From positions 186,001-250,000 of the forward strand of contig NC_013385.1 in assembly GCF_000024605.1 (NCBI RefSeq): DNA of 64,000 nt, given 5' to 3'. This document shows, piece by piece, positions 1 through 64,000 of this stretch. The stretch comes from Ammonifex degensii KC4 (lineage in GTDB: Bacteria; Bacillota; Desulfotomaculia; Desulfotomaculales; Ammonificaceae). The notes beneath the pieces were generated by a model. That model saw nothing but the letters and a program-made list of their open reading frames with translations. It ran no database searches and was not told the origin of the DNA. The translations under genes were made by a program, and so were the position numbers. Each line of letters opens with the position of its first letter. Position 1 is the first letter of the stretch.

Positions 1-345
1 CGTCCAGGTCCCTCCTATACCGTAGACACGGTAAAGGAGTTCCGCCGGCTCTTCCCGCAGGCAGAAATCTTCTTCATCCTGGGGATGGATGCGCTGGCCG
101 AGTTTCTGACCTGGCACCGCGTAGAGGAGCTCTTGACGCTCTGTCACTTCGTGGTGGCTACGCGCCCGGGCTATCCCTCGGCAGTGAAAGGCGGACGAGG
201 ACGTAGGGTTACGGTGCTTCCGGTTCCAGGAGTAGCGGTTTCTTCCACGGAGATCCGGGAACGGGTCCGCGCAGGAAAGCCGATCAAGTATCTTCTGCCG
301 GAAGCCGTAGAGGAGTACATCTACGCCCACGGTTTGTACCAGTAA
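1..345 (+). CDS. nadD: Nicotinate-nucleotide adenylyltransferase, C-terminal part
   Basis: NadD joins nicotinate mononucleotide to AMP from ATP in NAD synthesis. The gene is cut by the window edge; the frame is open from base 1 and shows the last 114 residues. Visible family features are GPSYTVDTV near the start, the FFILGMDAL block (substrate-binding region), and the C-terminal SSTEIRERVRAGKPIKYLLP segment, where S(S/T)xIR is the conserved nucleotide-binding motif of this family. The stop is at 343-345. In Firmicutes nadD normally precedes yqeK and rsfS; here an RRM gene takes the yqeK place. Confidence 0.95.
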   Translation, partial: RPGPSYTVDTVKEFRRLFPQAEIFFILGMDALAEFLTWHRVEELLTLCHFVVATRPGYPSAVKGGRGRRVTVLPVPGVAVSSTEIRERVRAGKPIKYLLPEAVEEYIYAHGLYQ

Positions 346-405
346 AAGGCGCGGCGGAGGCAATCATCCTGCGAGAACCATATCGAGTCAAGAGAGGTGA
401 GGCAA

Positions 406-669
406 GTGGCGCGGACCCTGTATGTGGGCAACCTGCCGTGGTCGACGCAGGCGGAAGAGCTGGCGGAGATCTTCTCGGCCTACGGCGAGGTACTGTCCAG
501 CCGGATCATCGTTGACCGGCAAACAGGTCGTTCGCGGGGCTTCGGCTTCGTCGAGGTGCGCGACGAAGACGCGGAGGCCATGATTCGGGCTCTCAATGGG
601 GCCGAATATGGCGGGCGCGTGCTCGTAGTCAACGAAGCCCGTGAGCGGCAGAGCCGTCCTCGGCGCTAA
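406..669 (+). CDS. Single-RRM RNA-binding protein
   Basis: Small protein of 87 residues made almost entirely of one RNA recognition motif. RNP2 (LYVGNLPW) lies near residues 4-11 and RNP1 (RGFGFVEV) near 44-51, both with the aromatic residues that stack on RNA bases. A short basic tail (RERQSRPRR) follows. Proteins of this type in cyanobacteria and some anaerobes bind single-stranded RNA, some linked to cold or stress; targets are unknown here. I chose the GTG at 406 because AGGTGA at 395-400 is well spaced from it; the GTG at 397 would overlap that SD. It sits between nadD and rsfS. Confidence 0.9.
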   Translation: MARTLYVGNLPWSTQAEELAEIFSAYGEVLSSRIIVDRQTGRSRGFGFVEVRDEDAEAMIRALNGAEYGGRVLVVNEARERQSRPRR

Positions 670-693
670 CCGGAGGACGACAAACTAGGATTT

Positions 694-739
694 AAGGGGC
701 CAGGGGACGCTCAGAGAAAGAGCCGTCTTATGGCCCCTT
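694..739. repeat. Inverted repeat, 9 bp perfect arms
   Basis: AAGGGGCCA at 694-702 pairs exactly with TGGCCCCTT at 731-739 across a 28-base loop. It lies between the RRM gene and rsfS and is not followed by a clean T-run, so it is not a textbook terminator. It may be an mRNA-processing or attenuation hairpin. It overlaps the ATG at 730, which argues against that upstream start for rsfS. Confidence 0.5.
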
Positions 740-786
740 ATCCTCATATAGTAAAATTTTTAAAGCGAGGAGCGCGAGAGATTAAA

Positions 787-1143
787 GTGAATCCCCGGGA
801 AATAGTGGACCTCGTCATCGAGGCCGCTCAGGAAAAGAAAGGCTACGACATCCTGGCCCTAGAAGTGGGCAAGCTTCTCCCCCTATGTGACTACTTCGTG
901 ATCCTCAGCGGCAACAACCCCATTCAAGTGAAGGCCATAGCCGAGCACATAGAAGAGAGACTGGCTAAGCAGGGCGTAAACCTGCTTCACCGGGAAGGGT
1001 TTCAGGAAGGGCGCTGGGTTTTGCTCGATTTTGGCGATGTAGTGGTGCACGTCTTCCTGGAAGAGGAAAGGGAGTTTTACGGGCTGGAGCGCCTCTGGCG
1101 CGACGCGCCAGTGCTCAGGAAGGAAGCCGCCCAGCTCGGTTAA
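787..1143 (+). CDS. rsfS: Ribosome silencing factor RsfS (Iojap family)
   Basis: RsfS binds ribosomal protein L14 on the 50S subunit and blocks subunit joining when nutrients are short. From the GTG at 787 the protein has 118 residues, the usual family length, and begins MNPREIVDLVIEAAQEKK like other members. Conserved blocks are CDYFVILSGNN, REGFQEGRWVLLDFGDVVVHVF and the C-terminal YGLERLW. The longer frame from ATG 730 would start inside a hairpin and add 19 atypical residues. SD-like GCGAGGAG lies at 765-772. The M20 peptidase gene follows after 11 bp. Confidence 0.93.
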   Translation: MNPREIVDLVIEAAQEKKGYDILALEVGKLLPLCDYFVILSGNNPIQVKAIAEHIEERLAKQGVNLLHREGFQEGRWVLLDFGDVVVHVFLEEEREFYGLERLWRDAPVLRKEAAQLG

Positions 1144-1154
1144 GGAGGCTTTTT

Positions 1155-2420
1155 ATGATCGACCCGAATGTGTTGCAGGAAGTAGAGCGCCTGCGCGGCG
1201 AGATGGTGGAGACCCTGGTGGAGCTCATTAGGATACCCGCTTTAAGTCCGGATAACGGGGGCGAGGGGGAGCTCCGCAAGGCGGAGAAGCTGGAAGAAAT
1301 CATCCGCCGCTGGCCCTTCGACCGGATAGAGCGCTATGACGCCCCGGATCCCAGGGCTTTAAACGGTATACGCCCCAACCTCCTGGCCTACTACTACGGC
1401 GAGAGAGGAAAAGAGAGCCCCCGTTTGTGGATCCTCACCCACCTGGATGTAGTTCCCCCGGGCGACCTGGAAAAGTGGACAGAAACCTCTCCCTTTAACC
1501 CTTTGGTCAAGGAAGGTAAAGTTTACGGCCGGGGAAGCGAAGATAACGGGCAGAGCCTGGTAGCCTCCCTTTACGCGGTGAAGGCGCTCATGAACCTGGG
1601 TCTCAGGCCCAAGCGGACCTTCGTCTTAGCCTTCGTCAGCGACGAGGAGACGGGTAACAGGTACGGCATTGAGTGGCTCATAAAGAACCACCCGGAGCTT
1701 TTCCACCGGGAGGATCTGGTCCTAGTGCCCGACGGGGGAGACCGGGAAGGAATTTTCATCGAGATCGCCGAGAAAAGCCTTCTCTGGCTGAAAATCAGGG
1801 TAGAGGGAAAGCAGGTGCACGGAAGCACCCCCCACAAGGGGTTTAACGCCTTTCGGGTAGCCCTGGACTACGCCTCCTCTCTCGACCGGCTGCTTCATGA
1901 GAAGTATGCCGATAAAGACGAACTCTTCGAGCTCCCGGTGAGTTCCTTCGAGCCCACCATGGGGAAAAGCTTGAGCGATGCCCCCAACATAATCCCCGGC
2001 GAAGTGGAAATCGTCTTCGATTGCCGTGTACTTCCCCGCTACCGGCTGGACGACATTCTGAGAGAGGCCGAGGAGCTGGCGAGGCAGATCGAAGCCAGGC
2101 ACCGGAAGGAAATAGGGGAAAAGGTTCTTCCCCGGATAAAGCTTGAGGTCTTGCAGCGGGTGGAGTCCCCTGCCACTTTAGCCGACAGCCAGATAGTAAA
2201 GCTCCTCCGCCGAGCCATAAAGGAACTCAGGGGCAAAGAGGCCAAGGTAGGAGGCATCGGGGGAGGAACCTTTGCCGCCTATTTCCGGAGGCTCGGCATC
2301 CCGGCGGCGGTCTGGGGCACTTTTGATGAACTGGCCCATCAGCCCAACGAGTACGCCCGGATCGACAACTTGGTGGAAGACGCCAAGGTCATGGCCTACC
2401 TGGGCCTTTCCGCAGATTAG
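1155..2420 (+). CDS. M20 family metallopeptidase (ArgE/DapE/carnosinase type)
   Basis: Zinc-dependent amide hydrolase of 421 residues; members remove acyl groups or cleave dipeptides in the cytoplasm. Metal and catalytic motifs are visible: LTHLDVVPPG (His ligand and Asp, near residue 95-104), GRGSEDNGQ (Asp ligand), SDEETGN (catalytic Glu and Glu ligand), and a C-terminal HQPNEY with the last His ligand. The dimerisation domain lies between about residues 210 and 320. The exact substrate cannot be read from sequence. Start ATG 1155 has a strong AAGGAGG. Its stop codon TAG (2418-2420) lies inside the target duplication of the IS element that follows. Confidence 0.9.
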   Translation: MIDPNVLQEVERLRGEMVETLVELIRIPALSPDNGGEGELRKAEKLEEIIRRWPFDRIERYDAPDPRALNGIRPNLLAYYYGERGKESPRLWILTHLDVVPPGDLEKWTETSPFNPLVKEGKVYGRGSEDNGQSLVASLYAVKALMNLGLRPKRTFVLAFVSDEETGNRYGIEWLIKNHPELFHREDLVLVPDGGDREGIFIEIAEKSLLWLKIRVEGKQVHGSTPHKGFNAFRVALDYASSLDRLLHEKYADKDELFELPVSSFEPTMGKSLSDAPNIIPGEVEIVFDCRVLPRYRLDDILREAEELARQIEARHRKEIGEKVLPRIKLEVLQRVESPATLADSQIVKLLRRAIKELRGKEAKVGGIGGGTFAAYFRRLGIPAAVWGTFDELAHQPNEYARIDNLVEDAKVMAYLGLSAD

Positions 2421-3571
2421 CCTCTGTTTCTGTATTGAGCCAGGGTTTCGTTCACAGCGAGGCTTTCATTTTTGGGTGGGTAATCCCACGGGAGAGTAGA
2501 GAGTTTGTAGGCATCGAAGATGTGCGGAGCCAGGTGATCCAGGACTACCACCGGCATAGCCCCTATAGCCGGATGGTAGTGGGAAAGCGAGGTCGCTATT
2601 TCCATAGGAGTTTTCCCGTTCAGTTCCCGGCCCAGATGTGGACGCTGGTAGTTGTAGTAAAGGATCCACCTCTGGGCAGAGATAAGGAAATCCTTCTGGC
2701 TTCTGATACCTGCCAGGTAGGGGATGTAGAACTCTTCATCGTCGGTGCGGTGTGATCTTTCTACATAGCCGTTGGCTTCTTTTCTGCCTGCGGGTATGTT
2801 AAGCAGCTGGCAGTCAAGGCGAGAGAAGATAAGGGACATGAGTTTACGCTTTCTCGAGTTAGGAGGGCCACCGAACTCCGAGCCATTATCGGTCTGGATA
2901 AAGATTGTTTGATTAAGGCCGAAGGTTTTAAGCCAGTTTGCCAGGAGCACAAGGAAAGCGATTCCGTTGGCGAAAGAGAGGGAGTAGGCGAAGGCTATGA
3001 ACCGGACCCTTGTTCGGACATCGATAGCGGTGAACTGGTAACGGGGCAGGCGGTTTTTCAGAATAGAGGAGTAGGCTGCGGCTGGGAGGGTTGTCTTATC
3101 GGCTATGTGCTTTACATCGACCTGCCAGAAGGAGAAGGGGGCGAAGGCCTGCACGTCGGTCCAGTATTTTCGGGAGCCTGTTTTGCTTTGGCGTTTGCGG
3201 CAGCGGATGTGGTGGCGTTTGAGGATATTTCGTATGGTGTAGGGGGAGAGCTTAATTTTAAGGCTTTGGTACAGGAGGGAGGCGAGGCGTTTAGGGCCCA
3301 GGTTAGTTTCCTGAGCGAGTTTTACGACTAGGGCTTCGAGTTCTTGAGGGGTACGGTTGGGCATTCTTTTTTTGGGGCCGCGAGGGAGGATACAACCGGA
3401 CAAGTTTCCGCCGGATTCGTTTAGGCGTTTGCGCAGTTTATAGATCCAGCGGACGGAGCAGCCCATTATGCGGGCTACCTCTTTAGGGCTACAGGTGGTG
3501 AGGAGGGAGGCCACGGTTTGGGCGATTGCCTGGGGGTTTCCGCTCCTCTTAAGTTGCTGGTATAATGTCAT
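2417..3571 (-). CDS. IS481-type DDE transposase, copy 1 (intact)
   Basis: Transposase of 384 residues, the only gene of the element. An N-terminal helix-turn-helix (about residues 10-55, RIMGCSVRWIYKLRKRL) is followed by a second HTH-like block (85-125) and an RNase H-fold integrase core. The likely DDE triad is D152 (WQVDVKH), D228 (IQTDNGSEFG) and E271 (NGYVERSHR), followed by NYQRPH. The start ATG at 3571 is preceded by AAAGGAGG about 12 nt away. The reading frame has no stop inside the element: it crosses the left end at 2431 and stops in the target duplication, adding RNRG from host DNA. Confidence 0.93.
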   Translation of the reverse strand: MTLYQQLKRSGNPQAIAQTVASLLTTCSPKEVARIMGCSVRWIYKLRKRLNESGGNLSGCILPRGPKKRMPNRTPQELEALVVKLAQETNLGPKRLASLLYQSLKIKLSPYTIRNILKRHHIRCRKRQSKTGSRKYWTDVQAFAPFSFWQVDVKHIADKTTLPAAAYSSILKNRLPRYQFTAIDVRTRVRFIAFAYSLSFANGIAFLVLLANWLKTFGLNQTIFIQTDNGSEFGGPPNSRKRKLMSLIFSRLDCQLLNIPAGRKEANGYVERSHRTDDEEFYIPYLAGIRSQKDFLISAQRWILYYNYQRPHLGRELNGKTPMEIATSLSHYHPAIGAMPVVVLDHLAPHIFDAYKLSTLPWDYPPKNESLAVNETLAQYRNRG

Positions 3572-3697
3572 CGGGTGGGGTTCCTCCTTTCTTTAAGGTA
3601 CACTTGCCAGAAGTGTAGAAGGGAGGGGATCCCCACCCTCTTTAATACGCTCTTCAACTTCAAAAACCTCTGTGAACGAAACTCTGGCCCTTCTACA
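2431..3697 (-). mobile_element. IS481-family-like insertion sequence, copy 1 (1267 bp)
   Basis: Ends were set by comparison with the second copy at 30751-32018. It begins TGTATTGAG and ends CTTCTACA, giving TGTA...TACA termini with imperfect inverted repeats of 27/28 bp sharing the core GTTTCGTTCACAG. It is flanked by a perfect 15-bp target duplication, ATTAGCCTCTGTTTC, at 2416-2430 and 3698-3712. TGT..ACA ends, one DDE gene and a long duplication fit the IS481 family. It sits between the M20 gene stop and the promoter of the tRNA operon, leaving both intact. Confidence 0.93.
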
Positions 3698-3716
3698 ATT
3701 AGCCTCTGTTTCATGC

Positions 3717-3745
3717 TTGACTTTGCCGGGGGCTTGAGCTATATT
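3717..3745 (+). promoter_or_regulatory. Sigma-A promoter of the tRNA operon
   Basis: TTGACT at 3717-3722, a 17-bp spacer, then TATATT at 3740-3745, ending 13 nt before the first tRNA. The IS copy 1 target duplication ends only 4 nt upstream of the -35 box. Confidence 0.85.
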
Positions 3746-3758
3746 TAATATTGGCTGC

Positions 3759-3836
3759 GGAGCTGTGGTGTAGCCTGGTTAACATACCTGCCTGTCACGC
3801 AGGAGATCGCGGGTTCAAATCCCGTCAGCTCCGCCA
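3759..3836 (+). tRNA. tRNA-Asp (GTC)
   Basis: Full cloverleaf: acceptor GGAGCTG pairs with CAGCTCC, anticodon arm CCTGC-CTGTCAC-GCAGG carries GTC, T-arm GCGGG-TTCAAAT-CCCGT, discriminator G and encoded CCA. First of three tRNAs. Confidence 0.97.
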
Positions 3837-3841
3837 TAAAT

Positions 3842-3917
3842 GCCACGGTAGCTCAGGTGGTAGAGCAGAGGACTGAAAATCCTCGTGTCGGCGGTTCGAC
3901 TCCGTCCCGTGGCACCA
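3842..3917 (+). tRNA. tRNA-Phe (GAA)
   Basis: Acceptor GCCACGG pairs with CCGTGGC, anticodon arm GAGGA-CTGAAAA-TCCTC carries GAA, T-loop TTCGACT, discriminator A and encoded CCA. It lies 5 nt after tRNA-Asp. Confidence 0.97.
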
Positions 3918-3940
3918 GAACTTTAAACTTCGAGGAACGG

Positions 3941-4015
3941 GCGGAAGTGGCTCAGTGGTAGAGCATCGCCTTGCCAAGGCGAGGGTCGCGGGTTCGAATC
4001 CCGTCTTCCGCTCCA
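3941..4015 (+). tRNA. tRNA-Gly (GCC)
   Basis: Acceptor GCGGAAG pairs with CTTCCGC, anticodon arm TCGCC-TTGCCAA-GGCGA carries GCC, T-arm GCGGG-TTCGAAT-CCCGT, discriminator T and encoded CCA. Last of the tRNA operon, followed by a terminator. Confidence 0.97.
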
Positions 4016-4028
4016 AATAAGCAAACCG

Positions 4029-4060
4029 AGGCTTTCCGGGCAGACCCGGAAAGCCTTTTT
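4029..4060 (+). terminator. Intrinsic terminator of the tRNA operon
   Basis: GGCTTTCCGGG (4030-4040) pairs perfectly with CCCGGAAAGCC (4045-4055), loop CAGA, followed by TTTTT. From here to 4244 I see no recognisable element except the SD of the next gene. Confidence 0.92.
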
Positions 4061-4244
4061 AATTTTCTAAGGTACCGGGGGCGATGCTCTTGGTCGGGTC
4101 GACTATTTGTCGTTTTGAGGAAGGAATGAAGGTCGGGTGGCCTGAATCACTTCAGCAAGTGCCGAATTGTTCCGAAGGAAATTGTAGAAAAACGTTGAAA
4201 GAAGAACTTGGAAATAATTTCGGCCTGGCCAGGAGGTGGGGGTT

Positions 4245-5366
4245 TTGCGGCGGGTGCCGGTGGACTTACTGCGACCGGGGATGAGGGTCGGGCGGGCGTT
4301 ATATAGCTCCACTGGTCAGCTGCTGGTGAATGCTGGGACACGGCTTACGGAGAAGGTGATCAACCGCTTACGCCTCTTAGGTATCTCCGCCATCTACGTG
4401 GAGGACGGCTTCCTCGATGATGTAGAAGTAAAGGATATTATCTCCGAAGAGTTGCGCTTACAGGCACTCGTAAGAGTTAGAGAGTTTTTTGAAAACCCGC
4501 CGCAAGGTGCCGGCCGGGCCGTCATCAGAGTCAAAGCGGTGGTGGACACTGTAAAGGATTTGGTGGACGAGCTTTTGAGCTCCCCTAAAGTGGTTGTGAG
4601 TCTGGTTGACGTGCGGGCGCTAGATGATTATACCTTCGGGCACAGCGTGAATGTCTGCCTCCTCTCCCTCCTCACAGGCATTTCCCTGGGTTATGATCGC
4701 AAAGGGCTTATCGCTTTAGGCGTGGGGGCTTTGCTGCACGACGTGGGGAAGTCTAAGATTCCCCCGGAGATACTGCAGAAGCCGGGGAAGCTTACTCCTG
4801 AGGAGTTTGCTCTGGTCAAGTCGCACACGGTATTGGGTTACCAGTTGCTAAGGAAAGCAGGGATCGAGAGCGCTGCCTGTGTGGTGGCCTATCAGCACCA
4901 CGAGCGGTACTTGGGGCAAGGCTACCCGCAAGGGCTGAAAGGCAAGGAAATTCATGAGTTCGCTGCTATCTGTGGGGTGGCGGATGTCTTCGACGCTCTT
5001 ACGGCCGACAGATGTTATCGACGGGCCTATCCGGTGCACGAGGCCTACGAATTCATTGCCGGCGCGGGTAATTTTCTTTTTGACTACCGGATAGTGCAGG
5101 CTTTTTTGGAGAATATTGCGGCTTACCCGGTGGGCACTGTGGTTCGCCTATCTTCCGGAGCAGTGGGAGTGGTAACGGGGACCAAAAGGGGAGCCACCCT
5201 GCGTCCCCGGGTGCGCCTCTTTTTCGACGCCGAAGGAGCTCGTCTTGACCCTCAGGAGATCGACTTGAGCGAGGAAAGGAGTATCACCATTACAGAGGTT
5301 ATTTCGGAAGAAGAATGGCAGAAAATGTTGAGAGTCGCAGGCGCTTCGGCCGCCGAAGCTGAATAG
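4245..5366 (+). CDS. HD-GYP domain cyclic-di-GMP phosphodiesterase
   Basis: Predicted hydrolase of cyclic di-GMP, the second messenger that switches between motile and sessile life. Of 373 residues, the first 60 form the DUF3391-like lead domain often fused to HD-GYP (PVDLLRPGMRVGRAL). The HD-GYP core (about 110-300) shows GHSVNVCLL, LLHDVGKSKIP (HD metal ligands), KSHTVLGYQLL, and HHERYLGQGYPQGLKG, the signature HHExxxGxGYPxGL. A DFDxLT-like block (ADVFDALTADR) follows. There is no transmembrane segment, so it is cytoplasmic. TTG 4245 was chosen because AGGAGG at 4231-4236 lies 8 nt upstream. No promoter is clear. Confidence 0.92.
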   Translation: MRRVPVDLLRPGMRVGRALYSSTGQLLVNAGTRLTEKVINRLRLLGISAIYVEDGFLDDVEVKDIISEELRLQALVRVREFFENPPQGAGRAVIRVKAVVDTVKDLVDELLSSPKVVVSLVDVRALDDYTFGHSVNVCLLSLLTGISLGYDRKGLIALGVGALLHDVGKSKIPPEILQKPGKLTPEEFALVKSHTVLGYQLLRKAGIESAACVVAYQHHERYLGQGYPQGLKGKEIHEFAAICGVADVFDALTADRCYRRAYPVHEAYEFIAGAGNFLFDYRIVQAFLENIAAYPVGTVVRLSSGAVGVVTGTKRGATLRPRVRLFFDAEGARLDPQEIDLSEERSITITEVISEEEWQKMLRVAGASAAEAE

Positions 5367-5429
5367 AGCCGGGGGGTAGAAAGCAAGCTATGGTCTAGGG
5401 AAGTTTTGAGGGGTAATGGGGGAAGGCAT

Positions 5430-6506
5430 ATGGAGATGACCGAGAGGCAGAGGAGAGCTCTGTACGCGCTGGTGGGGTGTTTGGCGCTTCTGTTCCTGGG
5501 CGCGGGAATAGGGGCGATGCGCAAGCCGGCGGTGCCGGCGCCGCTTTACCGGCCGAAGGTGGTGGCCTTTTACGTGGACGAGCCGGGACATCCCACCGAT
5601 TCGTTCCCTTCGCTCAAAGCCCATGGCCGCCTGGTGGATGAGATTTCTCCTCTTTGGTATAGCATCATGCCCGACGGAAGTCTGGACGTCAAAGTGAATC
5701 GTGAGGCTTTAAGGGTGGCCAGGTCTTACGGCTTGCGGGTGGTGCCGCTTATAAACGTGGGTAAGAACGACGATACCTTCCTGCGGGATCCCGCCGTGCG
5801 CGACCGGACCATTGCCAATATAGTGGATGTAGTAAAGAGAGAGGGGTACGACGGGATCAATTTGGACGTGCAGCTCATGCCGGTAGACGGTAAAAACTTC
5901 GCCCACGACCGCGACCTGCTCACTGACTTTGTCCGCAGGCTGCGGGATGCCCTCAAGCCCATGGGTAAGACGCTTGCTGTCTCGGTAGTGCCGCACGTAC
6001 AGGTATCTCCTGAAGTTTCGGGTATTTACGACTACGGAGCGCTGGCCCAGTTGGTGGACAAGGTGGCGCTTATGACCTACGACCGCCACCAAGACTCGAG
6101 CCCTCCTGGTCCGGTAGCCCCTTTCGGTTGGGTGGAGGACAATATCAAGGAGGCACTGAACCAGGGGTTCAGGCGCGAGCAGATTTTACTAGGTATTGCT
6201 ACTTATGGCTATGACTGGCCAGCGGGGCGGGCAGGCGGGTTTTCCCGCCCCACCAAGGATATAATGGAACATGCTTCTCGGTTAGGCGTGCCGGTAAAGT
6301 GGAGCGATCAATACCAGGAACCCTACTATATCTACACAGCGCCCAACGGCAAACAGCGGGAAATATGGTTCGAAAACAGCTATACTTTCCGGCAGAAAAT
6401 TGAACTCATGAAGAAGTATCGGCTGGCAGGAATTGCCATCTGGCGGCTAGGATTTGAAGAAAAGCACTTCTGGGATGCGCTTAAGCGGCACTTCCCCGGA
6501 AAATGA
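5430..6506 (+). CDS. Exported GH18-like protein with altered catalytic motif
   Basis: Protein of 358 residues with an N-terminal membrane anchor or signal (about residues 10-32, ALYALVGCLALLFLGAGIGA) and a glycoside hydrolase 18 TIM barrel like the spore-associated YaaH/SleL lysins. Family landmarks are VAFYVDE (strand 1), GYDGINLDVQ (strand 4), ALMTYDRHQ (strand 6), GIATYGYDW (strand 7) and GIAIWRLG (strand 8). The catalytic motif DGxDxDxE reads DGINLDVQ here, so the proton-donating Glu is Gln (about residue 148). It may bind glycans without cutting them, or use another residue. ATG 5430 has GGGGGAAGG upstream; ATG 5436 is possible. Confidence 0.85.
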   Translation: MEMTERQRRALYALVGCLALLFLGAGIGAMRKPAVPAPLYRPKVVAFYVDEPGHPTDSFPSLKAHGRLVDEISPLWYSIMPDGSLDVKVNREALRVARSYGLRVVPLINVGKNDDTFLRDPAVRDRTIANIVDVVKREGYDGINLDVQLMPVDGKNFAHDRDLLTDFVRRLRDALKPMGKTLAVSVVPHVQVSPEVSGIYDYGALAQLVDKVALMTYDRHQDSSPPGPVAPFGWVEDNIKEALNQGFRREQILLGIATYGYDWPAGRAGGFSRPTKDIMEHASRLGVPVKWSDQYQEPYYIYTAPNGKQREIWFENSYTFRQKIELMKKYRLAGIAIWRLGFEEKHFWDALKRHFPGK

Positions 6507-6525
6507 GAAGTTTTTAAAAAGTTTT

Positions 6526-6556
6526 ACGGTCTTGGCGAAAGCCAGGACCGTATTTT
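6526..6556 (+). terminator. Intrinsic terminator after the GH18-like gene
   Basis: An 11-bp stem with a GAAA tetraloop: ACGGTCTTGGC (6526-6536) pairs with GCCAGGACCGT (6541-6551) with one G-T pair, followed by ATTTT. The T-run is short, so termination may be partial. Confidence 0.75.
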
Positions 6557-6561
6557 ATAAT
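6532..6561 (+). promoter_or_regulatory. Probable sigma-A promoter of the htrA-type gene, inside a hairpin
   Basis: TTGGCG at 6532-6537 and a perfect TATAAT at 6556-6561 with an 18-bp spacer. The -35 box lies in the left arm of the preceding terminator and the -10 box in its T-run, so terminator and promoter share the same bases. The gene starts at 6583. Confidence 0.6.
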
Positions 6562-6582
6562 GCCGAACAGGGGGGTGGGAAA

Positions 6583-7692
6583 ATGACCTGGCGGCGCTGG
6601 ATAGCGCCCGTTGCGCTTTTGGCCTTTGTAGCCGGTATATTTTTTGCTGCCGGCTGCTACTACGCTTCTAGCTCTAAGACTCCTGCGCTGGCGGACACCC
6701 AGGTGGCTCCGGGGGTGGGTCCGGACGCTATCGCCAACATCGTGGCTCAGGCCAGCCCGGCGGTGGTGAAGATCGACACCATAGCTCCTAAGTTCGATCC
6801 TTTCTTTAATAATCCATTTTTCCGGCAGTTTTTTGGCGATATTCCGCGGATGCAGGAATACCAGCAGGGATTGGGATCAGGTTTCTTTATCTCTGACGAC
6901 GGGTACATACTGACTAACGAGCACGTAATCGACGGGGCTTCTCAGATCACGGTCACAGTTTCAGGCTTCTCTCAGCCCTTTAAAGCGCGGGTGGTGGGCG
7001 CGGATTATGATCTTGACCTGGCCATTTTAAAGATCGATGTGCCCCAAAAGGTACCTTTCCTAAAGCTGGGCGATAGCGAAAAAATGCGGGTGGGCGACTG
7101 GGTAATAGCCATCGGCAACCCTTACGGTCTTGACCACACCGTCACGGTAGGGGTGCTCAGCGCCAAGGGCCGACCGATCGACATCGGCAACCGCCACTAC
7201 AAGAACCTCCTGCAGACCGATGCTGCCATTAACCCTGGCAACAGCGGTGGGCCGCTTTTGAACCTCAAGGGCGAGGTCATAGGTATTAACACGGCGGTTA
7301 ACGCCCAGGCCCAGGGAATAGGCTTCGCCATTCCCTCGGACACGGTGAAGAGCGTGCTCAACGAACTCATGACCAAGGGTAAGATCATCCGCCCCTGGTT
7401 GGGTGTACAGGTAGGACCGGTGGACGAGAACGTCGCCCAGTACCTGGGCCTGCCCAAGGCGGAAGGGGCGCTGGTGCTGGGGGTGGTTCCGGGTAGCCCG
7501 GCCGATAGGGCGGGCATTACACGAGGGGATGTCATCCTGGAGATTAACGGGAAGAAGGTAAAGACTCCGGACGACCTGGTGGCGGCGGTTAAGGAGCTGA
7601 AGGTAGGATCTCAGGCCAACCTCTTGATTTGGCGGGGCGGCAAGCTCTTAAGGGTGCAGCTTCAGGTGACGGAGAAGCCTGCAGGCTGGTAA
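6583..7692 (+). CDS. Membrane-anchored HtrA/DegP-type serine protease with one PDZ domain
   Basis: Envelope quality-control protease of 369 residues. An N-terminal anchor (residues 7-25) ends near AAGC, which could also serve as a lipobox. A trypsin-like domain (about 50-265) carries the triad H114 (TNEHVI), D145 (LDLAIL) and S221 (NPGNSGGPL). One PDZ domain (about 275-365, ALVLGVVPGSPADRAG) follows, typical of Gram-positive HtrA. ATG 6583 follows GGGGGGTGGGAAA; a longer in-frame extension would run back through the terminator hairpin and is rejected. It has its own promoter and terminator, so it is probably monocistronic. Confidence 0.93.
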   Translation: MTWRRWIAPVALLAFVAGIFFAAGCYYASSSKTPALADTQVAPGVGPDAIANIVAQASPAVVKIDTIAPKFDPFFNNPFFRQFFGDIPRMQEYQQGLGSGFFISDDGYILTNEHVIDGASQITVTVSGFSQPFKARVVGADYDLDLAILKIDVPQKVPFLKLGDSEKMRVGDWVIAIGNPYGLDHTVTVGVLSAKGRPIDIGNRHYKNLLQTDAAINPGNSGGPLLNLKGEVIGINTAVNAQAQGIGFAIPSDTVKSVLNELMTKGKIIRPWLGVQVGPVDENVAQYLGLPKAEGALVLGVVPGSPADRAGITRGDVILEINGKKVKTPDDLVAAVKELKVGSQANLLIWRGGKLLRVQLQVTEKPAGW

Positions 7693-7712
7693 GCTTAAAG
7701 CTTTGGCGGCGG

Positions 7713-7750
7713 GAAAGCGGGTAAAACTTTTACCCGCTTTCTCAGTTTTT
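7713..7750 (+). terminator. Intrinsic terminator after the htrA-type gene
   Basis: GAAAGCGGGTAAAA (7713-7726) is an inverted repeat of TTTTACCCGCTTTC (7728-7741), followed by TCAGTTTTT. The T-run ends 20 bp before the next start codon. Confidence 0.85.
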
Positions 7751-7769
7751 GCGACGAGGAGGGTGGGTT

Positions 7770-8948
7770 TTGCGTCTAGGTACGGCGGTAATAGCTTTAA
7801 TTTTTGTCTTTTTCCTGGGCCTTGGTCAGGCCTGGGCCGCCCCGCCGGAGGTCAAGGCGGAAGCGGCGGTGCTGATGGAAGCCGAGACAGGGCAGATACT
7901 CTATGCCAAAAACCCGGAAGAACGCATGTACCCAGCCAGCACCACCAAGATCCTCACCGCTCTGGTGGTGCTGCAGCACGCGCGGCTAAACGACCAGATC
8001 GTGGCTTCTCCAGAGGCGGTGGGCACCGAGGGCTCTTCCATCTGGCTCAAGGAGGGAGAGAAGCTTTCGGTTAAAGATGCGCTTTACGCGCTCCTGCTCA
8101 ACTCGGCCAATGATGTGGCGGTAGCCCTGGCCCAGAAGGTGAGCGGCAGCATTCCCGCTTTTGCCCAACTCATGAACGAGACGGCCAGGGCTTGCGGGGC
8201 TACCTCTTCCCACTTCACCAACCCGCACGGCCTGCCCGATCCCGAGCATTACACTACCGCTCTTGATCTGGCCCGGATTACCCGGGTGGCGCTGGGCAAC
8301 CGCCTTTTCCGTGAGATAGTGGCCACCAAGACCTACACCTTCCACCGTCCAACTCTGCCCGAGCCTTTTGTTTTGGTCAACCACAACAAGCTGCTCTGGC
8401 GTTACGAGGGAGCCATAGGGGTAAAGACGGGCTACACCACGGCGGCCGGGCAGTGCCTAGTGGCGGCAGCCCAGCGTAACGGCCGGGAACTCATCGCCGT
8501 AATCCTCAAGAGCGAGGGGACGGAGGTCTGGAACGACGCTGTAAAGTTGCTGGACTACGGCTTTAACGCTTTCAAGCCCGTGGAACTTTTCAAGAAAGGG
8601 GAAACCTTGGGCCAGGCCGAAATACCGGGAGGGAACCAGCCCCTGCTTCTGATCGCGGGTGAAAGCTTTATTTATTACGTTCCCACGGAGGAAAGAGCTT
8701 TTTCTCTTCCCCGCTGGCAGGTACATCTGAACCCGCTGCGCTTGCCGGTAAGGGCGGGGGAAAGGGTAGGGGAGGTACTGGTGACGACGGGTAAAGGAGA
8801 AGGAATGAAAATCCCCGTGGTGGCCGGGAACGCGATTTCCCCTCTTCCCTTCTGGCAACGCACCAGCGGCAAGGTGACGCTGGGCGTTTTGGGTCTGGCG
8901 GCCGGAGCCATTTATGCCTCCCGCCGACGCCGGAAGCGGCGTTTCTAG
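7770..8948 (+). CDS. dacF: D-alanyl-D-alanine carboxypeptidase (PBP5/DacF type)
   Basis: Penicillin-binding protein that trims the terminal D-Ala from peptidoglycan stem peptides outside the membrane. Of 392 residues, the first ~24 are a signal peptide ending AWA-APP. Active-site motifs are STTK (nucleophile S57, Lys60), SAN in LLNSANDVA, and KTG in GVKTGYT. A PBP5-like C-terminal beta domain follows, then one hydrophobic segment (VTLGVLGLAAGAIYA) and a basic tail RRRRKRRF, which anchor it. TTG 7770 was chosen from GAGGAGGG at 7756-7763. The stop overlaps the convergent transporter gene by 4 bp. The choice of dacF among paralogues is tentative. Confidence 0.92.
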   Translation: MRLGTAVIALIFVFFLGLGQAWAAPPEVKAEAAVLMEAETGQILYAKNPEERMYPASTTKILTALVVLQHARLNDQIVASPEAVGTEGSSIWLKEGEKLSVKDALYALLLNSANDVAVALAQKVSGSIPAFAQLMNETARACGATSSHFTNPHGLPDPEHYTTALDLARITRVALGNRLFREIVATKTYTFHRPTLPEPFVLVNHNKLLWRYEGAIGVKTGYTTAAGQCLVAAAQRNGRELIAVILKSEGTEVWNDAVKLLDYGFNAFKPVELFKKGETLGQAEIPGGNQPLLLIAGESFIYYVPTEERAFSLPRWQVHLNPLRLPVRAGERVGEVLVTTGKGEGMKIPVVAGNAISPLPFWQRTSGKVTLGVLGLAAGAIYASRRRRKRRF

Positions 8949-9856
8949 TGGTCGGGCAAGAGTTTCTCCAGGAGGCGGGCTAAAGGACGGCAGAAAGGAA
9001 GTAGTATAAGGCTGGTTACGAGGTTATAGAGGGTGTGGGCGTTGGCGATCTCGTGCGCTGGCCCGGAGCTGAGCCAGCGGGCCAGCATCCCCCAAGGATG
9101 AAGCAAGGGAAAGAAGAGCAAGGCCCCTCCCAGGTTAACCAGAAAGTGAGCCAGCGCTACCCTCCTCCCGGCGTTGGAACTGACTAGAGAGACCAGGAGG
9201 GCTGTAAAGCAGGTTCCTAGGTTGTTGCCTAGAACGAACACCAGGGCGGTCTCGCGGGTTATCACCCCCTGGGCATAAAGGGTCATAGCCAGGCCGGTAG
9301 TCAGGCTGGAGGAGTGTACCAAGGCGGTGACTAAGGTGGATAAGAGGAAGGCCAGGAAGTGACTTTCCTCGGCGGCGTTGAGCGGGGCCAGAAGCCAGGG
9401 ATGTTGCCCCAGCCCCTTGCACCCGCTTTCGAACCAGGCGATTCCTGCGAATATCATGCCCAGTCCTAAAAATCCCATCCCGGCATGTCGCCAGGGGGGG
9501 CGTTTCAGCAAAAGGAGAATCCCCAGAGCGCCCAGACAATAAGCCATTGCTCCCGGTTTTAAGGCCATGAGTTGTACCGTAAGAGTAGTTCCCACGTTAG
9601 CTCCTAAGATAACCCCGATGGCTTCTGGCAAGGGAAGGAAGCGGCTGTGTACCAGACCCACGGTCAAAACCGAAACGGCGGTGCTGCTCTGGGTAAGTGC
9701 GGCGGCTGCCAAACCGGCCAGAAAAGAGCACCAGGGGCCGGCGAGCAGGGTGCCGAGCAAAGCGGTCGCCCGGTTGCCTGCCAATCGGACCAGCCCCTCC
9801 TGAGCAAGCTTCAACCCTCCTAAAAGCAAGAGGAATCCGGCTATTACCTCGAGCAT
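8945..9856 (-). CDS. Na+/phosphate cotransporter family membrane protein (NptA/PhoU-linked type)
   Basis: Integral membrane protein of 303 residues with about eight hydrophobic segments. It has the two inverted repeats of the Na/Pi-cotransporter family (PF02690): QSSTAVSVLTVG then GANVGTTLT, and HSSSLTTGLAM then GNNLGTCFTALL. The QSSS-like and GNN(L/V)GT motifs form the ion and phosphate site. Some bacterial members have a C-terminal PhoU domain; this one ends without it. The gene is convergent with dacF and divergent from the glycogen cluster. Real substrate selectivity is not visible. Confidence 0.88.
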   Translation of the reverse strand: MLEVIAGFLLLLGGLKLAQEGLVRLAGNRATALLGTLLAGPWCSFLAGLAAAALTQSSTAVSVLTVGLVHSRFLPLPEAIGVILGANVGTTLTVQLMALKPGAMAYCLGALGILLLLKRPPWRHAGMGFLGLGMIFAGIAWFESGCKGLGQHPWLLAPLNAAEESHFLAFLLSTLVTALVHSSSLTTGLAMTLYAQGVITRETALVFVLGNNLGTCFTALLVSLVSSNAGRRVALAHFLVNLGGALLFFPLLHPWGMLARWLSSGPAHEIANAHTLYNLVTSLILLPFCRPLARLLEKLLPDH

Positions 9857-9981
9857 CTTCCCCCGGCGAAAAATTTATGTCCTTAAGTCCTTTTCCATGC
9901 TAAAATAAGATTGAGCAGGAGAAAAATGGCGGGGAGCGGAGCAGAGATGTGTAAACACCTTTGGAGAGAGGAGGCCCAAAT

Positions 9982-10407
9982 ATGGGGGAGCCGCGCCTCG
10001 CCAGGGAGTACGGGGATAATGTGTTAGTTTTAATCCCCCGCGAGCCCTCGGTGCTGTTTGCCTATTGGGAGCTATCACCTGCTACTCAGTTAGCGATTGC
10101 GGGTAAGAAATGGGGTCTGCGCCTCTGGTCCCGTCGCGGTGCCCACCTGACGCTACTGCGCGAAGTGTTCCCCTCCTTCTTCTGCGGCGACTGGTACTTT
10201 ACCGAACTGGAAGCCGGTGCGAGCTATCGGTGCGAGCTCGGCTGGTGGGAAAACAGCTTTTTTGTTCCCTTGCTGGTCTCCGGCTGGGCCGAAACTCCGC
10301 CTGTTCCTGTTCCCTGGAGACCTCCCCTGCCGGAGGAATTGCCGGAAGCAAGGCTTTTGGCGGAGGCAAGGCAGGAGATCGGAGTAGGCTATTTCTCCTG
10401 GTATTAG
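9982..10407 (+). CDS. DUF4912 domain protein
   Basis: Protein of 141 residues dominated by one DUF4912-like domain: DNVLVLIPREPSVLFAYWEL, then LRLWSR, and a WYFTELEAGASYRCELG strand near 70-90. The domain resembles a carbohydrate-binding beta-sandwich and often lies beside GH57 and glycogen synthase genes in thermophilic Firmicutes, as here; its biochemical role is not established. ATG 9982 was chosen because GGAGG at 9970-9974 is 7 nt upstream. First gene of a probable three-gene glycogen operon, 26 bp before the next start. Confidence 0.8.
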   Translation: MGEPRLAREYGDNVLVLIPREPSVLFAYWELSPATQLAIAGKKWGLRLWSRRGAHLTLLREVFPSFFCGDWYFTELEAGASYRCELGWWENSFFVPLLVSGWAETPPVPVPWRPPLPEELPEARLLAEARQEIGVGYFSWY

Positions 10408-10433
10408 CTCGGTGAAAAGGGAGTGAAAAAGGT

Positions 10434-13241
10434 TTGGCCCGTGGCTACTTAGCCCTGGTGCTGCACGCCCACCTTCCTTTCGTACGTCACCCGGAGAAAG
10501 AGAGGCAGCTAGAAGAGAACTGGTTTTATCAGGCCCTCAACGAGTGCTACCTTCCTCTCCTCGACCTCTTTTACCGGCTGGTGAAAGAAAAGGTGCCTTT
10601 CCGTTTGACCTTCTCCCTTTCCCCTACCCTTCTCAGCATGCTCTCCGACCCTCTGCTTATGGAAAGGTTTGAAGGCTATCTAGGAAGGCTTTTGGCTCTG
10701 GCCTCCCGGGAGAAGGAGCGTACTTCCGGCACTTCCTTTTACCCCTTGGCGCTTTTCTACGAAGAGCGCCTGAAGCGCCATTTCCAGCTTTTCACCGTTG
10801 AGTGGAGGCGCGACTTGATTGGAGCTTTTAAGCAGCTTAATGAGGCAGGGGTTTTGGAACTCATCACCACCTGCGCCACCCACGGTTACCTGCCCCTCAT
10901 CCGCGGGCGCGAAGCGCGGCGTGCGCAAATTCGTACCGGACTTGACTTCTTCGCCACCTGCTTCGGCTTTCGCCCCTCCGGTTTCTGGCTACCGGAGTGC
11001 GGCTATGCCCCCGGTGTGGACGAGCTTCTGGCGGAGGAAGGCATCCGTTACTTTTTCCTGGAGACGCACGGGATTTTGAGTGCTTCACCTCCGCCACCGC
11101 ACGGGGTTTATGCCCCCGTTCTTACTCCGGCAGGGGTGGTGGCGCTGGGGCGGGATCCTGACAGTTCCCGGCAGGTCTGGGACCGGCACGTCGGCTACCC
11201 CGGCGACTATTGGTACCGGGAGTACTACCGGGACATAGGGTATGAGCTTCCCTGGGACTACCTGGCCCCTTACCTCCCTTCCGATGCGGTCAGGACCGAT
11301 ACCGGCTTTAAGTACTACCGCATTACGGGCAAAGAGGAAAAGGAGCCTTACCGGCCGGAAAAGGCGCGGGAGAGGGCGGCCGAGCATGCCCGGCACTTCT
11401 GGCAGCAGCGCTCGGAGCAGGCAGAGTACCTTTACCGCTGCTTGGGCTGGCCGCCCATAATCGTGGCTCCCTACGACGCCGAGCTCTTCGGCCACTGGTG
11501 GTTCGAAGGCCCCTGGTGGCTGGAAGACCTGCTGCGTCTGGGAAGGACCGGAGAGGACGGACTTTTGCTGGCCACTCCCTCCGATTACCTGCAGGCTCAT
11601 CCCCCCATCCACCGGGCTCAGCTCAGCCTTTCCAGCTGGGGGGAAGGGGGTTACAGCCGCGTATGGCTTAATCCGGCCAACGACTGGATCTACCGCCACA
11701 CCCACCGGATGGAGGAAAAGATGACCGTCCTCTGCGATCTGTGCCCCGAGGCTGAGGGGATAAAAAAGCGAGCGCTTGACCAGGCGGCGCGGGAGCTCCT
11801 GCTGGCCCAGTCCAGCGACTGGGCCTTTATTCTTTACGTCGGCTCGACAGTGGAATACGCCCGCGGGAGGGTGGAAGAACACGTTACCAACTTCTGGCGT
11901 CTGGTGGAAGGGGTGCTGCAGGAAAGGATAGAGGAGGACTTTCTCCGGCAGTGCGAGGCCAAAAATAACCTTTTTCCCCGGCTCGACTACCGGGTTTACA
12001 GCCGCTTCTGGCAGCGGGACGGATTCGGTAGGCCGCGCCTTAAGGTGCTTTTCCTTTCCTGGGAGTACCCTCCCCGCGTGGTAGGCGGGCTAGGAAGGCA
12101 TGTCTACGACCTCACCCGTGCTCTGGCCCAGTGGGACCAGGGGATTACTGTGCTGACCGTGGGCTCCCCAGGGATACCCGCCTACGAGGAGATCGAAGGG
12201 GTAAAGGTCCACCGGGTTGAGGTGGGAGGAGGGGACTTTCTGGCCTGGGTGGAGAACATGAACCGGGCCATGGTAGAAAGGATGGAGCGCCTAAAGAACG
12301 AAGGGGAAAGCTTCGATTTGATTCACGGGCACGACTGGATGATAGCGGAAGCGGCCCTGTGGGCCAAAAGTGAGCTTGGTCTTCCGCTGGTGGTCACCAT
12401 TCATGCCACCGAGTACGGCCGCCACGGGGGGATTTACACCCCCCTGCAGGCTTTTATTCACGGAAGGGAGGGGCATTTGGCCCAGGCTGCTGACCTTATC
12501 GTGTGCTGCAGCGAGTACATGAGGCGGGAAGTAAGTGGACTTTTCGGGATAAAACACGATAAGATTAAAGTGATACCTAACGGGGTTGATCCGGAAACGC
12601 TGGGAGTCAAAGGGTGGCGGGGGCCGGCCCCGGCTTCTCCGGAGCCGCTGATTGTTTTCCTGGGGCGCCTGGTGCCGGAAAAGGGTGCGCAGGACCTGAT
12701 AAGGGCCCTTCCGCTTATCCGGAAAGAGATTCCCGGTGCCCGGCTGGTGCTCTGCGGCCGGGGCTATTATGAAGAGGAGCTGCGCCGCTGCGTGCAGCGG
12801 GAAGAAGTAGAAGACTGCGTGACCTTTGCCGGTTTCGTGGACGGCCGGGCCAGGGAGGCTTTACTGCGAGAGGCGGCAGTGGCCGTCTTCCCCAGCCACT
12901 ACGAACCTTTCGGCATCGTAGCCCTAGAGGCCATGGCGGCGCAGGTGCCGGTGGTAGTGGGGGACACAGGGGGCCTGGCGGAGTTGGTGGAGCACGGCGT
13001 CGACGGCTTTAAATTCCCTCCCGGCGACTGCCGCCTCCTGGCCCGCTATGTGGTGGAGCTCTTGCGCCATCGCTCGCTAGCTGAGGAATTTTGCCGCCGT
13101 GCCTGGCTTAAAGTTCGCTCCCGCTACTGCTGGCGGCACCTGGCAGGCGTCACGTTAGAAGTTTACAGCGAGCTTTTGGCCCGGAAAAAAGAAGGTGGAG
13201 GGAAAAGGATTGCCACGCCCTCTGGTGATAGGCAACGGTAG
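10434..13241 (+). CDS. Fusion of GH57 1,4-alpha-glucan branching enzyme and GT4/GT5 glycogen synthase-like glycosyltransferase
   Basis: Two-domain enzyme of 935 residues. Residues 1 to about 530 are a GH57/DUF1957 branching enzyme: it starts LALVLHAHLPFVRHPE and has nucleophile E188 in FWLPECGY and acid D348 in APYDAELFGHWWFEG, the two key positions of characterised thermophile enzymes. Residues ~540-915 are a GT-B glycosyltransferase: VLFLSWEYPPRVVGGLGRHV, IHGHDWM, IPNGVDPE, and the nucleotide-sugar motif HYEPFGIVALEAMA. One protein could thus extend and branch glycogen. The start is TTG 10434. Its end overlaps the GH15 gene by 32 bp. Confidence 0.92.
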   Translation: MARGYLALVLHAHLPFVRHPEKERQLEENWFYQALNECYLPLLDLFYRLVKEKVPFRLTFSLSPTLLSMLSDPLLMERFEGYLGRLLALASREKERTSGTSFYPLALFYEERLKRHFQLFTVEWRRDLIGAFKQLNEAGVLELITTCATHGYLPLIRGREARRAQIRTGLDFFATCFGFRPSGFWLPECGYAPGVDELLAEEGIRYFFLETHGILSASPPPPHGVYAPVLTPAGVVALGRDPDSSRQVWDRHVGYPGDYWYREYYRDIGYELPWDYLAPYLPSDAVRTDTGFKYYRITGKEEKEPYRPEKARERAAEHARHFWQQRSEQAEYLYRCLGWPPIIVAPYDAELFGHWWFEGPWWLEDLLRLGRTGEDGLLLATPSDYLQAHPPIHRAQLSLSSWGEGGYSRVWLNPANDWIYRHTHRMEEKMTVLCDLCPEAEGIKKRALDQAARELLLAQSSDWAFILYVGSTVEYARGRVEEHVTNFWRLVEGVLQERIEEDFLRQCEAKNNLFPRLDYRVYSRFWQRDGFGRPRLKVLFLSWEYPPRVVGGLGRHVYDLTRALAQWDQGITVLTVGSPGIPAYEEIEGVKVHRVEVGGGDFLAWVENMNRAMVERMERLKNEGESFDLIHGHDWMIAEAALWAKSELGLPLVVTIHATEYGRHGGIYTPLQAFIHGREGHLAQAADLIVCCSEYMRREVSGLFGIKHDKIKVIPNGVDPETLGVKGWRGPAPASPEPLIVFLGRLVPEKGAQDLIRALPLIRKEIPGARLVLCGRGYYEEELRRCVQREEVEDCVTFAGFVDGRAREALLREAAVAVFPSHYEPFGIVALEAMAAQVPVVVGDTGGLAELVEHGVDGFKFPPGDCRLLARYVVELLRHRSLAEEFCRRAWLKVRSRYCWRHLAGVTLEVYSELLARKKEGGGKRIATPSGDRQR

Positions 13242-15216
13242 GATAATGGTGACCTTCGACGGGAACCTGGAGATGCGTGATTTCTTTTACCCGCACGTGG
13301 GGCAGTGGAACCATCTCCAGGGCAACCGGAACCGTCTGGGGGTGTGGACGGAGGGGAGGTTCAGTTGGGTAAGCGAGCCGTCCTGGGAGAAGTGCCTCAG
13401 CTATAAGGAGGACACTCTGGTAACCGATTGCCGAGCCTTCAATGCCGAACTGGAAGTGAGCCTCCTGGTAAACGATGCGGTACACCGGCGGGAAAACATT
13501 TACCTTAAGCGCATAGTGGTGCAAAATCTGGCTAACCGGGAGCGGGAGATAAGGCTTTTTCTGGGGCAGGACTTTTCGGTAGACGAAAACGAAGTGGGGG
13601 ATACCGTCTTCTTCGATCCCTTCCGGCACGTCTTGTGTCACTACAAGCGCAATCGCTACTTCCTCATAGCCGGCAGGAGTAGCCGGGGATTTTTTGACCA
13701 GTTCGCCACCGGGGTGAAGGGCTTTGCCGGGGCAGAGGGAACCTGGCGCGACGCCGAAGATGGAGTTTTGAGCGGCAACGCTATCGCCCAGGGTTCGGTG
13801 GACAGTGTCATCGGCTTCAACCTTTTTCTCCCCCCTTGGGGGGAAGAGACCATCTTCTACTGGATCTGCGTGGGGCGCAACATCCAGGAGGTACGGGCTT
13901 TAGATCAGTTCGTGCGGGAGCAAACGCCAGAAGAGCTTCTCTTCCGAACGGAGACTTACGGCCGGGCTTTTCTTTCCGTACACCCGCGCGAGGAGCAGCT
14001 GGTGGAGGATCTTTCTCCCCAGCTTCTGAACGCTTACCGGCGCAGCCTGCTTGTAATAAGGGCCCATGTCGATAGCGAAGGGGCTATCATCGCCTCCCCC
14101 GACTCTGATATCCTGGCCACCAACCGCGACCACTATTGCTACCTCTGGCCGCGCGACGGAGCCTTTATCGCCTATTCCCTTATAAAGGCCGGTTACGGTC
14201 GACTTACCCGGAGGTTTTTTGATTTCTGCGCCGACGCCTTAACCGACAAGGGCTACCTTCTGCACAAATACAATCCCGACGGTACTGCGGGATCTAGCTG
14301 GCACCCCTGGCTGGCCGAAGGGGTTATCCAGCTCCCCATCCAGGAGGACGAGACGGCACTGGTCCTGTGGGCCCTGTGGGAATATTACCAGGAAGAAAGA
14401 GATCTGGAGTTTGTTCTGAAACAGTACCACGCCTTCGTGCGGCCGGCGGCCAATTTCCTCTGCGGCTACGTGGACAAGGCTTTGCATCTCCCTGCCGAGT
14501 CTTACGATCTGTGGGAGGAAAGGCGGGGTATTTTTACCTTCACTGCCTCGACGGTGTACGCTGGTCTTAGGGCGGCAGGGGACCTCGCGGAGCTTTTCGG
14601 GCAGCCCCGCCTGGCGGAGCGCTACCGCCAGAGCGCGGAAGAGATAAGGGAGGGGATCCTCGAGCACCTTTACGACCCGGCACGGGAGTATTTCCTGCGA
14701 GGCCTGATCTTCAACCGGGAGACTGGCTGTTTCGAACCCGACCCCACGGTGGACAGCAGCGTGGCTGGGGTGTTTCTCTTCGGTGTGCTTCCCCCGCACG
14801 ACTACCGGGTGGGGAAGACGATGGAAAAGGTGCGGGAGACCCTCTGGGTAAAAACCCCGGTGGGAGGGATCGCCCGGTATTACGGGGATTATTACTTCCG
14901 ACAGACGGAGGACCTGAGCAGGGTACCGGGCAACCCCTGGATCATATGTACCCTCTGGCTGGCCCAGTACTACCTACGGGTGGCGCGCAGCGTTGAGGAA
15001 CTGCGCCGAGCGCGTGAGCTTTTGGAGTGGTGCGTGCGCCACTCCTTACCTACCGGTGTAATGCCCGAGCAGTTGCATCCCTTTACCGGAGCACCCCTTT
15101 CCGTAGCTCCTCTTGCCTGGTCGCACTCCGCCTACGTGACCACTTTACAGGAATACTGTGCCCGCTACCGCGAACTTCTGCGGGCGCGGGAAGAGCTACA
15201 GTTCACTTTTGGCTGA
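13210..15216 (+). CDS. GH15 family glucoamylase-like protein
   Basis: Cytoplasmic protein of 668 residues without a signal peptide. The N-terminal beta-sandwich (about 1-260) and C-terminal (alpha/alpha)6 barrel are typical of bacterial and archaeal GH15 enzymes that release glucose from glycogen or alpha-glucans, or cleave trehalose. Barrel landmarks are YLWPRDGAFIAYSL, the likely acid E436 in DLWEERRG, and the likely base near E620 in MPEQLHP. TTG 13210 is preferred since GGAGG near 13197-13201 lies about 8 nt upstream. Overlap with the GH57-GT gene implies translational coupling. Substrate (maltodextrin or trehalose) is uncertain. Confidence 0.9.
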   Translation: MPRPLVIGNGRIMVTFDGNLEMRDFFYPHVGQWNHLQGNRNRLGVWTEGRFSWVSEPSWEKCLSYKEDTLVTDCRAFNAELEVSLLVNDAVHRRENIYLKRIVVQNLANREREIRLFLGQDFSVDENEVGDTVFFDPFRHVLCHYKRNRYFLIAGRSSRGFFDQFATGVKGFAGAEGTWRDAEDGVLSGNAIAQGSVDSVIGFNLFLPPWGEETIFYWICVGRNIQEVRALDQFVREQTPEELLFRTETYGRAFLSVHPREEQLVEDLSPQLLNAYRRSLLVIRAHVDSEGAIIASPDSDILATNRDHYCYLWPRDGAFIAYSLIKAGYGRLTRRFFDFCADALTDKGYLLHKYNPDGTAGSSWHPWLAEGVIQLPIQEDETALVLWALWEYYQEERDLEFVLKQYHAFVRPAANFLCGYVDKALHLPAESYDLWEERRGIFTFTASTVYAGLRAAGDLAELFGQPRLAERYRQSAEEIREGILEHLYDPAREYFLRGLIFNRETGCFEPDPTVDSSVAGVFLFGVLPPHDYRVGKTMEKVRETLWVKTPVGGIARYYGDYYFRQTEDLSRVPGNPWIICTLWLAQYYLRVARSVEELRRARELLEWCVRHSLPTGVMPEQLHPFTGAPLSVAPLAWSHSAYVTTLQEYCARYRELLRAREELQFTFG

Positions 15217-15234
15217 TCAAGGGGGTTTAGACCG

Positions 15235-16287
15235 TTGTTGTGCGGCTACGCTACGGGAATCGGTAGTCTACCCTATCAGGAAGTGGAACCGGCTTTAAAG
15301 CTTGTTGCCCGCCACTTCTCCCTTTTCCCCCACTGGCCCCAACTACCGCGGCGGACGCGGGCCGAAGGCTTCGTCACCCAGTTCCTAAGCGGTCTTAAAG
15401 TGCACGGGGTCCTGGGGGAAGGGGAAAAGCCCAGCTTTCTCAACCAGGCCGAGGACTGGCCCGAGAGGCTCACCCGCTTTTACACCTTCTACCTGGGAGC
15501 GGAGGAGGGGAGCGAGGAGGCACTGGCCACTTTTATCCCGCCGCGCGAGGCCATAAGCGGCTTTTACGCTTTTCAAGAGGCGGTGGAGCGAGGGGAGTTT
15601 GCCCAGGCGCGGGCCTTTAAAGGGCAGATAGTAGGCCCTTTGACCGTAGGCTTTCAACTCACCGATGCGGCCGGACGCCCGGCCTACTACGACCCGGAGC
15701 TGCGGGAGCTTATCTTACGCACCCTGCAGCTGGCGGCCAGGTGGCAGGCCAGGGAGCTCAAGCGCTGGGGCAGGCCGGTGACGATCTTCATAGACGAGCC
15801 GGGCGTAAGCATTTACGGCCAGTCCACCTACATAACCGTCACCCGGGAGCAGATAATGGCCGATATGGGGGCCCTGGTCGCGGCGCTCAAGGAGGAAGGG
15901 GTTTACGTGGGGGTGCATTCTTGTGCGGCGGTGGACTGGAGCTTGCTCCTGTCACTCCCCATAGACATCCTGAGCTTCGACGCCTACGGCTACTTTTCTT
16001 CCCTTTTCCCCTTCCGCCGGGAACTGGCTGATTTCTTGGAGCGGGGAGGGGTTCTGGCCTGGGGGATAGTACCCACCAGCGAAAAAGCCTGGGAGGAAGA
16101 CCTCTCCTCTTTGCGCCGGCGGCTGGAGGAAGATTGGGCGCAACTGGTGGACAAGGGAATTCCGGAGAAGATCTTGCGGGAGCAGTGGCTGATAACGCCC
16201 AGCTGCGGCACGGGGCTCTTGCCCGAGGATCTGGCCGAGCACATCTACGCCCTGACCAGCACCCTAGCAGCTTCCCTAGGGGGATAA
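15235..16287 (+). CDS. Short MetE/UROD-like TIM-barrel protein (methionine synthase core homologue)
   Basis: Protein of 350 residues resembling only the C-terminal catalytic barrel of cobalamin-independent methionine synthase. Candidate zinc ligands are visible: HSCAAVDW (His and Cys), FIDEPG (Glu) and TPSCGTGLL (Cys). Full MetE has about 750 residues with an N-terminal folate-binding half, absent here, so a different methyl donor such as a corrinoid protein is likely. That is inference. TTG 15235 has AAGGGGG 9 nt upstream. The PHP phosphatase gene follows after 1 bp. Confidence 0.75.
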   Translation: MLCGYATGIGSLPYQEVEPALKLVARHFSLFPHWPQLPRRTRAEGFVTQFLSGLKVHGVLGEGEKPSFLNQAEDWPERLTRFYTFYLGAEEGSEEALATFIPPREAISGFYAFQEAVERGEFAQARAFKGQIVGPLTVGFQLTDAAGRPAYYDPELRELILRTLQLAARWQARELKRWGRPVTIFIDEPGVSIYGQSTYITVTREQIMADMGALVAALKEEGVYVGVHSCAAVDWSLLLSLPIDILSFDAYGYFSSLFPFRRELADFLERGGVLAWGIVPTSEKAWEEDLSSLRRRLEEDWAQLVDKGIPEKILREQWLITPSCGTGLLPEDLAEHIYALTSTLAASLGG

Positions 16288-16288
16288 A

Positions 16289-17098
16289 ATGGGCCTGGTC
16301 GACTATCACGTGCACACCGCGCGCTGTGGGCATGCCGTGGGCAAGGTGGGTGAGTACCTGCGGCAGGCGGAGAGGATGGGGCTTAAAGAGCTGGGCTTTG
16401 CCGATCATTTGCCCCTTTATTTCCTCCCACCGGAAAAAAGGGACCCGGGGCTGGCCATGCCGCAGACCCAGCTCGGCGAGTACGTGGCGGAGATCACAGG
16501 GCTTAAGGGGAAGTCGACGGTAGAAGTAAAGCTGGGCATCGAGGCCGACTACGTCCCCGGTCGGGAAGAGGAGCTTAGAAGGCTTCTTTCTGCCTATCCT
16601 TTCGATTACGTGCTGGGCTCGATACATTTCCTTGACGGCTGGGGTTTTGATAATCCGGCGGAGATCGAGGGGTACCGAGGCAAGGACCTTGACCTTTTAT
16701 ACGAGCGGTACTTTTCTTTAGTGCAAAGGCTGGCCAGCAGCCGGCTTTTCGATATCGTGGCTCATCCTGACCTCATAAAGAAGTTCGGTTTCTTACCCAG
16801 CCGCAACCTGAAGCTCCTTTATGAAGAAACAGTGAAGGCCATAGCCGCGGCCGACCTGGCAGTGGAGGTGAACACGGCGGGGCTGCGCCACCCGGTAAAA
16901 GAGATCTACCCGGCGGTGGAGTTCCTTTCCCTCTGCCGGCGCTACCGGGTGCCGGTGACTTTGGGCTCGGACGCTCACCGGCCCGAGGACGTGGGGCGCG
17001 ACTTCGACCGGGCGCTAGATCTCCTGCGGGGGGTGGGCTATTATGAGGTGGCAATCTTCACCTCCCGGAAACGGCACTCTTACCGGGTGCTTATTTAA
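16289..17098 (+). CDS. PHP-domain histidinol-phosphatase family protein
   Basis: Protein of 269 residues of the HisJ/HisK PHP family, which dephosphorylates histidinol phosphate in histidine synthesis using three metals. Metal motifs are DYHVHTARCGHA (HxH), GFADHLP (His), GIEADYV (Glu), GSIHFLDGW (His), IVAHPDL (His) and LGSDAHRPEDVG (DxH). ATG 16289 comes directly after the MetE-like stop, so the two are co-translated. No other his gene is in view, so another phosphomonoester substrate is possible. Confidence 0.85.
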   Translation: MGLVDYHVHTARCGHAVGKVGEYLRQAERMGLKELGFADHLPLYFLPPEKRDPGLAMPQTQLGEYVAEITGLKGKSTVEVKLGIEADYVPGREEELRRLLSAYPFDYVLGSIHFLDGWGFDNPAEIEGYRGKDLDLLYERYFSLVQRLASSRLFDIVAHPDLIKKFGFLPSRNLKLLYEETVKAIAAADLAVEVNTAGLRHPVKEIYPAVEFLSLCRRYRVPVTLGSDAHRPEDVGRDFDRALDLLRGVGYYEVAIFTSRKRHSYRVLI

Positions 17099-17198
17099 AT
17101 TTTCCCTGAGGGCTAGCGGTTGGGGGGAGAGGAAGGTATAATTATCAGCGTTATAGGGGTATTCATTTCACAAACGTCGAAGGGGAGTGTGGGAAGAA

Positions 17199-17666
17199 GT
17201 GGCACCGGGCTTGCCTACGCCCAAAAAGTACTTCGTGACCGCCGGAGCCGCCGAAGGATCGACGCCGCTAAACGCTTTCGATAACGCGCTGCTGGCGGCC
17301 CGCATCGGTAACGTGAACCTCATCCGGGTTTCCAGCATCCTTCCGCCGGGAACCGAGTACGATCCCGATCTGGAACTTCCTCCGGGGGCGCTGGTTCCCA
17401 CGGCTTATGGCTACATCATCTCCACCACCCCGGGGGAGATAATCTCCGCCGCCTGCGGGGTAGGGATTTCGCGGGAAAGCTTCGGGGTGATCATGGAGTT
17501 TTCCGGCAAGTGCACCGCCCAGGAGGCCAGGGCCCAGATCGAGAGCATGATAAGGGAAGCATTTGCCCGCCGGGGCATGGAACTGGTGGACATGAAGATA
17601 GAAGCGGTGGAGCACGAGGTCAAGCGCATCGCTTGCGCCTTGGCGGCCGTGCCGCTCTGGTACTAG
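17199..17666 (+). CDS. pdaD: Pyruvoyl-dependent arginine decarboxylase proenzyme
   Basis: Converts arginine to agmatine, the first step of this polyamine route. The chain of 155 residues is a proenzyme that cleaves itself inside NLIRVSSILPPG, between S45 and S46 by analogy with the Methanocaldococcus enzyme, leaving a pyruvoyl cofactor on the alpha chain. Other family features are FVTAGAAEG at the N-terminus and GYIISTTPGEIISAACGVG. The length fits the archaeal-type family. GTG 17199 gives the usual start; the GTG at 17187 lies inside the SD. A TATAAT at 17137-17142 upstream may be its -10 box, but I see no good -35. speE follows after 20 bp. Confidence 0.93.
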   Translation: MAPGLPTPKKYFVTAGAAEGSTPLNAFDNALLAARIGNVNLIRVSSILPPGTEYDPDLELPPGALVPTAYGYIISTTPGEIISAACGVGISRESFGVIMEFSGKCTAQEARAQIESMIREAFARRGMELVDMKIEAVEHEVKRIACALAAVPLWY

Positions 17667-17686
17667 TTAGGGAGGGGAGAAGCAGC

Positions 17687-18520
17687 GTGGAGCTCTGGTA
17701 CACCGAGAACCAGAACGACGACCTGCGCTTCAGCTGCCGGGTGACCAGGACCCTGCACGTGGAGAAGACTCCCTTTCAGCACTTAGCCGTGTTAGAAACC
17801 CCTTGCTTTGGTCGGGTACTGGTGCTGGACGGTATCGTGCAGACTACGGTGTGGGATGAATTCATGTACCACGAAATGATCGCCCACGTCCCCCTCAACA
17901 CCCATCCCCGGCCGGAGAAGGTGTTAATCATCGGGGGAGGGGACGGCGGCACAGCCCGCGAGGTGGTACGGCACCCGAAAGTTAAAAGCGCGGTGATGGT
18001 GGAGATCGACGAACGGGTGATCGCAGTTTCCCGGCAGTACCTGCCAGAGCTCAGCCAGGGGCTGGACGATCCCAAGCTGGAGTTGCGGATCGAGGACGGC
18101 ATCGAGTACGTGACCAAGCACCCGGGAGAGTACGACGTGATCCTCATCGACTCTCCCGATCCCATTGGTCCGGCCAAGGGGCTCTTCGGGCGCCAGTTCT
18201 ACGAGGGGGTGGCGGCGGCGCTGAAGGAAGACGGGCTTTTCGTAGCCCAGACCGAGTCCCCCCTCTTCAACGCTGATCTCATAGCCGAGATTTACCGAAA
18301 CTTAAGGGAAATCTTCCCCATAGTGCGGCTTTACCTTACCTACGTGCCCACTTATCCGGGAGGGATGTGGAGCTTCACCTTGGCCTCCAAGAAGTACGAC
18401 CCGCTGGAGGTGAAGCCAGAGGACATCCCGCCTCTCTCTTACCGTTACTACAACGCCGAGATCCACCGTGCTGCCTTTGCCCTTCCGCAATTCCTGCAAG
18501 AGATTTTGCGCCGGGCGTAA
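17687..18520 (+). CDS. speE: Spermidine synthase (aminopropyltransferase)
   Basis: Transfers an aminopropyl group from decarboxylated S-adenosylmethionine to an amine. Of 277 residues, the N-terminal beta domain (1-60) begins with LWYTEN and is followed by a Rossmann methyltransferase-like fold. Motifs are YHEMIAHVP, IIGGGDGGTAREVVRH (nucleotide binding), MVEIDERVI, IEDGIEYV, and the catalytic DSPDPIGPAKGLF. Putrescine is the usual acceptor; in some thermophiles agmatine is used instead. GTG 17687 follows GGGAGGGGAG. It lies between pdaD and speB in one operon. No speD (decarboxylase of AdoMet) is in this window. Confidence 0.93.
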   Translation: MELWYTENQNDDLRFSCRVTRTLHVEKTPFQHLAVLETPCFGRVLVLDGIVQTTVWDEFMYHEMIAHVPLNTHPRPEKVLIIGGGDGGTAREVVRHPKVKSAVMVEIDERVIAVSRQYLPELSQGLDDPKLELRIEDGIEYVTKHPGEYDVILIDSPDPIGPAKGLFGRQFYEGVAAALKEDGLFVAQTESPLFNADLIAEIYRNLREIFPIVRLYLTYVPTYPGGMWSFTLASKKYDPLEVKPEDIPPLSYRYYNAEIHRAAFALPQFLQEILRRA

Positions 18521-18523
18521 AAG

Positions 18524-19396
18524 ATGGAAGTAAGAAGCCATACCTTTCTGGGGGCCGGAGAAGACTACGAAGGGGCAAAGGTGGTGCTGGTGGGGGCGGG
18601 GCTGGACGTGACCGTGTGCTTCCGGCCGGGGACGCGGGAGGGTCCCTGCGCCATCCGCCATCTGTCCCAATGCCTGGAAGAATATAGCCTGGATCTGGAA
18701 GGGGATTTGCGCGAAATCCCTTTCTGCGATCTGGGAGACATAGAGCTGCCGCTGGGACACGTAGAAAGCGCCTTGGAGGCGATCGAAGGAGTCGTTTCCC
18801 GGTTGGTAGGAGAAGGCAAGCTCCCCGTGCTTTTAGGAGGAGAGCACCTGGTGTCCCTGCCGGCCATTAAGGCCGTCCACCGCTACTATCCGGACCTGGT
18901 GGTTTTGCACCTGGACGCCCACGCCGACTTACGCGACGAATACCTGGGGACGCCCCTTTCCCACGCCACGGTGATGCGGCGGGTGGCCGAAATTCTGGGG
19001 CCGGGGCGCGTTTACCAACTGGGGATACGCTCGGCCGACCGGGAGGAGCTCGACTTCGCCCGGGAGTGGACGCGCCTCTACCGACACGAGGTCTTTCACC
19101 CCTTCCAAACGGTGCGGCCGGAACTGGAAGGCAAGCCGGTCTACCTCACCCTGGACATCGACGTGGTGGACCCGGCTTTCGCTCCCGGCGTGGGGACGCC
19201 GGAGCCCAACGGGATCACCCCGGCTGAGCTTTTAAAGACCATCCACACCTTGGAAGGTTTGCAGCTAGTGGGGGTCGATGTGGTGGAGGTCAATCCGGCC
19301 TTCGACCGAGCGGGTCTGGCTCCTTTACTCGCAGCCAAGGTCATAAGGGAGCTCCTCATAATCTGGGCGCGGGCGGAAGGCAGTCCTGGTGTTTAA
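18524..19396 (+). CDS. speB: Agmatinase / ureohydrolase family protein
   Basis: Binuclear manganese enzyme of 290 residues that releases urea from agmatine to give putrescine. Metal motifs are complete: LLGGEHLVS (His), HLDAHADLRDEY (three ligands), and LTLDIDVVDPAFAPG (two Asp). It starts 3 bp after the speE stop, the third gene of pdaD-speE-speB. With speE placed before it, the enzyme may act on N1-aminopropylagmatine instead of agmatine, as in Thermus and Thermococcus; sequence alone does not decide this. No terminator is visible before the 6S promoter. Confidence 0.92.
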   Translation: MEVRSHTFLGAGEDYEGAKVVLVGAGLDVTVCFRPGTREGPCAIRHLSQCLEEYSLDLEGDLREIPFCDLGDIELPLGHVESALEAIEGVVSRLVGEGKLPVLLGGEHLVSLPAIKAVHRYYPDLVVLHLDAHADLRDEYLGTPLSHATVMRRVAEILGPGRVYQLGIRSADREELDFAREWTRLYRHEVFHPFQTVRPELEGKPVYLTLDIDVVDPAFAPGVGTPEPNGITPAELLKTIHTLEGLQLVGVDVVEVNPAFDRAGLAPLLAAKVIRELLIIWARAEGSPGV

Positions 19397-19406
19397 TTCC
19401 GGGATC

Positions 19407-19435
19407 TTGCGCCTCCCCGCACATTGTGATAACAT
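19407..19435 (+). promoter_or_regulatory. Sigma-A promoter of the 6S RNA gene
   Basis: TTGCGC at 19407-19412, 17-bp spacer, TAACAT at 19430-19435. The predicted transcript start is about 19442, just before the closing stem of the RNA. Confidence 0.65.
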
Positions 19436-19441
19436 AACGGT

Positions 19442-19630
19442 AGAGAGAAGCCCTGCGGTGAGCGTGGACCTCTTGAAGTCCTGAGCCAACACCAAAAGAA
19501 AGGGAGCCCGGACTCTGGTTGCGGCTCGCACGCCTCCGCGTGAGGTAGCGAAAAGTGGCCAGGAGGGCACCCACCTGTCGGGGGACGGGTTCACGGAGAC
19601 TTTGAGGGTTCACGGCACGCGCGGGGTTTT
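19442..19630 (+). ncRNA. ssrS: 6S RNA
   Basis: 6S RNA binds the housekeeping RNA polymerase and mimics an open promoter. A long closing stem joins CCCTGCGGTGAGCGTGGACC (from 19451) to the 3' segment GGGTTCACGGCACGCGCGGGG (ending 19626), with a few bulges. Inside are AGTCCTGAGCCAACAC and GGTTGCGGCTCGCACGCC, which line up with the conserved CCUGAGCC and GGUUGGUGAGC strands of E. coli 6S. Length of about 185 nt fits the family. The stem is followed by TTTT, so it can act as its own terminator. mnmA begins about 40 bp downstream. The call rests on recall of family features, not a covariance search. Confidence 0.72.
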
Positions 19631-19671
19631 CTCTTGCGCGCAGAAGCGAAACAGGAGGTTTGCAAGCGCCG

Positions 19672-20706
19672 TTGACCCGCGTGGCGGTAGCCCTTTCCGG
19701 CGGCGTGGACAGCGCTACGGCCGCCTTCCTTCTCCTGCAGGCCGGCTACGAAGTCTTCGGGGTGACCATGCTGGTGACCGGGGAGGAGGGAGAAAAGGCG
19801 GCAGAGGTGGCGGCAAAGCTCAAGATACCCCATTTCGTTTTTGACCTGCGGCAGGAGTTTGCCCAGGAAGTTATAAAACCCTTCGTCGAGGCCTACCTTG
19901 CTGGCCTTACCCCCAACCCCTGCGTCTGGTGTAACCGCAAACTCAAGTTTGGTCTCCTGCTGGAGAAGGCACTGAAACTCGGCGCGGACTTTTTGGCCAC
20001 CGGCCACTACGCCCGCGTGTGGTTTGATCCTGCCCGCGAGCGCTACCTCCTGGCCAGAGGGAAGGACAGGCGCAAGGATCAGAGTTACTTCCTTTACTCC
20101 CTCAACCAGCAGCAGCTGGCCCGCGTGCTTTTCCCCTTGGGGGGGCGCACTAAGGCGGAAAATCTGCTTTTGGTAAAGAAGCTGGGCCTTCCCTTGCGGG
20201 AAGAAAGCCAGGACGTTTGTTTCCTTAAAGGCGGCGATTACCGGGAACTCATAAAGGCTATGGCCCAAGAAAAGGTAAAGCCCGGCCCCATCTTGGACCC
20301 ACAGGGGAAAAAGATAGGCACCCACCGGGGCTTGGCCTTTTATACCATAGGGCAGAGGCGGGGGCTGGGGCACGCTTGGGGAAAGCCCTACTACGTCCTG
20401 GCCCTTGACCCCCGCCGCAACGCCCTCATCGTGGGACCGGAAGAAATGCTTTACCGCCCTTCCTGCCGGGTCGAAGGGATTAATTTCATCCTTTTCGAGC
20501 GCCCTCCTGGTCCTTTCACGGCTGCTGTGCAGGTGAGGTACACTTCCCCCGCCGTCCCAGCCACCCTTTTTCCCGAAGGGGAAGCAGTGCGGGTGGAGTT
20601 TGCCTCTCCCCAGCGCGCCGTGACCCCGGGGCAGGCGGCGGTCTTTTACCAGGAGGACCTAGTAGTAGGTGGCGGTACTATTGCTCCTTACGGAAGCGAC
20701 GGGTGA
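19672..20706 (+). CDS. mnmA: tRNA-specific 2-thiouridylase MnmA
   Basis: Puts sulfur on U34 of Lys, Glu and Gln tRNAs. Of 344 residues, the N-terminal PP-loop domain has VALSGGVDSATAA (ATP site); the two catalytic cysteines are C84 in NPCVWCN and C183 in QDVCFL. A central domain follows (FYTIGQRRGLG) and then a C-terminal beta-barrel. TTG 19672 gives MTRVAVALSGG, the usual start; AGGAGG at 19653-19658 is 13 nt away, a little long, while TTG 19660 is only 1 nt from it. The last 29 bp overlap the convergent bpsA gene. Confidence 0.92.
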   Translation: MTRVAVALSGGVDSATAAFLLLQAGYEVFGVTMLVTGEEGEKAAEVAAKLKIPHFVFDLRQEFAQEVIKPFVEAYLAGLTPNPCVWCNRKLKFGLLLEKALKLGADFLATGHYARVWFDPARERYLLARGKDRRKDQSYFLYSLNQQQLARVLFPLGGRTKAENLLLVKKLGLPLREESQDVCFLKGGDYRELIKAMAQEKVKPGPILDPQGKKIGTHRGLAFYTIGQRRGLGHAWGKPYYVLALDPRRNALIVGPEEMLYRPSCRVEGINFILFERPPGPFTAAVQVRYTSPAVPATLFPEGEAVRVEFASPQRAVTPGQAAVFYQEDLVVGGGTIAPYGSDG

Positions 20707-21754
20707 AGATGAGCGCTTCCTGGTCTTCGTAAAGCGGTGCTCCCTTCATTTCCTCTTCGTGCCGGAAGAAGTTATCGTCCACCGTCTCTATCCGGAACAT
20801 GGCCGAGCGGTACCAGTTGTAGCGCGGCCAGGTTTGCACGAAGGAGAGGTCATTGCGCACGCTCTCCAGGAGGTAATCCCAGTTGACGTACTCGTTGAAG
20901 TCGTGAATGATGTCAGTTATCACCACGTTGAACTGGCCGGTGAGTTGGGCCTGGAAGGCGCGCCACTTGGTCAAAGAGGACTCAGCACGGGTAAGTCCGA
21001 AGTAACCGGCGCACCCGGCCCCTTTGAGCCCCGACAGGCCCCTGCCGATGAAGATGGCCAGGGCTTCTAAGGTTTCGGGCGGGTCGGTGAGGAAGGTGTC
21101 GAACTGGCGCCTGAGTTCTGCGGGCAAGGGGTGTACGAGGTCGAAGATGTGGGCTTCCACGGGCAGGTTTTCTTTCTCGGCTACCTGCCGGATGAAGTTG
21201 ACCAGGCGCTCGTCCACCTCCAGGACCACCACCCGCCGGGGGAGACCGGAAAGACCAGCGGCCAGGCTCACCAGGTCGTCATCTCCCAGCACCAGAAGGT
21301 CCTTGCCCTGGATGTCGCCGCGGTCGGCCATTAAGGCTATGCGGGCTACGGTGGTCTCCTCGGTCACGAACCCTTGGTCGTAGTCGATGATGGGGAGCGG
21401 CCTCTCCGCCACCACCTCTTTGAAGCGGTTGAGTAGATCCTGCCACCGCTCGATGCTTATACCACGCCGGTTGCAGGCTTTACACCCCGACTCGATGGGC
21501 GGCTTTATTCCCTGTTCGTCTACCAGCTTGCGGCCGGCCGGGGTGAGCTCCAAGTGCTGGTTTTCCACCTTGACCCAGCCGCGCTCGGCAAAAAACTTGA
21601 GGCTTTCCGCCACCACGTTGAAGGGACGGCCAGAAAGGTGGGTTATGTGCCAGAATTCTTTGGCACAAGCCAAAGCGCCCAGAACCTTCTTCAGGTCAGC
21701 GCTCGTAATAGGGATTCCCGTCCTTTTGGTAAGCTCAGCAGCGTAAGCTTCCAT
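20678..21754 (-). CDS. bpsA: Branched-chain polyamine synthase (N4-bis(aminopropyl)spermidine synthase)
   Basis: Adds two aminopropyl groups to the central nitrogen of spermidine, making quaternary branched polyamines that protect nucleic acids at high temperature. Of 358 residues, the N-terminal half has a winged-helix-like segment and CKAC (C91, C94); the Rossmann half has GDDD at 157-160 and DPPE at 224-227, the catalytic motifs of the Thermococcus enzyme. The C-terminus has a conserved DFNEYVNWDYLLESVR-like block. ATG 21754 has AAAGGGAGGGG. It lies close to pdaD-speE-speB but is convergent to mnmA and has its own promoter, divergent from rnr. Confidence 0.92.
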   Translation of the reverse strand: MEAYAAELTKRTGIPITSADLKKVLGALACAKEFWHITHLSGRPFNVVAESLKFFAERGWVKVENQHLELTPAGRKLVDEQGIKPPIESGCKACNRRGISIERWQDLLNRFKEVVAERPLPIIDYDQGFVTEETTVARIALMADRGDIQGKDLLVLGDDDLVSLAAGLSGLPRRVVVLEVDERLVNFIRQVAEKENLPVEAHIFDLVHPLPAELRRQFDTFLTDPPETLEALAIFIGRGLSGLKGAGCAGYFGLTRAESSLTKWRAFQAQLTGQFNVVITDIIHDFNEYVNWDYLLESVRNDLSFVQTWPRYNWYRSAMFRIETVDDNFFRHEEEMKGAPLYEDQEALIFTRRFRKEQ

Positions 21755-21800
21755 AATCCCCTCCCTTTAGCCCGGAAGTTTTTTGGCGAACCAAACAAGA

Positions 21801-21829
21801 ATACTACATGCTTTGTCCCTGAAAAGCAA
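21801..21829 (-). promoter_or_regulatory. Probable sigma-A promoter of bpsA
   Basis: Read on the minus strand: TTGCTT (21829-21824), 17-bp spacer, TAGTAT (21806-21801), about 47 nt before the bpsA start. Its -35 box touches the -35 box of the rnr promoter on the other strand. Confidence 0.6.
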
Positions 21830-21847
21830 GTGGTCGCGTGGTATAAT
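21819..21847 (+). promoter_or_regulatory. Probable sigma-A promoter of rnr
   Basis: CTGAAA at 21819-21824, 17-bp spacer, perfect TATAAT at 21842-21847. The expected transcription start, 6-8 nt after the -10 box, falls on the rnr start codon at 21854, so the mRNA may be leaderless. Confidence 0.65.
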
Positions 21848-21853
21848 AAAGGT

Positions 21854-24001
21854 ATGGTTACCAAGAAGGAAATTCTGGAATTCATGAAAGCCGGGGCCTA
21901 CCGCCCGCTGACCCTTAACGAGTTGGCGCGGATCTTTCTTCCCGACGGTAAGGGTCTGGGAGCCTTTAAGCGGCTTTTGCGGGAGATGGAAGAAGAGGGG
22001 CTTATATACCAGACGCGGGCGGCGCGCTACGGCCTGCCGGAGCAGTTCAACCTGGTGGTGGGGCGCCTAGAGTGCCACCCTCGGGGTTACGCCTTTTTAG
22101 TGCCCGACCGCGAGGGGGAGCCCGACGTCTTCATCCCTCCCGGCTGCCTGGGAGGGGCTATGCATCAGGACCGGGTGGCGGTAAGGCTCTTCCCCGGCAG
22201 TCACGGGCGTACCCGGGAGGGGGAAGTGGTGCGGGTGCTGCGGCGTGCCCACCGGCAGCTGGTGGGCACGCTTTACAAGAAGCGTCGTTCGGTCTTTGTG
22301 GTTCCCGACGATCCCCGGCTCACCCACCAGGTGGTAATTCCTAAGGGCAAGCTCAACGGGGCGCGCAACGGGGAAAAGGTGGTGGTGGAACTCACCACCT
22401 ATCCTGGTCCCTACACTCCGGCCGAAGGCCGGGTGGTGGAGGTCCTGGGGCCGGAGGACGCCCCCGGCATGGATATGCTGGTCCTCTGCCGGCGCTATGG
22501 GTTGCCGGACGGCTTCCCGCCGGAAGTGGAGGAAGAGGCGGAAAACATCCCCTTGACCATAAGGCCGGAGGAACTGGCGGGAAGAAGGGACTTGCGGGAG
22601 TGGCTGATCGTAACCATCGACGGGGAGGACGCTAAAGACCTGGACGACGCGGTGAGCCTGGAGCTCCTGCACGATGGGACCTACCGCCTGGGCGTGCACA
22701 TAGCCGACGTGAGCTACTACGTGCGGGAGGGGAGCGCGCTCGACCGGGAAGCCTTCCAGCGGGGTACCAGTATTTATCTGCCCGACCGGGTCATACCCAT
22801 GCTCCCTCCCCGGCTCTCCAACGGGATATGCAGCCTCAACCCAGAGGAAGATCGGCTCACCTTGTCGGTGCTCATGCGCGTTGACTCCAAGGGGGAGGTT
22901 CTGGAGTACGAGCTCTTCCCCTCGGTTATCCGTTCTAAAGCGCGGCTCACCTACCGGGCGGTCAACGACTACCTAGCGGGAAGGGGCGGGGTTCCTGCTC
23001 CCCTACCGGGCCTGGGCCGCATGCTGGAGCTCATGCAGGAACTCTGCCTTTGCCTCAGGCGCCGGCGTTTGAAGCAGGGGGCGATAGACTTCAACCTGCC
23101 GGAGACCAAGGTGGTCCTGGACGAGGAAGGGCGCACCGTAGACGTTTACCCGGCAGAGCGGGGCATCGGGGAGCAGATTATAGAGGAATTCATGCTCCTG
23201 GCCAACGAGACGGTGGCACGGCACGCGGCCAAGCTCCAGCTCCCCTTTATCTACCGGATCCATCCGCAGCCCGACCCGGAGAAGGTAGCCAGCTTAGAGG
23301 AGCTTTTGGCCAGCCTGGGTTACCAAAACACGCGGCTGGGCACTCTGGAGCCGGCGCGTTTCCAGGAGGTGCTGGAGGCCGTGGCCGGCAAGCCGGAGGA
23401 GCGGCTGGTGAACGCGGTGATGCTCCGCTCGCTCAAGCAGGCGCGCTACGCGGCCGAGAGGAGCGAGCACTTCGGCCTGGCCTCCGAGTACTACACGCAC
23501 TTCACTTCCCCCATCCGCCGCTACCCCGACCTTTTCATCCACCGCGTCCTGCGGGAGACGGTGCTCAAAGGAGCTGGCCTTTCTCCCAGGCGGCGGGCCC
23601 GGCTGGAGAAGCTGGCGCAGGAGGCGGCGGCGCAGTCTTCCGAAAGGGAGCGCCTGGCCATGGAAGTGGAGCGGGAAGCGGTGGACATAAAGAAGGTGGC
23701 CTTTATGGTGGATAAGGTAGGCCGGGAGTATGCGGGCTTCATAAGCGGGGTCACCAACTGGGGCCTTTATGTCATGCTGGAGAACACGGTGGAAGGTCTG
23801 GTACACGTACGCCACCTCACCGACGACTTCTACTTCTACGACGAGAAAAACTACGCTCTGGTGGGGCGGCACACCGGGAAGCGCTGGCGGCTGGGCGATC
23901 CGGTGCGGGTGCGGGTACTGCGGGCTTCGGTACCCGAGAAGCTGGTGGAGTTCAGCCTCTTGACAGAGGCCGAGGCCCCCGATAAACTTTCATGTGTATG
24001 A
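21854..24001 (+). CDS. rnr: Ribonuclease R
   Basis: 3'-to-5' exoribonuclease of 715 residues that degrades structured RNA. Order: N-terminal winged helix (about 1-75), cold-shock domains (80-220), RNB catalytic domain (235-565; [16 protein letters not shown] carries the Asp cluster that binds Mg) and C-terminal S1 domain (about 625-700, [17 protein letters not shown]). ATG 21854 gives [18 protein letters not shown], the usual family start. No SD precedes it, and the -10 box ends 6 bp upstream. In many Firmicutes rnr sits near smpB and secG; here it is followed by rplM after 19 bp. Confidence 0.93.
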
Positions 24002-24020
24002 TTTCCGGGAGGTAAGGAAA

Positions 24021-24449
24021 ATGCGGACTTATATGGCCAAGCCGAACGAGGTAGAAAGGCGCTGGTACGTCATCGACGCCACCGGCAAGCCTTTGGGCCG
24101 TCTAGCCAGCATGGTGGCGCGTATCCTGCGGGGCAAGCACAAGCCCATTTTCACCCCGCATGTGGACACAGGAGATCATGTTATCGTGATCAACGCCGAG
24201 AAAGTGGTGCTCACGGGGAGGAAGCTGGAGAAGAAGCTTTACATCCGGCACTCCGGCTACCCCGGCGGCCTTAAGGTGATGAATTACGCGAAGCTCATGC
24301 AGACCCGGCCGGAGCGGGCCGTGGAGAAGGCGGTCAAGGGGATGCTTCCCAAGAACCGGCTGGGAGCGCGCATGCTGCGCCGGCTACGGGTCTACCGGGG
24401 ACCGGAGCATCCGCACCAGGCGCAGAAGCCGGAAAAGCTGGAGTTTTAA
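24021..24449 (+). CDS. rplM: 50S ribosomal protein L13
   Basis: Protein of 142 residues, the standard L13 length. Landmarks are [41 protein letters not shown], the [22 protein letters not shown] block, and [18 protein letters not shown] near the C-terminus. ATG 24021 follows GGGAGGTAAGGAAA; the longer frame from 23994 is rejected because it overlaps the rnr end without an SD. rpsI follows after 22 bp. Confidence 0.97.
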
Positions 24450-24471
24450 AAGCGGGGAGGTGAAGGGGACC

Positions 24472-24867
24472 GTGGCAGTGGTGCACTTTTACGGCACGGG
24501 AAGGCGTAAGGAGTCGGTGGCCCGGGTCTTTCTCACTCCCGGCGAGGGTCGCATCGTGGTCAATAACAAGCCCATAGAGGAGTACTTCGGCGGGCGGAAA
24601 ACCCTGACCATACTGGCCAAGCAGCCGCTGGAGTTGACTAACACCCTCGGCCAGTTCGACATCAAGGCTACCGTCAGCGGTGGCGGCATATCGGGCCAGG
24701 CGGGTGCTCTGCGCCTAGGCATAGCGCGGGCGCTGGTGCAGGCCGATCCCAATTTGCGCCCAGTGCTACGCAAGGCGGGCATGCTCACCCGCGATCCGCG
24801 CATGAAGGAGCGGCGCAAGTACGGGCTTAAGAAAGCGCGGCGGGCACCGCAGTACTCCAAGCGTTAA
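24472..24867 (+). CDS. rpsI: 30S ribosomal protein S9
   Basis: Protein of 131 residues. It starts [19 protein letters not shown], and ends with the conserved basic tail [12 protein letters not shown], whose last residues reach the ribosomal P site. GTG 24472 was chosen from GGGGAGGTG about 10 nt upstream; GTG 24460 lies within that SD. rplM-rpsI is a conserved ribosomal pair and cwlD after it is the usual Firmicutes order. Confidence 0.97.
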
Positions 24868-24905
24868 TTCCTCATATTCCCCACCCCGAAGGCGTAGGTA
24901 TCATC

Positions 24906-25679
24906 TTGATACCGGGCAAGCTACTTGGGCCGGGAGGGGTGGGTATCACGCGAAGGTCGGTGGCCAAACAAGCCCCCAGGTTCCTGCTTTTGGCGGTGGG
25001 GGCTTATTTATTTCTGCTGACTTCGGTCTGCCTCTGGGAGAGAATATTCTTCGATTGCCTTTCCCGTGAAGTGGGCGCCCTAGGCTCTCCCCTGGCGGGG
25101 AAGCTCATAGTGGTGGATCCGGGGCACGGGGGCCCCGACCCCGGGGTGGTGCGCGGGGGAGTACGGGAAAAGGACATAACCCTGGCGGTAGCCCAGCGGC
25201 TCAGCCACTTTTTGCGACAGGCAGGGGCGGAAGTGGTTATGACGCGCGAGAAGGATCGGGATCTAGCCGATCCCGACCTCTGGGATATGAAGGAGCGGAA
25301 GCGCCAAGACCTGGAGCGCCGTATAGCCTTGGCCAACCGGCTCCGGGCCGATGCGTTTTTGAGCCTGCACGTCAACAGTTTCGAAGAAGCGGATGAATAC
25401 GGCGCCCAGACTTTTTATCAGGCCGGTTCAGAAGAAAGCCGGCGGCTGGCGGAAGCCATCCAGCAGGAGTTACAATTCCTTTTGGGGAACACCGAACGCC
25501 TGCCCAAGGCGGGGGATTACCTGGTGGGAAGATTGGCCCGGATGCCGGCGGTAGTGGTGGAGATAGGCTTTCTCACCCACCCGGAGGAAAAGAGGCTCTT
25601 GCAGGATCCTGCCTATCAGAGCAAGGTGGCTTTCGCCGTCTATGCCGGGCTGGCCAGGTTCTTTGCCCAGGGGAGGTGA
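24906..25679 (+). CDS. cwlD: N-acetylmuramoyl-L-alanine amidase CwlD
   Basis: Amidase_3 hydrolase; CwlD starts muramic-lactam formation in the spore cortex of endospore formers. An N-terminal membrane segment (FLLLAVGAYLFLLTSVCLW) is followed by the zinc amidase domain: VVDPGHGGPDPG (His), the metal Glu in VREKDITLAVA, FLSLHVNS (His) and the catalytic Glu in VVVEIGFLTHPEE. The start is uncertain: TTG 24906 gives 257 residues but lies in a 7-bp hairpin (24897-24903/24907-24913); GTG 24939 or GTG 24960 keep the membrane segment. Downstream of rplM-rpsI, as in Bacillus. Confidence 0.9.
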   Translation: MIPGKLLGPGGVGITRRSVAKQAPRFLLLAVGAYLFLLTSVCLWERIFFDCLSREVGALGSPLAGKLIVVDPGHGGPDPGVVRGGVREKDITLAVAQRLSHFLRQAGAEVVMTREKDRDLADPDLWDMKERKRQDLERRIALANRLRADAFLSLHVNSFEEADEYGAQTFYQAGSEESRRLAEAIQQELQFLLGNTERLPKAGDYLVGRLARMPAVVVEIGFLTHPEEKRLLQDPAYQSKVAFAVYAGLARFFAQGR

Positions 25680-25684
25680 TCCTT

Positions 25685-25981
25685 TTGGCTTTGGTGGCCA
25701 TGGTCATGTACGGCACCGAGAAGGGGAAGATCTGCTTTGACGGAGAAAAGATCTTCGTTCAGGGAGAAGCTCCCGGGCTGGAGGCCGCCGTGGCCCCCTT
25801 CCTCGACCGCCCTCTCACTTACACGGCGCGGGAGGTGGTGGAGGGGAAGGAAGTCAAGGTGAAGAAGACGGCCCTGCCGGGCACGGTGGAGCACTTTTCG
25901 GCTCTCATCTGGCACTACCTCCCCTTCCACGCCAGGGTCAAGGTTCTGGTGGTCACCGGCTCGCTAGAAAGCAACTCCTAG
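25685..25981 (+). CDS. Uncharacterised small protein next to cwlD
   Basis: Protein of 98 residues that I do not recognise. It has no signal peptide and no cysteine cluster; it has one Cys (KICFDG), a mixed alpha/beta pattern and a hydrophobic C-terminal strand (VKVLVVTGSL). TTG 25685 has GGGAGG 8 nt upstream; the GTG at 25676 lies inside that SD and overlaps the cwlD stop. Tight spacing to cwlD points to one operon and perhaps a spore-envelope role, which is only inference. Its end overlaps the convergent protease gene by 4 bp. Confidence 0.65.
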   Translation: MALVAMVMYGTEKGKICFDGEKIFVQGEAPGLEAAVAPFLDRPLTYTAREVVEGKEVKVKKTALPGTVEHFSALIWHYLPFHARVKVLVVTGSLESNS

Positions 25982-26814
25982 CGGCGGCTGTCCCGCTCCC
26001 GGTCGTAGGGGAAAGGTATGTACTGCACCGAGGGGCGGCGCATGCCGGGCTGCGGGTAAAGATCCATGAGGTCGTAGATTTCCCGGGGGAGGTCGGTGCG
26101 CACGGGCAGTCCTAACTCTTTGAGCTGCTCGTAGGTCAGCGGGTAGTCGTGGGTGAAGCGCCCGCTGGTGAGGTAGCGGGCCACTGCCAGCGCTTTCTCC
26201 TCCGGCATCTTCTCGCGCAGCAGGGAGAAAACGAACTCCTCCACCTGCCTTACCGCCTTGCGTGAGATGTCGGCCAGGATCATGGTGGTGTCGTCCACCT
26301 TGTCTATCCCCTTCTGGCGCACTACTTCCAAGATGGAGGCGGCAGGGTAGTTGCCCAGTTGCGGGTCCACCGGCCCCAGCACGGCGTTTTCGTCCATGAC
26401 GATCTCGTCGGCAGCCAGGGCGATCATGGTCCCGCCCGACATGGCATAGTGGGGGACGAAGACGGTCACCTTGGCCGGGTGCTTGCGCAGGGCCCGAGCT
26501 ATCTGCTCCGCGGCCAGTACTAAGCCCCCGGGGGTGTGCAGCAAGATGTCTATGGGCATGTCCGGCGGGGTATAGCGGATGGCCCGGAGGATCTGCTCCG
26601 AATCCTCGATGTTGATGTAGCGGCTGAGGGGCAGGCCCAGAAGACTTATGAGCTCCTGCCGGTGGATCATGGTTATGAGCCGGGTTCCCCGGCGGCGCTC
26701 GATGGTCCTTATGAGCCTCAACCGCTGCATCTCCAGGTGCTGTTGCTTAAACATCGGCCAGAAAGCCGAAAGGAGAAAGATAGTCCACAGTATCTCGAAA
26801 AAAGATATCGCCAT
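25978..26814 (-). CDS. SDH-type membrane-anchored Clp-like serine protease
   Basis: Protein of 278 residues of the serine dehydrogenase proteinase family (PF01972), a relative of ClpP and signal peptide peptidase. An N-terminal membrane segment (residues 5-21) and a basic linker (30-45) precede the crotonase-like fold. DILLHTPGGLVLAAEQIA forms the oxyanion region, S126 in HYAMSGGTM is the nucleophile, and DENAVLGPVDPQLG follows. The natural substrate is unknown; a role in membrane protein turnover is inferred. ATG 26814 has AGAGG 8-12 nt upstream. Confidence 0.88.
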   Translation of the reverse strand: MAISFFEILWTIFLLSAFWPMFKQQHLEMQRLRLIRTIERRRGTRLITMIHRQELISLLGLPLSRYINIEDSEQILRAIRYTPPDMPIDILLHTPGGLVLAAEQIARALRKHPAKVTVFVPHYAMSGGTMIALAADEIVMDENAVLGPVDPQLGNYPAASILEVVRQKGIDKVDDTTMILADISRKAVRQVEEFVFSLLREKMPEEKALAVARYLTSGRFTHDYPLTYEQLKELGLPVRTDLPREIYDLMDLYPQPGMRRPSVQYIPFPYDRERDSRR

Positions 26815-26910
26815 TCGCCTCTCAGCCTCTTTCTTTTCCTGCTATCTTAGTGTTATCATTCTAACAAGCACGGCCAAATTTGAGCAAGCAAGGGAAGGGG
26901 AAAGAGCAAG

Positions 26911-27630
26911 TTGTTACCCGCAGCAGATCTTTATTCAGCGTTAGTATTTGCCCGTAACCAGGGTATTTTAGGCGTCCTCTCCCGCCTTTACGCTGAGCTG
27001 CCTCCGGCCGTTACTCCTTCGCCGGACTTCTGCCGTAGCCCGGCCCCGGCTGCCCTGGTGGAGTACCTGAATGCCTACCGCCAGCTCAAGAACCTGCCGG
27101 ACAAGCAGGCAAAGGTGCTCAAAGCGACGGCGGAGTTTTATTTTCTGGAGCTGGTGGATCCTGAGCAGGTGTGCCCCTTTTTCGAGGGAGAGTGCCTCTT
27201 GGGACCGGCTCGCCCCCTCTTCTGCCGAGCTTTGGGGCTTTTGAGCAGGGAAGAGTTTGCTAAGTGGGAAGAGGACCGGGTGCAGGGGCTCAAGGCGGTG
27301 GCGGAGCACTTCAAAAAGGAGTGGGATCTGGAAATACCGGCGGCGATCCTGCTCCCTCGCCCCTACCCTAACGGGGCAGAGGAGGGGCAGCTCACCTTAC
27401 TTGACCTGGAGGGCTACCGGTTGCAACTAATGGAGCTGGACGCGCGCATCGCTTCCCCGGACCTGGCCTACCATCGCTTTACTTTCCTGCCTTTAGCCAC
27501 CCACCTGGCCATGACCGTCTTCAACCCCGGCATAAGGGGGAAGCGGGCGGAAGTGATGCGGGCCTATCTTGCTGGTTCGCGGGAATTGCTCGACAAGTAC
27601 GTGGAGCGAGCCCAGAGGTTTAAATTTTAA
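26911..27630 (+). CDS. YkgJ-like cysteine-cluster protein (putative metal-binding)
   Basis: Protein of 239 residues. Residues ~85-110 read VCPFFEGECLLGPARPLFCRALG, close to the CPFL..C.IY..RP..CR signature of the YkgJ family (PF03692), thought to bind zinc or an iron-sulfur cluster. The usual upstream CxxCC part is reduced to one Cys (FCRSP, near residue 41), so the cluster is incomplete or altered. The rest is mainly helical. TTG 26911 is preceded by AAGGGGAAAGAG. Function unknown. The LysE gene follows after 14 bp. Confidence 0.6.
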   Translation: MLPAADLYSALVFARNQGILGVLSRLYAELPPAVTPSPDFCRSPAPAALVEYLNAYRQLKNLPDKQAKVLKATAEFYFLELVDPEQVCPFFEGECLLGPARPLFCRALGLLSREEFAKWEEDRVQGLKAVAEHFKKEWDLEIPAAILLPRPYPNGAEEGQLTLLDLEGYRLQLMELDARIASPDLAYHRFTFLPLATHLAMTVFNPGIRGKRAEVMRAYLAGSRELLDKYVERAQRFKF

Positions 27631-27644
27631 CTTCGGTGAAGCGC

Positions 27645-28313
27645 ATGAACATATTTGCTATTTTTGGAACTTCTTTCTTGGTAGCCCTGACGGGGGCCAT
27701 GGCGCCCGGCCCCCTGCTCACGGTGACCCTGGCCGAGAGCGCGCGCCGGGGGAAGAAGGCCGGCCCTCTTCTGGTGGCTGGGCACGCTGCTTTGGAGCTT
27801 TTGCTGGTGACCCTGCTGGTTCTGGGGCTGGCCCCCTTCCTTTCCCGGCCCCAGGTGGTGGCCGTGATCGGCATTGTGGGGGGCCTCTTTCTTTTCTGGA
27901 TGGGAGCCAGTCTTTTGCGGGACGTTATAAAGGGCAGGCTGGTTTTAGACCTCGGAGCAGCCGGCAACCGGGAGCTGGCCGGGGTGGTCGGGGGTGGTGC
28001 CGGGAAGCTTATTGGGCTGGGGGCGGCGGTGAGCTTGGCCAACCCCTACTGGAGCCTCTGGTGGGCCACCGTGGGCTTCGCCTACCTGACGGTCGCCCTC
28101 CGGATGGGCCTGCTGGGGGTAGGGGCCTTCTTTACCGGGCACATCCTGGCCGACTTTCTTTGGTACTCGGTGGTAGCCTGGATGATCGCTTCCGGCCACC
28201 GCTTTTTAGGGCCCAGATTCTACCGAGGGGTCTTAGGGTTGTCCGGCATCTTTCTCCTAGGTCTGGCGGGTTACTTCGTCTTGAGCGGCCTGCGCTTTCA
28301 AGGTGTCCTTTAG
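27645..28313 (+). CDS. LysE family exporter
   Basis: Inner-membrane protein of 222 residues with about six hydrophobic segments, typical of LysE/RhtB amino-acid exporters. The family hallmark GAMAPGPLLTVTLAESARRGKKAG is near residue 17-40, and SLANPYWSLWWATVG lies in the second repeat. The substrate cannot be predicted. ATG 27645 follows GGTGA; the GTG at 27636 overlaps that site. The amrA-type gene follows after 15 bp. Confidence 0.85.
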   Translation: MNIFAIFGTSFLVALTGAMAPGPLLTVTLAESARRGKKAGPLLVAGHAALELLLVTLLVLGLAPFLSRPQVVAVIGIVGGLFLFWMGASLLRDVIKGRLVLDLGAAGNRELAGVVGGGAGKLIGLGAAVSLANPYWSLWWATVGFAYLTVALRMGLLGVGAFFTGHILADFLWYSVVAWMIASGHRFLGPRFYRGVLGLSGIFLLGLAGYFVLSGLRFQGVL

Positions 28314-28328
28314 GGGGTGTCATAGGCC

Positions 28329-29684
28329 GTGTGGGTACTGGGCGGGGGCTTGGTCCCCCATCCTCCTATTATGGTGCCGGAAGTAGGGGGAGAAGAGGCT
28401 TACCGCGTGCGGCGCACGCAGGAGGCGCTCAAAGCGCTGGGCAGGAGGCTAAGTGAAAAAGGGGCCGAGGCGGCAGTGCTCATCACCCCTCACGGGCCGG
28501 TGCTCTGGGAGGCGGTCCCCCTGGTGCTCCAGCCTCGTCTTGAGGGGGATTTGGGGCGCTTCGGCGCTCCGGAGGTGAGCTTTTCCCTCACCACCGACGA
28601 GGAACTGGCCCGGGCCCTGGTGGAAGCGGCCGGGGTGCTGGAGGTGCCGGTGAGCCTGGTCCGCTCCGGGTACCGGCTGGATCACGGCATCACCGCCCCC
28701 CTCTACTGGCTAGAGAAGGGGGGATTTGACCTGCCGGTGGTGCTGTGCAGCATGGCCTTCCTTTCCTGGCGCCGGCTTTACCGCTTCGGGGTGGCGGTAA
28801 GAAGGGCGGCGGAAAGGTGCCGCCGCCGTGTGGTAGTGGTGGCCAGCGGCGATCTTTCCCATCGCCTTTCCCCCGAGGCCCCTTACGGTTACGACCCGGC
28901 CGGACCGCAGTTCGATGCCCGCATCCGTGAGATAGTGGCGGCGGCCGATGCTAAAGCCCTCCTTTCCTTGAACCCTGCCTGGGCGGAGCGGGCGGGGGAA
29001 TGTGGCCTCCGCCCCCTCATCATGCTCTTCGGCGCCTTCGACGGCTACCGCCTCAGAACGGAGATCCTTTCCTACGAGGGTCCTTTCGGGGTGGGCTACT
29101 TGGTGGCTTATCTTGAACCGGGAGAGGAGGCACCGGAGCGGTGCCTGGCGGAGGAATTGGCGGGGAAGCCCAGGCGGCAGGAAAGCTACCTGGTGCAGGT
29201 GGCCAGAAGGGCTATCGAGGCCTATCTCAACCGGGGAGAGAGGCTTGAGGTGAAGGACATACCGCCGGAGTTCGCCCGCCGGGCGGGGGTGTTTGTCTCG
29301 CTCAAGAAGGAAGGAATGCTGCGGGGCTGCATCGGCACGGTAGGTCCCACCCAGCCCAACATCGTGGAGGAAGTAATCGAAAACGCCATCAGTGCTGCCA
29401 CGCGCGACCCGCGCTTCGAGCCGGTAGATCCCCAGGAAATAGAAGACCTTACCATTTCGGTGGACGTGCTGGAGGAACCGGAGCCGGTGGAAAGCCTCGC
29501 GGAACTCGACCCCAAGGAGTACGGGGTGATCGTGGTGAGCGGCTCGCGCCGGGGGCTACTGCTTCCCGATATCGAAGGGGTGGATACCCCGGAGCAGCAG
29601 CTGGCCATCGCCCGCCGCAAGGCGGGTATAGGTCCCCATGAGCCCGTGGAGATTTACCGCTTCCGCGTGACCCGGTACCACTAA
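28329..29684 (+). CDS. amrA: AmmeMemoRadiSam system protein A: LigB-like dioxygenase domain fused to AMMECR1
   Basis: Protein of 451 residues. Residues ~1-265 are a class III extradiol dioxygenase-like (LigB/MEMO) domain: [24 protein letters not shown] and [13 protein letters not shown] supply His residues of the metal site. Residues ~285-450 are an AMMECR1 domain: [29 protein letters not shown], and [19 protein letters not shown]. These are two parts of the widespread AmmeMemoRadiSam set; the third, the radical SAM enzyme, is the next gene, 26 bp downstream. The reaction is not known to me. Start GTG 28329. Confidence 0.92.
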
Positions 29685-29710
29685 AAACTTGGGCCAGGGG
29701 AGAGGAGAGC

Positions 29711-30724
29711 TTGCGGGAGGCGCTTTTTTACGAGAAAAGGGACGGGAAAGTCGTCTGTCGTCTTTGCCCCCACGAGTGCGTCATCAAGGAAGGGAAGACT
29801 GGGCTTTGCCGGGTGAGGCAAAGCCGAGAGGGCAAGCTTTATACCTTAAACTACGGTGCCTGTTCCAGCTGCGCCGTAGATCCGATAGAGAAGAAGCCCC
29901 TTTACCACTTCTACCCGGGGCACACCATCCTCTCTTTGGGAACCTGGGGGTGCAATTTCCACTGCCTTTTCTGCCAGAACTGGGAGATATCCCAAGGAAA
30001 CCCGCCCACCATTAACCTGGAGCCCACCCAGGTGCTGGACATGCTCAGGACCCAAGGCTCGCGCTGTATAGGGGTGGCCTATACCTACTCGGAGCCGATA
30101 GTCTGGTACGAGTTCGTGTTGGACACGGCCAAGCTGGTCAAAGAGGCCGGCTACAAAAACGTGCTGGTGACCAACGGCTTTATAAACGAAGAGCCGCTTT
30201 ATAAACTCCTTCCTTATGTGGATGCCATGAACATTGATCTTAAAAGCTTCCGGGACGAATTTTACCGCCGGCTCTGCCGGGGGAGGCTGGAGCCGGTAAA
30301 GCGAACCATCGAGCAAGTTTACCGCCGCTGTCACCTGGAGGTTACTACCCTGCTGGTGACGGGGGAGAACACCGGGGAAGAAGAGATAGAAGCTTTAGCT
30401 TCCTGGCTGGCCGGGATCAGCCCCGACATTCCCTTACACCTTTCCCGCTACTTCCCCAACTTTGAGTTCACGGCCCCGCCCACGCCGCTAGAGGATCTTT
30501 ACCGGGCGCGGGACATTGCCCGGCGCCACCTGCGCTACGTTTACCTGGGGAACGTTTGGATTGATGAGGGGGGTGCCACTTACTGCCCGGAGTGCCGCCG
30601 GCCGGTCATTAAGCGGGAGGGTTACAAGATCCGGGAGGTGGCCCTGAAAAAGGAGGAAAGGGGCTGGTTCTGCGCCTCTTGCTCTGCTTCCCTGCCTATA
30701 GCGGGAAATATTTTTGTCAGGTAG
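29711..30724 (+). CDS. amrS: AmmeMemoRadiSam system radical SAM enzyme
   Basis: Radical SAM protein of 337 residues. An N-terminal Cys pair (CRLCPHECVI) and a second one (CSSCAVDPIEKKPLYHF) precede the cluster motif CNFHCLFCQNW (CxxxCxxC) at about residue 82, as in the pyruvate formate-lyase-activating type. DLKSFRDEFY marks the barrel and a C-terminal zinc-ribbon-like part has CPECRRP and CASC. TTG 29711 follows GAGAGGAG. With amrA it forms a two-gene operon. Known to co-occur with MEMO and AMMECR1 domains; its substrate is unknown. IS481-like copy 2 inserted 26 bp after the stop. Confidence 0.92.
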   Translation: MREALFYEKRDGKVVCRLCPHECVIKEGKTGLCRVRQSREGKLYTLNYGACSSCAVDPIEKKPLYHFYPGHTILSLGTWGCNFHCLFCQNWEISQGNPPTINLEPTQVLDMLRTQGSRCIGVAYTYSEPIVWYEFVLDTAKLVKEAGYKNVLVTNGFINEEPLYKLLPYVDAMNIDLKSFRDEFYRRLCRGRLEPVKRTIEQVYRRCHLEVTTLLVTGENTGEEEIEALASWLAGISPDIPLHLSRYFPNFEFTAPPTPLEDLYRARDIARRHLRYVYLGNVWIDEGGATYCPECRRPVIKREGYKIREVALKKEERGWFCASCSASLPIAGNIFVR

Positions 30725-30750
30725 AGTACAAGCGAAAAATTTCAGGCGCG

Positions 30751-31892
30751 TGTATTGAGCCAGGGTTTCGTTCACAGCGAGGCTTTCATTTTTGGGTGGG
30801 TAATCCCACGGGAGAGTAGAGAGTTTGTAGGCATCGAAGATGTGCGGAGCCAGGTGATCCAGGACTACCACCGGCATAGCCCCTATAGCCGGATGGTAGT
30901 GGGAAAGCGAGGTCGCTATTTCCATAGGAGTTTTCCCGTTCAGTTCCCGGCCCAGGTGTGGACGCTGGTAGTTGTAGTAAAGGATCCACCTCTGGGCAGA
31001 GATAAGGAAATCCTTCTGGCTTCTGATACCTGCCAGGTAGGGGATGTAGAACTCTTCATCGTCGGTGCGGTGTGATCTTTCTACATAGCCGTTGGCTTCT
31101 TTTCTGCCTGCGGGTATGTTAAGCAGCTGGCAGTCAAGGCGAGAGAAGATAAGGGACATGAGTTTACGCTTTCTCGAGTTAGGAGGGCCACCGAACTCCG
31201 AGCCATTATCGGTCTGGATAAAGATTGTTTGATTAAGGCCGAAGGTTTTAAGCCAGTTTGCCAGGAGCACAAGGAAAGCGATTCCGTTGGCGAAAGAGAG
31301 GGAGTAGGCGAAGGCTATGAACCGGACCCTTGTTCGGACATCGATAGCGGTGAACTTGGTAACGGGGCAGGCGGTTTTTCAGAATAGAGGAGTAGGCTGC
31401 GGCTGGGAGGGTTGTCTTATCGGCTATGTGCTTTACATCGACCTGCCAGAAGGAGAAGGGGGCGAAGGCCTGCACATCGGTCCAGTATTTCCGGGAGCCC
31501 GTTTTGCTTTTACGTTTGCGGCGGCGGATGTGGTGGCGTTTGAGGATATTTCGTATGGTGTAGGGGGAGAGCTTAATTTTAAGGCTTTGGTACAGGAGGG
31601 AGGCGAGGCGTTTAGGGCCCAGGTTAGTTTCCTGAGCGAGTTTTACGACTAGGGCTTCGAGTTCTTGAGGGGTACGGTTGGGCATTCTTTTTTTGGGGCC
31701 GCGAGGGAGGATACAACCGGACAAGTTTCCGCCGGAGTCGTTTAGGCGTTTGCGCAGTTTATAGATCCAGCGGACGGAGCAGCCCATTATGCGGGCTACC
31801 TCTTTAGGGCTACAGGTGGTGAGGAGGGAGGCCACGGTTTGGGCGATTGCCTGGGGGTTTCCGCTCCTCTTAAGTTGCTGGTATAATGTCAT
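30751..31892 (-). pseudogene. IS481-type transposase, copy 2, frameshifted
   Basis: Same gene as in copy 1, but one extra T near 31356 (CTTGG instead of CTGG) shifts the frame after about residue 180, just past LPRYQ, between the first and second catalytic Asp. The second half remains open in another frame from about 31350 down. Beyond the IS end it runs on through host DNA to 30488 because the element carries no stop. Substitutions versus copy 1 include C124R, Q128K and E52D. It is inactive unless the shift is a sequencing error or is bypassed. Confidence 0.9.
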
Positions 31893-32018
31893 CGGGTGGG
31901 GTTCCTCCTTTCTTTAAGGTACACTTGCCAGAAGTGTAGAAGGGAGGGGATCCCCACCCTCTTTAATACGCTCTTCAACTTCAAAAACCTCTGTGAACGA
32001 AACTCTGGCCCTTCTACA
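30751..32018 (-). mobile_element. IS481-family-like insertion sequence, copy 2 (1268 bp)
   Basis: Nearly identical to the copy at 2431-3697, with the same TGTATTG...CTTCTACA ends and one extra base. The 15-bp target duplication AAAATTTCAGGCGCG is at 30736-30750 and 32019-32033. The intact duplications and near identity of the copies mean recent transposition. It sits between amrS and the promoter of the ilv operon, in the same orientation to the downstream promoter as copy 1. Confidence 0.93.
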
Positions 32019-32037
32019 AAAATTTCAGGCGCGGATG

Positions 32038-32067
32038 TTGACATCCGCTTTTTGTTTTTTGTATACT
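32038..32067 (+). promoter_or_regulatory. Sigma-A promoter of the ilv-leu operon
   Basis: Perfect TTGACA at 32038-32043, 18-bp T-rich spacer, TATACT at 32062-32067. Transcription should start near 32074 and run into the T-box leader. The IS copy 2 target duplication ends 4 nt upstream. Confidence 0.88.
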
Positions 32068-32073
32068 GTGGGG

Positions 32074-32390
32074 AAAATTATCCGGGCCAAAGGCGAGGAA
32101 GGGGACGGGGCCGCGGACTCCTGCCCAGAGAGCCGGGGGAGGTGCGAGCCGGCCAGGAGGAGGCGGGAACCCCATCGCCCCGGAGCTGCGGGTCGAAAGA
32201 GGAGTCTTGCTCCTCCAGTAGGCCTTAGCCGGGTTGGTGACCCGTTACCAAAACCGCGTGTTGTTTCGACACGCAGCGAGTGGCCGTCTTTCCGTAAGGG
32301 GGCGGCAATCCAGGTGGTACCGCGGGAGCGAAGCCTCTCGTCCTGGGACATTAAGCTCTATCTGTGTGCCCAGGAGGAGAGGCTTTAGTT
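32074..32390 (+). ncRNA. T-box riboswitch, probably isoleucine-specific
   Basis: A leader that binds uncharged tRNA and then blocks termination. The T-box core AGGTGGTACCGCG is at 32312-32324 (consensus AGGGTGGNACCGCG, one G fewer). In stem I, CGGGGC pairs with GCCCCG and CCTGCC with GGCGGG, leaving a loop whose 3' strand AACCCCATC ends in ATC (32174-32176), read as an isoleucine specifier. The paired block GTAGGCCTTAGCCGGG precedes the antiterminator, as in other T-boxes. The specifier call is by hand folding and is less sure than the T-box call. Confidence 0.88.
32331..32390 (+). terminator. T-box-controlled terminator
   Basis: AAGCCTCTCGTCCTGGG (32331-32347) pairs with CCCAGGAGGAGAGGCTT (32369-32385) with one mismatch, followed by TAGTTT. 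It is mutually exclusive with the antiterminator formed by the T-box core. Confidence 0.85.
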
Positions 32391-32564
32391 TACGAGGGGC
32401 CGCCGGGAAAGCCCACTCTTTTAAGGGTGGGGGTGAGAAGCGGCCAGGGCCTGGCCCGAGCCGTAATCGGGCCCTAGGGCTGGACCGGCCCGAGGTCAAG
32501 CCTCCGGAGAGGCGCGAGCCTCGATGAAAGGGGAAGCCCACCTCTTTTTAGAGGTGGGAGGAGG
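32391..32564 (+). other. Structured leader between T-box and ilvE
   Basis: GC-rich stretch with no gene. It has two similar hairpins: CCCACTC (32412-32418) with GGGTGGG (32425-32431), and CCCACCTCT (32537-32545) with AGAGGTGGG (32550-32558), the second lying right before AGGAGG. Between them are further GGGCC/GGCCC pairings. No T-run follows the hairpins, so they are not terminators. Role unknown. Confidence 0.5.
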
Positions 32565-32590
32565 TCACTCTGCACGTGGGGGGAGAAGCG

Positions 32591-33469
32591 TTGGGACTTA
32601 TCGTTTATTTGGACGGCAGGTTCGTGCCCGAGGAGGAAGCCGTAGTCTCCGTTTTCGATCACGGTCTTCTCTATGGTGACGGGGTCTTCGAGGGCATCCG
32701 GGCCTACCACGGTCGGGTCTTCAAGCTTAAAGAACACATCGACCGCCTCTACGACTCGGCCAAGGCCATAGCCCTGACGATTCCCTTGAGCCGCGAGGAG
32801 ATGACGGAGGTGGTACTAGAGACCTGCCGCCGCAACGAGATAAAGGACGGGTACATCCGGCTGGTGGTCACCCGGGGCAAAGGGGATCTGGGGCTCGATC
32901 CCAGGAAGTGCCCCAACCCCACCATCTTCTGTATCGCGGCTTCGATCCAGCTTTATCCTCCCGAGCTTTACCAGAAGGGGATGAAGGTGATTACCGTTCC
33001 CACCCGGCGTAACGTGCCGGAGGCTCTGAATCCCCGCATAAAGTCGCTCAACTACCTCAACAATATCCTGGCCAAGATCGAGGCCAACCTGGCGGGGGTG
33101 CCGGAAGCCATCATGCTCACCCAGGAAGGTTATGTAGCGGAGGCCACAGGGGACAACGTTTTCATCGTCCGCAACGGCGTACTCATGACCCCCCCTCCCC
33201 ACCTTGGCATCTTGGAAGGGATCACGCGGAACACGGTCATGGACCTGGCCCGGGACATGGGGGTGGAGGTAAGAGAAGCGGTCTTTACCCGCTACGACCT
33301 CTTTACTGCCGAGGAGTGTTTCCTCACGGGCACGGCGGCGGAGATCGTGCCGGTCATCGAGGTCGATGGACGCCCCATAGGCGAAGGTTGCCCCGGGGAA
33401 CTTACCCTGGAGCTTATCCGGGCTTTCCGGGAGTTAACTAAGGTAGAAGGGGAACCCATTTACAGGTAA
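32591..33469 (+). CDS. ilvE: Branched-chain amino acid aminotransferase
   Basis: PLP enzyme of class IV that makes the last step of isoleucine, valine and leucine synthesis with glutamate as donor. Of 292 residues, landmarks are [21 protein letters not shown] (1-45), the PLP lysine in [16 protein letters not shown] (about residue 155), [10 protein letters not shown], and [14 protein letters not shown] near the C-terminus. TTG 32591 was chosen because GGGGGGAG lies 5 nt upstream and [17 protein letters not shown] is the usual beginning; GTG 32576 adds five residues. First gene of the operon. Confidence 0.93.
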
Positions 33470-33487
33470 AAAGGAGGGCTTTAGATC

Positions 33488-35149
33488 TTGCGCAGCGGGC
33501 GGGCAAAAGAAGGTTTAGAAAAAGCTCCCCACCGCTCTCTCTGGAAGGCGCTGGGACTCACGACAGAAGAGCTTAAACGACCCTTCATCGGCGTGGTCAA
33601 CGCTTTCAGCGAGCTTGTTCCCGGGCACGTGCACCTGCGGGACATAGCCGAAGCGGTCAAGGCGGGAGTACGCCTGGCGGGGGGCGTGCCTCTGGAGTTC
33701 CCCGTCATCGGGGTCTGTGACGGAATCGCCATGAACCACGAAGGCATGAAGTACTCTTTGGCCTCGCGCGAACTTATCGCCGACAGCGTGGAGGTCATGG
33801 CGGAAGCCCATGCTTTGGACGGCCTGGTTTTTGTGGCAGCATGCGACAAGATAGTTCCCGGACTGCTCATGGCTGCTGCTAGGCTTGATCTGCCCGCCAT
33901 TCTGGTCTCCGGGGGTCCCATGCTGGCGGGGCGCTTCCGGGGGGAAAACGTCTCCCTGAGCACCGTCTTTGAGGCGGTGGGCCGGGTAAAGGCGGGGAAG
34001 ATGGCGGAAGAGGAGTTGGCGGAGCTGGAGGAGGTGGCCTGTCCCGGCTGTGGTTCCTGTGCCGGCATGTTCACCGCCAACTCCATGAACTGCCTGGCGG
34101 AGGTGCTGGGGCTGGCCCTCCCCGGTAACAGTACTATCCCGGCGGTGAGCGCGGCCCGGCGGCGCCTGGCCAAACTTGCCGGCATGCGGGCGGTGGAGCT
34201 GGTTAAGGAGGGGCTTACCCCTTCCCGGATACTCTCCCCTGCTTCTTTCCACAACGCCCTGGCGGTAGACATGGCCCTGGGATGCTCCACCAACACCGTG
34301 CTGCACCTGGCGGCCATTGCTCATGAGGCGGGGATCCCCTTCTCCTTGGCTGAGGTGAACCGGATAAGCGAGCGGGTGCCCAACCTCTGCCGCCTCGACC
34401 CTGCCGGAGTGCACCGGCTACAGGACCTGGACGAGGCGGGGGGCATACCGGCGGTAGTCAACCTGCTTCTTGAGGCAGGGCTTATCGAAGGGGAGGTACT
34501 CACGGTCACCGGCCGCACCCTGCGCGAGAACGTGAAGGATGCGCGGGTCAGACGCCCCGAGGTGATAAGACCCGTGGAGGACCCCTACAGCCCCACCGGG
34601 GGCTTGGCGGTGCTCTTCGGTAATTTGGCGCCTGAAGGAGCGGTGGTGAAGCAGGCGGCGGTGGCTCCTGAGATGCTGCGGCACACAGGCCCGGCGCGGG
34701 TGTTCGACAGCGAGGAAGAGGCGGTGGAGGCCATCTTGGCCGGTAACTTCCGCGCGGGTGAGGTAATCGTCATCCGCTACGAAGGTCCCCGCGGCGGCCC
34801 GGGCATGCGGGAGATGCTGACCGCCACCGCCGCCCTGGCAGGTATGGGCCGGGACAAAGAAGTGGCCCTCATAACCGACGGGCGCTTCTCCGGCGCCACC
34901 CGGGGAGCTTCCATCGGGCACGTTTCCCCGGAGGCGGCGGCGCGGGGTCCCATTGCCGCCCTTAAAGACGGTGACCTCATCACCATCGACATCCCGGCCA
35001 GGCGTCTGGAGGTACATCTGGATGAGGGGGAGCTGGCTCGACGCCTCGAGGCCCTTCCTCCCTTCCGCCCGCGGGTGACCCGGGGTTACCTTTCCCGCTA
35101 CGCTAGCTTAGTCTCTTCAGCCGCTCAGGGAGCTGTATTTCCCAGGTAA
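33488..35149 (+). CDS. ilvD: Dihydroxy-acid dehydratase
   Basis: Iron-sulfur dehydratase of 553 residues for the third step of isoleucine and valine synthesis. Cluster ligands are in [10 protein letters not shown] and in [18 protein letters not shown]; the active-site block [22 protein letters not shown] is near residue 460. The N-terminal [20 protein letters not shown] and [21 protein letters not shown] are typical. The first catalytic Cys of some homologues, before the cluster, appears as V(C)DGIAMNH. TTG 33488 follows AAGGAGGG about 11 nt upstream. It lies between ilvE and ilvB. Confidence 0.95.
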
Positions 35150-35178
35150 TATAGCAAATATCTGGGGGTGAGGGTTGT

Positions 35179-36837
35179 ATGCGGCTCACAGGGGGAGAGA
35201 TTCTCCTTAAGTGCTTACAAGAAGAGGGTGTAGAGGTGGTATTTGGCTATCCGGGCGGTGCCGTCCTTCCCATCTACGACGCCCTTTATGAAGGGGAGAT
35301 AAGGCACATCCTCACCCGTCACGAGCAGGCGGCGGCCCACGCCGCCGACGGCTACGCCCGCGCCACCGGCCGCCCGGGAGTGTGCCTGGCCACCTCCGGT
35401 CCGGGGGCTACCAACCTGGTGACCGGCATCGCCACTGCCTACATGGACTCCAGCCCCGTGGTGGCCTTCACCGGGCAGGTGCCCACCAGCTTGATCGGCC
35501 GGGATGCCTTCCAGGAAGCGGACATCACGGGCATCACTATGCCCATAACCAAGCACAACTTCCTGGTCAAGGACGTTAAAGACCTGGCCCGGGTGGTCAA
35601 GGCAGCATTCCACATCGCCACTACCGGCCGCCCCGGACCGGTTCTGGTAGATATCCCGCGCGACGTCTCGGGGGCGGAAACCGAGTACGAGCCGGTAACG
35701 GAAGTCAGACTCCCGGGGTACCGGCCCGTCTACGATCCCGACCCGGAGCAGATAAAGAAGGCGGCCAAGCTCATTGCTACCTCCGAGCGCCCGGTTATCA
35801 TCGCCGGGGGCGGGGTCATCCAATCGGGAGCCACCGAGGAACTGGTACGGCTGGCCGAGCTCATCATGGCTCCGGTGGCCACCACCCTCATGGGTATTGG
35901 CGGTTTTCCCGGCAACCATCCCCTCTCTTTAGGGATGCTGGGGATGCACGGCACCCGCTACGCCAACTACGCCGTGAGCGAGTCGGACCTGCTCATAGCC
36001 GTGGGCACCCGGCTGGACGACCGGATAACAGGCAAGATAGAGAGCTTTGCGCCGGAGGCCAAGGTCATTCACATCGACATCGACCCGGCAGAGCTGGGCA
36101 AAAACGTGCGGGTGGATGTGCCCATAGTGGGGGATTTGAAGCGGGCGCTTAAGGCTTTAATAGAGTTTCTGGAAAAAACCCCTCACCCGGCCTGGCTGGA
36201 GAAGATTGAGACCTGGAAGCGGGAGTATCCTCTGACCTTCGAGGAGAACGGCAGGCTTAAACCCCAGTTCATCGTGCGGCAGATATGGGAAGTGACTAAA
36301 GGTGAAGCCCGCATTGCCACCGAGGTAGGGCAGAACCAAATGTGGGCGGCGCAGTTTTACACTTTCACCCGCCCGCGCTCCTTCATCACCTCCGGGGGCC
36401 TGGGGACCATGGGCTTTGGCTTCCCGGCGGCCATAGGGGTGCAGGTGGCCTGCCCTGAGGAGGTAGTCTTCGACATCGCCGGGGACGGTTCCATCCAGAT
36501 GAACATCCAGGAGCTGGCCACGGCGGTGAGCTACGACCTTCCCGTGAACGTGGCCATCTTGAACAACGGCTTTCTCGGCATGGTGCGGCAGTGGCAGGAG
36601 CTCTTTTACCGGCGCCGCTACTCTTACACCGAGCTTTACAACCCCGACTTCGTCAAGGTGGCCGAGGCTTACGGGGCGGAGGGAATAAGGGTGACCAAGC
36701 CCGAGGAGGTGCGGCCCGCCCTAGAGCAGGCTATCGCTTCCCCCAAGCCGGTTTTCCTGGACTTCATCATCGAGCGGGAGGAAAACGTCATGCCCATGGT
36801 GCCTCCCGGAGAATCCATCGGGAAGATGCTGGGTTAA
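35179..36837 (+). CDS. ilvB: Acetolactate synthase large subunit
   Basis: ThDP enzyme of 552 residues that joins two pyruvates, or pyruvate and 2-oxobutyrate. Domain order is Pyr (1-170; [16 protein letters not shown] with the catalytic Glu in [18 protein letters not shown] as RHEQAA), the FAD/transhydrogenase-like middle (190-330) and PP (360-550; [15 protein letters not shown], binding Mg and ThDP). The anabolic form is supported by the FAD-type middle region and ilvN next to it. ATG 35179 follows GGGGGTGAGGG. Confidence 0.95.
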
Positions 36838-36850
36838 GGGGGTGGGAGGT

Positions 36851-37345
36851 ATGCGGCACACGCTTTCGGTCCTGGTGGAAAACCATCCGGGGGTGCTAGC
36901 GCGGGTGGCCAATCTCTTCCGGCGCCGGGGCTACAACATCGAGAGCCTGGCGGTGGGGAGCACCGAAGATCCGGCCTTTTCCCGCATGACCATCGTAGTG
37001 GAGGGGGACGACCGGGTAATCGAGCAGGTGACTAGGCAGCTCGATAAGCTCATCGAGGTCATCAAGGTGGAGGATATTACCAAGGAGGAGCATGTCAACC
37101 GAGAGCTTGCCCTCATAAAAGTTCAGGCCGATCCTCCCCGGCGGGGAGAGGTCATCCAGATCGTGGACATTTTCCGGGCGCACATCGTGGACGTGAGCCC
37201 CGAGACGCTCATCGTAGAGGTGACGGGAGATGAGGGGAAGGTGGCGGCCATGATCGAGGCCCTGCGCCCCTTTGGTATAAAGGAAATGGTGCGCACGGGG
37301 AAACTCGCCCTCCTGCGGGGCCCGCGCGCCCTCACCGCTGAATAA
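36851..37345 (+). CDS. ilvN: Acetolactate synthase small (regulatory) subunit
   Basis: Regulatory partner of IlvB, 164 residues: an N-terminal ACT domain ([31 protein letters not shown], 3-75) that senses valine and a C-terminal ACT-like domain (80-160). ATG 36851 follows GGGAGGT closely; GTG 36842 is rejected because it precedes the SD. It starts 13 bp after ilvB. Confidence 0.95.
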
Positions 37346-37371
37346 AAACGCTTTTAAAGGGGGTTTTGACC

Positions 37372-38364
37372 TTGAAGGTCTTTTACGATGGGGATGCCGA
37401 CCTCAATCTCCTTAAGGGAAAGAAGATAGCCGTCATCGGCTACGGCAGCCAGGGAAGGGCCCAGGCCCAGAACTTGAAGGACAGCGGGCTTGACGTGGTG
37501 GTGGGGCTGAGGCCCAACTCCTCGTCGCGCCTCACGGCGGAGCAGGACGGCCTGCCGGTTATGACGGTGGCCGAGGCGGCGGCCGCCGCTGACATCATCC
37601 AGATCCTCATCCCGGACGAGAATCAGCCGGCGGTCTACCGGGAGGAGATCGCTCCGCACCTCACACCCGGCAAGGCTCTGGGCTTCTCCCACGGCTTCAA
37701 CATCCATTACGGCCAGATAGTGCCCCCGCCTGATGTGGACGTCTTCCTGGTGGCTCCCAAAAGCCCCGGTCCCATGCTGCGTAGGCTTTATACCGAGGGC
37801 AAGGGGGTGCCGGGCCTCTTCGCTGTGCACCAGGACTACACCGGTCAGGCGCGGGGGCTGGCCCTGGCCTACGCCAAGGCGATAGGGCTTACCCGGGCCG
37901 GGGTGTTCGAGACCACCTTCCGTGAAGAGACCGAGACCGATCTTTTCGGTGAGCAGTGCGTGCTCTGCGGCGGGGTAACGGCCCTCATCAAGGCCGGTTT
38001 CGAGACGCTGGTGGAGGCGGGTTACGCGCCCGAGATCGCCTACTTCGAGTGCCTGCACGAGCTCAAGCTCATCGTGGACCTCATCTACGAAGGTGGGCTT
38101 ACGGAGATGCGCCGGCGGGTGAGCAACACGGCGGAGTACGGGGACTACCGGGTGGGACCCCGCATCATCAACGACTACGTCCGGGAAGAGATGCGCCAGG
38201 TGCTGAAAGAGATCCAGAGCGGGGAGTTTGCCCGGGAGTGGATCCTGGAAAATCAAGCCAACCAACCCGTGCTCAAGGCCTGCCGCCGGCGGGAGCAGGA
38301 GCACCTCATTGAGCGGGTGGGGAAAGAGCTCAGGCGTATGATGCCCTGGCTGGGGCAGAAATGA
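37372..38364 (+). CDS. ilvC: Ketol-acid reductoisomerase
   Basis: Isomerises and reduces acetolactate or acetohydroxybutyrate with NAD(P)H and Mg. Of 330 residues, class I length. [17 protein letters not shown] is the nucleotide motif, and the loop [10 protein letters not shown] sets cofactor choice. The knotted C-terminal domain has [17 protein letters not shown] and [18 protein letters not shown] with metal-binding Asp and Glu. TTG 37372 gives [24 protein letters not shown] lies 9 nt upstream, whereas TTG 37366 is too close to it. Confidence 0.95.
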
Positions 38365-38390
38365 GGAGAGACGAGGGGGTTTGGAGCTTA

Positions 38391-39938
38391 GTGGAGAGAG
38401 TTTACATCTTCGACACCACCTTGCGCGACGGTGAGCAGTCGCCGGGAGTAAGCCTCAACGTCAAGGAGAAGGTGGAGGCGGCGCGGCAGCTGGCCCGCCT
38501 GGGGGTGGACGTGATCGAGGCGGGCTTCCCGGTGGCCTCACCGGGAGACTTTAACGCCTGCCGGGAGATCGCCCGGGCGGTGCGGGGGGTAACCGTCTGT
38601 GCCCTGGCCCGTGCCCGCTTTGCCGACATAGACCGGGCCTGGGAGGCGATAAAGGAGGCGGAGTCGCCGCGCATCCATACCTTCATCGCCACTTCCGACA
38701 TCCACCTCCAGTACAAGCTGCGGATGACGCGAGAGCAGGTACTGGAAGCGGCGCGGGAGGCGGTGGCCTACGCCAAGAGATACACCTCCGACGTGGAGTT
38801 TTCCGCCGAGGACGCCTCCCGCTCCGATCCCGACTTCCTCTGCCGGGTGCTGGCCGAGGCCATAGCGGCGGGAGCCACCGTGGTCAACATCCCCGACACG
38901 GTGGGCTACGCCGTCCCCGAGGAATTCGGGGAACTCATCCGCACCATCAAAGAGAAGACACCGGGAATAGAAAAGGTAGTGATAAGCTGCCACTGCCACA
39001 ACGATCTGGGGCTGGCAGTGGCCAATACCCTGGCGGCCATCCGCAACGGGGTGCGACAGGTGGAGGTGACCGTCAACGGCATCGGGGAGCGGGCGGGTAA
39101 TGCCGCCCTGGAGGAAGTAGTCATGGCCCTCTACGCCCGCCGCGCCTTCTACCAGGTGACCACCGGCATCCGGACCGAGGAAATATACCGGACCTCCAAG
39201 CTCATCTCCTCCCTCACCGGCATGCCGGTGCAGCCCAACAAGGCCATCGTGGGCAAGAACGCCTTCGCGCACGAGTCGGGCATCCACCAGGACGGGGTGC
39301 TCAAGGAGCGCACCACCTACGAGATCATCGACCCGGCGGTGATAGGGGTACCGCGCTCTCGTCTGGTCCTGGGCAAGCACTCGGGACGCCACGCTTTCCG
39401 GGTACGCCTGCGGGAGCTGGGCTACGAACTTTCGGAGGAGGAGCTCAACGCCGCCTTCCAGCGTTTTAAGGAGCTCTGCGACCGCAAAAAGGAAATAACC
39501 GACGACGACCTGCTGGCGCTGGTGGAGGAAGAAATAGGGCAGGTGCCTCCTACCTACGAGCTCCGCTACTTCCACATTTCCAGCGGTACTACTGTGGTGC
39601 CCACCGCCACCGTGGCCTTGAAGATAGGGGAGGAAGTGAAAGAGGAGGCCGCCTGCGGCAACGGCCCGGTGGACGCCATCTACAAAGCCATCGACAAGCT
39701 GACGGGCCGCCACCTGCGCCTGGACTCCTACAGCATAGAGGCGGTGACCGAAGGTAAAGACGCCATCGGCAGCGTCACCGTCCGGGTGACCGACGAGGAA
39801 AGGGGCAAGACCTACCTGGGAAGGGGCATCAGCACCGACGTCCTGGAGGCCAGCGCCCGAGCCTACATCGATGCCCTCAACAAGCTGGCGGCAGACTTCA
39901 ACGGCAACCGGTCCAGGCAACCGGAAGGGGAGGTTTAA
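38391..39938 (+). CDS. leuA: 2-isopropylmalate synthase
   Basis: First step of leucine synthesis: acetyl-CoA plus 2-oxoisovalerate. Of 515 residues, the TIM barrel starts [19 protein letters not shown] and has the metal His pair in [27 protein letters not shown] is the linker signature; residues ~395-510 form the leucine-binding regulatory domain ([14 protein letters not shown]). GTG 38391 is my choice, with GGAG at 38383-38386; ATG 38361 overlaps the ilvC stop and would add ten residues. Distinguished from the downstream cimA by the [12 protein letters not shown] motif. Confidence 0.93.
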
Positions 39939-39944
39939 AGCTTT

Positions 39945-41210
39945 ATGGGGATGACCATCACCGAAAAGATCCTGGCTTTTCATGCCGGCAAAGAGTACGT
40001 GGAGCCGGGAGAGATCGTAAAGTGCCGGGTGGACGTGCTCCTGGCCAACGACATCACCGCTCCTCTGGCCATAAAGGAGTTCGAGCGCTTAAAGGTTCCC
40101 CTCTTCGAGCCGAACGCCCTGGTGCTCGTACCCGACCACTTCACGCCCAACAAGGACATAAAGTCGGCCGAGCAGGCCAAAACGGTGCGCGAGTTTGCCC
40201 GCCGCCACCGGATCCCCCACTACTTTGAAGTAGGCCGGATGGGCATCGAGCACTGCCTCCTGCCCGAGCAAGGGCTGGTAGTAGCGGGGGATGTGGTCAT
40301 CGGGGCCGACTCCCACACCTGCACCTACGGTGCTTTAGGGGCTTTTGCCACCGGGGTGGGTTCCACCGACCTGGCGGCGGCCATGGCCCTGGGGGAGACC
40401 TGGTTCCGGGTACCTCCTTCCCTCAAGTTCGTCTACACCGGCAAGCTCAAGCCCTGGGTGGGGGGTAAGGATCTCATCCTCTACACCATAGGGCAGATAG
40501 GGGTGGAGGGGGCTTTATACTGCGCCATGGAGTTTACCGGACCGGTGATCGAGGAACTCTCCATGGACGGGCGCTTCACCATGTGCAACATGGCGGTGGA
40601 GGCCGGGGCCAAAAACGGGATCATCGCCCCCGACGAGAAAACCGCCGCTTACCTGGAGGGCCGGGCCCGCCGCCCTTACAAGTTTTTCCAGAGCGATCCC
40701 GATGCCCGCTACCAGGCAGTTTACGAGTTCGACGTAAGCCGGCTCGAACCCCAGGTGGCCCTGCCCCATTCCCCGGCCAACACCCGCCCGGTGACCGAGG
40801 TCACCCACATCACCATCGACCAGGTGGTGATAGGGTCCTGCACCAACGGGCGCTTAGAAGACCTGAGGGTGGCGGCCCAGGTGCTCAAAGGGAAGAAGGT
40901 CCACCCCTACGTGCGCCTGATCGTCATTCCGGGCACCCAGGAGATCTACCGCCAGGCTTTAAGGGAGGGCCTGATCGAGATCTTCCTGGAGGCGGGAGGG
41001 GCAGTCTCCACCCCCACCTGCGGGCCCTGCCTGGGAGGGCACATGGGGGTCCTGGCGAAGGGAGAGCGGGCGGTGGCCACCACCAACCGCAACTTCGTGG
41101 GCAGGATGGGGCACCCCGAAAGCGAGGTATACCTGGCCAGCCCGGCAGTGGCGGCGGCTTCGGCCGTGCTCGGCCGCCTGGCCCATCCCGACGAGGTGGT
41201 GAAGGCATGA
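39945..41210 (+). CDS. leuC: 3-isopropylmalate dehydratase large subunit (HacA/thermophile type)
   Basis: Aconitase-family iron-sulfur subunit, 421 residues, the shorter type found in thermophiles and archaea. [22 protein letters not shown] and the three cluster cysteines in [11 protein letters not shown] and [14 protein letters not shown] are visible. Acts with LeuD in leucine synthesis and likely on citramalate in the isoleucine route that cimA opens. Its stop overlaps the leuD start (ATGA). Confidence 0.94.
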
Positions 41211-41698
41211 TCGAAGGCAGGGTTTTTAAATTCGGCGACCACATCGACACCGACCTCATCATCCCGGCCCGCTACCTCAACACCACCGACCCGGCGGAGC
41301 TGGCGAAGCACTGCCTGGAAGACGCCGACCCCAGCTTCGCCAGGGAGGTTCGTCCGGGGGACGTCATCGTGGCGGGGGTGAACTTCGGCTGCGGCTCTTC
41401 CAGAGAGCACGCACCTTTAGCCATCAAAGCGGCGGGGGTAGCCTGTGTCGTGGCCCAGAGCTTTGCCCGCATCTTTTACCGCAACGCCTTCAACATAGGC
41501 CTTCCCCTGCTGGAGTGCCCTGATGCCCCCCGCATTCCAGCGGGAAGCCGAGTGCGGGTAGACCTCCAGAGCGGCCGGATAGAGGTGCTGGACACCGGGG
41601 AAGTATTTACAGCCCGTCCCATTCCCCCGTTCATGCAGGAGATCATCGCGGCGGGAGGTCTCATCCCCTACGTGGAGAAGCGGCTCAAAGGCAGGTGA
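41207..41698 (+). CDS. leuD: 3-isopropylmalate dehydratase small subunit
   Basis: Swivel-domain partner of LeuC, 163 residues. [21 protein letters not shown] opens the protein and [19 protein letters not shown] is the substrate-binding loop; [21 protein letters not shown] follows. ATG 41207 overlaps the leuC stop by 4 bp. A long open frame through leuC in the same phase is only coincidental. cimA follows after 6 bp, with no leuB between. Confidence 0.94.
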
Positions 41699-41704
41699 GC
41701 GCCC

Positions 41705-43273
41705 TTGGACAAAGTAGTGGTCTACGATACTACTCTGCGCGACGGTGCCCAGACGGAAGGGATCTCCTTCTCGGTGGCCGACAAGCTCAAGATAGCCCGA
41801 AGGCTTGTAGAGATGGGCTTCGATTACGTGGAAGGAGGGTGGCCGGGCTCCAACCCCAAGGACCTGGAGTTTTTCGGTCAGGTAGCAAGAGACCCCGTTT
41901 TGCGGGAGAAGGTCACCGCCTTCGGCTCCACCCGGCGCAAAAACACGCGCCCCGCCGATGACGAGAACCTGCAGCGCCTTTGCTCCTGCGGGGTGAAGAC
42001 CGTCACCCTTTTCGGCAAGACCTGGGATTTGCACGTTACGCGGGCGCTCAACACTACCTTGGAAGAAAACTTGGCCATGATCCGGGAGTCGGTGGCCTAC
42101 CTCAAGGAGCAGGGGCTGGAGGTCATCTACGACGCCGAGCACTTCTTCGACGGCTATAAAGAGAATCCTGACTACGCCCTGGCCACCCTGGAGGCGGCGG
42201 TTAGTGCAGGGGCTTCCACCCTTGTCCTCTGCGACACCAACGGGGGGAGCATGCCCTGGGAGGTCGAGGCGGCGGTGCGGCGGGTGGTGGAGAAGTTCCC
42301 AAGGGTGACGGTGGGCATCCACGCCCACAACGACACCGGCATGGCGGTGGCCAACACGGTGGTGGCGGTCAAGGCGGGGGCGCGGCATGTCCAGGGGACG
42401 GTCAACGGCTACGGCGAGCGCTGTGGCAACGCCGACCTCTGTGCCGTCCTCCCCAACCTCACCTTCAAGTGCGGCTTCACCACCCTGCCCCGGGAGAGTT
42501 TTTCGCGCCTGGTGGAGCTTTCCCGCTACGTGAGCGAGGTGGCTAACGTCCACCCTTACCCCCAGCAGCCCTACGTGGGGATGAGCGCCTTTGCCCACAA
42601 GGGCGGAGTGCACGTGAGCGCCATCATGAAGGAGCCCCGCTGCTACGAACACATCGACCCCTCTCTGGTGGGGAACCGGCGGCGGGTGCTGGTCTCGGAG
42701 TTGGCGGGGCAGTCCAACTTACTTTACAAGCTCAGGGAGCTCAACCTCGACCTTCCCTCGCAGGGGGAGGTCGCCCGGCAGATCCTGGCCGAGCTTAAAG
42801 AGCTGGAGCGGCAGGGCTTTCAGTTTGAAAGCGCGGAGGCTTCCTTCGAGCTTCTGGTGCGCCGGGCGGCCAACGGCTACGAGCGCCCCTTCGTCCTGGA
42901 GAGCCTGCGCATCCTCACCGAGCTGAAGGAAGGCGGGGCGGTGCACGCCGAGGCCACTATAAAGCTCCGGGTGGGGGACAAGGTGGTGCACACGGCGGCG
43001 GAGGGGAACGGCCCGGTGAACGCCCTGGACAACGCGTTGCGCAAGGCTTTGGAGCAGTTTTATCCGGCCATCAAGCGGATGCGCCTGGTCGACTACAAGG
43101 TGCGCGTGCTGGACGGCACCGCCGGCACGGGGGCGGTGGTGCGGGTGCTCATCGAGACCGGGGACGGGCAGAGGACCTGGGTCACCGTGGGGGTGTCTCC
43201 CAACATCATCGAGGCCAGCTGGCAGGCCCTGGCGGACAGCTTCACCTACGGCCTGCTGAAACAAGCCGAGTAG
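41705..43273 (+). CDS. cimA: (R)-citramalate synthase
   Basis: Condenses pyruvate and acetyl-CoA to citramalate, starting a threonine-independent route to isoleucine. Of 522 residues, the barrel begins VVVYDTTLRDGAQTEGISFS, with GAQTEG instead of the GEQSPG of LeuA; the metal HxH is in GIHAHNDTGMAVANTV; FAHKGGVHVSAI and a C-terminal LeuA-type regulatory domain (about 400-515) follow. TTG 41705 has AGGTGA 7 nt upstream. Last gene of the ilv-leu operon. No ilvA (threonine deaminase) is in the window, which fits this route. Confidence 0.93.
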   Translation: MDKVVVYDTTLRDGAQTEGISFSVADKLKIARRLVEMGFDYVEGGWPGSNPKDLEFFGQVARDPVLREKVTAFGSTRRKNTRPADDENLQRLCSCGVKTVTLFGKTWDLHVTRALNTTLEENLAMIRESVAYLKEQGLEVIYDAEHFFDGYKENPDYALATLEAAVSAGASTLVLCDTNGGSMPWEVEAAVRRVVEKFPRVTVGIHAHNDTGMAVANTVVAVKAGARHVQGTVNGYGERCGNADLCAVLPNLTFKCGFTTLPRESFSRLVELSRYVSEVANVHPYPQQPYVGMSAFAHKGGVHVSAIMKEPRCYEHIDPSLVGNRRRVLVSELAGQSNLLYKLRELNLDLPSQGEVARQILAELKELERQGFQFESAEASFELLVRRAANGYERPFVLESLRILTELKEGGAVHAEATIKLRVGDKVVHTAAEGNGPVNALDNALRKALEQFYPAIKRMRLVDYKVRVLDGTAGTGAVVRVLIETGDGQRTWVTVGVSPNIIEASWQALADSFTYGLLKQAE

Positions 43274-43314
43274 CCTTATTTTCCCCTCCCACGTAGAATG
43301 AAAGTGACAACCGG

Positions 43315-43343
43315 TTGACACCGGCAAGGTAGCGTAATAAAGT
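43315..43343 (+). promoter_or_regulatory. Sigma-A promoter of glmM
   Basis: Perfect TTGACA at 43315-43320, 17-bp spacer, TAAAGT at 43338-43343. The -35 box lies inside a small inverted repeat, CCGGT-TGAC-ACCGG (43311-43324), a possible operator. Confidence 0.75.
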
Positions 43344-43370
43344 TTTGGGCAGAAGGGAGGGGGGATAAGC

Positions 43371-44750
43371 TTGGGGGTACTTTTTGGCACCGACGGGGTG
43401 CGCGGGGTAGCTAACCGGGAGCTCACTCCCGAACTGGCCTTCCGTCTGGGACGAGCCGGTGCCTATGTCCTGGCCGAGAAAACGGGGAAAAAGACCGTCC
43501 TGGTAGGGCGCGACACGCGGGCTTCCGGCGACATGCTGGAAGCGGCGCTGGTAGCGGGTATAACCTCAGCCGGTCTTAACGTCTGTCTCCTCGGTGTCCT
43601 TCCCACGCCGGCAGTGGCCTTCCTCACCCGGGCGCGCGGTGCGGCGGGCGGGATAGTCATCTCCGCCTCGCACAATCCCGCCGAAGACAACGGGATCAAG
43701 TTCTTCGGTCCCGACGGCTACAAACTCCCCGATGCGTTAGAGGAAGAAATAGAAAACCTGGTGCTGGGCTCTATGGAGCGCATTCCTTCCCCCACGGGGG
43801 CAGGAGTGGGGCGGGCCTATTCTTGTGCCGAGGCGGTGGAGGAATACCTGGAGCACGTGCGCCGGATCGGTCCTCCCACTCTTAAGGGGATGAAGATAGC
43901 GGTGGACTGCGCCCACGGGGCCGCCTACGCTCTGGCCCCCACCCTGCTGGAGGGCTTAGGCGCCAAAGTCATCCCCCTGGGGGTGGAGCCCGACGGCCAC
44001 AACATCAACGACGGCTGCGGTTCCACCAAACCCCACAGGCTTTCCTTGCTGGTAAAGGAGACGGGGGCTGACCTGGGCCTGGCCTTCGACGGGGACGCCG
44101 ACCGCCTCATCGGGGTGGACGGGAGGGGCGAGGTGGCCGACGGCGACGTCGTAATTTGGGGTTGTGCGCGCTACCTCAAGGCCCACCGCAGGTTGAAGGA
44201 AGACACGGTAGTGGTGACCGTGATGTCCAACCTGGGGTTGAAACGAGCCCTGCAGGCCGAGAACATTCGGGTGCTGGAGACCAGGGTAGGGGACCGCTAT
44301 GTTCTGGAGGCCATGCTCAAAAGCGGCGCCTGCCTTGGTGGGGAGCAGTCAGGGCACATCATCTTCCTCGACCACAACACCACCGGCGACGGGCTCATAA
44401 CCGCCATGATGCTCCTGCGCCTGCTCGTGGAGACGGGGCAGCGTTTGGAGGATCTCAACCGGTCGCTTGTTCGCTACCCGCAGCTTTTAGAGAACGTGCG
44501 GGTGAGGGATAAGGGGCGCGTCATGCAAAGCCCCGAGCTTTTGGCGGCCATCGAGGCGGAGAAAGCCCGGCTGGGAGAGGAAGGGAGGGTGCTCGTCCGT
44601 CCCTCCGGCACGGAGCCGGTGATCCGGGTGATGGTGGAAGCTTTAGATCCGGAAAAGGCTCGCAGCGTCCTTGATTCCCTAGTTGATGTCATAAGAGGAA
44701 TCGAGGAAGGGGGTGAGCTGGCGGCGGCAGCGCAGGGGAGCTGGAGCTAG
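43371..44750 (+). CDS. glmM: Phosphoglucosamine mutase
   Basis: Turns glucosamine 6-phosphate into glucosamine 1-phosphate for UDP-GlcNAc. Of 459 residues: FGTDGVRGVAN at the start, the phosphoserine loop ISASHNPAEDNG with S100, the Mg loop AFDGDADRLIGVD, the sugar loop GGEQSGHI, and the phosphate loop RPSGTEPVIRVMVE. TTG 43371 follows GGGAGGGGGG. It has its own promoter and precedes glmS, whose product feeds it. Confidence 0.95.
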   Translation: MGVLFGTDGVRGVANRELTPELAFRLGRAGAYVLAEKTGKKTVLVGRDTRASGDMLEAALVAGITSAGLNVCLLGVLPTPAVAFLTRARGAAGGIVISASHNPAEDNGIKFFGPDGYKLPDALEEEIENLVLGSMERIPSPTGAGVGRAYSCAEAVEEYLEHVRRIGPPTLKGMKIAVDCAHGAAYALAPTLLEGLGAKVIPLGVEPDGHNINDGCGSTKPHRLSLLVKETGADLGLAFDGDADRLIGVDGRGEVADGDVVIWGCARYLKAHRRLKEDTVVVTVMSNLGLKRALQAENIRVLETRVGDRYVLEAMLKSGACLGGEQSGHIIFLDHNTTGDGLITAMMLLRLLVETGQRLEDLNRSLVRYPQLLENVRVRDKGRVMQSPELLAAIEAEKARLGEEGRVLVRPSGTEPVIRVMVEALDPEKARSVLDSLVDVIRGIEEGGELAAAAQGSWS

Positions 44751-44769
44751 GGCCAGAAAAAGGTTCATA

Positions 44770-44940
44770 GACTTTAAGCGCCAGGACCGGCCTTGGCTTA
44801 AACAAAAGGCCGGTTGACGAGGTGGAGGTTTATCGAGCTTTCGGCGGATGCCTCCCGGCTGGCCACGGCCGTTAGCGGTGTTACAAAACCGGCAGGCAAC
44901 TGCCGGGACAAAAGCACCAGGTGGCAAAAGGGGTATTGTT
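44770..44940 (+). ncRNA. glmS self-cleaving ribozyme/riboswitch
   Basis: Cuts its own mRNA when glucosamine 6-phosphate binds, shutting off GlmS. Conserved blocks match the family: AGCGCCAGGACC (from 44777, cleavage expected between A44777 and G44778), a P2 stem ACCGGCC/GGCCGGT, then ACGAGGTGGAGGTTTATCGA, TTCGGCGGATGCCTCCCGGC, and the 3' pseudoknot part AAGCACCAGGTGGCAAAAGGGG. It ends about 70 nt before the glmS start codon. Confidence 0.95.
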
Positions 44941-44952
44941 GCCTTCGTCAGG

Positions 44953-44990
44953 AGAACGCCGGCGGTAGGCGCGGCGTTCTTTAGCCTTTT
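44953..44990 (+). terminator. Terminator-like hairpin between glmS ribozyme and glmS
   Basis: AGAACGCCG (44953-44961) pairs perfectly with CGGCGTTCT (44972-44980), followed by TTAGCCTTTTT. It sits inside the glmS leader, after the ribozyme and before the SD AGGGGGTG. It could be a second, transcriptional control step or simply a structural hairpin. Confidence 0.5.
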
Positions 44991-45009
44991 TAGGGGGTGC
45001 GAACAAGCC

Positions 45010-46830
<1,821 letters not shown>

Positions 46831-46832
46831 GA

Positions 46833-46863
46833 AGGGGGCCGTCTCGGCCCCCTCAATCTTTTT
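46833..46863 (+). terminator. Intrinsic terminator of glmS
   Basis: AGGGGGCCG (46833-46841) pairs with CGGCCCCCT (46845-46853), loop TCT, then CAATCTTTTT. The cotJC stop codon on the minus strand lies at its right foot, so the stem may also serve that gene. Confidence 0.88.
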
Positions 46864-47455
46864 GCTCCGACGTGAAGCCCGGCCAGAGGTGCCGGGGGCT
46901 GTCTAGATAGCTTTGCACGTGCTGCAGGGCTTCGCCGAAGCGCTGGAAGTGCACCACTTCGCGTTCGCGCAGGAAGCTTAACACCTCGCGGACGTCCGGA
47001 TCGTTGGTGGAGCAGAGCAGGCGCTCGTAGGCGGCGCGAGCCTTCTGCTCGGCGGCCATGTCTTCGGTCAGGTCGGCTACTGGATCTCCCGTAGCTTGGA
47101 TGTAGGACGAGGTCCAGGGCTCGCCTCCGGGCGCGTTCAGAAAAGTGGCGAAGCCGTGTACGGCGTACTGCTCCCCCAGACCAGCGTTACGGAGCTGCTG
47201 CGGGGTGGCGTCCCGGATCAGCATGTGGAAAAGCGTACCGACCATCTCTAGATGCGCCAGTTCTTCGGTCCCGGTGTCGATGAGAAGAGCCTTAGTGCGT
47301 CCGGTAGGCATGGTAAAGGCCTGGGTTATATAGCGCCAGGAAGCGGAGAACTCCCCGTCGGGGCTCCCGAACTGGGTCAGGATGAGCTTAGCCAGGCCCA
47401 CATCGCACCGCGAGACGCGCACCGGGCGCTGAAGATGTTTGACATAGATCCACAT
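46853..47455 (-). CDS. cotJC: Spore coat protein CotJC (manganese catalase-like)
   Basis: Protein of 200 residues of the Mn-catalase/CotJC ferritin-like family, deposited in the spore coat. Di-metal ligands are in helices reading TGTEELAHLEMVGTLFHML (ExxH) and EREVVHFQRFGEALQ (ExxxH). A YITQAFTMP block is typical. Last gene of cotJABC, 12 bp after cotJB. Whether it has catalase activity is not shown by sequence. Confidence 0.93.
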   Translation of the reverse strand: MWIYVKHLQRPVRVSRCDVGLAKLILTQFGSPDGEFSASWRYITQAFTMPTGRTKALLIDTGTEELAHLEMVGTLFHMLIRDATPQQLRNAGLGEQYAVHGFATFLNAPGGEPWTSSYIQATGDPVADLTEDMAAEQKARAAYERLLCSTNDPDVREVLSFLREREVVHFQRFGEALQHVQSYLDSPRHLWPGFTSEQKD

Positions 47456-47467
47456 GTCCCTTCCCTC

Positions 47468-47737
47468 CTACATTCCGGTCTCCCAGGGCCAGAGCTCTTC
47501 TATCCAGGTCCAGGTGTGCCCACTGGGAGCCCCGCCGAAATTCGTGAGGGGGCCGTAGCGCTCCTCATAGGTCCGCTGTAGAGAGTGTAGGCGCTTCGCT
47601 GCTTCGTTGTAATCTTCCAGCGCGCGGTTGTCATCGGGATGGGTGTCGAGAAAAAGAACGAGTTCCAGCACCCGGAAGCGCCACTTTTGGATTTCATGTA
47701 AAAGCTCGTACTTTTCCTTGAGAACGGTGCCGCTCAT
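47468..47737 (-). CDS. cotJB: Spore coat protein CotJB
   Basis: Small spore coat component of 89 residues, helical. The family pattern is ELLHEIQKWRFRVLELVLFLDTHPDD then ALEDYNEAAKRLHSLQRTYEERYGPLTNF. It overlaps cotJA by 4 bp and is needed with CotJA and CotJC for coat assembly in Bacillus. Start ATG 47737. Confidence 0.92.
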   Translation of the reverse strand: MSGTVLKEKYELLHEIQKWRFRVLELVLFLDTHPDDNRALEDYNEAAKRLHSLQRTYEERYGPLTNFGGAPSGHTWTWIEELWPWETGM

Positions 47738-47979
47738 TTCCGGTCGCCCTCCTTTTCCGGGAAGTAGGTTTTGACGTAGCGGCGGTACGACGTGCAGGGC
47801 ACCACGTACTCCGGCTGGTAAAGAGAGGGGAACATCGTCCCTCTGCTCAGCGCCTCGTCCAGATCGTAGTCCGGGTCATAGCACTGGATGGCCACATAGG
47901 CCCGGGCCAGCTTAGGGTGCGGGGGCAGGGTGCCGCAGGGAGGCTGCGAGCTGAAGTTGGCGGTGGTAGGTTGCTCCAT
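47734..47979 (-). CDS. cotJA: Spore coat associated protein CotJA
   Basis: Spore coat protein of 81 residues; LARAYVAIQCYDPDYDLDEALSRGTMFPSLYQPEY is the family core. First gene of cotJABC, which marks the organism as an endospore former or recent descendant of one. GGAGGAGG lies 7-14 nt before ATG 47979. In Bacillus the operon is sigma-E dependent; here GCATAAT and CATTCCAT (minus strand, about 48028-48003) could be its boxes, but the fit is weak. The ISLre2-like element inserted just 61 bp upstream of the start codon. Confidence 0.9.
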   Translation of the reverse strand: MEQPTTANFSSQPPCGTLPPHPKLARAYVAIQCYDPDYDLDEALSRGTMFPSLYQPEYVVPCTSYRRYVKTYFPEKEGDRK

Positions 47980-48095
47980 ACCCTCTACCTCCTCCGGCTA
48001 AATGGAATGATTTGCCAATATATTATGCTCCGGGGAGGTTGTTAGTGTAAAGTTACTGTAGGAGTTTTGCAGGAGCTGAGGAGGAAAAAACGAAG

Positions 48096-48163
48096 AGAGA
48101 CCTCACCGTCCTTCGAAGGGACGAGCAGTTGACAATCCAACCACTCAGGAGGGTGAGGTCTCT
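48096..48163 (+). repeat. Inverted repeat sequestering the ISLre2 transposase start
   Basis: AGAGACCTCACC (48096-48107) pairs perfectly with GGTGAGGTCTCT (48152-48163), which lies directly before ATG 48164 and overlaps the SD AGGAGGG (48147-48153). In a transcript coming from outside, the stem would hide the ribosome site. Confidence 0.7.
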
Positions 48164-49568
48164 ATGCAGATTATAAAGCAGATTTGGGAGAAGTTCCAGA
48201 GGGTAGCGGAGCTAACGTTAAAGATTCTGGAGGAAGGGATCGACCTTTTAAGCTTCGAGGAGAAGCTCTGGCAGGAGCTTAAAAGCTTAGGAAAAGAGAT
48301 CCTGAGGGAAGTTTTGGAGGCAAAAGACGCTTATTTACGGGAGCACCGGGAAAAGCGGCCTGGCTGGCAAGTAGAGCGGAGGAATGATCCCAAGGAAGTG
48401 CTCACCCTTTTCGGTCTGGTCAGCTACAAGCGGACCTATTACCGGCACAAAGAGACTGGGGAGCGGGCATACTTAATAGACCGTTTGGTGGGTTACGGGC
48501 CGCATACGCGGGTTGACCCTCTGGTCAAGGCACAAGTTTTAGAAGAAGCAGTAGAGCTTTCTTACTGGAAAAGTGGGGAAAGGGCAGGAAAAGGCAACCC
48601 GGAGGTTGTGCTGAGTGGTGAGGCTGTGAAAAAGGTAGTTCACAACTTCACCCCTGCAGAACTGCCCGAACCACCCAAAGAGAAGCGCCGGGTGAAGGTC
48701 CTTTACGTAGAAGCGGACGAAGACCACGTAGCTGGCCAGGACAAGAAGAGCCACCTACCTCGTCTTGTTTACATAACACGAAGGGAAAGAAGAGGTGGGG
48801 AAAGGGCGGTATAAGCTTAAGCGGCCTTACTACCTGGGAGGGCTATATCCGGACACGGATGAACTGTGGCTGGACGTTCTAACCTACATTGAGGAGCATT
48901 ATGAGCTACATGATATTGAGCGGATCTATCTTTGTGGAGACGGGGACAGGTGGATAAAGAGGGGTCTGGAGTTTTTACCGAAGAGCGTATTTGTTCTGGA
49001 CCTCTTCCACCTGGATAAATACCTTGTGGCCGCTTTAGGAAAGGACAAAGAGGTATATGGAGAGATTTGGGCAGCCTTGAGGCGTGGTGATCGGGTGGGG
49101 GTAGAGAAGGTACTGAAGGGAGCGGCGAGGCAGGCGGAGACACCTGGCCGGAGGAAGGCGGTGCGTGATTGTCGGCGCTACATAAATCAGAACTGGGAGG
49201 GGATAATGGCTTACAAGCTTTACCCGGAGGCGCAGTTAGGGGTGAGCGCGGAGGCGCACGTAAGTCACCTGTACTCGGCGCGGTTGTCGTCGCGGCCGAT
49301 GGCCTGGAGTGCTTGCGGGGTAGACCGGATGGCCCGGTTGCGGGTGGCGAAGGCGAATGGTGTTTCCTTGCGGGAACAATATGTGGCCCGATGGAGGGAG
49401 GGCTTAAAGGCTTTAGAGATCGATAAGGCAGCCATTGAGGAGGAGAGGCAGAGGCTAAGGAAAGTATCGGGTGAGGTGTTCGATAATCTTCCCGCATTAC
49501 GGGGTCCGGTAACGTCATTAACCAGAGCCCTCAAAGCTTTGAGCCGGAACATCGATCTTCTCTGGTAG
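48164..49568 (+). pseudogene. ISLre2 (UPF0236) transposase, frameshifted
   Basis: The first part reads in one frame to about 48775 and the rest in another. An extra A in ACATAACACGAAGG (48771-48784) breaks it; dropping one A restores VYIHEGKEEVGKGRYKLK, the family sequence. Together the parts give about 468 residues, the usual length. Features are LFGLVSYKRTYYRH, YVEADEDHVAGQ, YLCGDGDRWIKRG, FVLDLFHLDKYL and a C-terminal SSRPMAWSACGVDRMARLR. There is no slippery run at the break, so a programmed shift is unlikely; it is a broken gene or a sequence error. Confidence 0.88.
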
Positions 49569-49642
49569 TTCGTCCTGGCTCAGGAACGGTGGGGATCGAG
49601 ACTCCTACAGTAGGTTGACACGATCGGGGAGGTTCACAACAG

Positions 49643-49670
49643 TTGACATATTCCCTAAAATGTGTATATT
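49643..49670 (+). promoter_or_regulatory. Sigma-A promoter of the IS607-type tnpA-tnpB
   Basis: Perfect TTGACA at 49643-49648, 16-bp spacer, TATATT at 49665-49670, 13 bp before the tnpA start, so the leader is very short. No good SD is seen before tnpA. Confidence 0.75.
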
Positions 49671-49682
49671 GGTGCCTGAGCT

Positions 49683-50270
49683 ATGAAGCGGAAATTGCTG
49701 ACCCTCAAAGAGTGCAGAGAGATTTACGGGCTCAGCCGGGGTTCCCTCCTGAACTACGAGAAGCAGGGACTGATAACCCCGGCCAGAACCCCCGGCGGCG
49801 TCCGGAGGTACAAGGTAGAAGACATCGAAAGGCTCCTAGGGCTCCTGGGAGAAAGCAGCATCCGGCTGAAGACGGTCCTCTACGCCAGGGTCTCTACCAG
49901 GAAGCAGGAAGCTTACCTCAAGAACCAGGTCAAGAGGCTTGAAGAGTTTGCCCGCGAAAGAGGCTGGGACTACGAAGTGATCCAGGAGATCGCCAGCGGG
50001 GTAAACGAGAACAGGAGGGGGCTTCAAAAGCTCCTCAACATGGTGAAGAGGGGCGAAGTGGAGAGGGTGGTGGTCGAGTGTCCCGACCGGCTGGCCCGCT
50101 TCGGCTTTGAGTACTTAAGGAACTTCTTTGACGCTTTCGGCGTGGAATTGGTGGTGCTGAACGGCGGAGAAAACGAAGAGCAGGCGAGAGAACTGGCGGA
50201 AGACCTCGTCGCCATCGTCACCTCCTTTGCCGCCAAGATTTACGGTAAAAGGGGCGGGAAGAAGAAGTGA
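49683..50270 (+). CDS. tnpA: IS607-family serine recombinase TnpA
   Basis: Transposase of 195 residues. Residues 1-50 are a MerR-like winged helix (LTLKECREIYGLSRGSLLNYEKQGLITPAR, then VRRYKVEDI); residues 62-195 are the small serine recombinase domain with nucleophile S71 in LYARVSTRKQE, then EIASGVNENRRGLQKLL and ECPDRLARFGFEYL. IS607 elements move through circular intermediates and leave no target repeats, so the ends cannot be set by eye. Its stop overlaps the tnpB start (GTGA). Confidence 0.93.
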   Translation: MKRKLLTLKECREIYGLSRGSLLNYEKQGLITPARTPGGVRRYKVEDIERLLGLLGESSIRLKTVLYARVSTRKQEAYLKNQVKRLEEFARERGWDYEVIQEIASGVNENRRGLQKLLNMVKRGEVERVVVECPDRLARFGFEYLRNFFDAFGVELVVLNGGENEEQARELAEDLVAIVTSFAAKIYGKRGGKKK

Positions 50271-51862
50271 TAACCCTCCAGTGCCTCCTGGAGTTTCAAA
50301 GTGAAGAAGACAGGCGGAAGGTCCTCGACCTCATGCGCAGGTTTTCCTCCGCCGAAAGGTATGGTTACCGGAGGCTTTTAGAGGGCTGGCCGAGGGAAGA
50401 ACTCAAGAAGCACCTGGCCCAGATCTTCCAGGTCAACACCCGCTACGCCGACGACGCCGTCCTCAAAGCCTCTGCCGTCCTGTCTTCCTGCCGGAAGAGG
50501 GGCCAGAACCCCACCAAGGTAGTCTTCGGCGGGAGAGGCCTCTTCGAGAAGCTCAAGAAGAAGCACCTGAACGGCCCGAGGCGCGAGGAGCTGGAGAGGG
50601 AGTGGAGAGAGAAAAGGCAGGGTAACCTCTACTCCAGGGGAGACAAGAGAAAACAGGGCAACCTCAACCTCCGGTTCGTCTGGATAAAAGGAGAGCTTTA
50701 CCTCCGGATCAATGTGGGGCGCAGAGAGTGGGTCTACGCCAGAGTTGTGAGACCGGCCAAAAGGGAAAAGGACAAGTGGATAGGTTTCGTCTGGGACCTC
50801 TACAAGGCCGAGAGGTCGGGCGAGTGGTTCCCCTACGATGTGGAGCTTAAGCTCAAAAACGGTGAAGTCTACGCCCACGTGAGCGTGGACGAGGAGTTCC
50901 CTCCCGCTGTCATCACCCTCGAAAACGGGGTCATAGGGATAGACGTCAACGCCTACCCCTTTCACCTGGCGCTGGCGGAAGTCTCCCCTGACGGCAACCT
51001 CGTGGGTCACGAGAGGATAAGCCTCCACGAACTCCTTTCTGCCGACCGTGACAAGAGGGAGTACCTTGCCTGGCAGGTGGCCTATCAGGTAGTCAGCCTG
51101 GCCCTGGGGAAGGGCAAGGCCATCGCCATGGAAGACCTGGAGAAGGTCCCGAAGGGCAGGAGGGGGGACGGCTTCCCCAAGTTGAGGCAAAAGCTCCAGC
51201 GCTGGGCTTACAGGAGTGTCCTGGAGAAGATAGAGGTCCTGGCCAGAAGGCACGGAGTGGCCGTTGAGAAAAGGGACCCTGCCTTCACTTCGGTGATAGG
51301 GAAGTTCAAGTACGCGCCCCAGTACCTGGTAGACAAGGATGTGGCTGGGGCCCTGGTGATCGGTAGGAGGGCCTTAGGTTTTGAGGAGAAGCTGCCGGAA
51401 GCTTACCGGTGTCTCTTAAGGGACGAAGAGTTCCTGCTCTACGCTCTAGCCGAGCTTGAAGAGAAGGTTAAAAAGCTCAAGCGGGAGCTGAAGGGAGAAG
51501 AGAACGAGTGGCGGAAGAAGGCCATCAAAGCCAAACTCAAGGCCACACGCGGTGAACTGAAGACCCTCAGAGCCCACCTTCGGGCTCTTCAAAGCGGGGA
51601 GGGTGAGCCTGCTTCCCGACAGCCGGCCGACCGATGGAAGGAGCCGGTGAGGGGCCGCCTTTCGGGGTGGCGAATAAAAGCTTGGCGAGTCCTCTCCGCA
51701 GCCCTCACCGTCCCGGTCCTCGAAAAGTTCTCTCACGTGAAAGGCACCGTGAGGGACTTTTCTCCCCTGAGACCGGTTCTGGTCTCGGGGGATTGGGAGC
51801 GGGCGGCGAGAAGGTCAGTTCCCGTTCCTAGTGCGGGGGCGGCTGTGCAAGAGTGTAGCTAA
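50267..51862 (+). CDS. tnpB: TnpB (OrfB) RNA-guided nuclease family protein lacking the zinc ribbon
   Basis: TnpB proteins are RuvC-type nucleases guided by an RNA from the element's end. Of 531 residues, the RuvC triad is D226 (IGIDVNAY), E289 (AMEDLEK) and D358 (DKDVAGALVIG). The region between E289 and D358, where most TnpBs have a four-Cys zinc ribbon, has no cysteine (KRDPAFTSVIGKFKYAPQY). A helical, charged segment (395-445, likely coiled coil) and an Arg/Pro-rich tail follow, making it longer than the usual ~400. GTG 50267 is coupled to tnpA. The 3' end of the gene holds strong hairpins. Confidence 0.9.
   Translation: MITLQCLLEFQSEEDRRKVLDLMRRFSSAERYGYRRLLEGWPREELKKHLAQIFQVNTRYADDAVLKASAVLSSCRKRGQNPTKVVFGGRGLFEKLKKKHLNGPRREELEREWREKRQGNLYSRGDKRKQGNLNLRFVWIKGELYLRINVGRREWVYARVVRPAKREKDKWIGFVWDLYKAERSGEWFPYDVELKLKNGEVYAHVSVDEEFPPAVITLENGVIGIDVNAYPFHLALAEVSPDGNLVGHERISLHELLSADRDKREYLAWQVAYQVVSLALGKGKAIAMEDLEKVPKGRRGDGFPKLRQKLQRWAYRSVLEKIEVLARRHGVAVEKRDPAFTSVIGKFKYAPQYLVDKDVAGALVIGRRALGFEEKLPEAYRCLLRDEEFLLYALAELEEKVKKLKRELKGEENEWRKKAIKAKLKATRGELKTLRAHLRALQSGEGEPASRQPADRWKEPVRGRLSGWRIKAWRVLSAALTVPVLEKFSHVKGTVRDFSPLRPVLVSGDWERAARRSVPVPSAGAAVQECS
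51732..51862 (+). ncRNA. Candidate omega (guide) RNA region in the tnpB 3' end
   Basis: Two hairpins lie in the last coding part: CTCACG (51732-51737) with CGTGAG (51748-51753), and a 12-bp stem TCCCCTGAGACC (51763-51774) with GGTCTCGGGGGA (51781-51792), one G-T pair. In TnpB systems the guide scaffold comes from this end of the gene and the adjacent element boundary. The true 5' and 3' ends of such an RNA are unknown here. Confidence 0.4.
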
Positions 51863-51918
51863 ACACTTTTGTACAGTTTTTCAAACCAGGTTAGAGGTGC
51901 GGCGGGAGCTAGGCTTTT

Positions 51919-52725
51919 CTACGGGGTCACCTTAGGTGGCTGGGGCCGCAGGTAGTGCTCGGGCAGCACCCCCGGCTCGGCTTTCTGGTAGGTGGAGCGC
52001 AGGACTACAAAGTCCACGCGGCGGTTCATCTGCCGGTGCTCTTCCGAGTCGTTGGGGACAAGGGGACGGTACTCGGCGTAGCCGCAGGCGCAGAGCCGCT
52101 GCGGCGGGAAGTTCACCGTGTGGATGAGTTCCTGCACCACGCTGGTGGCCCGGGCCACCGAGAGTTCCCAGTTGGAGGGGTAGCGGGGCGTGTGGATGGG
52201 AAGGTCGCAAGTGTGCCCCTCTATGCGCACGCAGTTGGGCATCTTGAGCAGGATTTTCCCTACTTCCCGGACGACTTCTTTGGCCTGGGGGGTGAGCTCG
52301 GCTGAACCTATGGGGAAGAGCACCGTGTCGAGTACGCTCACCACCAGGCCCCGTTCTTCTATCCGGGCGGTTATCTTGGCCTGCAGCCCCTTCTCCCGGG
52401 CGTACTTCTCTATTTCCGCTTTGATCTTCTCCAGTTGCAGGTTTTCCTCTCCCCCGCCGGAGAGGGCAAACTTGGCGTCTTCACCCGGTTCAAACTTTGG
52501 GGCGCCGGAGACCACCGCCGGCCCCTGCCCTTCGAGAATCATACCCGCTCCTCCTCCCAGGGCGCGGGCGAGGGCCTCGGCTATGCCGGCAAACTTCTCA
52601 GCGTCGATCTTGCTGAAGGTGTAGAGCACGATGAAGAAGATGAGCAGGAGGGTGATGAGGTCGGCGTAGGTGATAAGCCAGCGCTCCCGGCTGGCTTCGG
52701 TAAGTTCCCTCTTAGGAAGCTTCAT
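51919..52725 (-). CDS. motB: Flagellar motor stator protein MotB
   Basis: Stator subunit of 268 residues that anchors MotA to peptidoglycan. One transmembrane helix near residues 17-40 (WLITYADLITLLLIFFIVLYTF) carries the proton- or sodium-binding D22. An OmpA-like domain follows (about 130-250; LTPQAKEVVREVGKIL, IEGHTCDLPI, WELSVARATSVV, NRRVDFVV). The start overlaps the motA stop by 14 bp. The ion used cannot be told with certainty. Confidence 0.94.
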   Translation of the reverse strand: MKLPKRELTEASRERWLITYADLITLLLIFFIVLYTFSKIDAEKFAGIAEALARALGGGAGMILEGQGPAVVSGAPKFEPGEDAKFALSGGGEENLQLEKIKAEIEKYAREKGLQAKITARIEERGLVVSVLDTVLFPIGSAELTPQAKEVVREVGKILLKMPNCVRIEGHTCDLPIHTPRYPSNWELSVARATSVVQELIHTVNFPPQRLCACGYAEYRPLVPNDSEEHRQMNRRVDFVVLRSTYQKAEPGVLPEHYLRPQPPKVTP

Positions 52726-53509
52726 AGGCTTCCTCTCCTTCCTCCGTCCCGGCCTGCTTGCGGTACTTGGGGCTCAAGAAGGCGGTCAGGCGCTCGCGGA
52801 TGAGAATGGGGTTGTTGCCCGCCTGCAGGGCTAAAAGCCCCTCCAGCATGATGCGGTGGGCCAACTCTTCCTTGGCGCTCAGGTTCTTGAGCCGGGCGGC
52901 TATGGGGTAGAAAATCAGGTTGGCGCTGGAAACGCCGTAGAGGGTGGCGGTGAAGGCCATGGCGATGGCCGGTCCCAGCGCTTCCGGCGAGGAAAGGTGG
53001 CTTAACACGTGTATAAGCCCCATCACCGTACCGATGATGCCCATGGTGGGGGCGTAGCCGCCGGCCTGGTTGAAGATCTCCTGGGCTATGCGGTGCCTTT
53101 CCTGCATGGCGTAAAGCTCGGTCTCCATAATGGACTTGACCAGCTCCGGCTCGGTCCCGTCTACCACCAGCTGGATTCCCTTGCGCAGGAAGGGGGACTC
53201 GATCTCTTTGAGGTAGTTTTCCAGGTATAGCAGGCCCTCCCGCCGGGCCTTCTCGGCCAGGCTGACCAGTTGTTCGATCAAGGCCCGCTCGTCTATGGGC
53301 CGGTGGAAGAAGATCACGCGTAACGCTTTAGGCACCACGGCTATTTCGTGGAAGGAAAAACCGGCCATAGTGGCTCCCAGCGTGCCACCGAAAATGATGA
53401 TGAAAGAAGAAGGAGCCAGGAGCTGGGCCACCGTTCCTCCCTCCAGCACGAAGCCCAGCAAAAGGCAGGCGATTCCCACCGTAATGCCTATGAGTGTGGC
53501 TATGTCCAC
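52712..53509 (-). CDS. motA: Flagellar motor stator protein MotA
   Basis: Inner-membrane stator channel subunit of 265 residues with four hydrophobic segments: two near the N-terminus (5-22, 33-50) and two around 145-200. The cytoplasmic loop holds the conserved charged residues that touch FliG (region 70-145). PTMGIIGTVMGLIHVL and AMAFTATLYGVSSANLIFYPIA are family hallmarks. First gene of motAB on the minus strand, unlinked in direction to the flagellar genes on the plus strand. Confidence 0.94.
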   Translation of the reverse strand: MDIATLIGITVGIACLLLGFVLEGGTVAQLLAPSSFIIIFGGTLGATMAGFSFHEIAVVPKALRVIFFHRPIDERALIEQLVSLAEKARREGLLYLENYLKEIESPFLRKGIQLVVDGTEPELVKSIMETELYAMQERHRIAQEIFNQAGGYAPTMGIIGTVMGLIHVLSHLSSPEALGPAIAMAFTATLYGVSSANLIFYPIAARLKNLSAKEELAHRIMLEGLLALQAGNNPILIRERLTAFLSPKYRKQAGTEEGEEAYEAS

Positions 53510-53615
53510 CTTCTATGCCCCCTTCGACTCCGGGTAACAGAATTCGGCTTCATCCGCTAATTTTTTCTTCGGCACAGAGGGTTAATTTCCTTTGTCTTTC
53601 CAGAAGATTTTCGGT

Positions 53616-55250
53616 TCAAAGGCGGAGGATGAAGAAGAGGAGAAAGGAAAGCAAAGAGACGGCGAAGAGCAAGGGCTGCACGGGCAAGAGATCCCAGAGT
53701 CTGGCCTCTTTGCCCCAGAGCCAGAAATAGAAACCCAAACAGGCAAAGCCCAGAAAGAGGAAGAAGATCCGGGTAAGCAGGCGATCGAGGCTGTTGACGA
53801 ACCGCCTGAGATCCGGGTTCTCCTGCCGCACCTTTATCTCCCCCCGGGAAAGCTGATTCAGGACCAGAGAGAGCTGCTCCGGCAGCTTTATCCAGGCCTC
53901 AAGCAAGGCGGGAAGCTCGGAAGAAAGGAAGCGCTTAAGCCTTCTGGTGCTCAGCCTTTCCTTGGCCAGCTCCTTGGCGACGAGGGAGGCCAGATTGGCA
54001 ATGCTCACGTCGGGGGCAAGCTGGCGCACCAAGCCGTCGGCGTTTCCCAGGGCCCGGGCTAAAAGGGCCAGCTCGGCTGGCACCCGCACGCGGTGCCGGT
54101 AGGCTACCCGGAGCATGTCCGCGAGAGCCTCACTCAAAGGCACCTGGGAGAGGGGAACTTCATAGTACTTCTGCTCTAGCTGCTCCACGTCGTGGCGGAG
54201 GGCGGTGAGGTTGACCTCGCCGCTTAAAATGCCCATCTGGAGCACGGTACGCACGATGGCCTGGCTTGACCTGCGGCTGAGCCCAAGCACCAGGTTGCCT
54301 ATCTGCTCCCGCAAGGAGGAACTCAGCCGCCCCACTATCCCGAAGTCTATCCAGGCTATCCGGTTACCGGGGAGGGCGAAGAGGTTGCCCGGGTGAGGGT
54401 CGCCGTGGAAGAAGCCGTCTATCAGCACCTGGTGCAGGAAAACTTCGGCGAAGCGCCGGGCCAGCTCCTCCCGATCCAGGCCCGCTCTTTCCAGGGCCTC
54501 CAGATTGCTAAGCTTAATCCCCTTTACCTCCTCCACGGTGAGCACCGCCGGCCGGGTGTACTCGGGAAAGACACGGGGGATGACGGTGTGCTCGTAGCGG
54601 GAGAGGTTGCGGCGGAAGGTCTCGGCGTGCAGGGCCTCCACCGTAAAGTCGCACTCCTCCCGCAAGGCCCGTCCGAACTCTTCCACCATCTCGGCAAAGG
54701 GGTATATCTTCCCCCAGGGGGTGTGCTTCTCGGCCCATCGGGCCACCCGCTTGAGGATGGCGAGATCCGTCTCGATCACCTCCAGGACCCCCGGCCGGCG
54801 CACCTTTACCACCACTTCTTCACCGGAGAGGAGCCGCGCCCGGTGCACCTGGGCGATGGAGGCGGAGCCCAGAGGCTCAGGTTCGAAGTAAGAAAAGAGG
54901 GAGTCCAGGTGGCAGCCGAACTCTTGCTCGATCACCCGGACTATTTCTTTTGCCGGCAACGGGGGCACGGTGTCCTGCAGGAGCGAGAGCTCCTTGATGT
55001 ATTCTTCGGGCAAGAGGTCAGCGCGGGTGGAGAGGAACTGCCCTAGCTTCACAAAGGTGGGGCCGAGCTCGGTGAGGGCTAGGCGCAGCCGACGGGCGGA
55101 GGAGGAAGGAGAGGGGGGAGGTTGATGGGAACGCCGGGGCCAGAAGGGCAGATAATCTCCTAGATAGCCCAGACCGTGCCTTAAAAGCACCTGCCCTATC
55201 TCCCGGTAGCGCCTCACCTCCCGGTAGTAGCGCTGCAAAAACCCCAGCAT
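53616..55250 (-). CDS. ABC1/UbiB-family atypical kinase
   Basis: Protein of 544 residues. The KxGQ signature is in PTFVKLGQFLSTRADLLP (near 65-82), the Ala/Gly-rich nucleotide loop is GSASIAQVHRA, the lysine is VVVKVRRPG, and catalytic/metal motifs are FFHGDPHPGNLF and IDFGIVGRL. Two transmembrane helices close the C-terminus (about 495-540). Family members support quinone and lipid metabolism through ATPase activity; the partner is unknown here. It follows no obvious operon partner. Gap 53510-53615 shows nothing recognisable. Confidence 0.92.
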   Translation of the reverse strand: MLGFLQRYYREVRRYREIGQVLLRHGLGYLGDYLPFWPRRSHQPPPSPSSSARRLRLALTELGPTFVKLGQFLSTRADLLPEEYIKELSLLQDTVPPLPAKEIVRVIEQEFGCHLDSLFSYFEPEPLGSASIAQVHRARLLSGEEVVVKVRRPGVLEVIETDLAILKRVARWAEKHTPWGKIYPFAEMVEEFGRALREECDFTVEALHAETFRRNLSRYEHTVIPRVFPEYTRPAVLTVEEVKGIKLSNLEALERAGLDREELARRFAEVFLHQVLIDGFFHGDPHPGNLFALPGNRIAWIDFGIVGRLSSSLREQIGNLVLGLSRRSSQAIVRTVLQMGILSGEVNLTALRHDVEQLEQKYYEVPLSQVPLSEALADMLRVAYRHRVRVPAELALLARALGNADGLVRQLAPDVSIANLASLVAKELAKERLSTRRLKRFLSSELPALLEAWIKLPEQLSLVLNQLSRGEIKVRQENPDLRRFVNSLDRLLTRIFFLFLGFACLGFYFWLWGKEARLWDLLPVQPLLFAVSLLSFLLFFILRL

Positions 55251-55294
55251 TAAATCTCTACCTCACCATTCATCATCTACCCGCTTGCAACCTT

Positions 55295-55723
55295 TCAGTT
55301 CCCAAATTCTCCTATCCATTTCACCCGGGGCACCGACTTCTGCACGGCGGCATAAAGCCGCTCATCGCCCGTGAAGAGTACCGCGTCCAACTGTTCGGCC
55401 AGGGCCAGGTACGCCGCATCGTATACGCTTATCATGTAGCGGGCTGCACACCGGTAGATGTCCACAGGCTCCGGATCGGCCAGATGCACGCCCAGCGCCA
55501 GGAAGTAGCGCAGTGCCTTCTCGCCTGCTTCCAAAGTGATGCGTCCCCGCCGAACGGCGACCAGGAGCCCGTTTGCAACCTCGTACACCCACAGGGACGG
55601 CGCAAACATCTCAAAACGGCGTTCAAACACGGCCGAGTCCCGCAGGGCAACGGCTTCTTCCACGTGCTCTTCGTCATCAAGCGCCCACTTGAGGCTTACA
55701 CTGGCGTCAACGACCACACGCAT
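55295..55723 (-). CDS. vapC: VapC-type PIN-domain toxin
   Basis: Predicted ribonuclease toxin of 142 residues. The PIN acidic residues are D6 (VVVDASVSLKWAL), E48 (LWVYEVANGLL), D102 (SVYDAAYLALAE) and D120 (LFTGDERLYAAV). It lies directly after the antitoxin, whose stop TAA abuts the ATG with no spacer. VapC toxins usually cut initiator tRNA or rRNA; the target here is unknown. Confidence 0.92.
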   Translation of the reverse strand: MRVVVDASVSLKWALDDEEHVEEAVALRDSAVFERRFEMFAPSLWVYEVANGLLVAVRRGRITLEAGEKALRYFLALGVHLADPEPVDIYRCAARYMISVYDAAYLALAEQLDAVLFTGDERLYAAVQKSVPRVKWIGEFGN

Positions 55724-55981
55724 TTACCTGTTCCGCCCTTCCTCGATGAGAAGGCGAACGGGCACCCCGATGGGGCCGGTGCGCTTACGCAGGTCGTCCA
55801 GAGCACGGGCGGCTTCCTGTGGGTTTTCTGCAGCAGGAAGCAGGCCATCCTCCGCCAACTGGCGCCTTAGCGCCATAAGCGCGTAAGCGCTAACAGTCAC
55901 TCCTCGCCGCGCGGCCGCAATTTTAACCTTTTCCCGCAGTATCGGGTCGTCCAAGTAGATATTCAACCTTACCGTCTTCAT
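55724..55981 (-). CDS. vapB: VapB-type antitoxin, ribbon-helix-helix
   Basis: Protein of 85 residues. TVRLNIYLDDPILREKVKIAAARRGVTVSAYALMALRRQL (3-42) is a ribbon-helix-helix DNA-binding fold that dimerises and represses its own promoter; the rest should wrap the toxin. ATG 55981 is preceded by AAGGGGGAGCGG. Operator-like repeats overlap the -10 box. Confidence 0.85.
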   Translation of the reverse strand: MKTVRLNIYLDDPILREKVKIAAARRGVTVSAYALMALRRQLAEDGLLPAAENPQEAARALDDLRKRTGPIGVPVRLLIEEGRNR

Positions 55982-55997
55982 GGCCGCTCCCCCTTGT

Positions 55998-56035
55998 CTA
56001 AGCGCTATTGTAACGCCTTAGTGCTATAGTATCAA
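55998..56035 (-). promoter_or_regulatory. Promoter and probable operator of vapBC
   Basis: Minus strand: TTGATA (56035-56030), 17-bp spacer, TACAAT (56012-56007). An inverted repeat, CTAAGCG (55998-56004) and CGCCTTAG (56014-56021), straddles the -10 box, a likely VapB site. Confidence 0.65.
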
Positions 56036-56052
56036 TGTGCCATTATACTGGG

Positions 56053-56080
56053 TAAAGGGCCGGCAGGCAGTGGCCGATTA
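56053..56080 (+). promoter_or_regulatory. Sigma-D (sigma-28) type promoter of cheW-cheA
   Basis: TAAA at 56053-56056, 16-nt spacer, GCCGATTA at 56073-56080, close to the flagellar sigma consensus TAAA and GCCGATAA. cheW starts 48 bp downstream. Confidence 0.75.
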
Positions 56081-56127
56081 AAACAAAAGAAAGCTTCACG
56101 CAAGGCAGGTTAAAGGGGGAAGTTCGC

Positions 56128-56619
56128 ATGCCCGAAGAAAAGCACGAGGAGCAGCTGGTGGTTTTCCGCCTGGCTGACCAGACCTACGGGGTGGATGTGG
56201 GCTCGGTGGTAGAGATCATCCGCATGGAGAGCGTCACCAAGGTCCCCCGCGCTCCCGAGTTCGTGGAGGGAGTCATAAACCTCAGGGGAAGGATAATTCC
56301 GGTGATCGATCTGCGCCACCGTTTCGGCCTCCCCCGGAAAGAGCCCGACCGCTCGACCCGCATCGTCATCGTGGAGATGGGGGGCATGACGGTGGGCATG
56401 ATCGTGGACGCCGTGCTGGAGGTGCTGAGGATTCCCACGGACAAGATAGAGCCTCCTCCTGCCGTGGTGAGCGGCATCGACGTGGCCTACCTGCGGGGAA
56501 TCGCCCTCTGGCAGGAGGACATGATCATACTGCTCGACCTGGAGAAGGTGCTTTACGAGCACGAGAAGGAGGCCCTGGCCGAAGCCGACATCTCCTCCCT
56601 GGAAGGAAGGGCGGTGTAA
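56128..56619 (+). CDS. cheW: Chemotaxis coupling protein CheW
   Basis: Protein of 163 residues that links chemoreceptors to CheA. The SH3-like fold is plain: LVVFRLADQTYGVDVGSVVEIIRM, VPRAPEFVEGVINLRGRIIPVIDLR, and VGMIVDAVLEVLRI. ATG 56128 follows AAAGGGGGAAG. The cheA start lies 3 bp after its stop. Confidence 0.95.
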   Translation: MPEEKHEEQLVVFRLADQTYGVDVGSVVEIIRMESVTKVPRAPEFVEGVINLRGRIIPVIDLRHRFGLPRKEPDRSTRIVIVEMGGMTVGMIVDAVLEVLRIPTDKIEPPPAVVSGIDVAYLRGIALWQEDMIILLDLEKVLYEHEKEALAEADISSLEGRAV

Positions 56620-56622
56620 GAT

Positions 56623-58668
56623 GTGTTTGACCAAGAGACGCTCGGCGTTTTTCTGGACGAGCTGGAGGAGAAGATCCAGGCCATAAGCGACAACTTGCTG
56701 GTGCTGGAGCGGGAAGGTGGGCAGCCGGAGGCCCTGCAGGAGATCTTCCGCGCGGCCCACACCATCAAGGGTTCTTCGGCCATCATGGGCTTCGAAGACA
56801 TGTCCAATCTCACCCATGAGATGGAGAACCTGCTCGATCTTTTACGCCGGGGGGAGCTGGAGGTCACTCCGGAGGTAGTGGACACCCTCTTCGAGGCCCT
56901 GGACGTGCTCAAGGCCCTGCGCGACCGCATCCTCGATCCAAACAAGGAAGCGCCGGAGATAGGTTCAGTGGTAGCCAAGCTCAAGGGCTTCCGCGAGGCT
57001 AAACATCAAGCTTCACCTGCCGCCCGGCCTGCTGAGGGGACCAAAACGGGGCTTACCGAGGCGGAGGAAGCCACCATCTACGAGGCCCAGATCCGGGGCT
57101 TCCAAGCCTACCGCATAAAAGTGACGGTGGCGGAGGACTGCCAGATGAAGGGGGTGCGGGCCTTTCTCGTCTTCCGCACCTTGGAGCCTTTGGGGGAGAT
57201 AATCAAGGCCATCCCGCCGGTAGAAGAGCTGGAAGAAGGAGAGTACGAGCGCTCCTTCGAGCTCGTCTTCCTCACCAAGGAGGACCCTGGACGCCTGCGC
57301 CACCTGCTGCTTACCGTCTCCGAGATCGTGGAGGTGGAGGTTACCCCCATAACTTTAGAGCAGCGCCCGGTCGAACATCGCGAGGCTGCTGCTACCCGCG
57401 AGGAAAAGAGGCCAGCCGCCGCTTCTTCTGTCGGTCTGGCCCCCACCAAGACGGTGCGGGTGGACGTCCAGAAGCTGGACGAGCTCATGAACCTGGTGGG
57501 GGAGTTGGTGATAAACCGCACGCGGCTTGACCGCATCGTGGAGATCTTCCTCGAGCGCTACGGCTCCGACGATCTGGTGGAGGTGCTGGAGGAGGTCTCC
57601 AACCACCTGGGGCAGCTCACCAATGAACTCCAGGAGCAGATCATGAAGGCCCGGATGCTGCCGGTGGGACAGCTCTTTAACCGCTTTCCCCGCATGGTGC
57701 GGGATCTGGCGCACAAGCTGGGTAAAGAGGTCAACTTCGTGGTGGAAGGGAAAGAGACGGAGCTCGACCGCAACGTCATCGAAGTCATCGGCGACCCGCT
57801 CATTCACCTGCTGCGCAACGCAGTGGACCACGGCATCGAGCCACCGGAGGAGAGGGAAGCTCTGGGGAAGCCGCGCGTGGGCACCATCCGCCTCAAGGCC
57901 TACCACCAGGAGAACCACATCGTCATCGAGGTGGAAGACGACGGGCGGGGGATAGATACGGAGAAGGTGAGACAGAAGGCCGTGTCTCTGGGGCTGGTGG
58001 ATCCCGAAACCGCTTCCCGCCTCACGGAAGAAGAGCTTTACAACTTCATCTTCCAGCCCGGCTTCTCCACCGCCACGCAGGTGACCGACCTTTCCGGGCG
58101 GGGCGTGGGCATGGACGTAGTGCGCAAGCAGATCGAGCAGATAAACGGGACGGTGGAGGTGAGCTCCCGCCCGGGTCAGGGGACCAAGTTCTCCATCAAG
58201 CTCCCCCTCACCTTAGCCATCATCCGCGCCCTCATGGTGAGCGTGGAAGGGCAGACCTACGCTTTTCCTCTCACCTCCGTGCTGGAAACCCTCAAGGTCT
58301 CGCGGGAGGAAGTGCGCCGGGTAAAGGATATGGAAGTGGTGCCCGTGCGGGGAAGCGTGCTTCCCCTTTTCTCCCTGGCCGAGCTCTTCGGCGGCCAGCC
58401 CAGATCGACCCCACACCTTTACGTGGTCGTGGTCAACCTGGGCGGGGGCAAAAGAGCAGGCCTGGTGGTGGACGAGCTTTTAGGGGAGCAGGAGATCGTG
58501 ATAAAGTCGCTGGGCGAGTACCTGGGGCGCATACCGGGCATAGCGGGGGCCACCATCCTGGGAGACGGCAGGGTGGCTCTAATCCTGGACGTGCGGGGTT
58601 TAATACAGCCCAAATCCTGCCGCTTGGAAACCAAATGCCTGGAAGAAGAATTGCTGGCGGTGGGCTAA
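56623..58668 (+). CDS. cheA: Chemotaxis histidine kinase CheA
   Basis: Kinase of 681 residues that phosphorylates CheY. Domain order: HPt (1-115) with H46 in AAHTIKGSSAIMG; a P2-like CheY-binding region (about 140-250); dimerisation helices (285-350, VDVQKLDELMNLVGELV); ATPase (350-535; HLLRNAVDHGIE, DDGRGID, GRGVGMDVV); and the CheW-like regulatory domain (540-675). The GTG start at 56623 overlaps nothing. Its stop TAA forms part of the -35 box of the next sigma-D promoter. Confidence 0.95.
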   Translation: MFDQETLGVFLDELEEKIQAISDNLLVLEREGGQPEALQEIFRAAHTIKGSSAIMGFEDMSNLTHEMENLLDLLRRGELEVTPEVVDTLFEALDVLKALRDRILDPNKEAPEIGSVVAKLKGFREAKHQASPAARPAEGTKTGLTEAEEATIYEAQIRGFQAYRIKVTVAEDCQMKGVRAFLVFRTLEPLGEIIKAIPPVEELEEGEYERSFELVFLTKEDPGRLRHLLLTVSEIVEVEVTPITLEQRPVEHREAAATREEKRPAAASSVGLAPTKTVRVDVQKLDELMNLVGELVINRTRLDRIVEIFLERYGSDDLVEVLEEVSNHLGQLTNELQEQIMKARMLPVGQLFNRFPRMVRDLAHKLGKEVNFVVEGKETELDRNVIEVIGDPLIHLLRNAVDHGIEPPEEREALGKPRVGTIRLKAYHQENHIVIEVEDDGRGIDTEKVRQKAVSLGLVDPETASRLTEEELYNFIFQPGFSTATQVTDLSGRGVGMDVVRKQIEQINGTVEVSSRPGQGTKFSIKLPLTLAIIRALMVSVEGQTYAFPLTSVLETLKVSREEVRRVKDMEVVPVRGSVLPLFSLAELFGGQPRSTPHLYVVVVNLGGGKRAGLVVDELLGEQEIVIKSLGEYLGRIPGIAGATILGDGRVALILDVRGLIQPKSCRLETKCLEEELLAVG

Positions 58669-58693
58669 AGAATTGCCCACCGGTTGACGATTA
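58666..58693 (+). promoter_or_regulatory. Sigma-D type promoter of flgM
   Basis: TAAA at 58666-58669 (its TAA is the cheA stop), 16-nt spacer, GACGATTA at 58686-58693. flgM starts 42 bp downstream. Confidence 0.7.
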
Positions 58694-58735
58694 CTCTTGC
58701 AAAGAACCGTTGTGGGTGCAAAGGAGAGTCGGAGC

Positions 58736-59035
58736 ATGAAGATAGACCGGACCGAACTGCAGAAGCTCCTGCAGATTTACGGAACGGAGCAGGCGCGCCG
58801 GGAAGAGAGCAAGCGGGACAAGGCCAAGGCCCCGGAGGAGGGAGTAACCCTTTCCCTCTCGCCGGAGGCTTTGAGCCTCAACCGGCTGCGGGAAGAGTTG
58901 CGGCAACTTCCTGAGGTGCGGGAGGAAAGGGTGCGGGATTTGAAGGAGAAGATCGAGCGCGGCGAATACCGGCCCGACCCGCGCAAGATCGCCGAAGGGA
59001 TGCTTCAGGAGCACCGGCTTGACCGCCGGGTGTAG
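58736..59035 (+). CDS. flgM: Anti-sigma-28 factor FlgM
   Basis: Inhibitor of the flagellar sigma factor, 99 residues, released by export when the hook is complete. The C-terminal sigma-binding part reads VRDLKEKIERGEYRPDPRKIAEGML, matching the family; the N-terminal half is disordered and charged. ATG 58736 follows AAAGGAGAG and GGAGC. It lies under a sigma-D type promoter, so it would restrain its own expression. Confidence 0.9.
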   Translation: MKIDRTELQKLLQIYGTEQARREESKRDKAKAPEEGVTLSLSPEALSLNRLREELRQLPEVREERVRDLKEKIERGEYRPDPRKIAEGMLQEHRLDRRV

Positions 59036-59039
59036 ATAA

Positions 59040-59360
59040 ATGCCGGGCAAGCAGGAAGACCTCTTGAAACTAATTTGGGACCTGGCCGAAGCCGTGAACC
59101 GCCAGGTTGAAGCGCTGAAGAGCAACTCGCCGGACGACCTGCTGGCGGCCACGGGGGAGGCGGAAGAAATCTTACGCACCCTTTTCCAGGTGGGCCTGGA
59201 GGAGCCGGTTCCGACGCCGGAACTTAAAGAGGCGGTGGCGGCCCTGCGGGAGGCCAGGGAAAGACTCCGCCTTCTGCTTGCCCGGGCCGTAGCGCTTGAC
59301 CTGGAAACGGTGAGGATGTGGCAGCGGTTGGGTGTAAAAGCGCTTGACTGCTCGGTTTAA
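59040..59360 (+). CDS. flgN: FlgN-like export chaperone
   Basis: Helical protein of 106 residues with leucine-rich heptads (LLKLIWDLAEAVNRQVEALK, then VAALREARERLRLLLARAVALDLETVRMW). The sequence itself is weakly diagnostic; the call rests on position, between flgM and flgK, where the FlgN chaperone for FlgK and FlgL is found, on size and on helical content. It starts 4 bp after flgM. Confidence 0.65.
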   Translation: MPGKQEDLLKLIWDLAEAVNRQVEALKSNSPDDLLAATGEAEEILRTLFQVGLEEPVPTPELKEAVAALREARERLRLLLARAVALDLETVRMWQRLGVKALDCSV

Positions 59361-59375
59361 GAGGAAGGTGGAAGC

Positions 59376-59708
59376 GTGAAGGTGGGAGCGGGGGGCTTGC
59401 AGTCGCAGATCATGTACGAGGGCTTAGCTATCTTACGCCCGGACGTGGCGGCGGAGAAGGAGCTTTCTTTAGCTCGCAACCGCACTTGGCCGGAGGAGGA
59501 GCTGGTGCGCCTGGTGGAGGAACTGAATCTGGCAGCGGCCCTCTTCAACTACTCCCACCGCTTCCGCGCCGAAAGGGATAAAAGCGGCAGGGTTAGAATC
59601 CTGCGCTACTGCGAAGGCGAGGAAGCTGAAGAGATAACGCCGGAAGAGGCGAAAGCGCTGAAAGAGAAGCTTCAACCCAAGAGGGAAGGGCTTGACGCGC
59701 GGGCCTAA
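59376..59708 (+). CDS. FlaG-like flagellar protein
   Basis: Protein of 110 residues. The second half resembles the FlaG domain: LVRLVEELNLAAALFNYSHRFRAERDKSGRVRI, then EEITPEEAKALKEKL in place of the usual IPPEE motif. FlaG affects filament length in some bacteria. It sits between flgN-like and flgK genes. GTG 59376 follows AGGAAGGTGGAAG. The match is moderate. Confidence 0.6.
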   Translation: MKVGAGGLQSQIMYEGLAILRPDVAAEKELSLARNRTWPEEELVRLVEELNLAAALFNYSHRFRAERDKSGRVRILRYCEGEEAEEITPEEAKALKEKLQPKREGLDARA

Positions 59709-59725
59709 AAAGGAGGTTTTAAGTC

Positions 59726-61438
59726 TTGATCAGCACTTTCCTGGGGCTGGAGACTACTTTGAGGGCGCTCATGGCCATGCAGCGGTCCATGGAGACCGCG
59801 GCGCACAACATCGCCAACGCCTCCACTCCCGGTTACAGCCGGCAGCGGGTGGAACTGGCGGCTTCCTCCGCCTATACCATCCCTTCCGTCTTGCGGCCGG
59901 CAGCACCGGGACAGTTGGGTACCGGCGTGGACATAACGGGAATTAAACGGGTGCGGGAGGAGTTCCTGGACCGGCAGTGGCGGGAGGAGAACAGCCGTCT
60001 GGGCTACTGGGAGGCCATCCGCGACGCCCTCGGCAAGGTGGAACTCATCTTAAACGAGCCCAGCCCCAACGGCCTGGGCGCGGCACTGACTTCCTTCTTC
60101 AACGCGTGGCAGGAGCTCAGCAAAAACTCGGAAAGCCTGGCTGTGCGCACGGCGGTGATAGAAGAGGGCAAGACCCTGTGCGAGACCATAAGGCACCTTT
60201 ACGGAGAGCTCGTGGCTTTACAGAGTGACCTTGACTACAGGCTAAAGGTAGGGGTGGATGAGGTCAACACTTTGGCTCGACAGATAGCCGAGCTAAATCA
60301 GCAGATAGCTCGCTCGCGGGCGGTGGGAGACAACCCCAACGATCTTTTGGACCAGCGGGATCTCTTGCTGGACAAGCTTAGCAAGTGGACTGATTTTACC
60401 GTTCAGGAGCAGCCAGATGGCCAGGTAACGGTATTGGTTGGAAATCAGCAACTAGTGAGTGTGAGTGGCTCCAGCTCGATCCCTAACTCTTGGCAGGTAG
60501 TTAACGGCCAGGTTGTGTGGGCTTCTACTAACACTGTCGTAGGTTTTCAAACTGGTCAGCTTAAAGGGTTAATAGAAGTCAGGGATCGAGATGTGAAGCA
60601 GGTTATAGAAGATTTAAATAACCTCGCAAGCACCTTTATTGCCAAATTTAATCAAATACATCAGCAAGGTTACGGGCTAGATGGACAAACAAATAGGAGC
60701 TTTTTTACAGGCACAGGTGCAGCTGATATAACGTTAAGCAATGATGTGTTTAACACACCTGTTGCCTTAGCTGCTGCCAATGCCAATGTAACTAATACCA
60801 ATCCTTTCACCGTAGCTTCCAACTACTATCTTGATCCTACAGCACCTCTTAACCTCAGTGGTACTTTCCAGATCAAGCTATCAAATTCGGCGAATTGGAG
60901 CTCAGTGACCTTAGCACCTACTGATTCATTAAACTCGATAGCGACTAAGATAAACAGCGCCGGGGCCGGTGTAACGGCTGCTGTGAAGCAAAATGGGAAC
61001 CAATACTGGCTAGAAATTACTAGTAACAGCCAAACGGCTATTCAATTTGCTGATGATCCTACAACCCATGTATTACAGCAGCTGGGTGTTCTTTTGCTGC
61101 CCGGTGACGGCTCCAACGCTCTGGCATTAGCTCAGTTAGCAAGCAGTAAAACCATGCCTCCCTCTTCACCAACCGGCACCTTTGGTGACTTTTATCGTGG
61201 CCTGGTAGCTGAAGTGGGGATAGCCTCGGCCCAGGCGGTGCGCATGACCGATAACAGCAAACTCCTGGTTGATCAGCTGGACAACCGGCGGCAGGCGGTG
61301 ATGGGCGTGTCACTTGACGAAGAGATGGCCAACTTCATGAAGTTCAGCCACGCCTACGCGGCGGCGGCGCGGGCCATGACTATACTCGACGAAGCTCTGG
61401 ACATCCTCATCAACCGTACCGGCCTGGTGGGCCGTTAA
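59726..61438 (+). CDS. flgK: Flagellar hook-associated protein 1 (FlgK)
   Basis: First hook-filament junction protein, 570 residues. The N-terminal D0/D1 part reads STFLGLETTLRALMAMQRSMETAAHNIANASTPGYSRQRVEL and the C-terminal helix MANFMKFSHAYAAAARAMTILDEALDILINRTGLVG, both typical. The outer middle (about residues 225-480, bases ~60400-61170) has clearly lower GC than the ends and is rich in Asn, Thr and Ser. TTG 59726 follows AAGGAGG 8 nt away. flgL follows after 15 bp. Confidence 0.95.
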   Translation: MISTFLGLETTLRALMAMQRSMETAAHNIANASTPGYSRQRVELAASSAYTIPSVLRPAAPGQLGTGVDITGIKRVREEFLDRQWREENSRLGYWEAIRDALGKVELILNEPSPNGLGAALTSFFNAWQELSKNSESLAVRTAVIEEGKTLCETIRHLYGELVALQSDLDYRLKVGVDEVNTLARQIAELNQQIARSRAVGDNPNDLLDQRDLLLDKLSKWTDFTVQEQPDGQVTVLVGNQQLVSVSGSSSIPNSWQVVNGQVVWASTNTVVGFQTGQLKGLIEVRDRDVKQVIEDLNNLASTFIAKFNQIHQQGYGLDGQTNRSFFTGTGAADITLSNDVFNTPVALAAANANVTNTNPFTVASNYYLDPTAPLNLSGTFQIKLSNSANWSSVTLAPTDSLNSIATKINSAGAGVTAAVKQNGNQYWLEITSNSQTAIQFADDPTTHVLQQLGVLLLPGDGSNALALAQLASSKTMPPSSPTGTFGDFYRGLVAEVGIASAQAVRMTDNSKLLVDQLDNRRQAVMGVSLDEEMANFMKFSHAYAAAARAMTILDEALDILINRTGLVGR

Positions 61439-61453
61439 AGGGGGAGTAAAGTC

Positions 61454-62344
61454 GTGCGGGTAACCACCAACATGCTGGTCACCAACTTCCTGCGGAACCT
61501 GAACAGCAGGCTTGACCAGATAGCCAAGCGCCAGGAGGAGCTGGCCTCCGGCCGGAGGCTCAACCGCCCCTCCGATGATCCTACGGGGGTAATGAGCGCT
61601 TTGAGGCTTCGGGCCCAGCTGGCGGAGAACCAGCAGTACCACAAGAACATGGCGGACGCGGTGGACTGGCTGAACGCCACCGAGGCGGCCTTGCGCGACG
61701 CCCTGGCGACGGTCCAGCGGGTGAGAGAACTAGCGGTAGCGGGGGCCAGCGACGCCCTCCCCCAAGGTGCTCGGGAGGCTCTGGCGCAGGAAGTGGAGGA
61801 GCTAAAAGAGCATCTGGGCAACATAGCCAACACCACCTATGGAGGAAGGTACATATTCGCTGGCACCAGGACCGATCTCCCACCGTACAGTAACGGTTCT
61901 TTACAGAGCTATCCAGGTGGTATAGAGTACGAGATCGCGCCGGCCACTACCATCAAAGTTAATACTTTGAGCAGCGAAGCATTCTCAGTGCCGAACGCAA
62001 CCGCAAACAAGGATATATTTGAGGTCCTAAACCAACTATCTAGCGATCTAAGGGACGGTAAAACGCAGGATATTTCCAACCAACGCCTCCAAGAACTTGA
62101 CCAGTCCATAGATAACCTTCTAAAGGTTCTTGCCGAGGTGGGGGCGAAGGTCAAGCGGCTGGAGATGGGGATGGAGCGGCTGGAGACCAACGAGGCCGAC
62201 CTCACCCGGCTCCTTTCCCAGACCGAGGACGCTGACATGGCCCGCACCATCGTGGACCTGAAGACCCAGGAAAACGTCTACCGGGCCGCCCTGGCGGTGG
62301 GTGCCCGGTTACTTCAGCCTTCGCTCGTGGACTTCCTCAGCTAA
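61454..62344 (+). CDS. flgL: Flagellar hook-associated protein 3 (FlgL)
   Basis: Second junction protein, 296 residues, flagellin-like. N-terminus MRVTTNMLVTNFLRNLNSRLDQIAKRQEELASGRRLNRPSDDPTG and C-terminus DADMARTIVDLKTQENVYRAALAVGARLLQPSLVDFL are conserved. The middle (about residues 135-215) is shorter than in enterics and AT-richer than its flanks. GTG 61454 follows AAAGGGGGAGT. Confidence 0.95.
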   Translation: MRVTTNMLVTNFLRNLNSRLDQIAKRQEELASGRRLNRPSDDPTGVMSALRLRAQLAENQQYHKNMADAVDWLNATEAALRDALATVQRVRELAVAGASDALPQGAREALAQEVEELKEHLGNIANTTYGGRYIFAGTRTDLPPYSNGSLQSYPGGIEYEIAPATTIKVNTLSSEAFSVPNATANKDIFEVLNQLSSDLRDGKTQDISNQRLQELDQSIDNLLKVLAEVGAKVKRLEMGMERLETNEADLTRLLSQTEDADMARTIVDLKTQENVYRAALAVGARLLQPSLVDFLS

Positions 62345-62359
62345 CGGGAGGTATGGCTC

Positions 62360-62656
62360 TTGCAGCTCCTCTACGTGTCCATAGATCAGAGCCAGTGCTG
62401 GCGGGAGATCGGTCTTCTCTCTCCCTGGGATATTGGCACTAAAGGGGCAGAGGAGGGCAAAAGGGCGGCTCTGGAGGCCATTGGCCGCTGGGCCGAGGAA
62501 GGAGACTACCTGGCGGCCATAGAGAAGGGGAGTTCGGTGGCCGACCTAGCGGCCGAACTCCCCGAGCCTCCCGAGCTTATCCTGGATTTTTTACCGCACA
62601 CGCGCCCAAAAATTTACTTTGTTCCTGAGCCGGCGATTTTTACAGCCAGGGTCTAA
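62360..62656 (+). CDS. Uncharacterised protein between flgL and flagellin
   Basis: Protein of 98 residues that I do not recognise. It is soluble, with a central helix rich in Ala and Glu (GAEEGKRAALEAIGRWAEEGDYLAAIEKG) and a Pro-rich C-terminal part (AELPEPPELILDFLPHTRPKIYFVPEPA). It is neither FliW nor CsrA, the regulators often found at this spot. TTG 62360 follows GGGAGG 10 nt away. Its stop TAA is shared with the -35 box of the flagellin promoter. A role in filament assembly is inferred from place only. Confidence 0.65.
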   Translation: MQLLYVSIDQSQCWREIGLLSPWDIGTKGAEEGKRAALEAIGRWAEEGDYLAAIEKGSSVADLAAELPEPPELILDFLPHTRPKIYFVPEPAIFTARV

Positions 62657-62681
62657 AGTTTAAGATCCGGGTTGACGATTA
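62654..62681 (+). promoter_or_regulatory. Sigma-D type promoter of the flagellin gene
   Basis: TAAA at 62654-62657 (its TAA is the stop of the preceding gene), 16-nt spacer, GACGATTA at 62674-62681. The leader to ATG 62799 is about 110 nt and includes a GC-rich hairpin (CGGTC...GACCG around CCCC/GGGG, near 62705-62730). Confidence 0.75.
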
Positions 62682-62798
62682 ACAATAGCGAAAAACCGCA
62701 CAGCTCGGTCCCCTCCGGGGCGGCCGACCGGCAGGGGAAAGGGGCTAGAAGCGGTTGAACAAAACCCGAACAAAACCTCAAAAGGGAGGAGGATAGTT

Positions 62799-63617
62799 AT
62801 GGGGCTGAGGATCAACCACAACTTAGAAGCGCTTAACGCCTGGCGTAACCTCAACCAGACCTCGAGTCTCTTAGCCAAGTCCATGGAGAAGCTCTCTTCG
62901 GGCCTCAGAATCAACCGTGCCGGCGACGATGCGGCAGGCTTGGCCATTTCAGAGAAATTACGTAGCCAAGTGCGGGGTCTCAACCAGGCCATCCGTAACG
63001 CCCAGGACGGCATCTCCCTCATTCAGACGGCGGAGGGGGCGCTCAACGAGACCCACGCCATCCTGCAACGCTTGCGGGAACTGGCGGTACAAGCGTCTAA
63101 TGACACCTTGACGCAGCAAGATCGGCAGGCTATCCAGGCTGAGATTAACCAGCTGGTTGCGGAGATCGACCGGATTGCCACTACGACGGAGTTCAATACT
63201 CAGAAGTTGCTTGATGGTACGTTCCTTAATAAGTGGTTCCAGATTGGTGCCAATACTGGGCAGGGAATTCAGATAAGCATAAGTGCCGCTAACAGTGCTG
63301 CCCTCCAAGTTAATGCTCTCGATGTAAGTACCAGTTTGGCTGCTAACAATGCTATTGCTTCTATTGATGCGGGTATAAGTATAGTCTCTATGATGCGGGC
63401 CAACCTGGGTGCCGTTCAGAACCGGCTAGAACACACCATCGCCAACCTGAGCGTGGCGGCAGAGAACCTGCAAGCCTCCGAGTCGCGCATCCGCGATGTG
63501 GACATGGCCCAGGAGATGATGAACTTCACGCGGCTGCAGATCCTGCAGCAGGCGGGCGTGGCGGTGCTGGCCCAGGCCAACATGGCCCCCCAGGCAGTGC
63601 TGCAGCTCCTGCGCTAG
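62799..63617 (+). CDS. fliC: Flagellin
   Basis: Filament protein of 272 residues. N-terminal D0/D1 ([54 protein letters not shown]) and C-terminal D1/D0 ([46 protein letters not shown]) are joined by a short exposed part, so there is no large D2/D3. The middle (bases ~63080-63400) is AT-richer than the ends. ATG 62799 follows AAAGGGAGGAGG. It has its own sigma-D promoter and a strong terminator. Confidence 0.96.
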
Positions 63618-63637
63618 GCTGCTGCGCCTATGCGGCG

Positions 63638-63673
63638 AGAAGAGGGCAGTTCTTCCTGCCCTCTTCTTTTTTT
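63638..63673 (+). terminator. Intrinsic terminator of the flagellin gene
   Basis: AGAAGAGGGCAG (63638-63649) pairs perfectly with CTGCCCTCTTCT (63656-63667), loop TTCTTC, followed by a run of T to 63673. Confidence 0.95.
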
Positions 63674-63724
63674 GCCTCTAAAGGGAACGCTGAAAGGACC
63701 GATTTCTATGAGGGGTGGGAAGTG

Positions 63725-64000
63725 ATGAGACTTTCTCTTTGCGTTATTGCCAAAAACGAAGAAGAAAACCTTCCTCGGCTCCTTTCCAGCGTCAGGGGAG
63801 TGGTGGACGAGATTGTACTAGTAGATACCGGCTCCACCGACCGGACAGTAGAAGTAGGGCGGGAGTTCGGTGCTAGAGTCTTTTCCTTTCCCTGGACGGG
63901 AGACTTCAGCGAGGCACGTAACTTCTCTCTCGACCAGGCCACCGGCGACTGGATCCTGTTTCTCGATGCCGATGAAGAGTTGGTGGAGGGAGAAGGGGAA
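63725..64000 (+). CDS. Glycosyltransferase family 2, N-terminal part
   Basis: Cut by the window end; 92 residues visible. The GT-A fold is clear: MRLSLCVIAKNEEENLPRLLSS, then IVLVDTGSTDRTVEV (nucleotide site), SEARNFSLDQATGDWILFLDADEELVE with the DxD metal motif. ATG 63725 has GGGGTGGGAAG upstream. Its place right after flagellin suggests flagellin or surface glycosylation, which is inference. Confidence 0.9.
   Translation, partial: MRLSLCVIAKNEEENLPRLLSSVRGVVDEIVLVDTGSTDRTVEVGREFGARVFSFPWTGDFSEARNFSLDQATGDWILFLDADEELVEGEGE

Follow-up and report, generated by a model that had tools for sequence, protein, structure and literature searches.

Three genes of polyamine synthesis lie head to tail on the + strand of the window, by which we mean the whole 64,000-nucleotide stretch of Ammonifex degensii KC4 that was analysed (C1:186001-250000). 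They are pdaD (17187..17666), encoding the proenzyme of a predicted pyruvoyl-dependent arginine decarboxylase; speE (17687..18520), encoding an aminopropyltransferase that would act as a spermidine or N1-aminopropylagmatine synthase; and speB (18524..19396), encoding an agmatinase-family ureohydrolase that would act on agmatine or N1-aminopropylagmatine. The gaps are only 20 nt between pdaD and speE and 3 nt between speE and speB, and by spacing and strand the three form a tight operon (17187-19396). The start of pdaD is ambiguous (GTG 17187 or GTG 17199). Next come two + strand genes outside the pathway: a 6S RNA gene (19447..19631; RF00013, 88.3 bits vs a gathering score of 46.4) and mnmA, for a tRNA 2-thiouridine synthase (19660..20706; NF001138, 367.6 bits vs a cut-off of 284). 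The branched-chain polyamine synthase gene bpsA lies on the - strand (20678..21754), 1281 nt (about 1.28 kb) from the end of speB, and its 3' end overlaps that of mnmA by 29 nt. It is not part of the pdaD-speE-speB operon because it is convergent, with the 6S RNA gene and mnmA in between. The initial annotation had given all four polyamine genes these names, placed three in one operon and bpsA about 1.3 kb away, and it was right in this: the four genes are intact where it put them and their families score far over curated cut-offs. Scans meant to place the operon borders gave nothing of use: they showed no promoter-like site upstream of pdaD, and terminator-like sites were no commoner than in shuffles (5 vs 6.8).

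PdaD matches PF01862 with 168.6 bits (cut-off 22.7) and TIGR00286 with 152.4 (cut-off 106.95), and falls under the cut-off of the other model that it matches, NF009064 (56.8 vs 207). A Ser-Ser pair separates the parts that align with the beta chain (to residue 49) and the alpha chain (from residue 51) of a solved archaeal enzyme, so that Ser49-Ser50, counted from 17187, stands at the chain boundary; Glu104, in the motif IME, is aligned too. We take the serine pair to be the self-cleavage site and Glu104 to be the conserved Glu of the family. The gene is present once in the genome. The initial annotation treated its "archaeal-type steps" as something special. The survey does not support this: of 398 genomes surveyed in the phylum, 139 have a PdaD over cut-off, mostly at the head of a pdaD>speE>speB operon. 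We examined the loci of the best 30 of these 139 matches for speE, speB and speD, to 1.5 kb beyond the match, and left the two Ammonifex loci uncounted. Among the 28 others speE follows pdaD in 26 and speB as well in 23, with genes, order and strand as in Ammonifex, while speD joins the operon in 2. The pdaD>speE>speB arrangement thus appears to be a common operon of the phylum and not a recent archaeal import.

SpeE is well over the cut-offs of the spermidine synthase models (NF002010, 383.2 bits vs 260; TIGR00417, 347.4 vs 249.55) and contains PF01564 (239.5 bits) and PF17284 (59.5 bits). Its nearest solved structure is SpeE of Bacillus subtilis, 1iy9, at 345 bits and 51% identity over 273 residues; the enzyme of Thermotoga maritima scores 270 bits and the solved one of Thermus thermophilus 170 bits. 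SpeB is over the agmatinase cut-off (TIGR01230, 277.6 bits vs 174.3), under that of NF002564 (203 vs 302), and is the sole PF00491 match in the genome. It carries GGEH at residue 105, DAHAD at 131 and DIDVVDP at 211, which are presumably the metal-site motifs.

BpsA matches PF01861 with 313.4 bits (cut-off 27) and has no NCBIfam match at E <= 0.001. It scores 335.5 bits against the solved enzyme of Thermococcus kodakarensis (5xnc) and 246.5 bits against that of T. thermophilus (6j28), a more distant relative that shares the family, the GDDD and the acidic tail. The GDDD is at residue 157, and D, E, Y and Y align with T. kodakarensis Asp225, Glu259, Tyr290 and Tyr316, whose roles are given in the part of PMC12979288 on which we draw. 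These catalytic residues outside the tail match; the carrier tail differs, PLYEDQE (residue 340) vs ELYDDEE, so that three of the five acidic carrier positions are acidic (P-E-D-Q-E vs E-D-D-E-E). The tail was matched by motif, the review's numbering there being 2 lower than that of the alignment. Other members of the clade also have three or four acidic carrier positions.

From the families, motifs, spacing, single gene set and operon conservation we infer the activities, the order of SpeE and SpeB, and the products. Self-cleavage of PdaD between Ser49 and Ser50 would yield the pyruvoyl group, and the enzyme would turn arginine into agmatine by decarboxylation. SpeE and SpeB would then convert agmatine to spermidine, SpeE using decarboxylated S-adenosylmethionine supplied by a distant SpeD. 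The annotation had noted that speD is missing from the window and should be sought; the genome's single PF02675 match lies at C1:1461506-1461826. Through acidic residues in its C-terminal tail, BpsA would aminopropylate spermidine at N4 once or twice; the products would be N4-aminopropylspermidine and N4-bis(aminopropyl)spermidine. Our analysis supports the annotation's claim that the encoded enzymes could produce spermidine and, from it, branched polyamines. We consider it likely that this account as a whole is correct: an arginine-to-spermidine operon, with an unlinked neighbouring bpsA giving branched polyamines. A search of the open-licence literature found no publication on the polyamines of Ammonifex.

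Does bpsA lie close to the operon by anything but chance? We lean towards the view that it does not, and that bpsA is a separately transcribed gene joined to pdaD-speE-speB only through their product, spermidine. The gene is on the opposite strand with two unrelated genes between. Another 42 genomes have a BpsA over cut-off; we examined its neighbourhood in 40 of them (all except G354 and G363), and since no spe gene was found in 36 of these 40, some of which are cut by contig ends, the closeness may be chance. Across the phylum BpsA and PdaD occur independently and show no co-occurrence: 16 of the 43 genomes with BpsA have PdaD, as do 124 of the 355 without it (398 genomes in all; Fisher P 0.87). 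Against chance, Ammonifex thiophilus keeps the arrangement (L002, L076), though this is one genus, and true clusters exist in the bacterial genomes G110 and G031 (bpsA-pdaD-speD-speE-speB; L074, L075) and in an archaeon (speD-speB-bpsA-speE; L007).

The order of the two middle steps is a separate matter. The annotation took the position of speE between pdaD and speB as a hint that the route passes through aminopropylagmatine. We have dropped gene order as evidence, for it is a conserved habit of this operon family (23-26 of 28 loci). The route itself stands as plausible on other grounds, namely the 51% identity with B. subtilis SpeE and a search of the genome with two PLP-fold families (PF02784 and PF01276) that brought up no clear ornithine decarboxylase. 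PF02784, of the alanine-racemase fold, finds only LysA. PF01276 finds one AAT-fold homologue just upstream of a gene read by eye as tmk, and from this position only we would call it the counterpart of YaaO; in the portion of PMC8503589 consulted, deletion of yaaO leaves B. subtilis polyamines unchanged. No match to agmatine deiminase was found in the genome.

The excerpts of PMC11107197 that bear on this report that B. subtilis SpeE makes N1-aminopropylagmatine in E. coli, and spermidine too. Agmatine was aminopropylated by 17 of 18 bacterial spermidine synthases, with B. subtilis SpeE similar in amount to the T. kodakarensis enzyme; the E. coli enzyme formed no more than a trace, and with two synthases there was no product (PMC11107197, same excerpts). 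Because Li et al. state that spermidine/aminopropylagmatine synthases are not marked by any motif (PMC11107197), agmatine use cannot be read from the sequence. We think SpeE probably acts first, giving N1-aminopropylagmatine, which SpeB would then hydrolyse to spermidine. It is possible, if not what we expect, that SpeB instead converts agmatine to putrescine and SpeE acts on putrescine, with the rest unchanged. SpeB and SpeE are each over the cut-offs for the classical activities, and the same three genes could serve either route, between which gene order cannot choose. However, close relatives of SpeE accept agmatine, and putrescine is stated to be absent from B. subtilis (both in the excerpts of PMC11107197). 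B. subtilis differs from Ammonifex in that its agmatine comes from a PLP-dependent arginine decarboxylase of the AAT fold (PMC8503589, portion consulted) rather than PdaD, and our B. subtilis control genome has no BpsA match. The T. kodakarensis route described in the relevant part of PMC12979288, PdaD, SpeE (TK0147), TK0882 and BpsA, has four steps in common with Ammonifex. There the preference for agmatine has been demonstrated (PMC12979288, same part). A difference is that the SpeE of Ammonifex is nearest to the bacterial enzymes of B. subtilis and T. maritima.

The genome holds an unexpected second aminopropyltransferase, of thermospermine type (C1:1877718-1878578), whose gene overlaps a radical SAM gene. 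Its best solved match is a plant thermospermine synthase (168.8 bits). It has Glu in motif 2, a mark of most thermospermine synthases according to the excerpted PMC11107197, and GTGEG where others carry GGG(D/E)G. We regard it as unlikely that this enzyme makes a linear, thermospermine-like compound the main higher polyamine, leaving BpsA minor or shifted in substrate. The plant match, the Glu and the two non-acidic carrier positions of BpsA would fit such a scheme, and thermospermine can replace the branched polyamine in T. kodakarensis, according to the section of PMC12175538 at hand. Yet the enzyme departs from the usual motif and is below the cut-off for polyamine aminopropyltransferases (206.9 vs 260), and BpsA keeps every catalytic residue tested outside its tail. 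We are more doubtful still of a scheme in which spermidine, made without free putrescine, is shared between BpsA and the second enzyme, the latter with a radical SAM/SPASM partner making an undescribed modified polyamine, so that in the pool branched polyamines would be mixed with unknown ones.

The BpsA tree (45 rows, with several long branches and a midpoint root that serves for drawing only) puts the window gene within a 21-row Bacillota set (99/98) that holds none of the five archaeal rows, while Thermus BpsA groups with G110 and G031, apart from Ammonifex. Left out of the tree were three named loci that duplicate G322, G250 and G264, and also G019, G311 and G393, whose matches are partial and divergent. 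The tree does not bear out a recent archaeal origin of BpsA. Recent acquisition of both pdaD and bpsA from archaea is very improbable: BpsA does score higher against the archaeal than the Thermus enzyme and the nearest solved PdaD structures are archaeal, but those matched include no bacterial PdaD and so cannot discriminate, the Bacillota set is free of archaeal rows, and PdaD is widespread in the phylum in a conserved operon.

The link of BpsA with thermophily that the annotation proposed agrees with the survey. BpsA is over cut-off in 43 of 398 genomes, at least 5 of these matches being partial and divergent, and all 10 of the genomes with reverse gyrase also carry it. The P value of 8e-11 for this association makes it look stronger than it is, since these 10 genomes represent only three genera. 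The distribution is fitting for a high-temperature trait. Our 16S rRNA search was weak: it gave a match in 5 of 30 genomes on the BpsA side and in 18 of 30 comparison genomes without BpsA, and even some complete genomes were missed. The comparison genomes were hand-chosen, not random, and the value of G061, which came from the wrong place, was left out. Within these limits 16S rRNA G+C is 0.623 in Ammonifex, 0.598 in G187, 0.599 in G037 and 0.683 in G353 (partial gene), and 0.519 in G311, which has a divergent homologue. Fifteen of the 17 usable values without BpsA lie at 0.512-0.570; the other two are 0.641 and 0.649, and therefore some likely thermophiles are without BpsA. By the IVYWREL fraction of their neighbourhoods the Ammonifex-type clade (mean 0.435) and the other BpsA clade (0.433) cannot be told apart, and the fraction is 0.39-0.41 for the three divergent homologues.

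All four genes are genuine, but each belongs to a known kind, and the spermidine gene set is ordinary. The survey maps the spread of BpsA in the phylum, which in our sample takes in every genome with reverse gyrase. If our account is true, Ammonifex would join the thermophile lineages known to pair a putrescine-free route to spermidine with branched polyamines, its SpeE and SpeB being bacterial in type. It would then offer a clean test case outside Thermus and Thermococcus for whether synthesis runs by default through aminopropylagmatine wherever arginine decarboxylase is the only source.

The polyamine genes of this region were read correctly by the initial annotation, and its claim that pdaD, speE and speB form one operon is borne out. 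The three genes are consecutive on the plus strand at 17187-17666, 17687-18520 and 18524-19396, separated by 20 and 3 nt respectively, and each scores over curated family cut-offs. A 6S RNA gene (19447-19631) lies between speB and mnmA (19660-20706), and bpsA follows on the minus strand (20678-21754), convergent with mnmA. A. thiophilus has an identical arrangement from pdaD to bpsA (loci L002 and L076, which are one record), and its BpsA is 98% identical to this one. Other features of the window were seen in passing. A 350-residue open reading frame at 15235-16287 matches nothing in Pfam or NCBIfam at E <= 0.001 and resembles methionine synthase or UroD-like methyltransferases by eye. An extended -10 promoter-like site (10/12) at 21819-21856 ends 6 nt upstream of the ATG of an RNase R-like gene, named by eye, so its mRNA may be nearly leaderless. 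A glmS ribozyme lies at 44766-44928 (120.1 bits).

The initial annotation called steps of this cluster archaeal-type, and a survey of the phylum does not support treating the decarboxylase as special. Of 398 phylum genomes, 139 have a PdaD over the cut-off, and 140 have a match at E <= 0.001. We took the 30 best PdaD matches, set aside the two from Ammonifex, and looked at 1.5 kb on each side. At 26 of these 28 loci speE lies 3' of pdaD on the same strand, at 23 speB is present as well, and at 2 speD precedes pdaD; since only the best-scoring loci and short flanks were used, the rate among all PdaD genes may differ. The pdaD-speE-speB operon is common, and this so-called archaeal decarboxylase is thus well established in the Bacillota.

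The rest of the pathway can be sought in the whole genome (2,157,067 bases, 2 contigs). The speD gene said to be missing from the window turns up as a single match 1.26 Mb away, and its product is the class 1b, Bacillus-type enzyme (TIGR03330, 155 bits against a cut-off of 75.65). An open reading frame adjoining it (2127-3311 of locus L001) looks by eye like an insertion-sequence transposase. The genome has only one PdaD match and only one arginase-family match, speB, and a search of it detected no agmatine deiminase. PF02784 finds a single gene, over the LysA cut-off, and PF01276 finds one AAT-fold decarboxylase homologue, below the cut-offs of every NCBIfam model it matched. The latter sits directly upstream of a gene reading by eye as thymidylate kinase, the same position that yaaO is described as holding in Firmicutes (PMC8503589).

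Does SpeE act before SpeB? The closest solved structure to SpeE is 1iy9, which we take to be B. subtilis SpeE (345 bits, 139 of 273 residues identical); the Thermus enzyme 1uir scores 170 bits. According to Li and colleagues (PMC11107197), 17 of 18 bacterial spermidine synthases aminopropylated agmatine, that of B. subtilis about as well as the T. kodakarensis enzyme; the E. coli enzyme gave trace product and the P. aeruginosa and phage enzymes none. They propose aminopropylagmatine as the default route wherever arginine decarboxylase is the source; the idea for a SpeE of this kind is already published. They describe agmatine users as having no distinguishing motif, so sequence cannot decide the matter for this SpeE. 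We lean towards the SpeE step preceding SpeB in Ammonifex, by way of aminopropylagmatine.

The bpsA product adds a member to a known family. Its score against T. kodakarensis BpsA is 335.5 bits, and against 6j28, taken from its grouping to be the Thermus enzyme, 246.5 bits. Aligned to the former it carries GDDD and equivalents of Asp225, Glu259, Tyr290 and Tyr316, whose roles are assigned in PMC12979288. In T. kodakarensis the acidic tail ELYDDEE supplies the aminopropyl carriers. The Ammonifex tail reads PLYEDQE instead, with 3 of 5 carrier positions acidic. Since three or four acidic positions are also seen elsewhere in the clade, the reduced tail is probably a shared habit of these proteins and not decay. 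A 45-row tree places the gene inside a 21-row Bacillota set (99/98), and 5 archaeal rows stand apart from it (88/65). The Thermus enzyme groups separately with those of two phylum genomes, G110 and G031 (100/99), and 16 further phylum rows form their own set (100/100). The distribution is patchy: within the 398-genome sample, 2 of 13 genomes of the order outside Ammonifex have BpsA, both in the 16-row set. Three divergent BpsA_C homologues (L111, L112 and L113; 25-31% identity) have GDDD and lack the acidic tail; one of them comes from a genome whose 16S G+C is low.

BpsA scores over its cut-off in 43 of the 398 genomes (58 at E <= 0.001). Reverse gyrase does so in 10, and every one of these carries BpsA; the hypergeometric P of 8e-11 assumes independent genomes, and the 10 represent only 3 genera, with 7 genomes in one. 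The A. degensii genome encodes reverse gyrase (C1:1418673-1422068). The 16S G+C of the few matched BpsA genomes agrees with thermophily, and high values also occur in 2 of 17 genomes without BpsA. No mesophile is known to have bpsA (PMC12175538). Divergent homologues such as that of G311 (16S G+C 0.519) align poorly and have no tail, so they are not counter-examples. We found no report of Ammonifex polyamines in the open-licence literature; subscription papers, including the Hamana and Hosoya chemotaxonomic surveys, may contain a measurement.

The sole element for which we found no described counterpart lies elsewhere in the genome. A second aminopropyltransferase (C1:1877718-1878578, minus strand; loci L010 and L134) has its best match in plant thermospermine synthase, at 168.8 bits; its motif 2 contains Glu, and GTGEG replaces GGG(D/E)G. 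It overlaps an upstream radical SAM/SPASM gene by 32 nt; the product of that gene matches many NCBIfam models, all below cut-off among the 25 matches listed. Among 80 genomes of the order its close relatives are confined to A. thiophilus (96%) and genome G453 (two copies, 58% and 56%), and the next stands at 39%. The radical SAM gene adjoins it in A. thiophilus and at one G453 copy (42%); a crude pick of reading frames did not show it at the other. The literature matches listed held nothing relevant on such a pair. The gene row continues, as read by eye, with pantothenate and NAD genes.

Only 3 of 40 other BpsA neighbourhoods have spe genes closely related to those of the window: A. thiophilus, G110 and G031. 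One more (G138) has a weak SpeB-like match (30%), and none were found in the remaining 36. G110 and G031 (loci L074 and L075) carry, on one strand throughout, bpsA-pdaD-speD-speE, a gap and speB, a nearly complete branched-polyamine cluster with a Thermus-type BpsA. A Njordarchaeota record (L007, 3556-6751) has speD-speB-bpsA-speE consecutively. These clusters lend no support to a special tie between bpsA and the operon in Ammonifex, where the initial annotation was a correct reading of ordinary genes. What they do support is that BpsA and spermidine synthesis are functionally linked.
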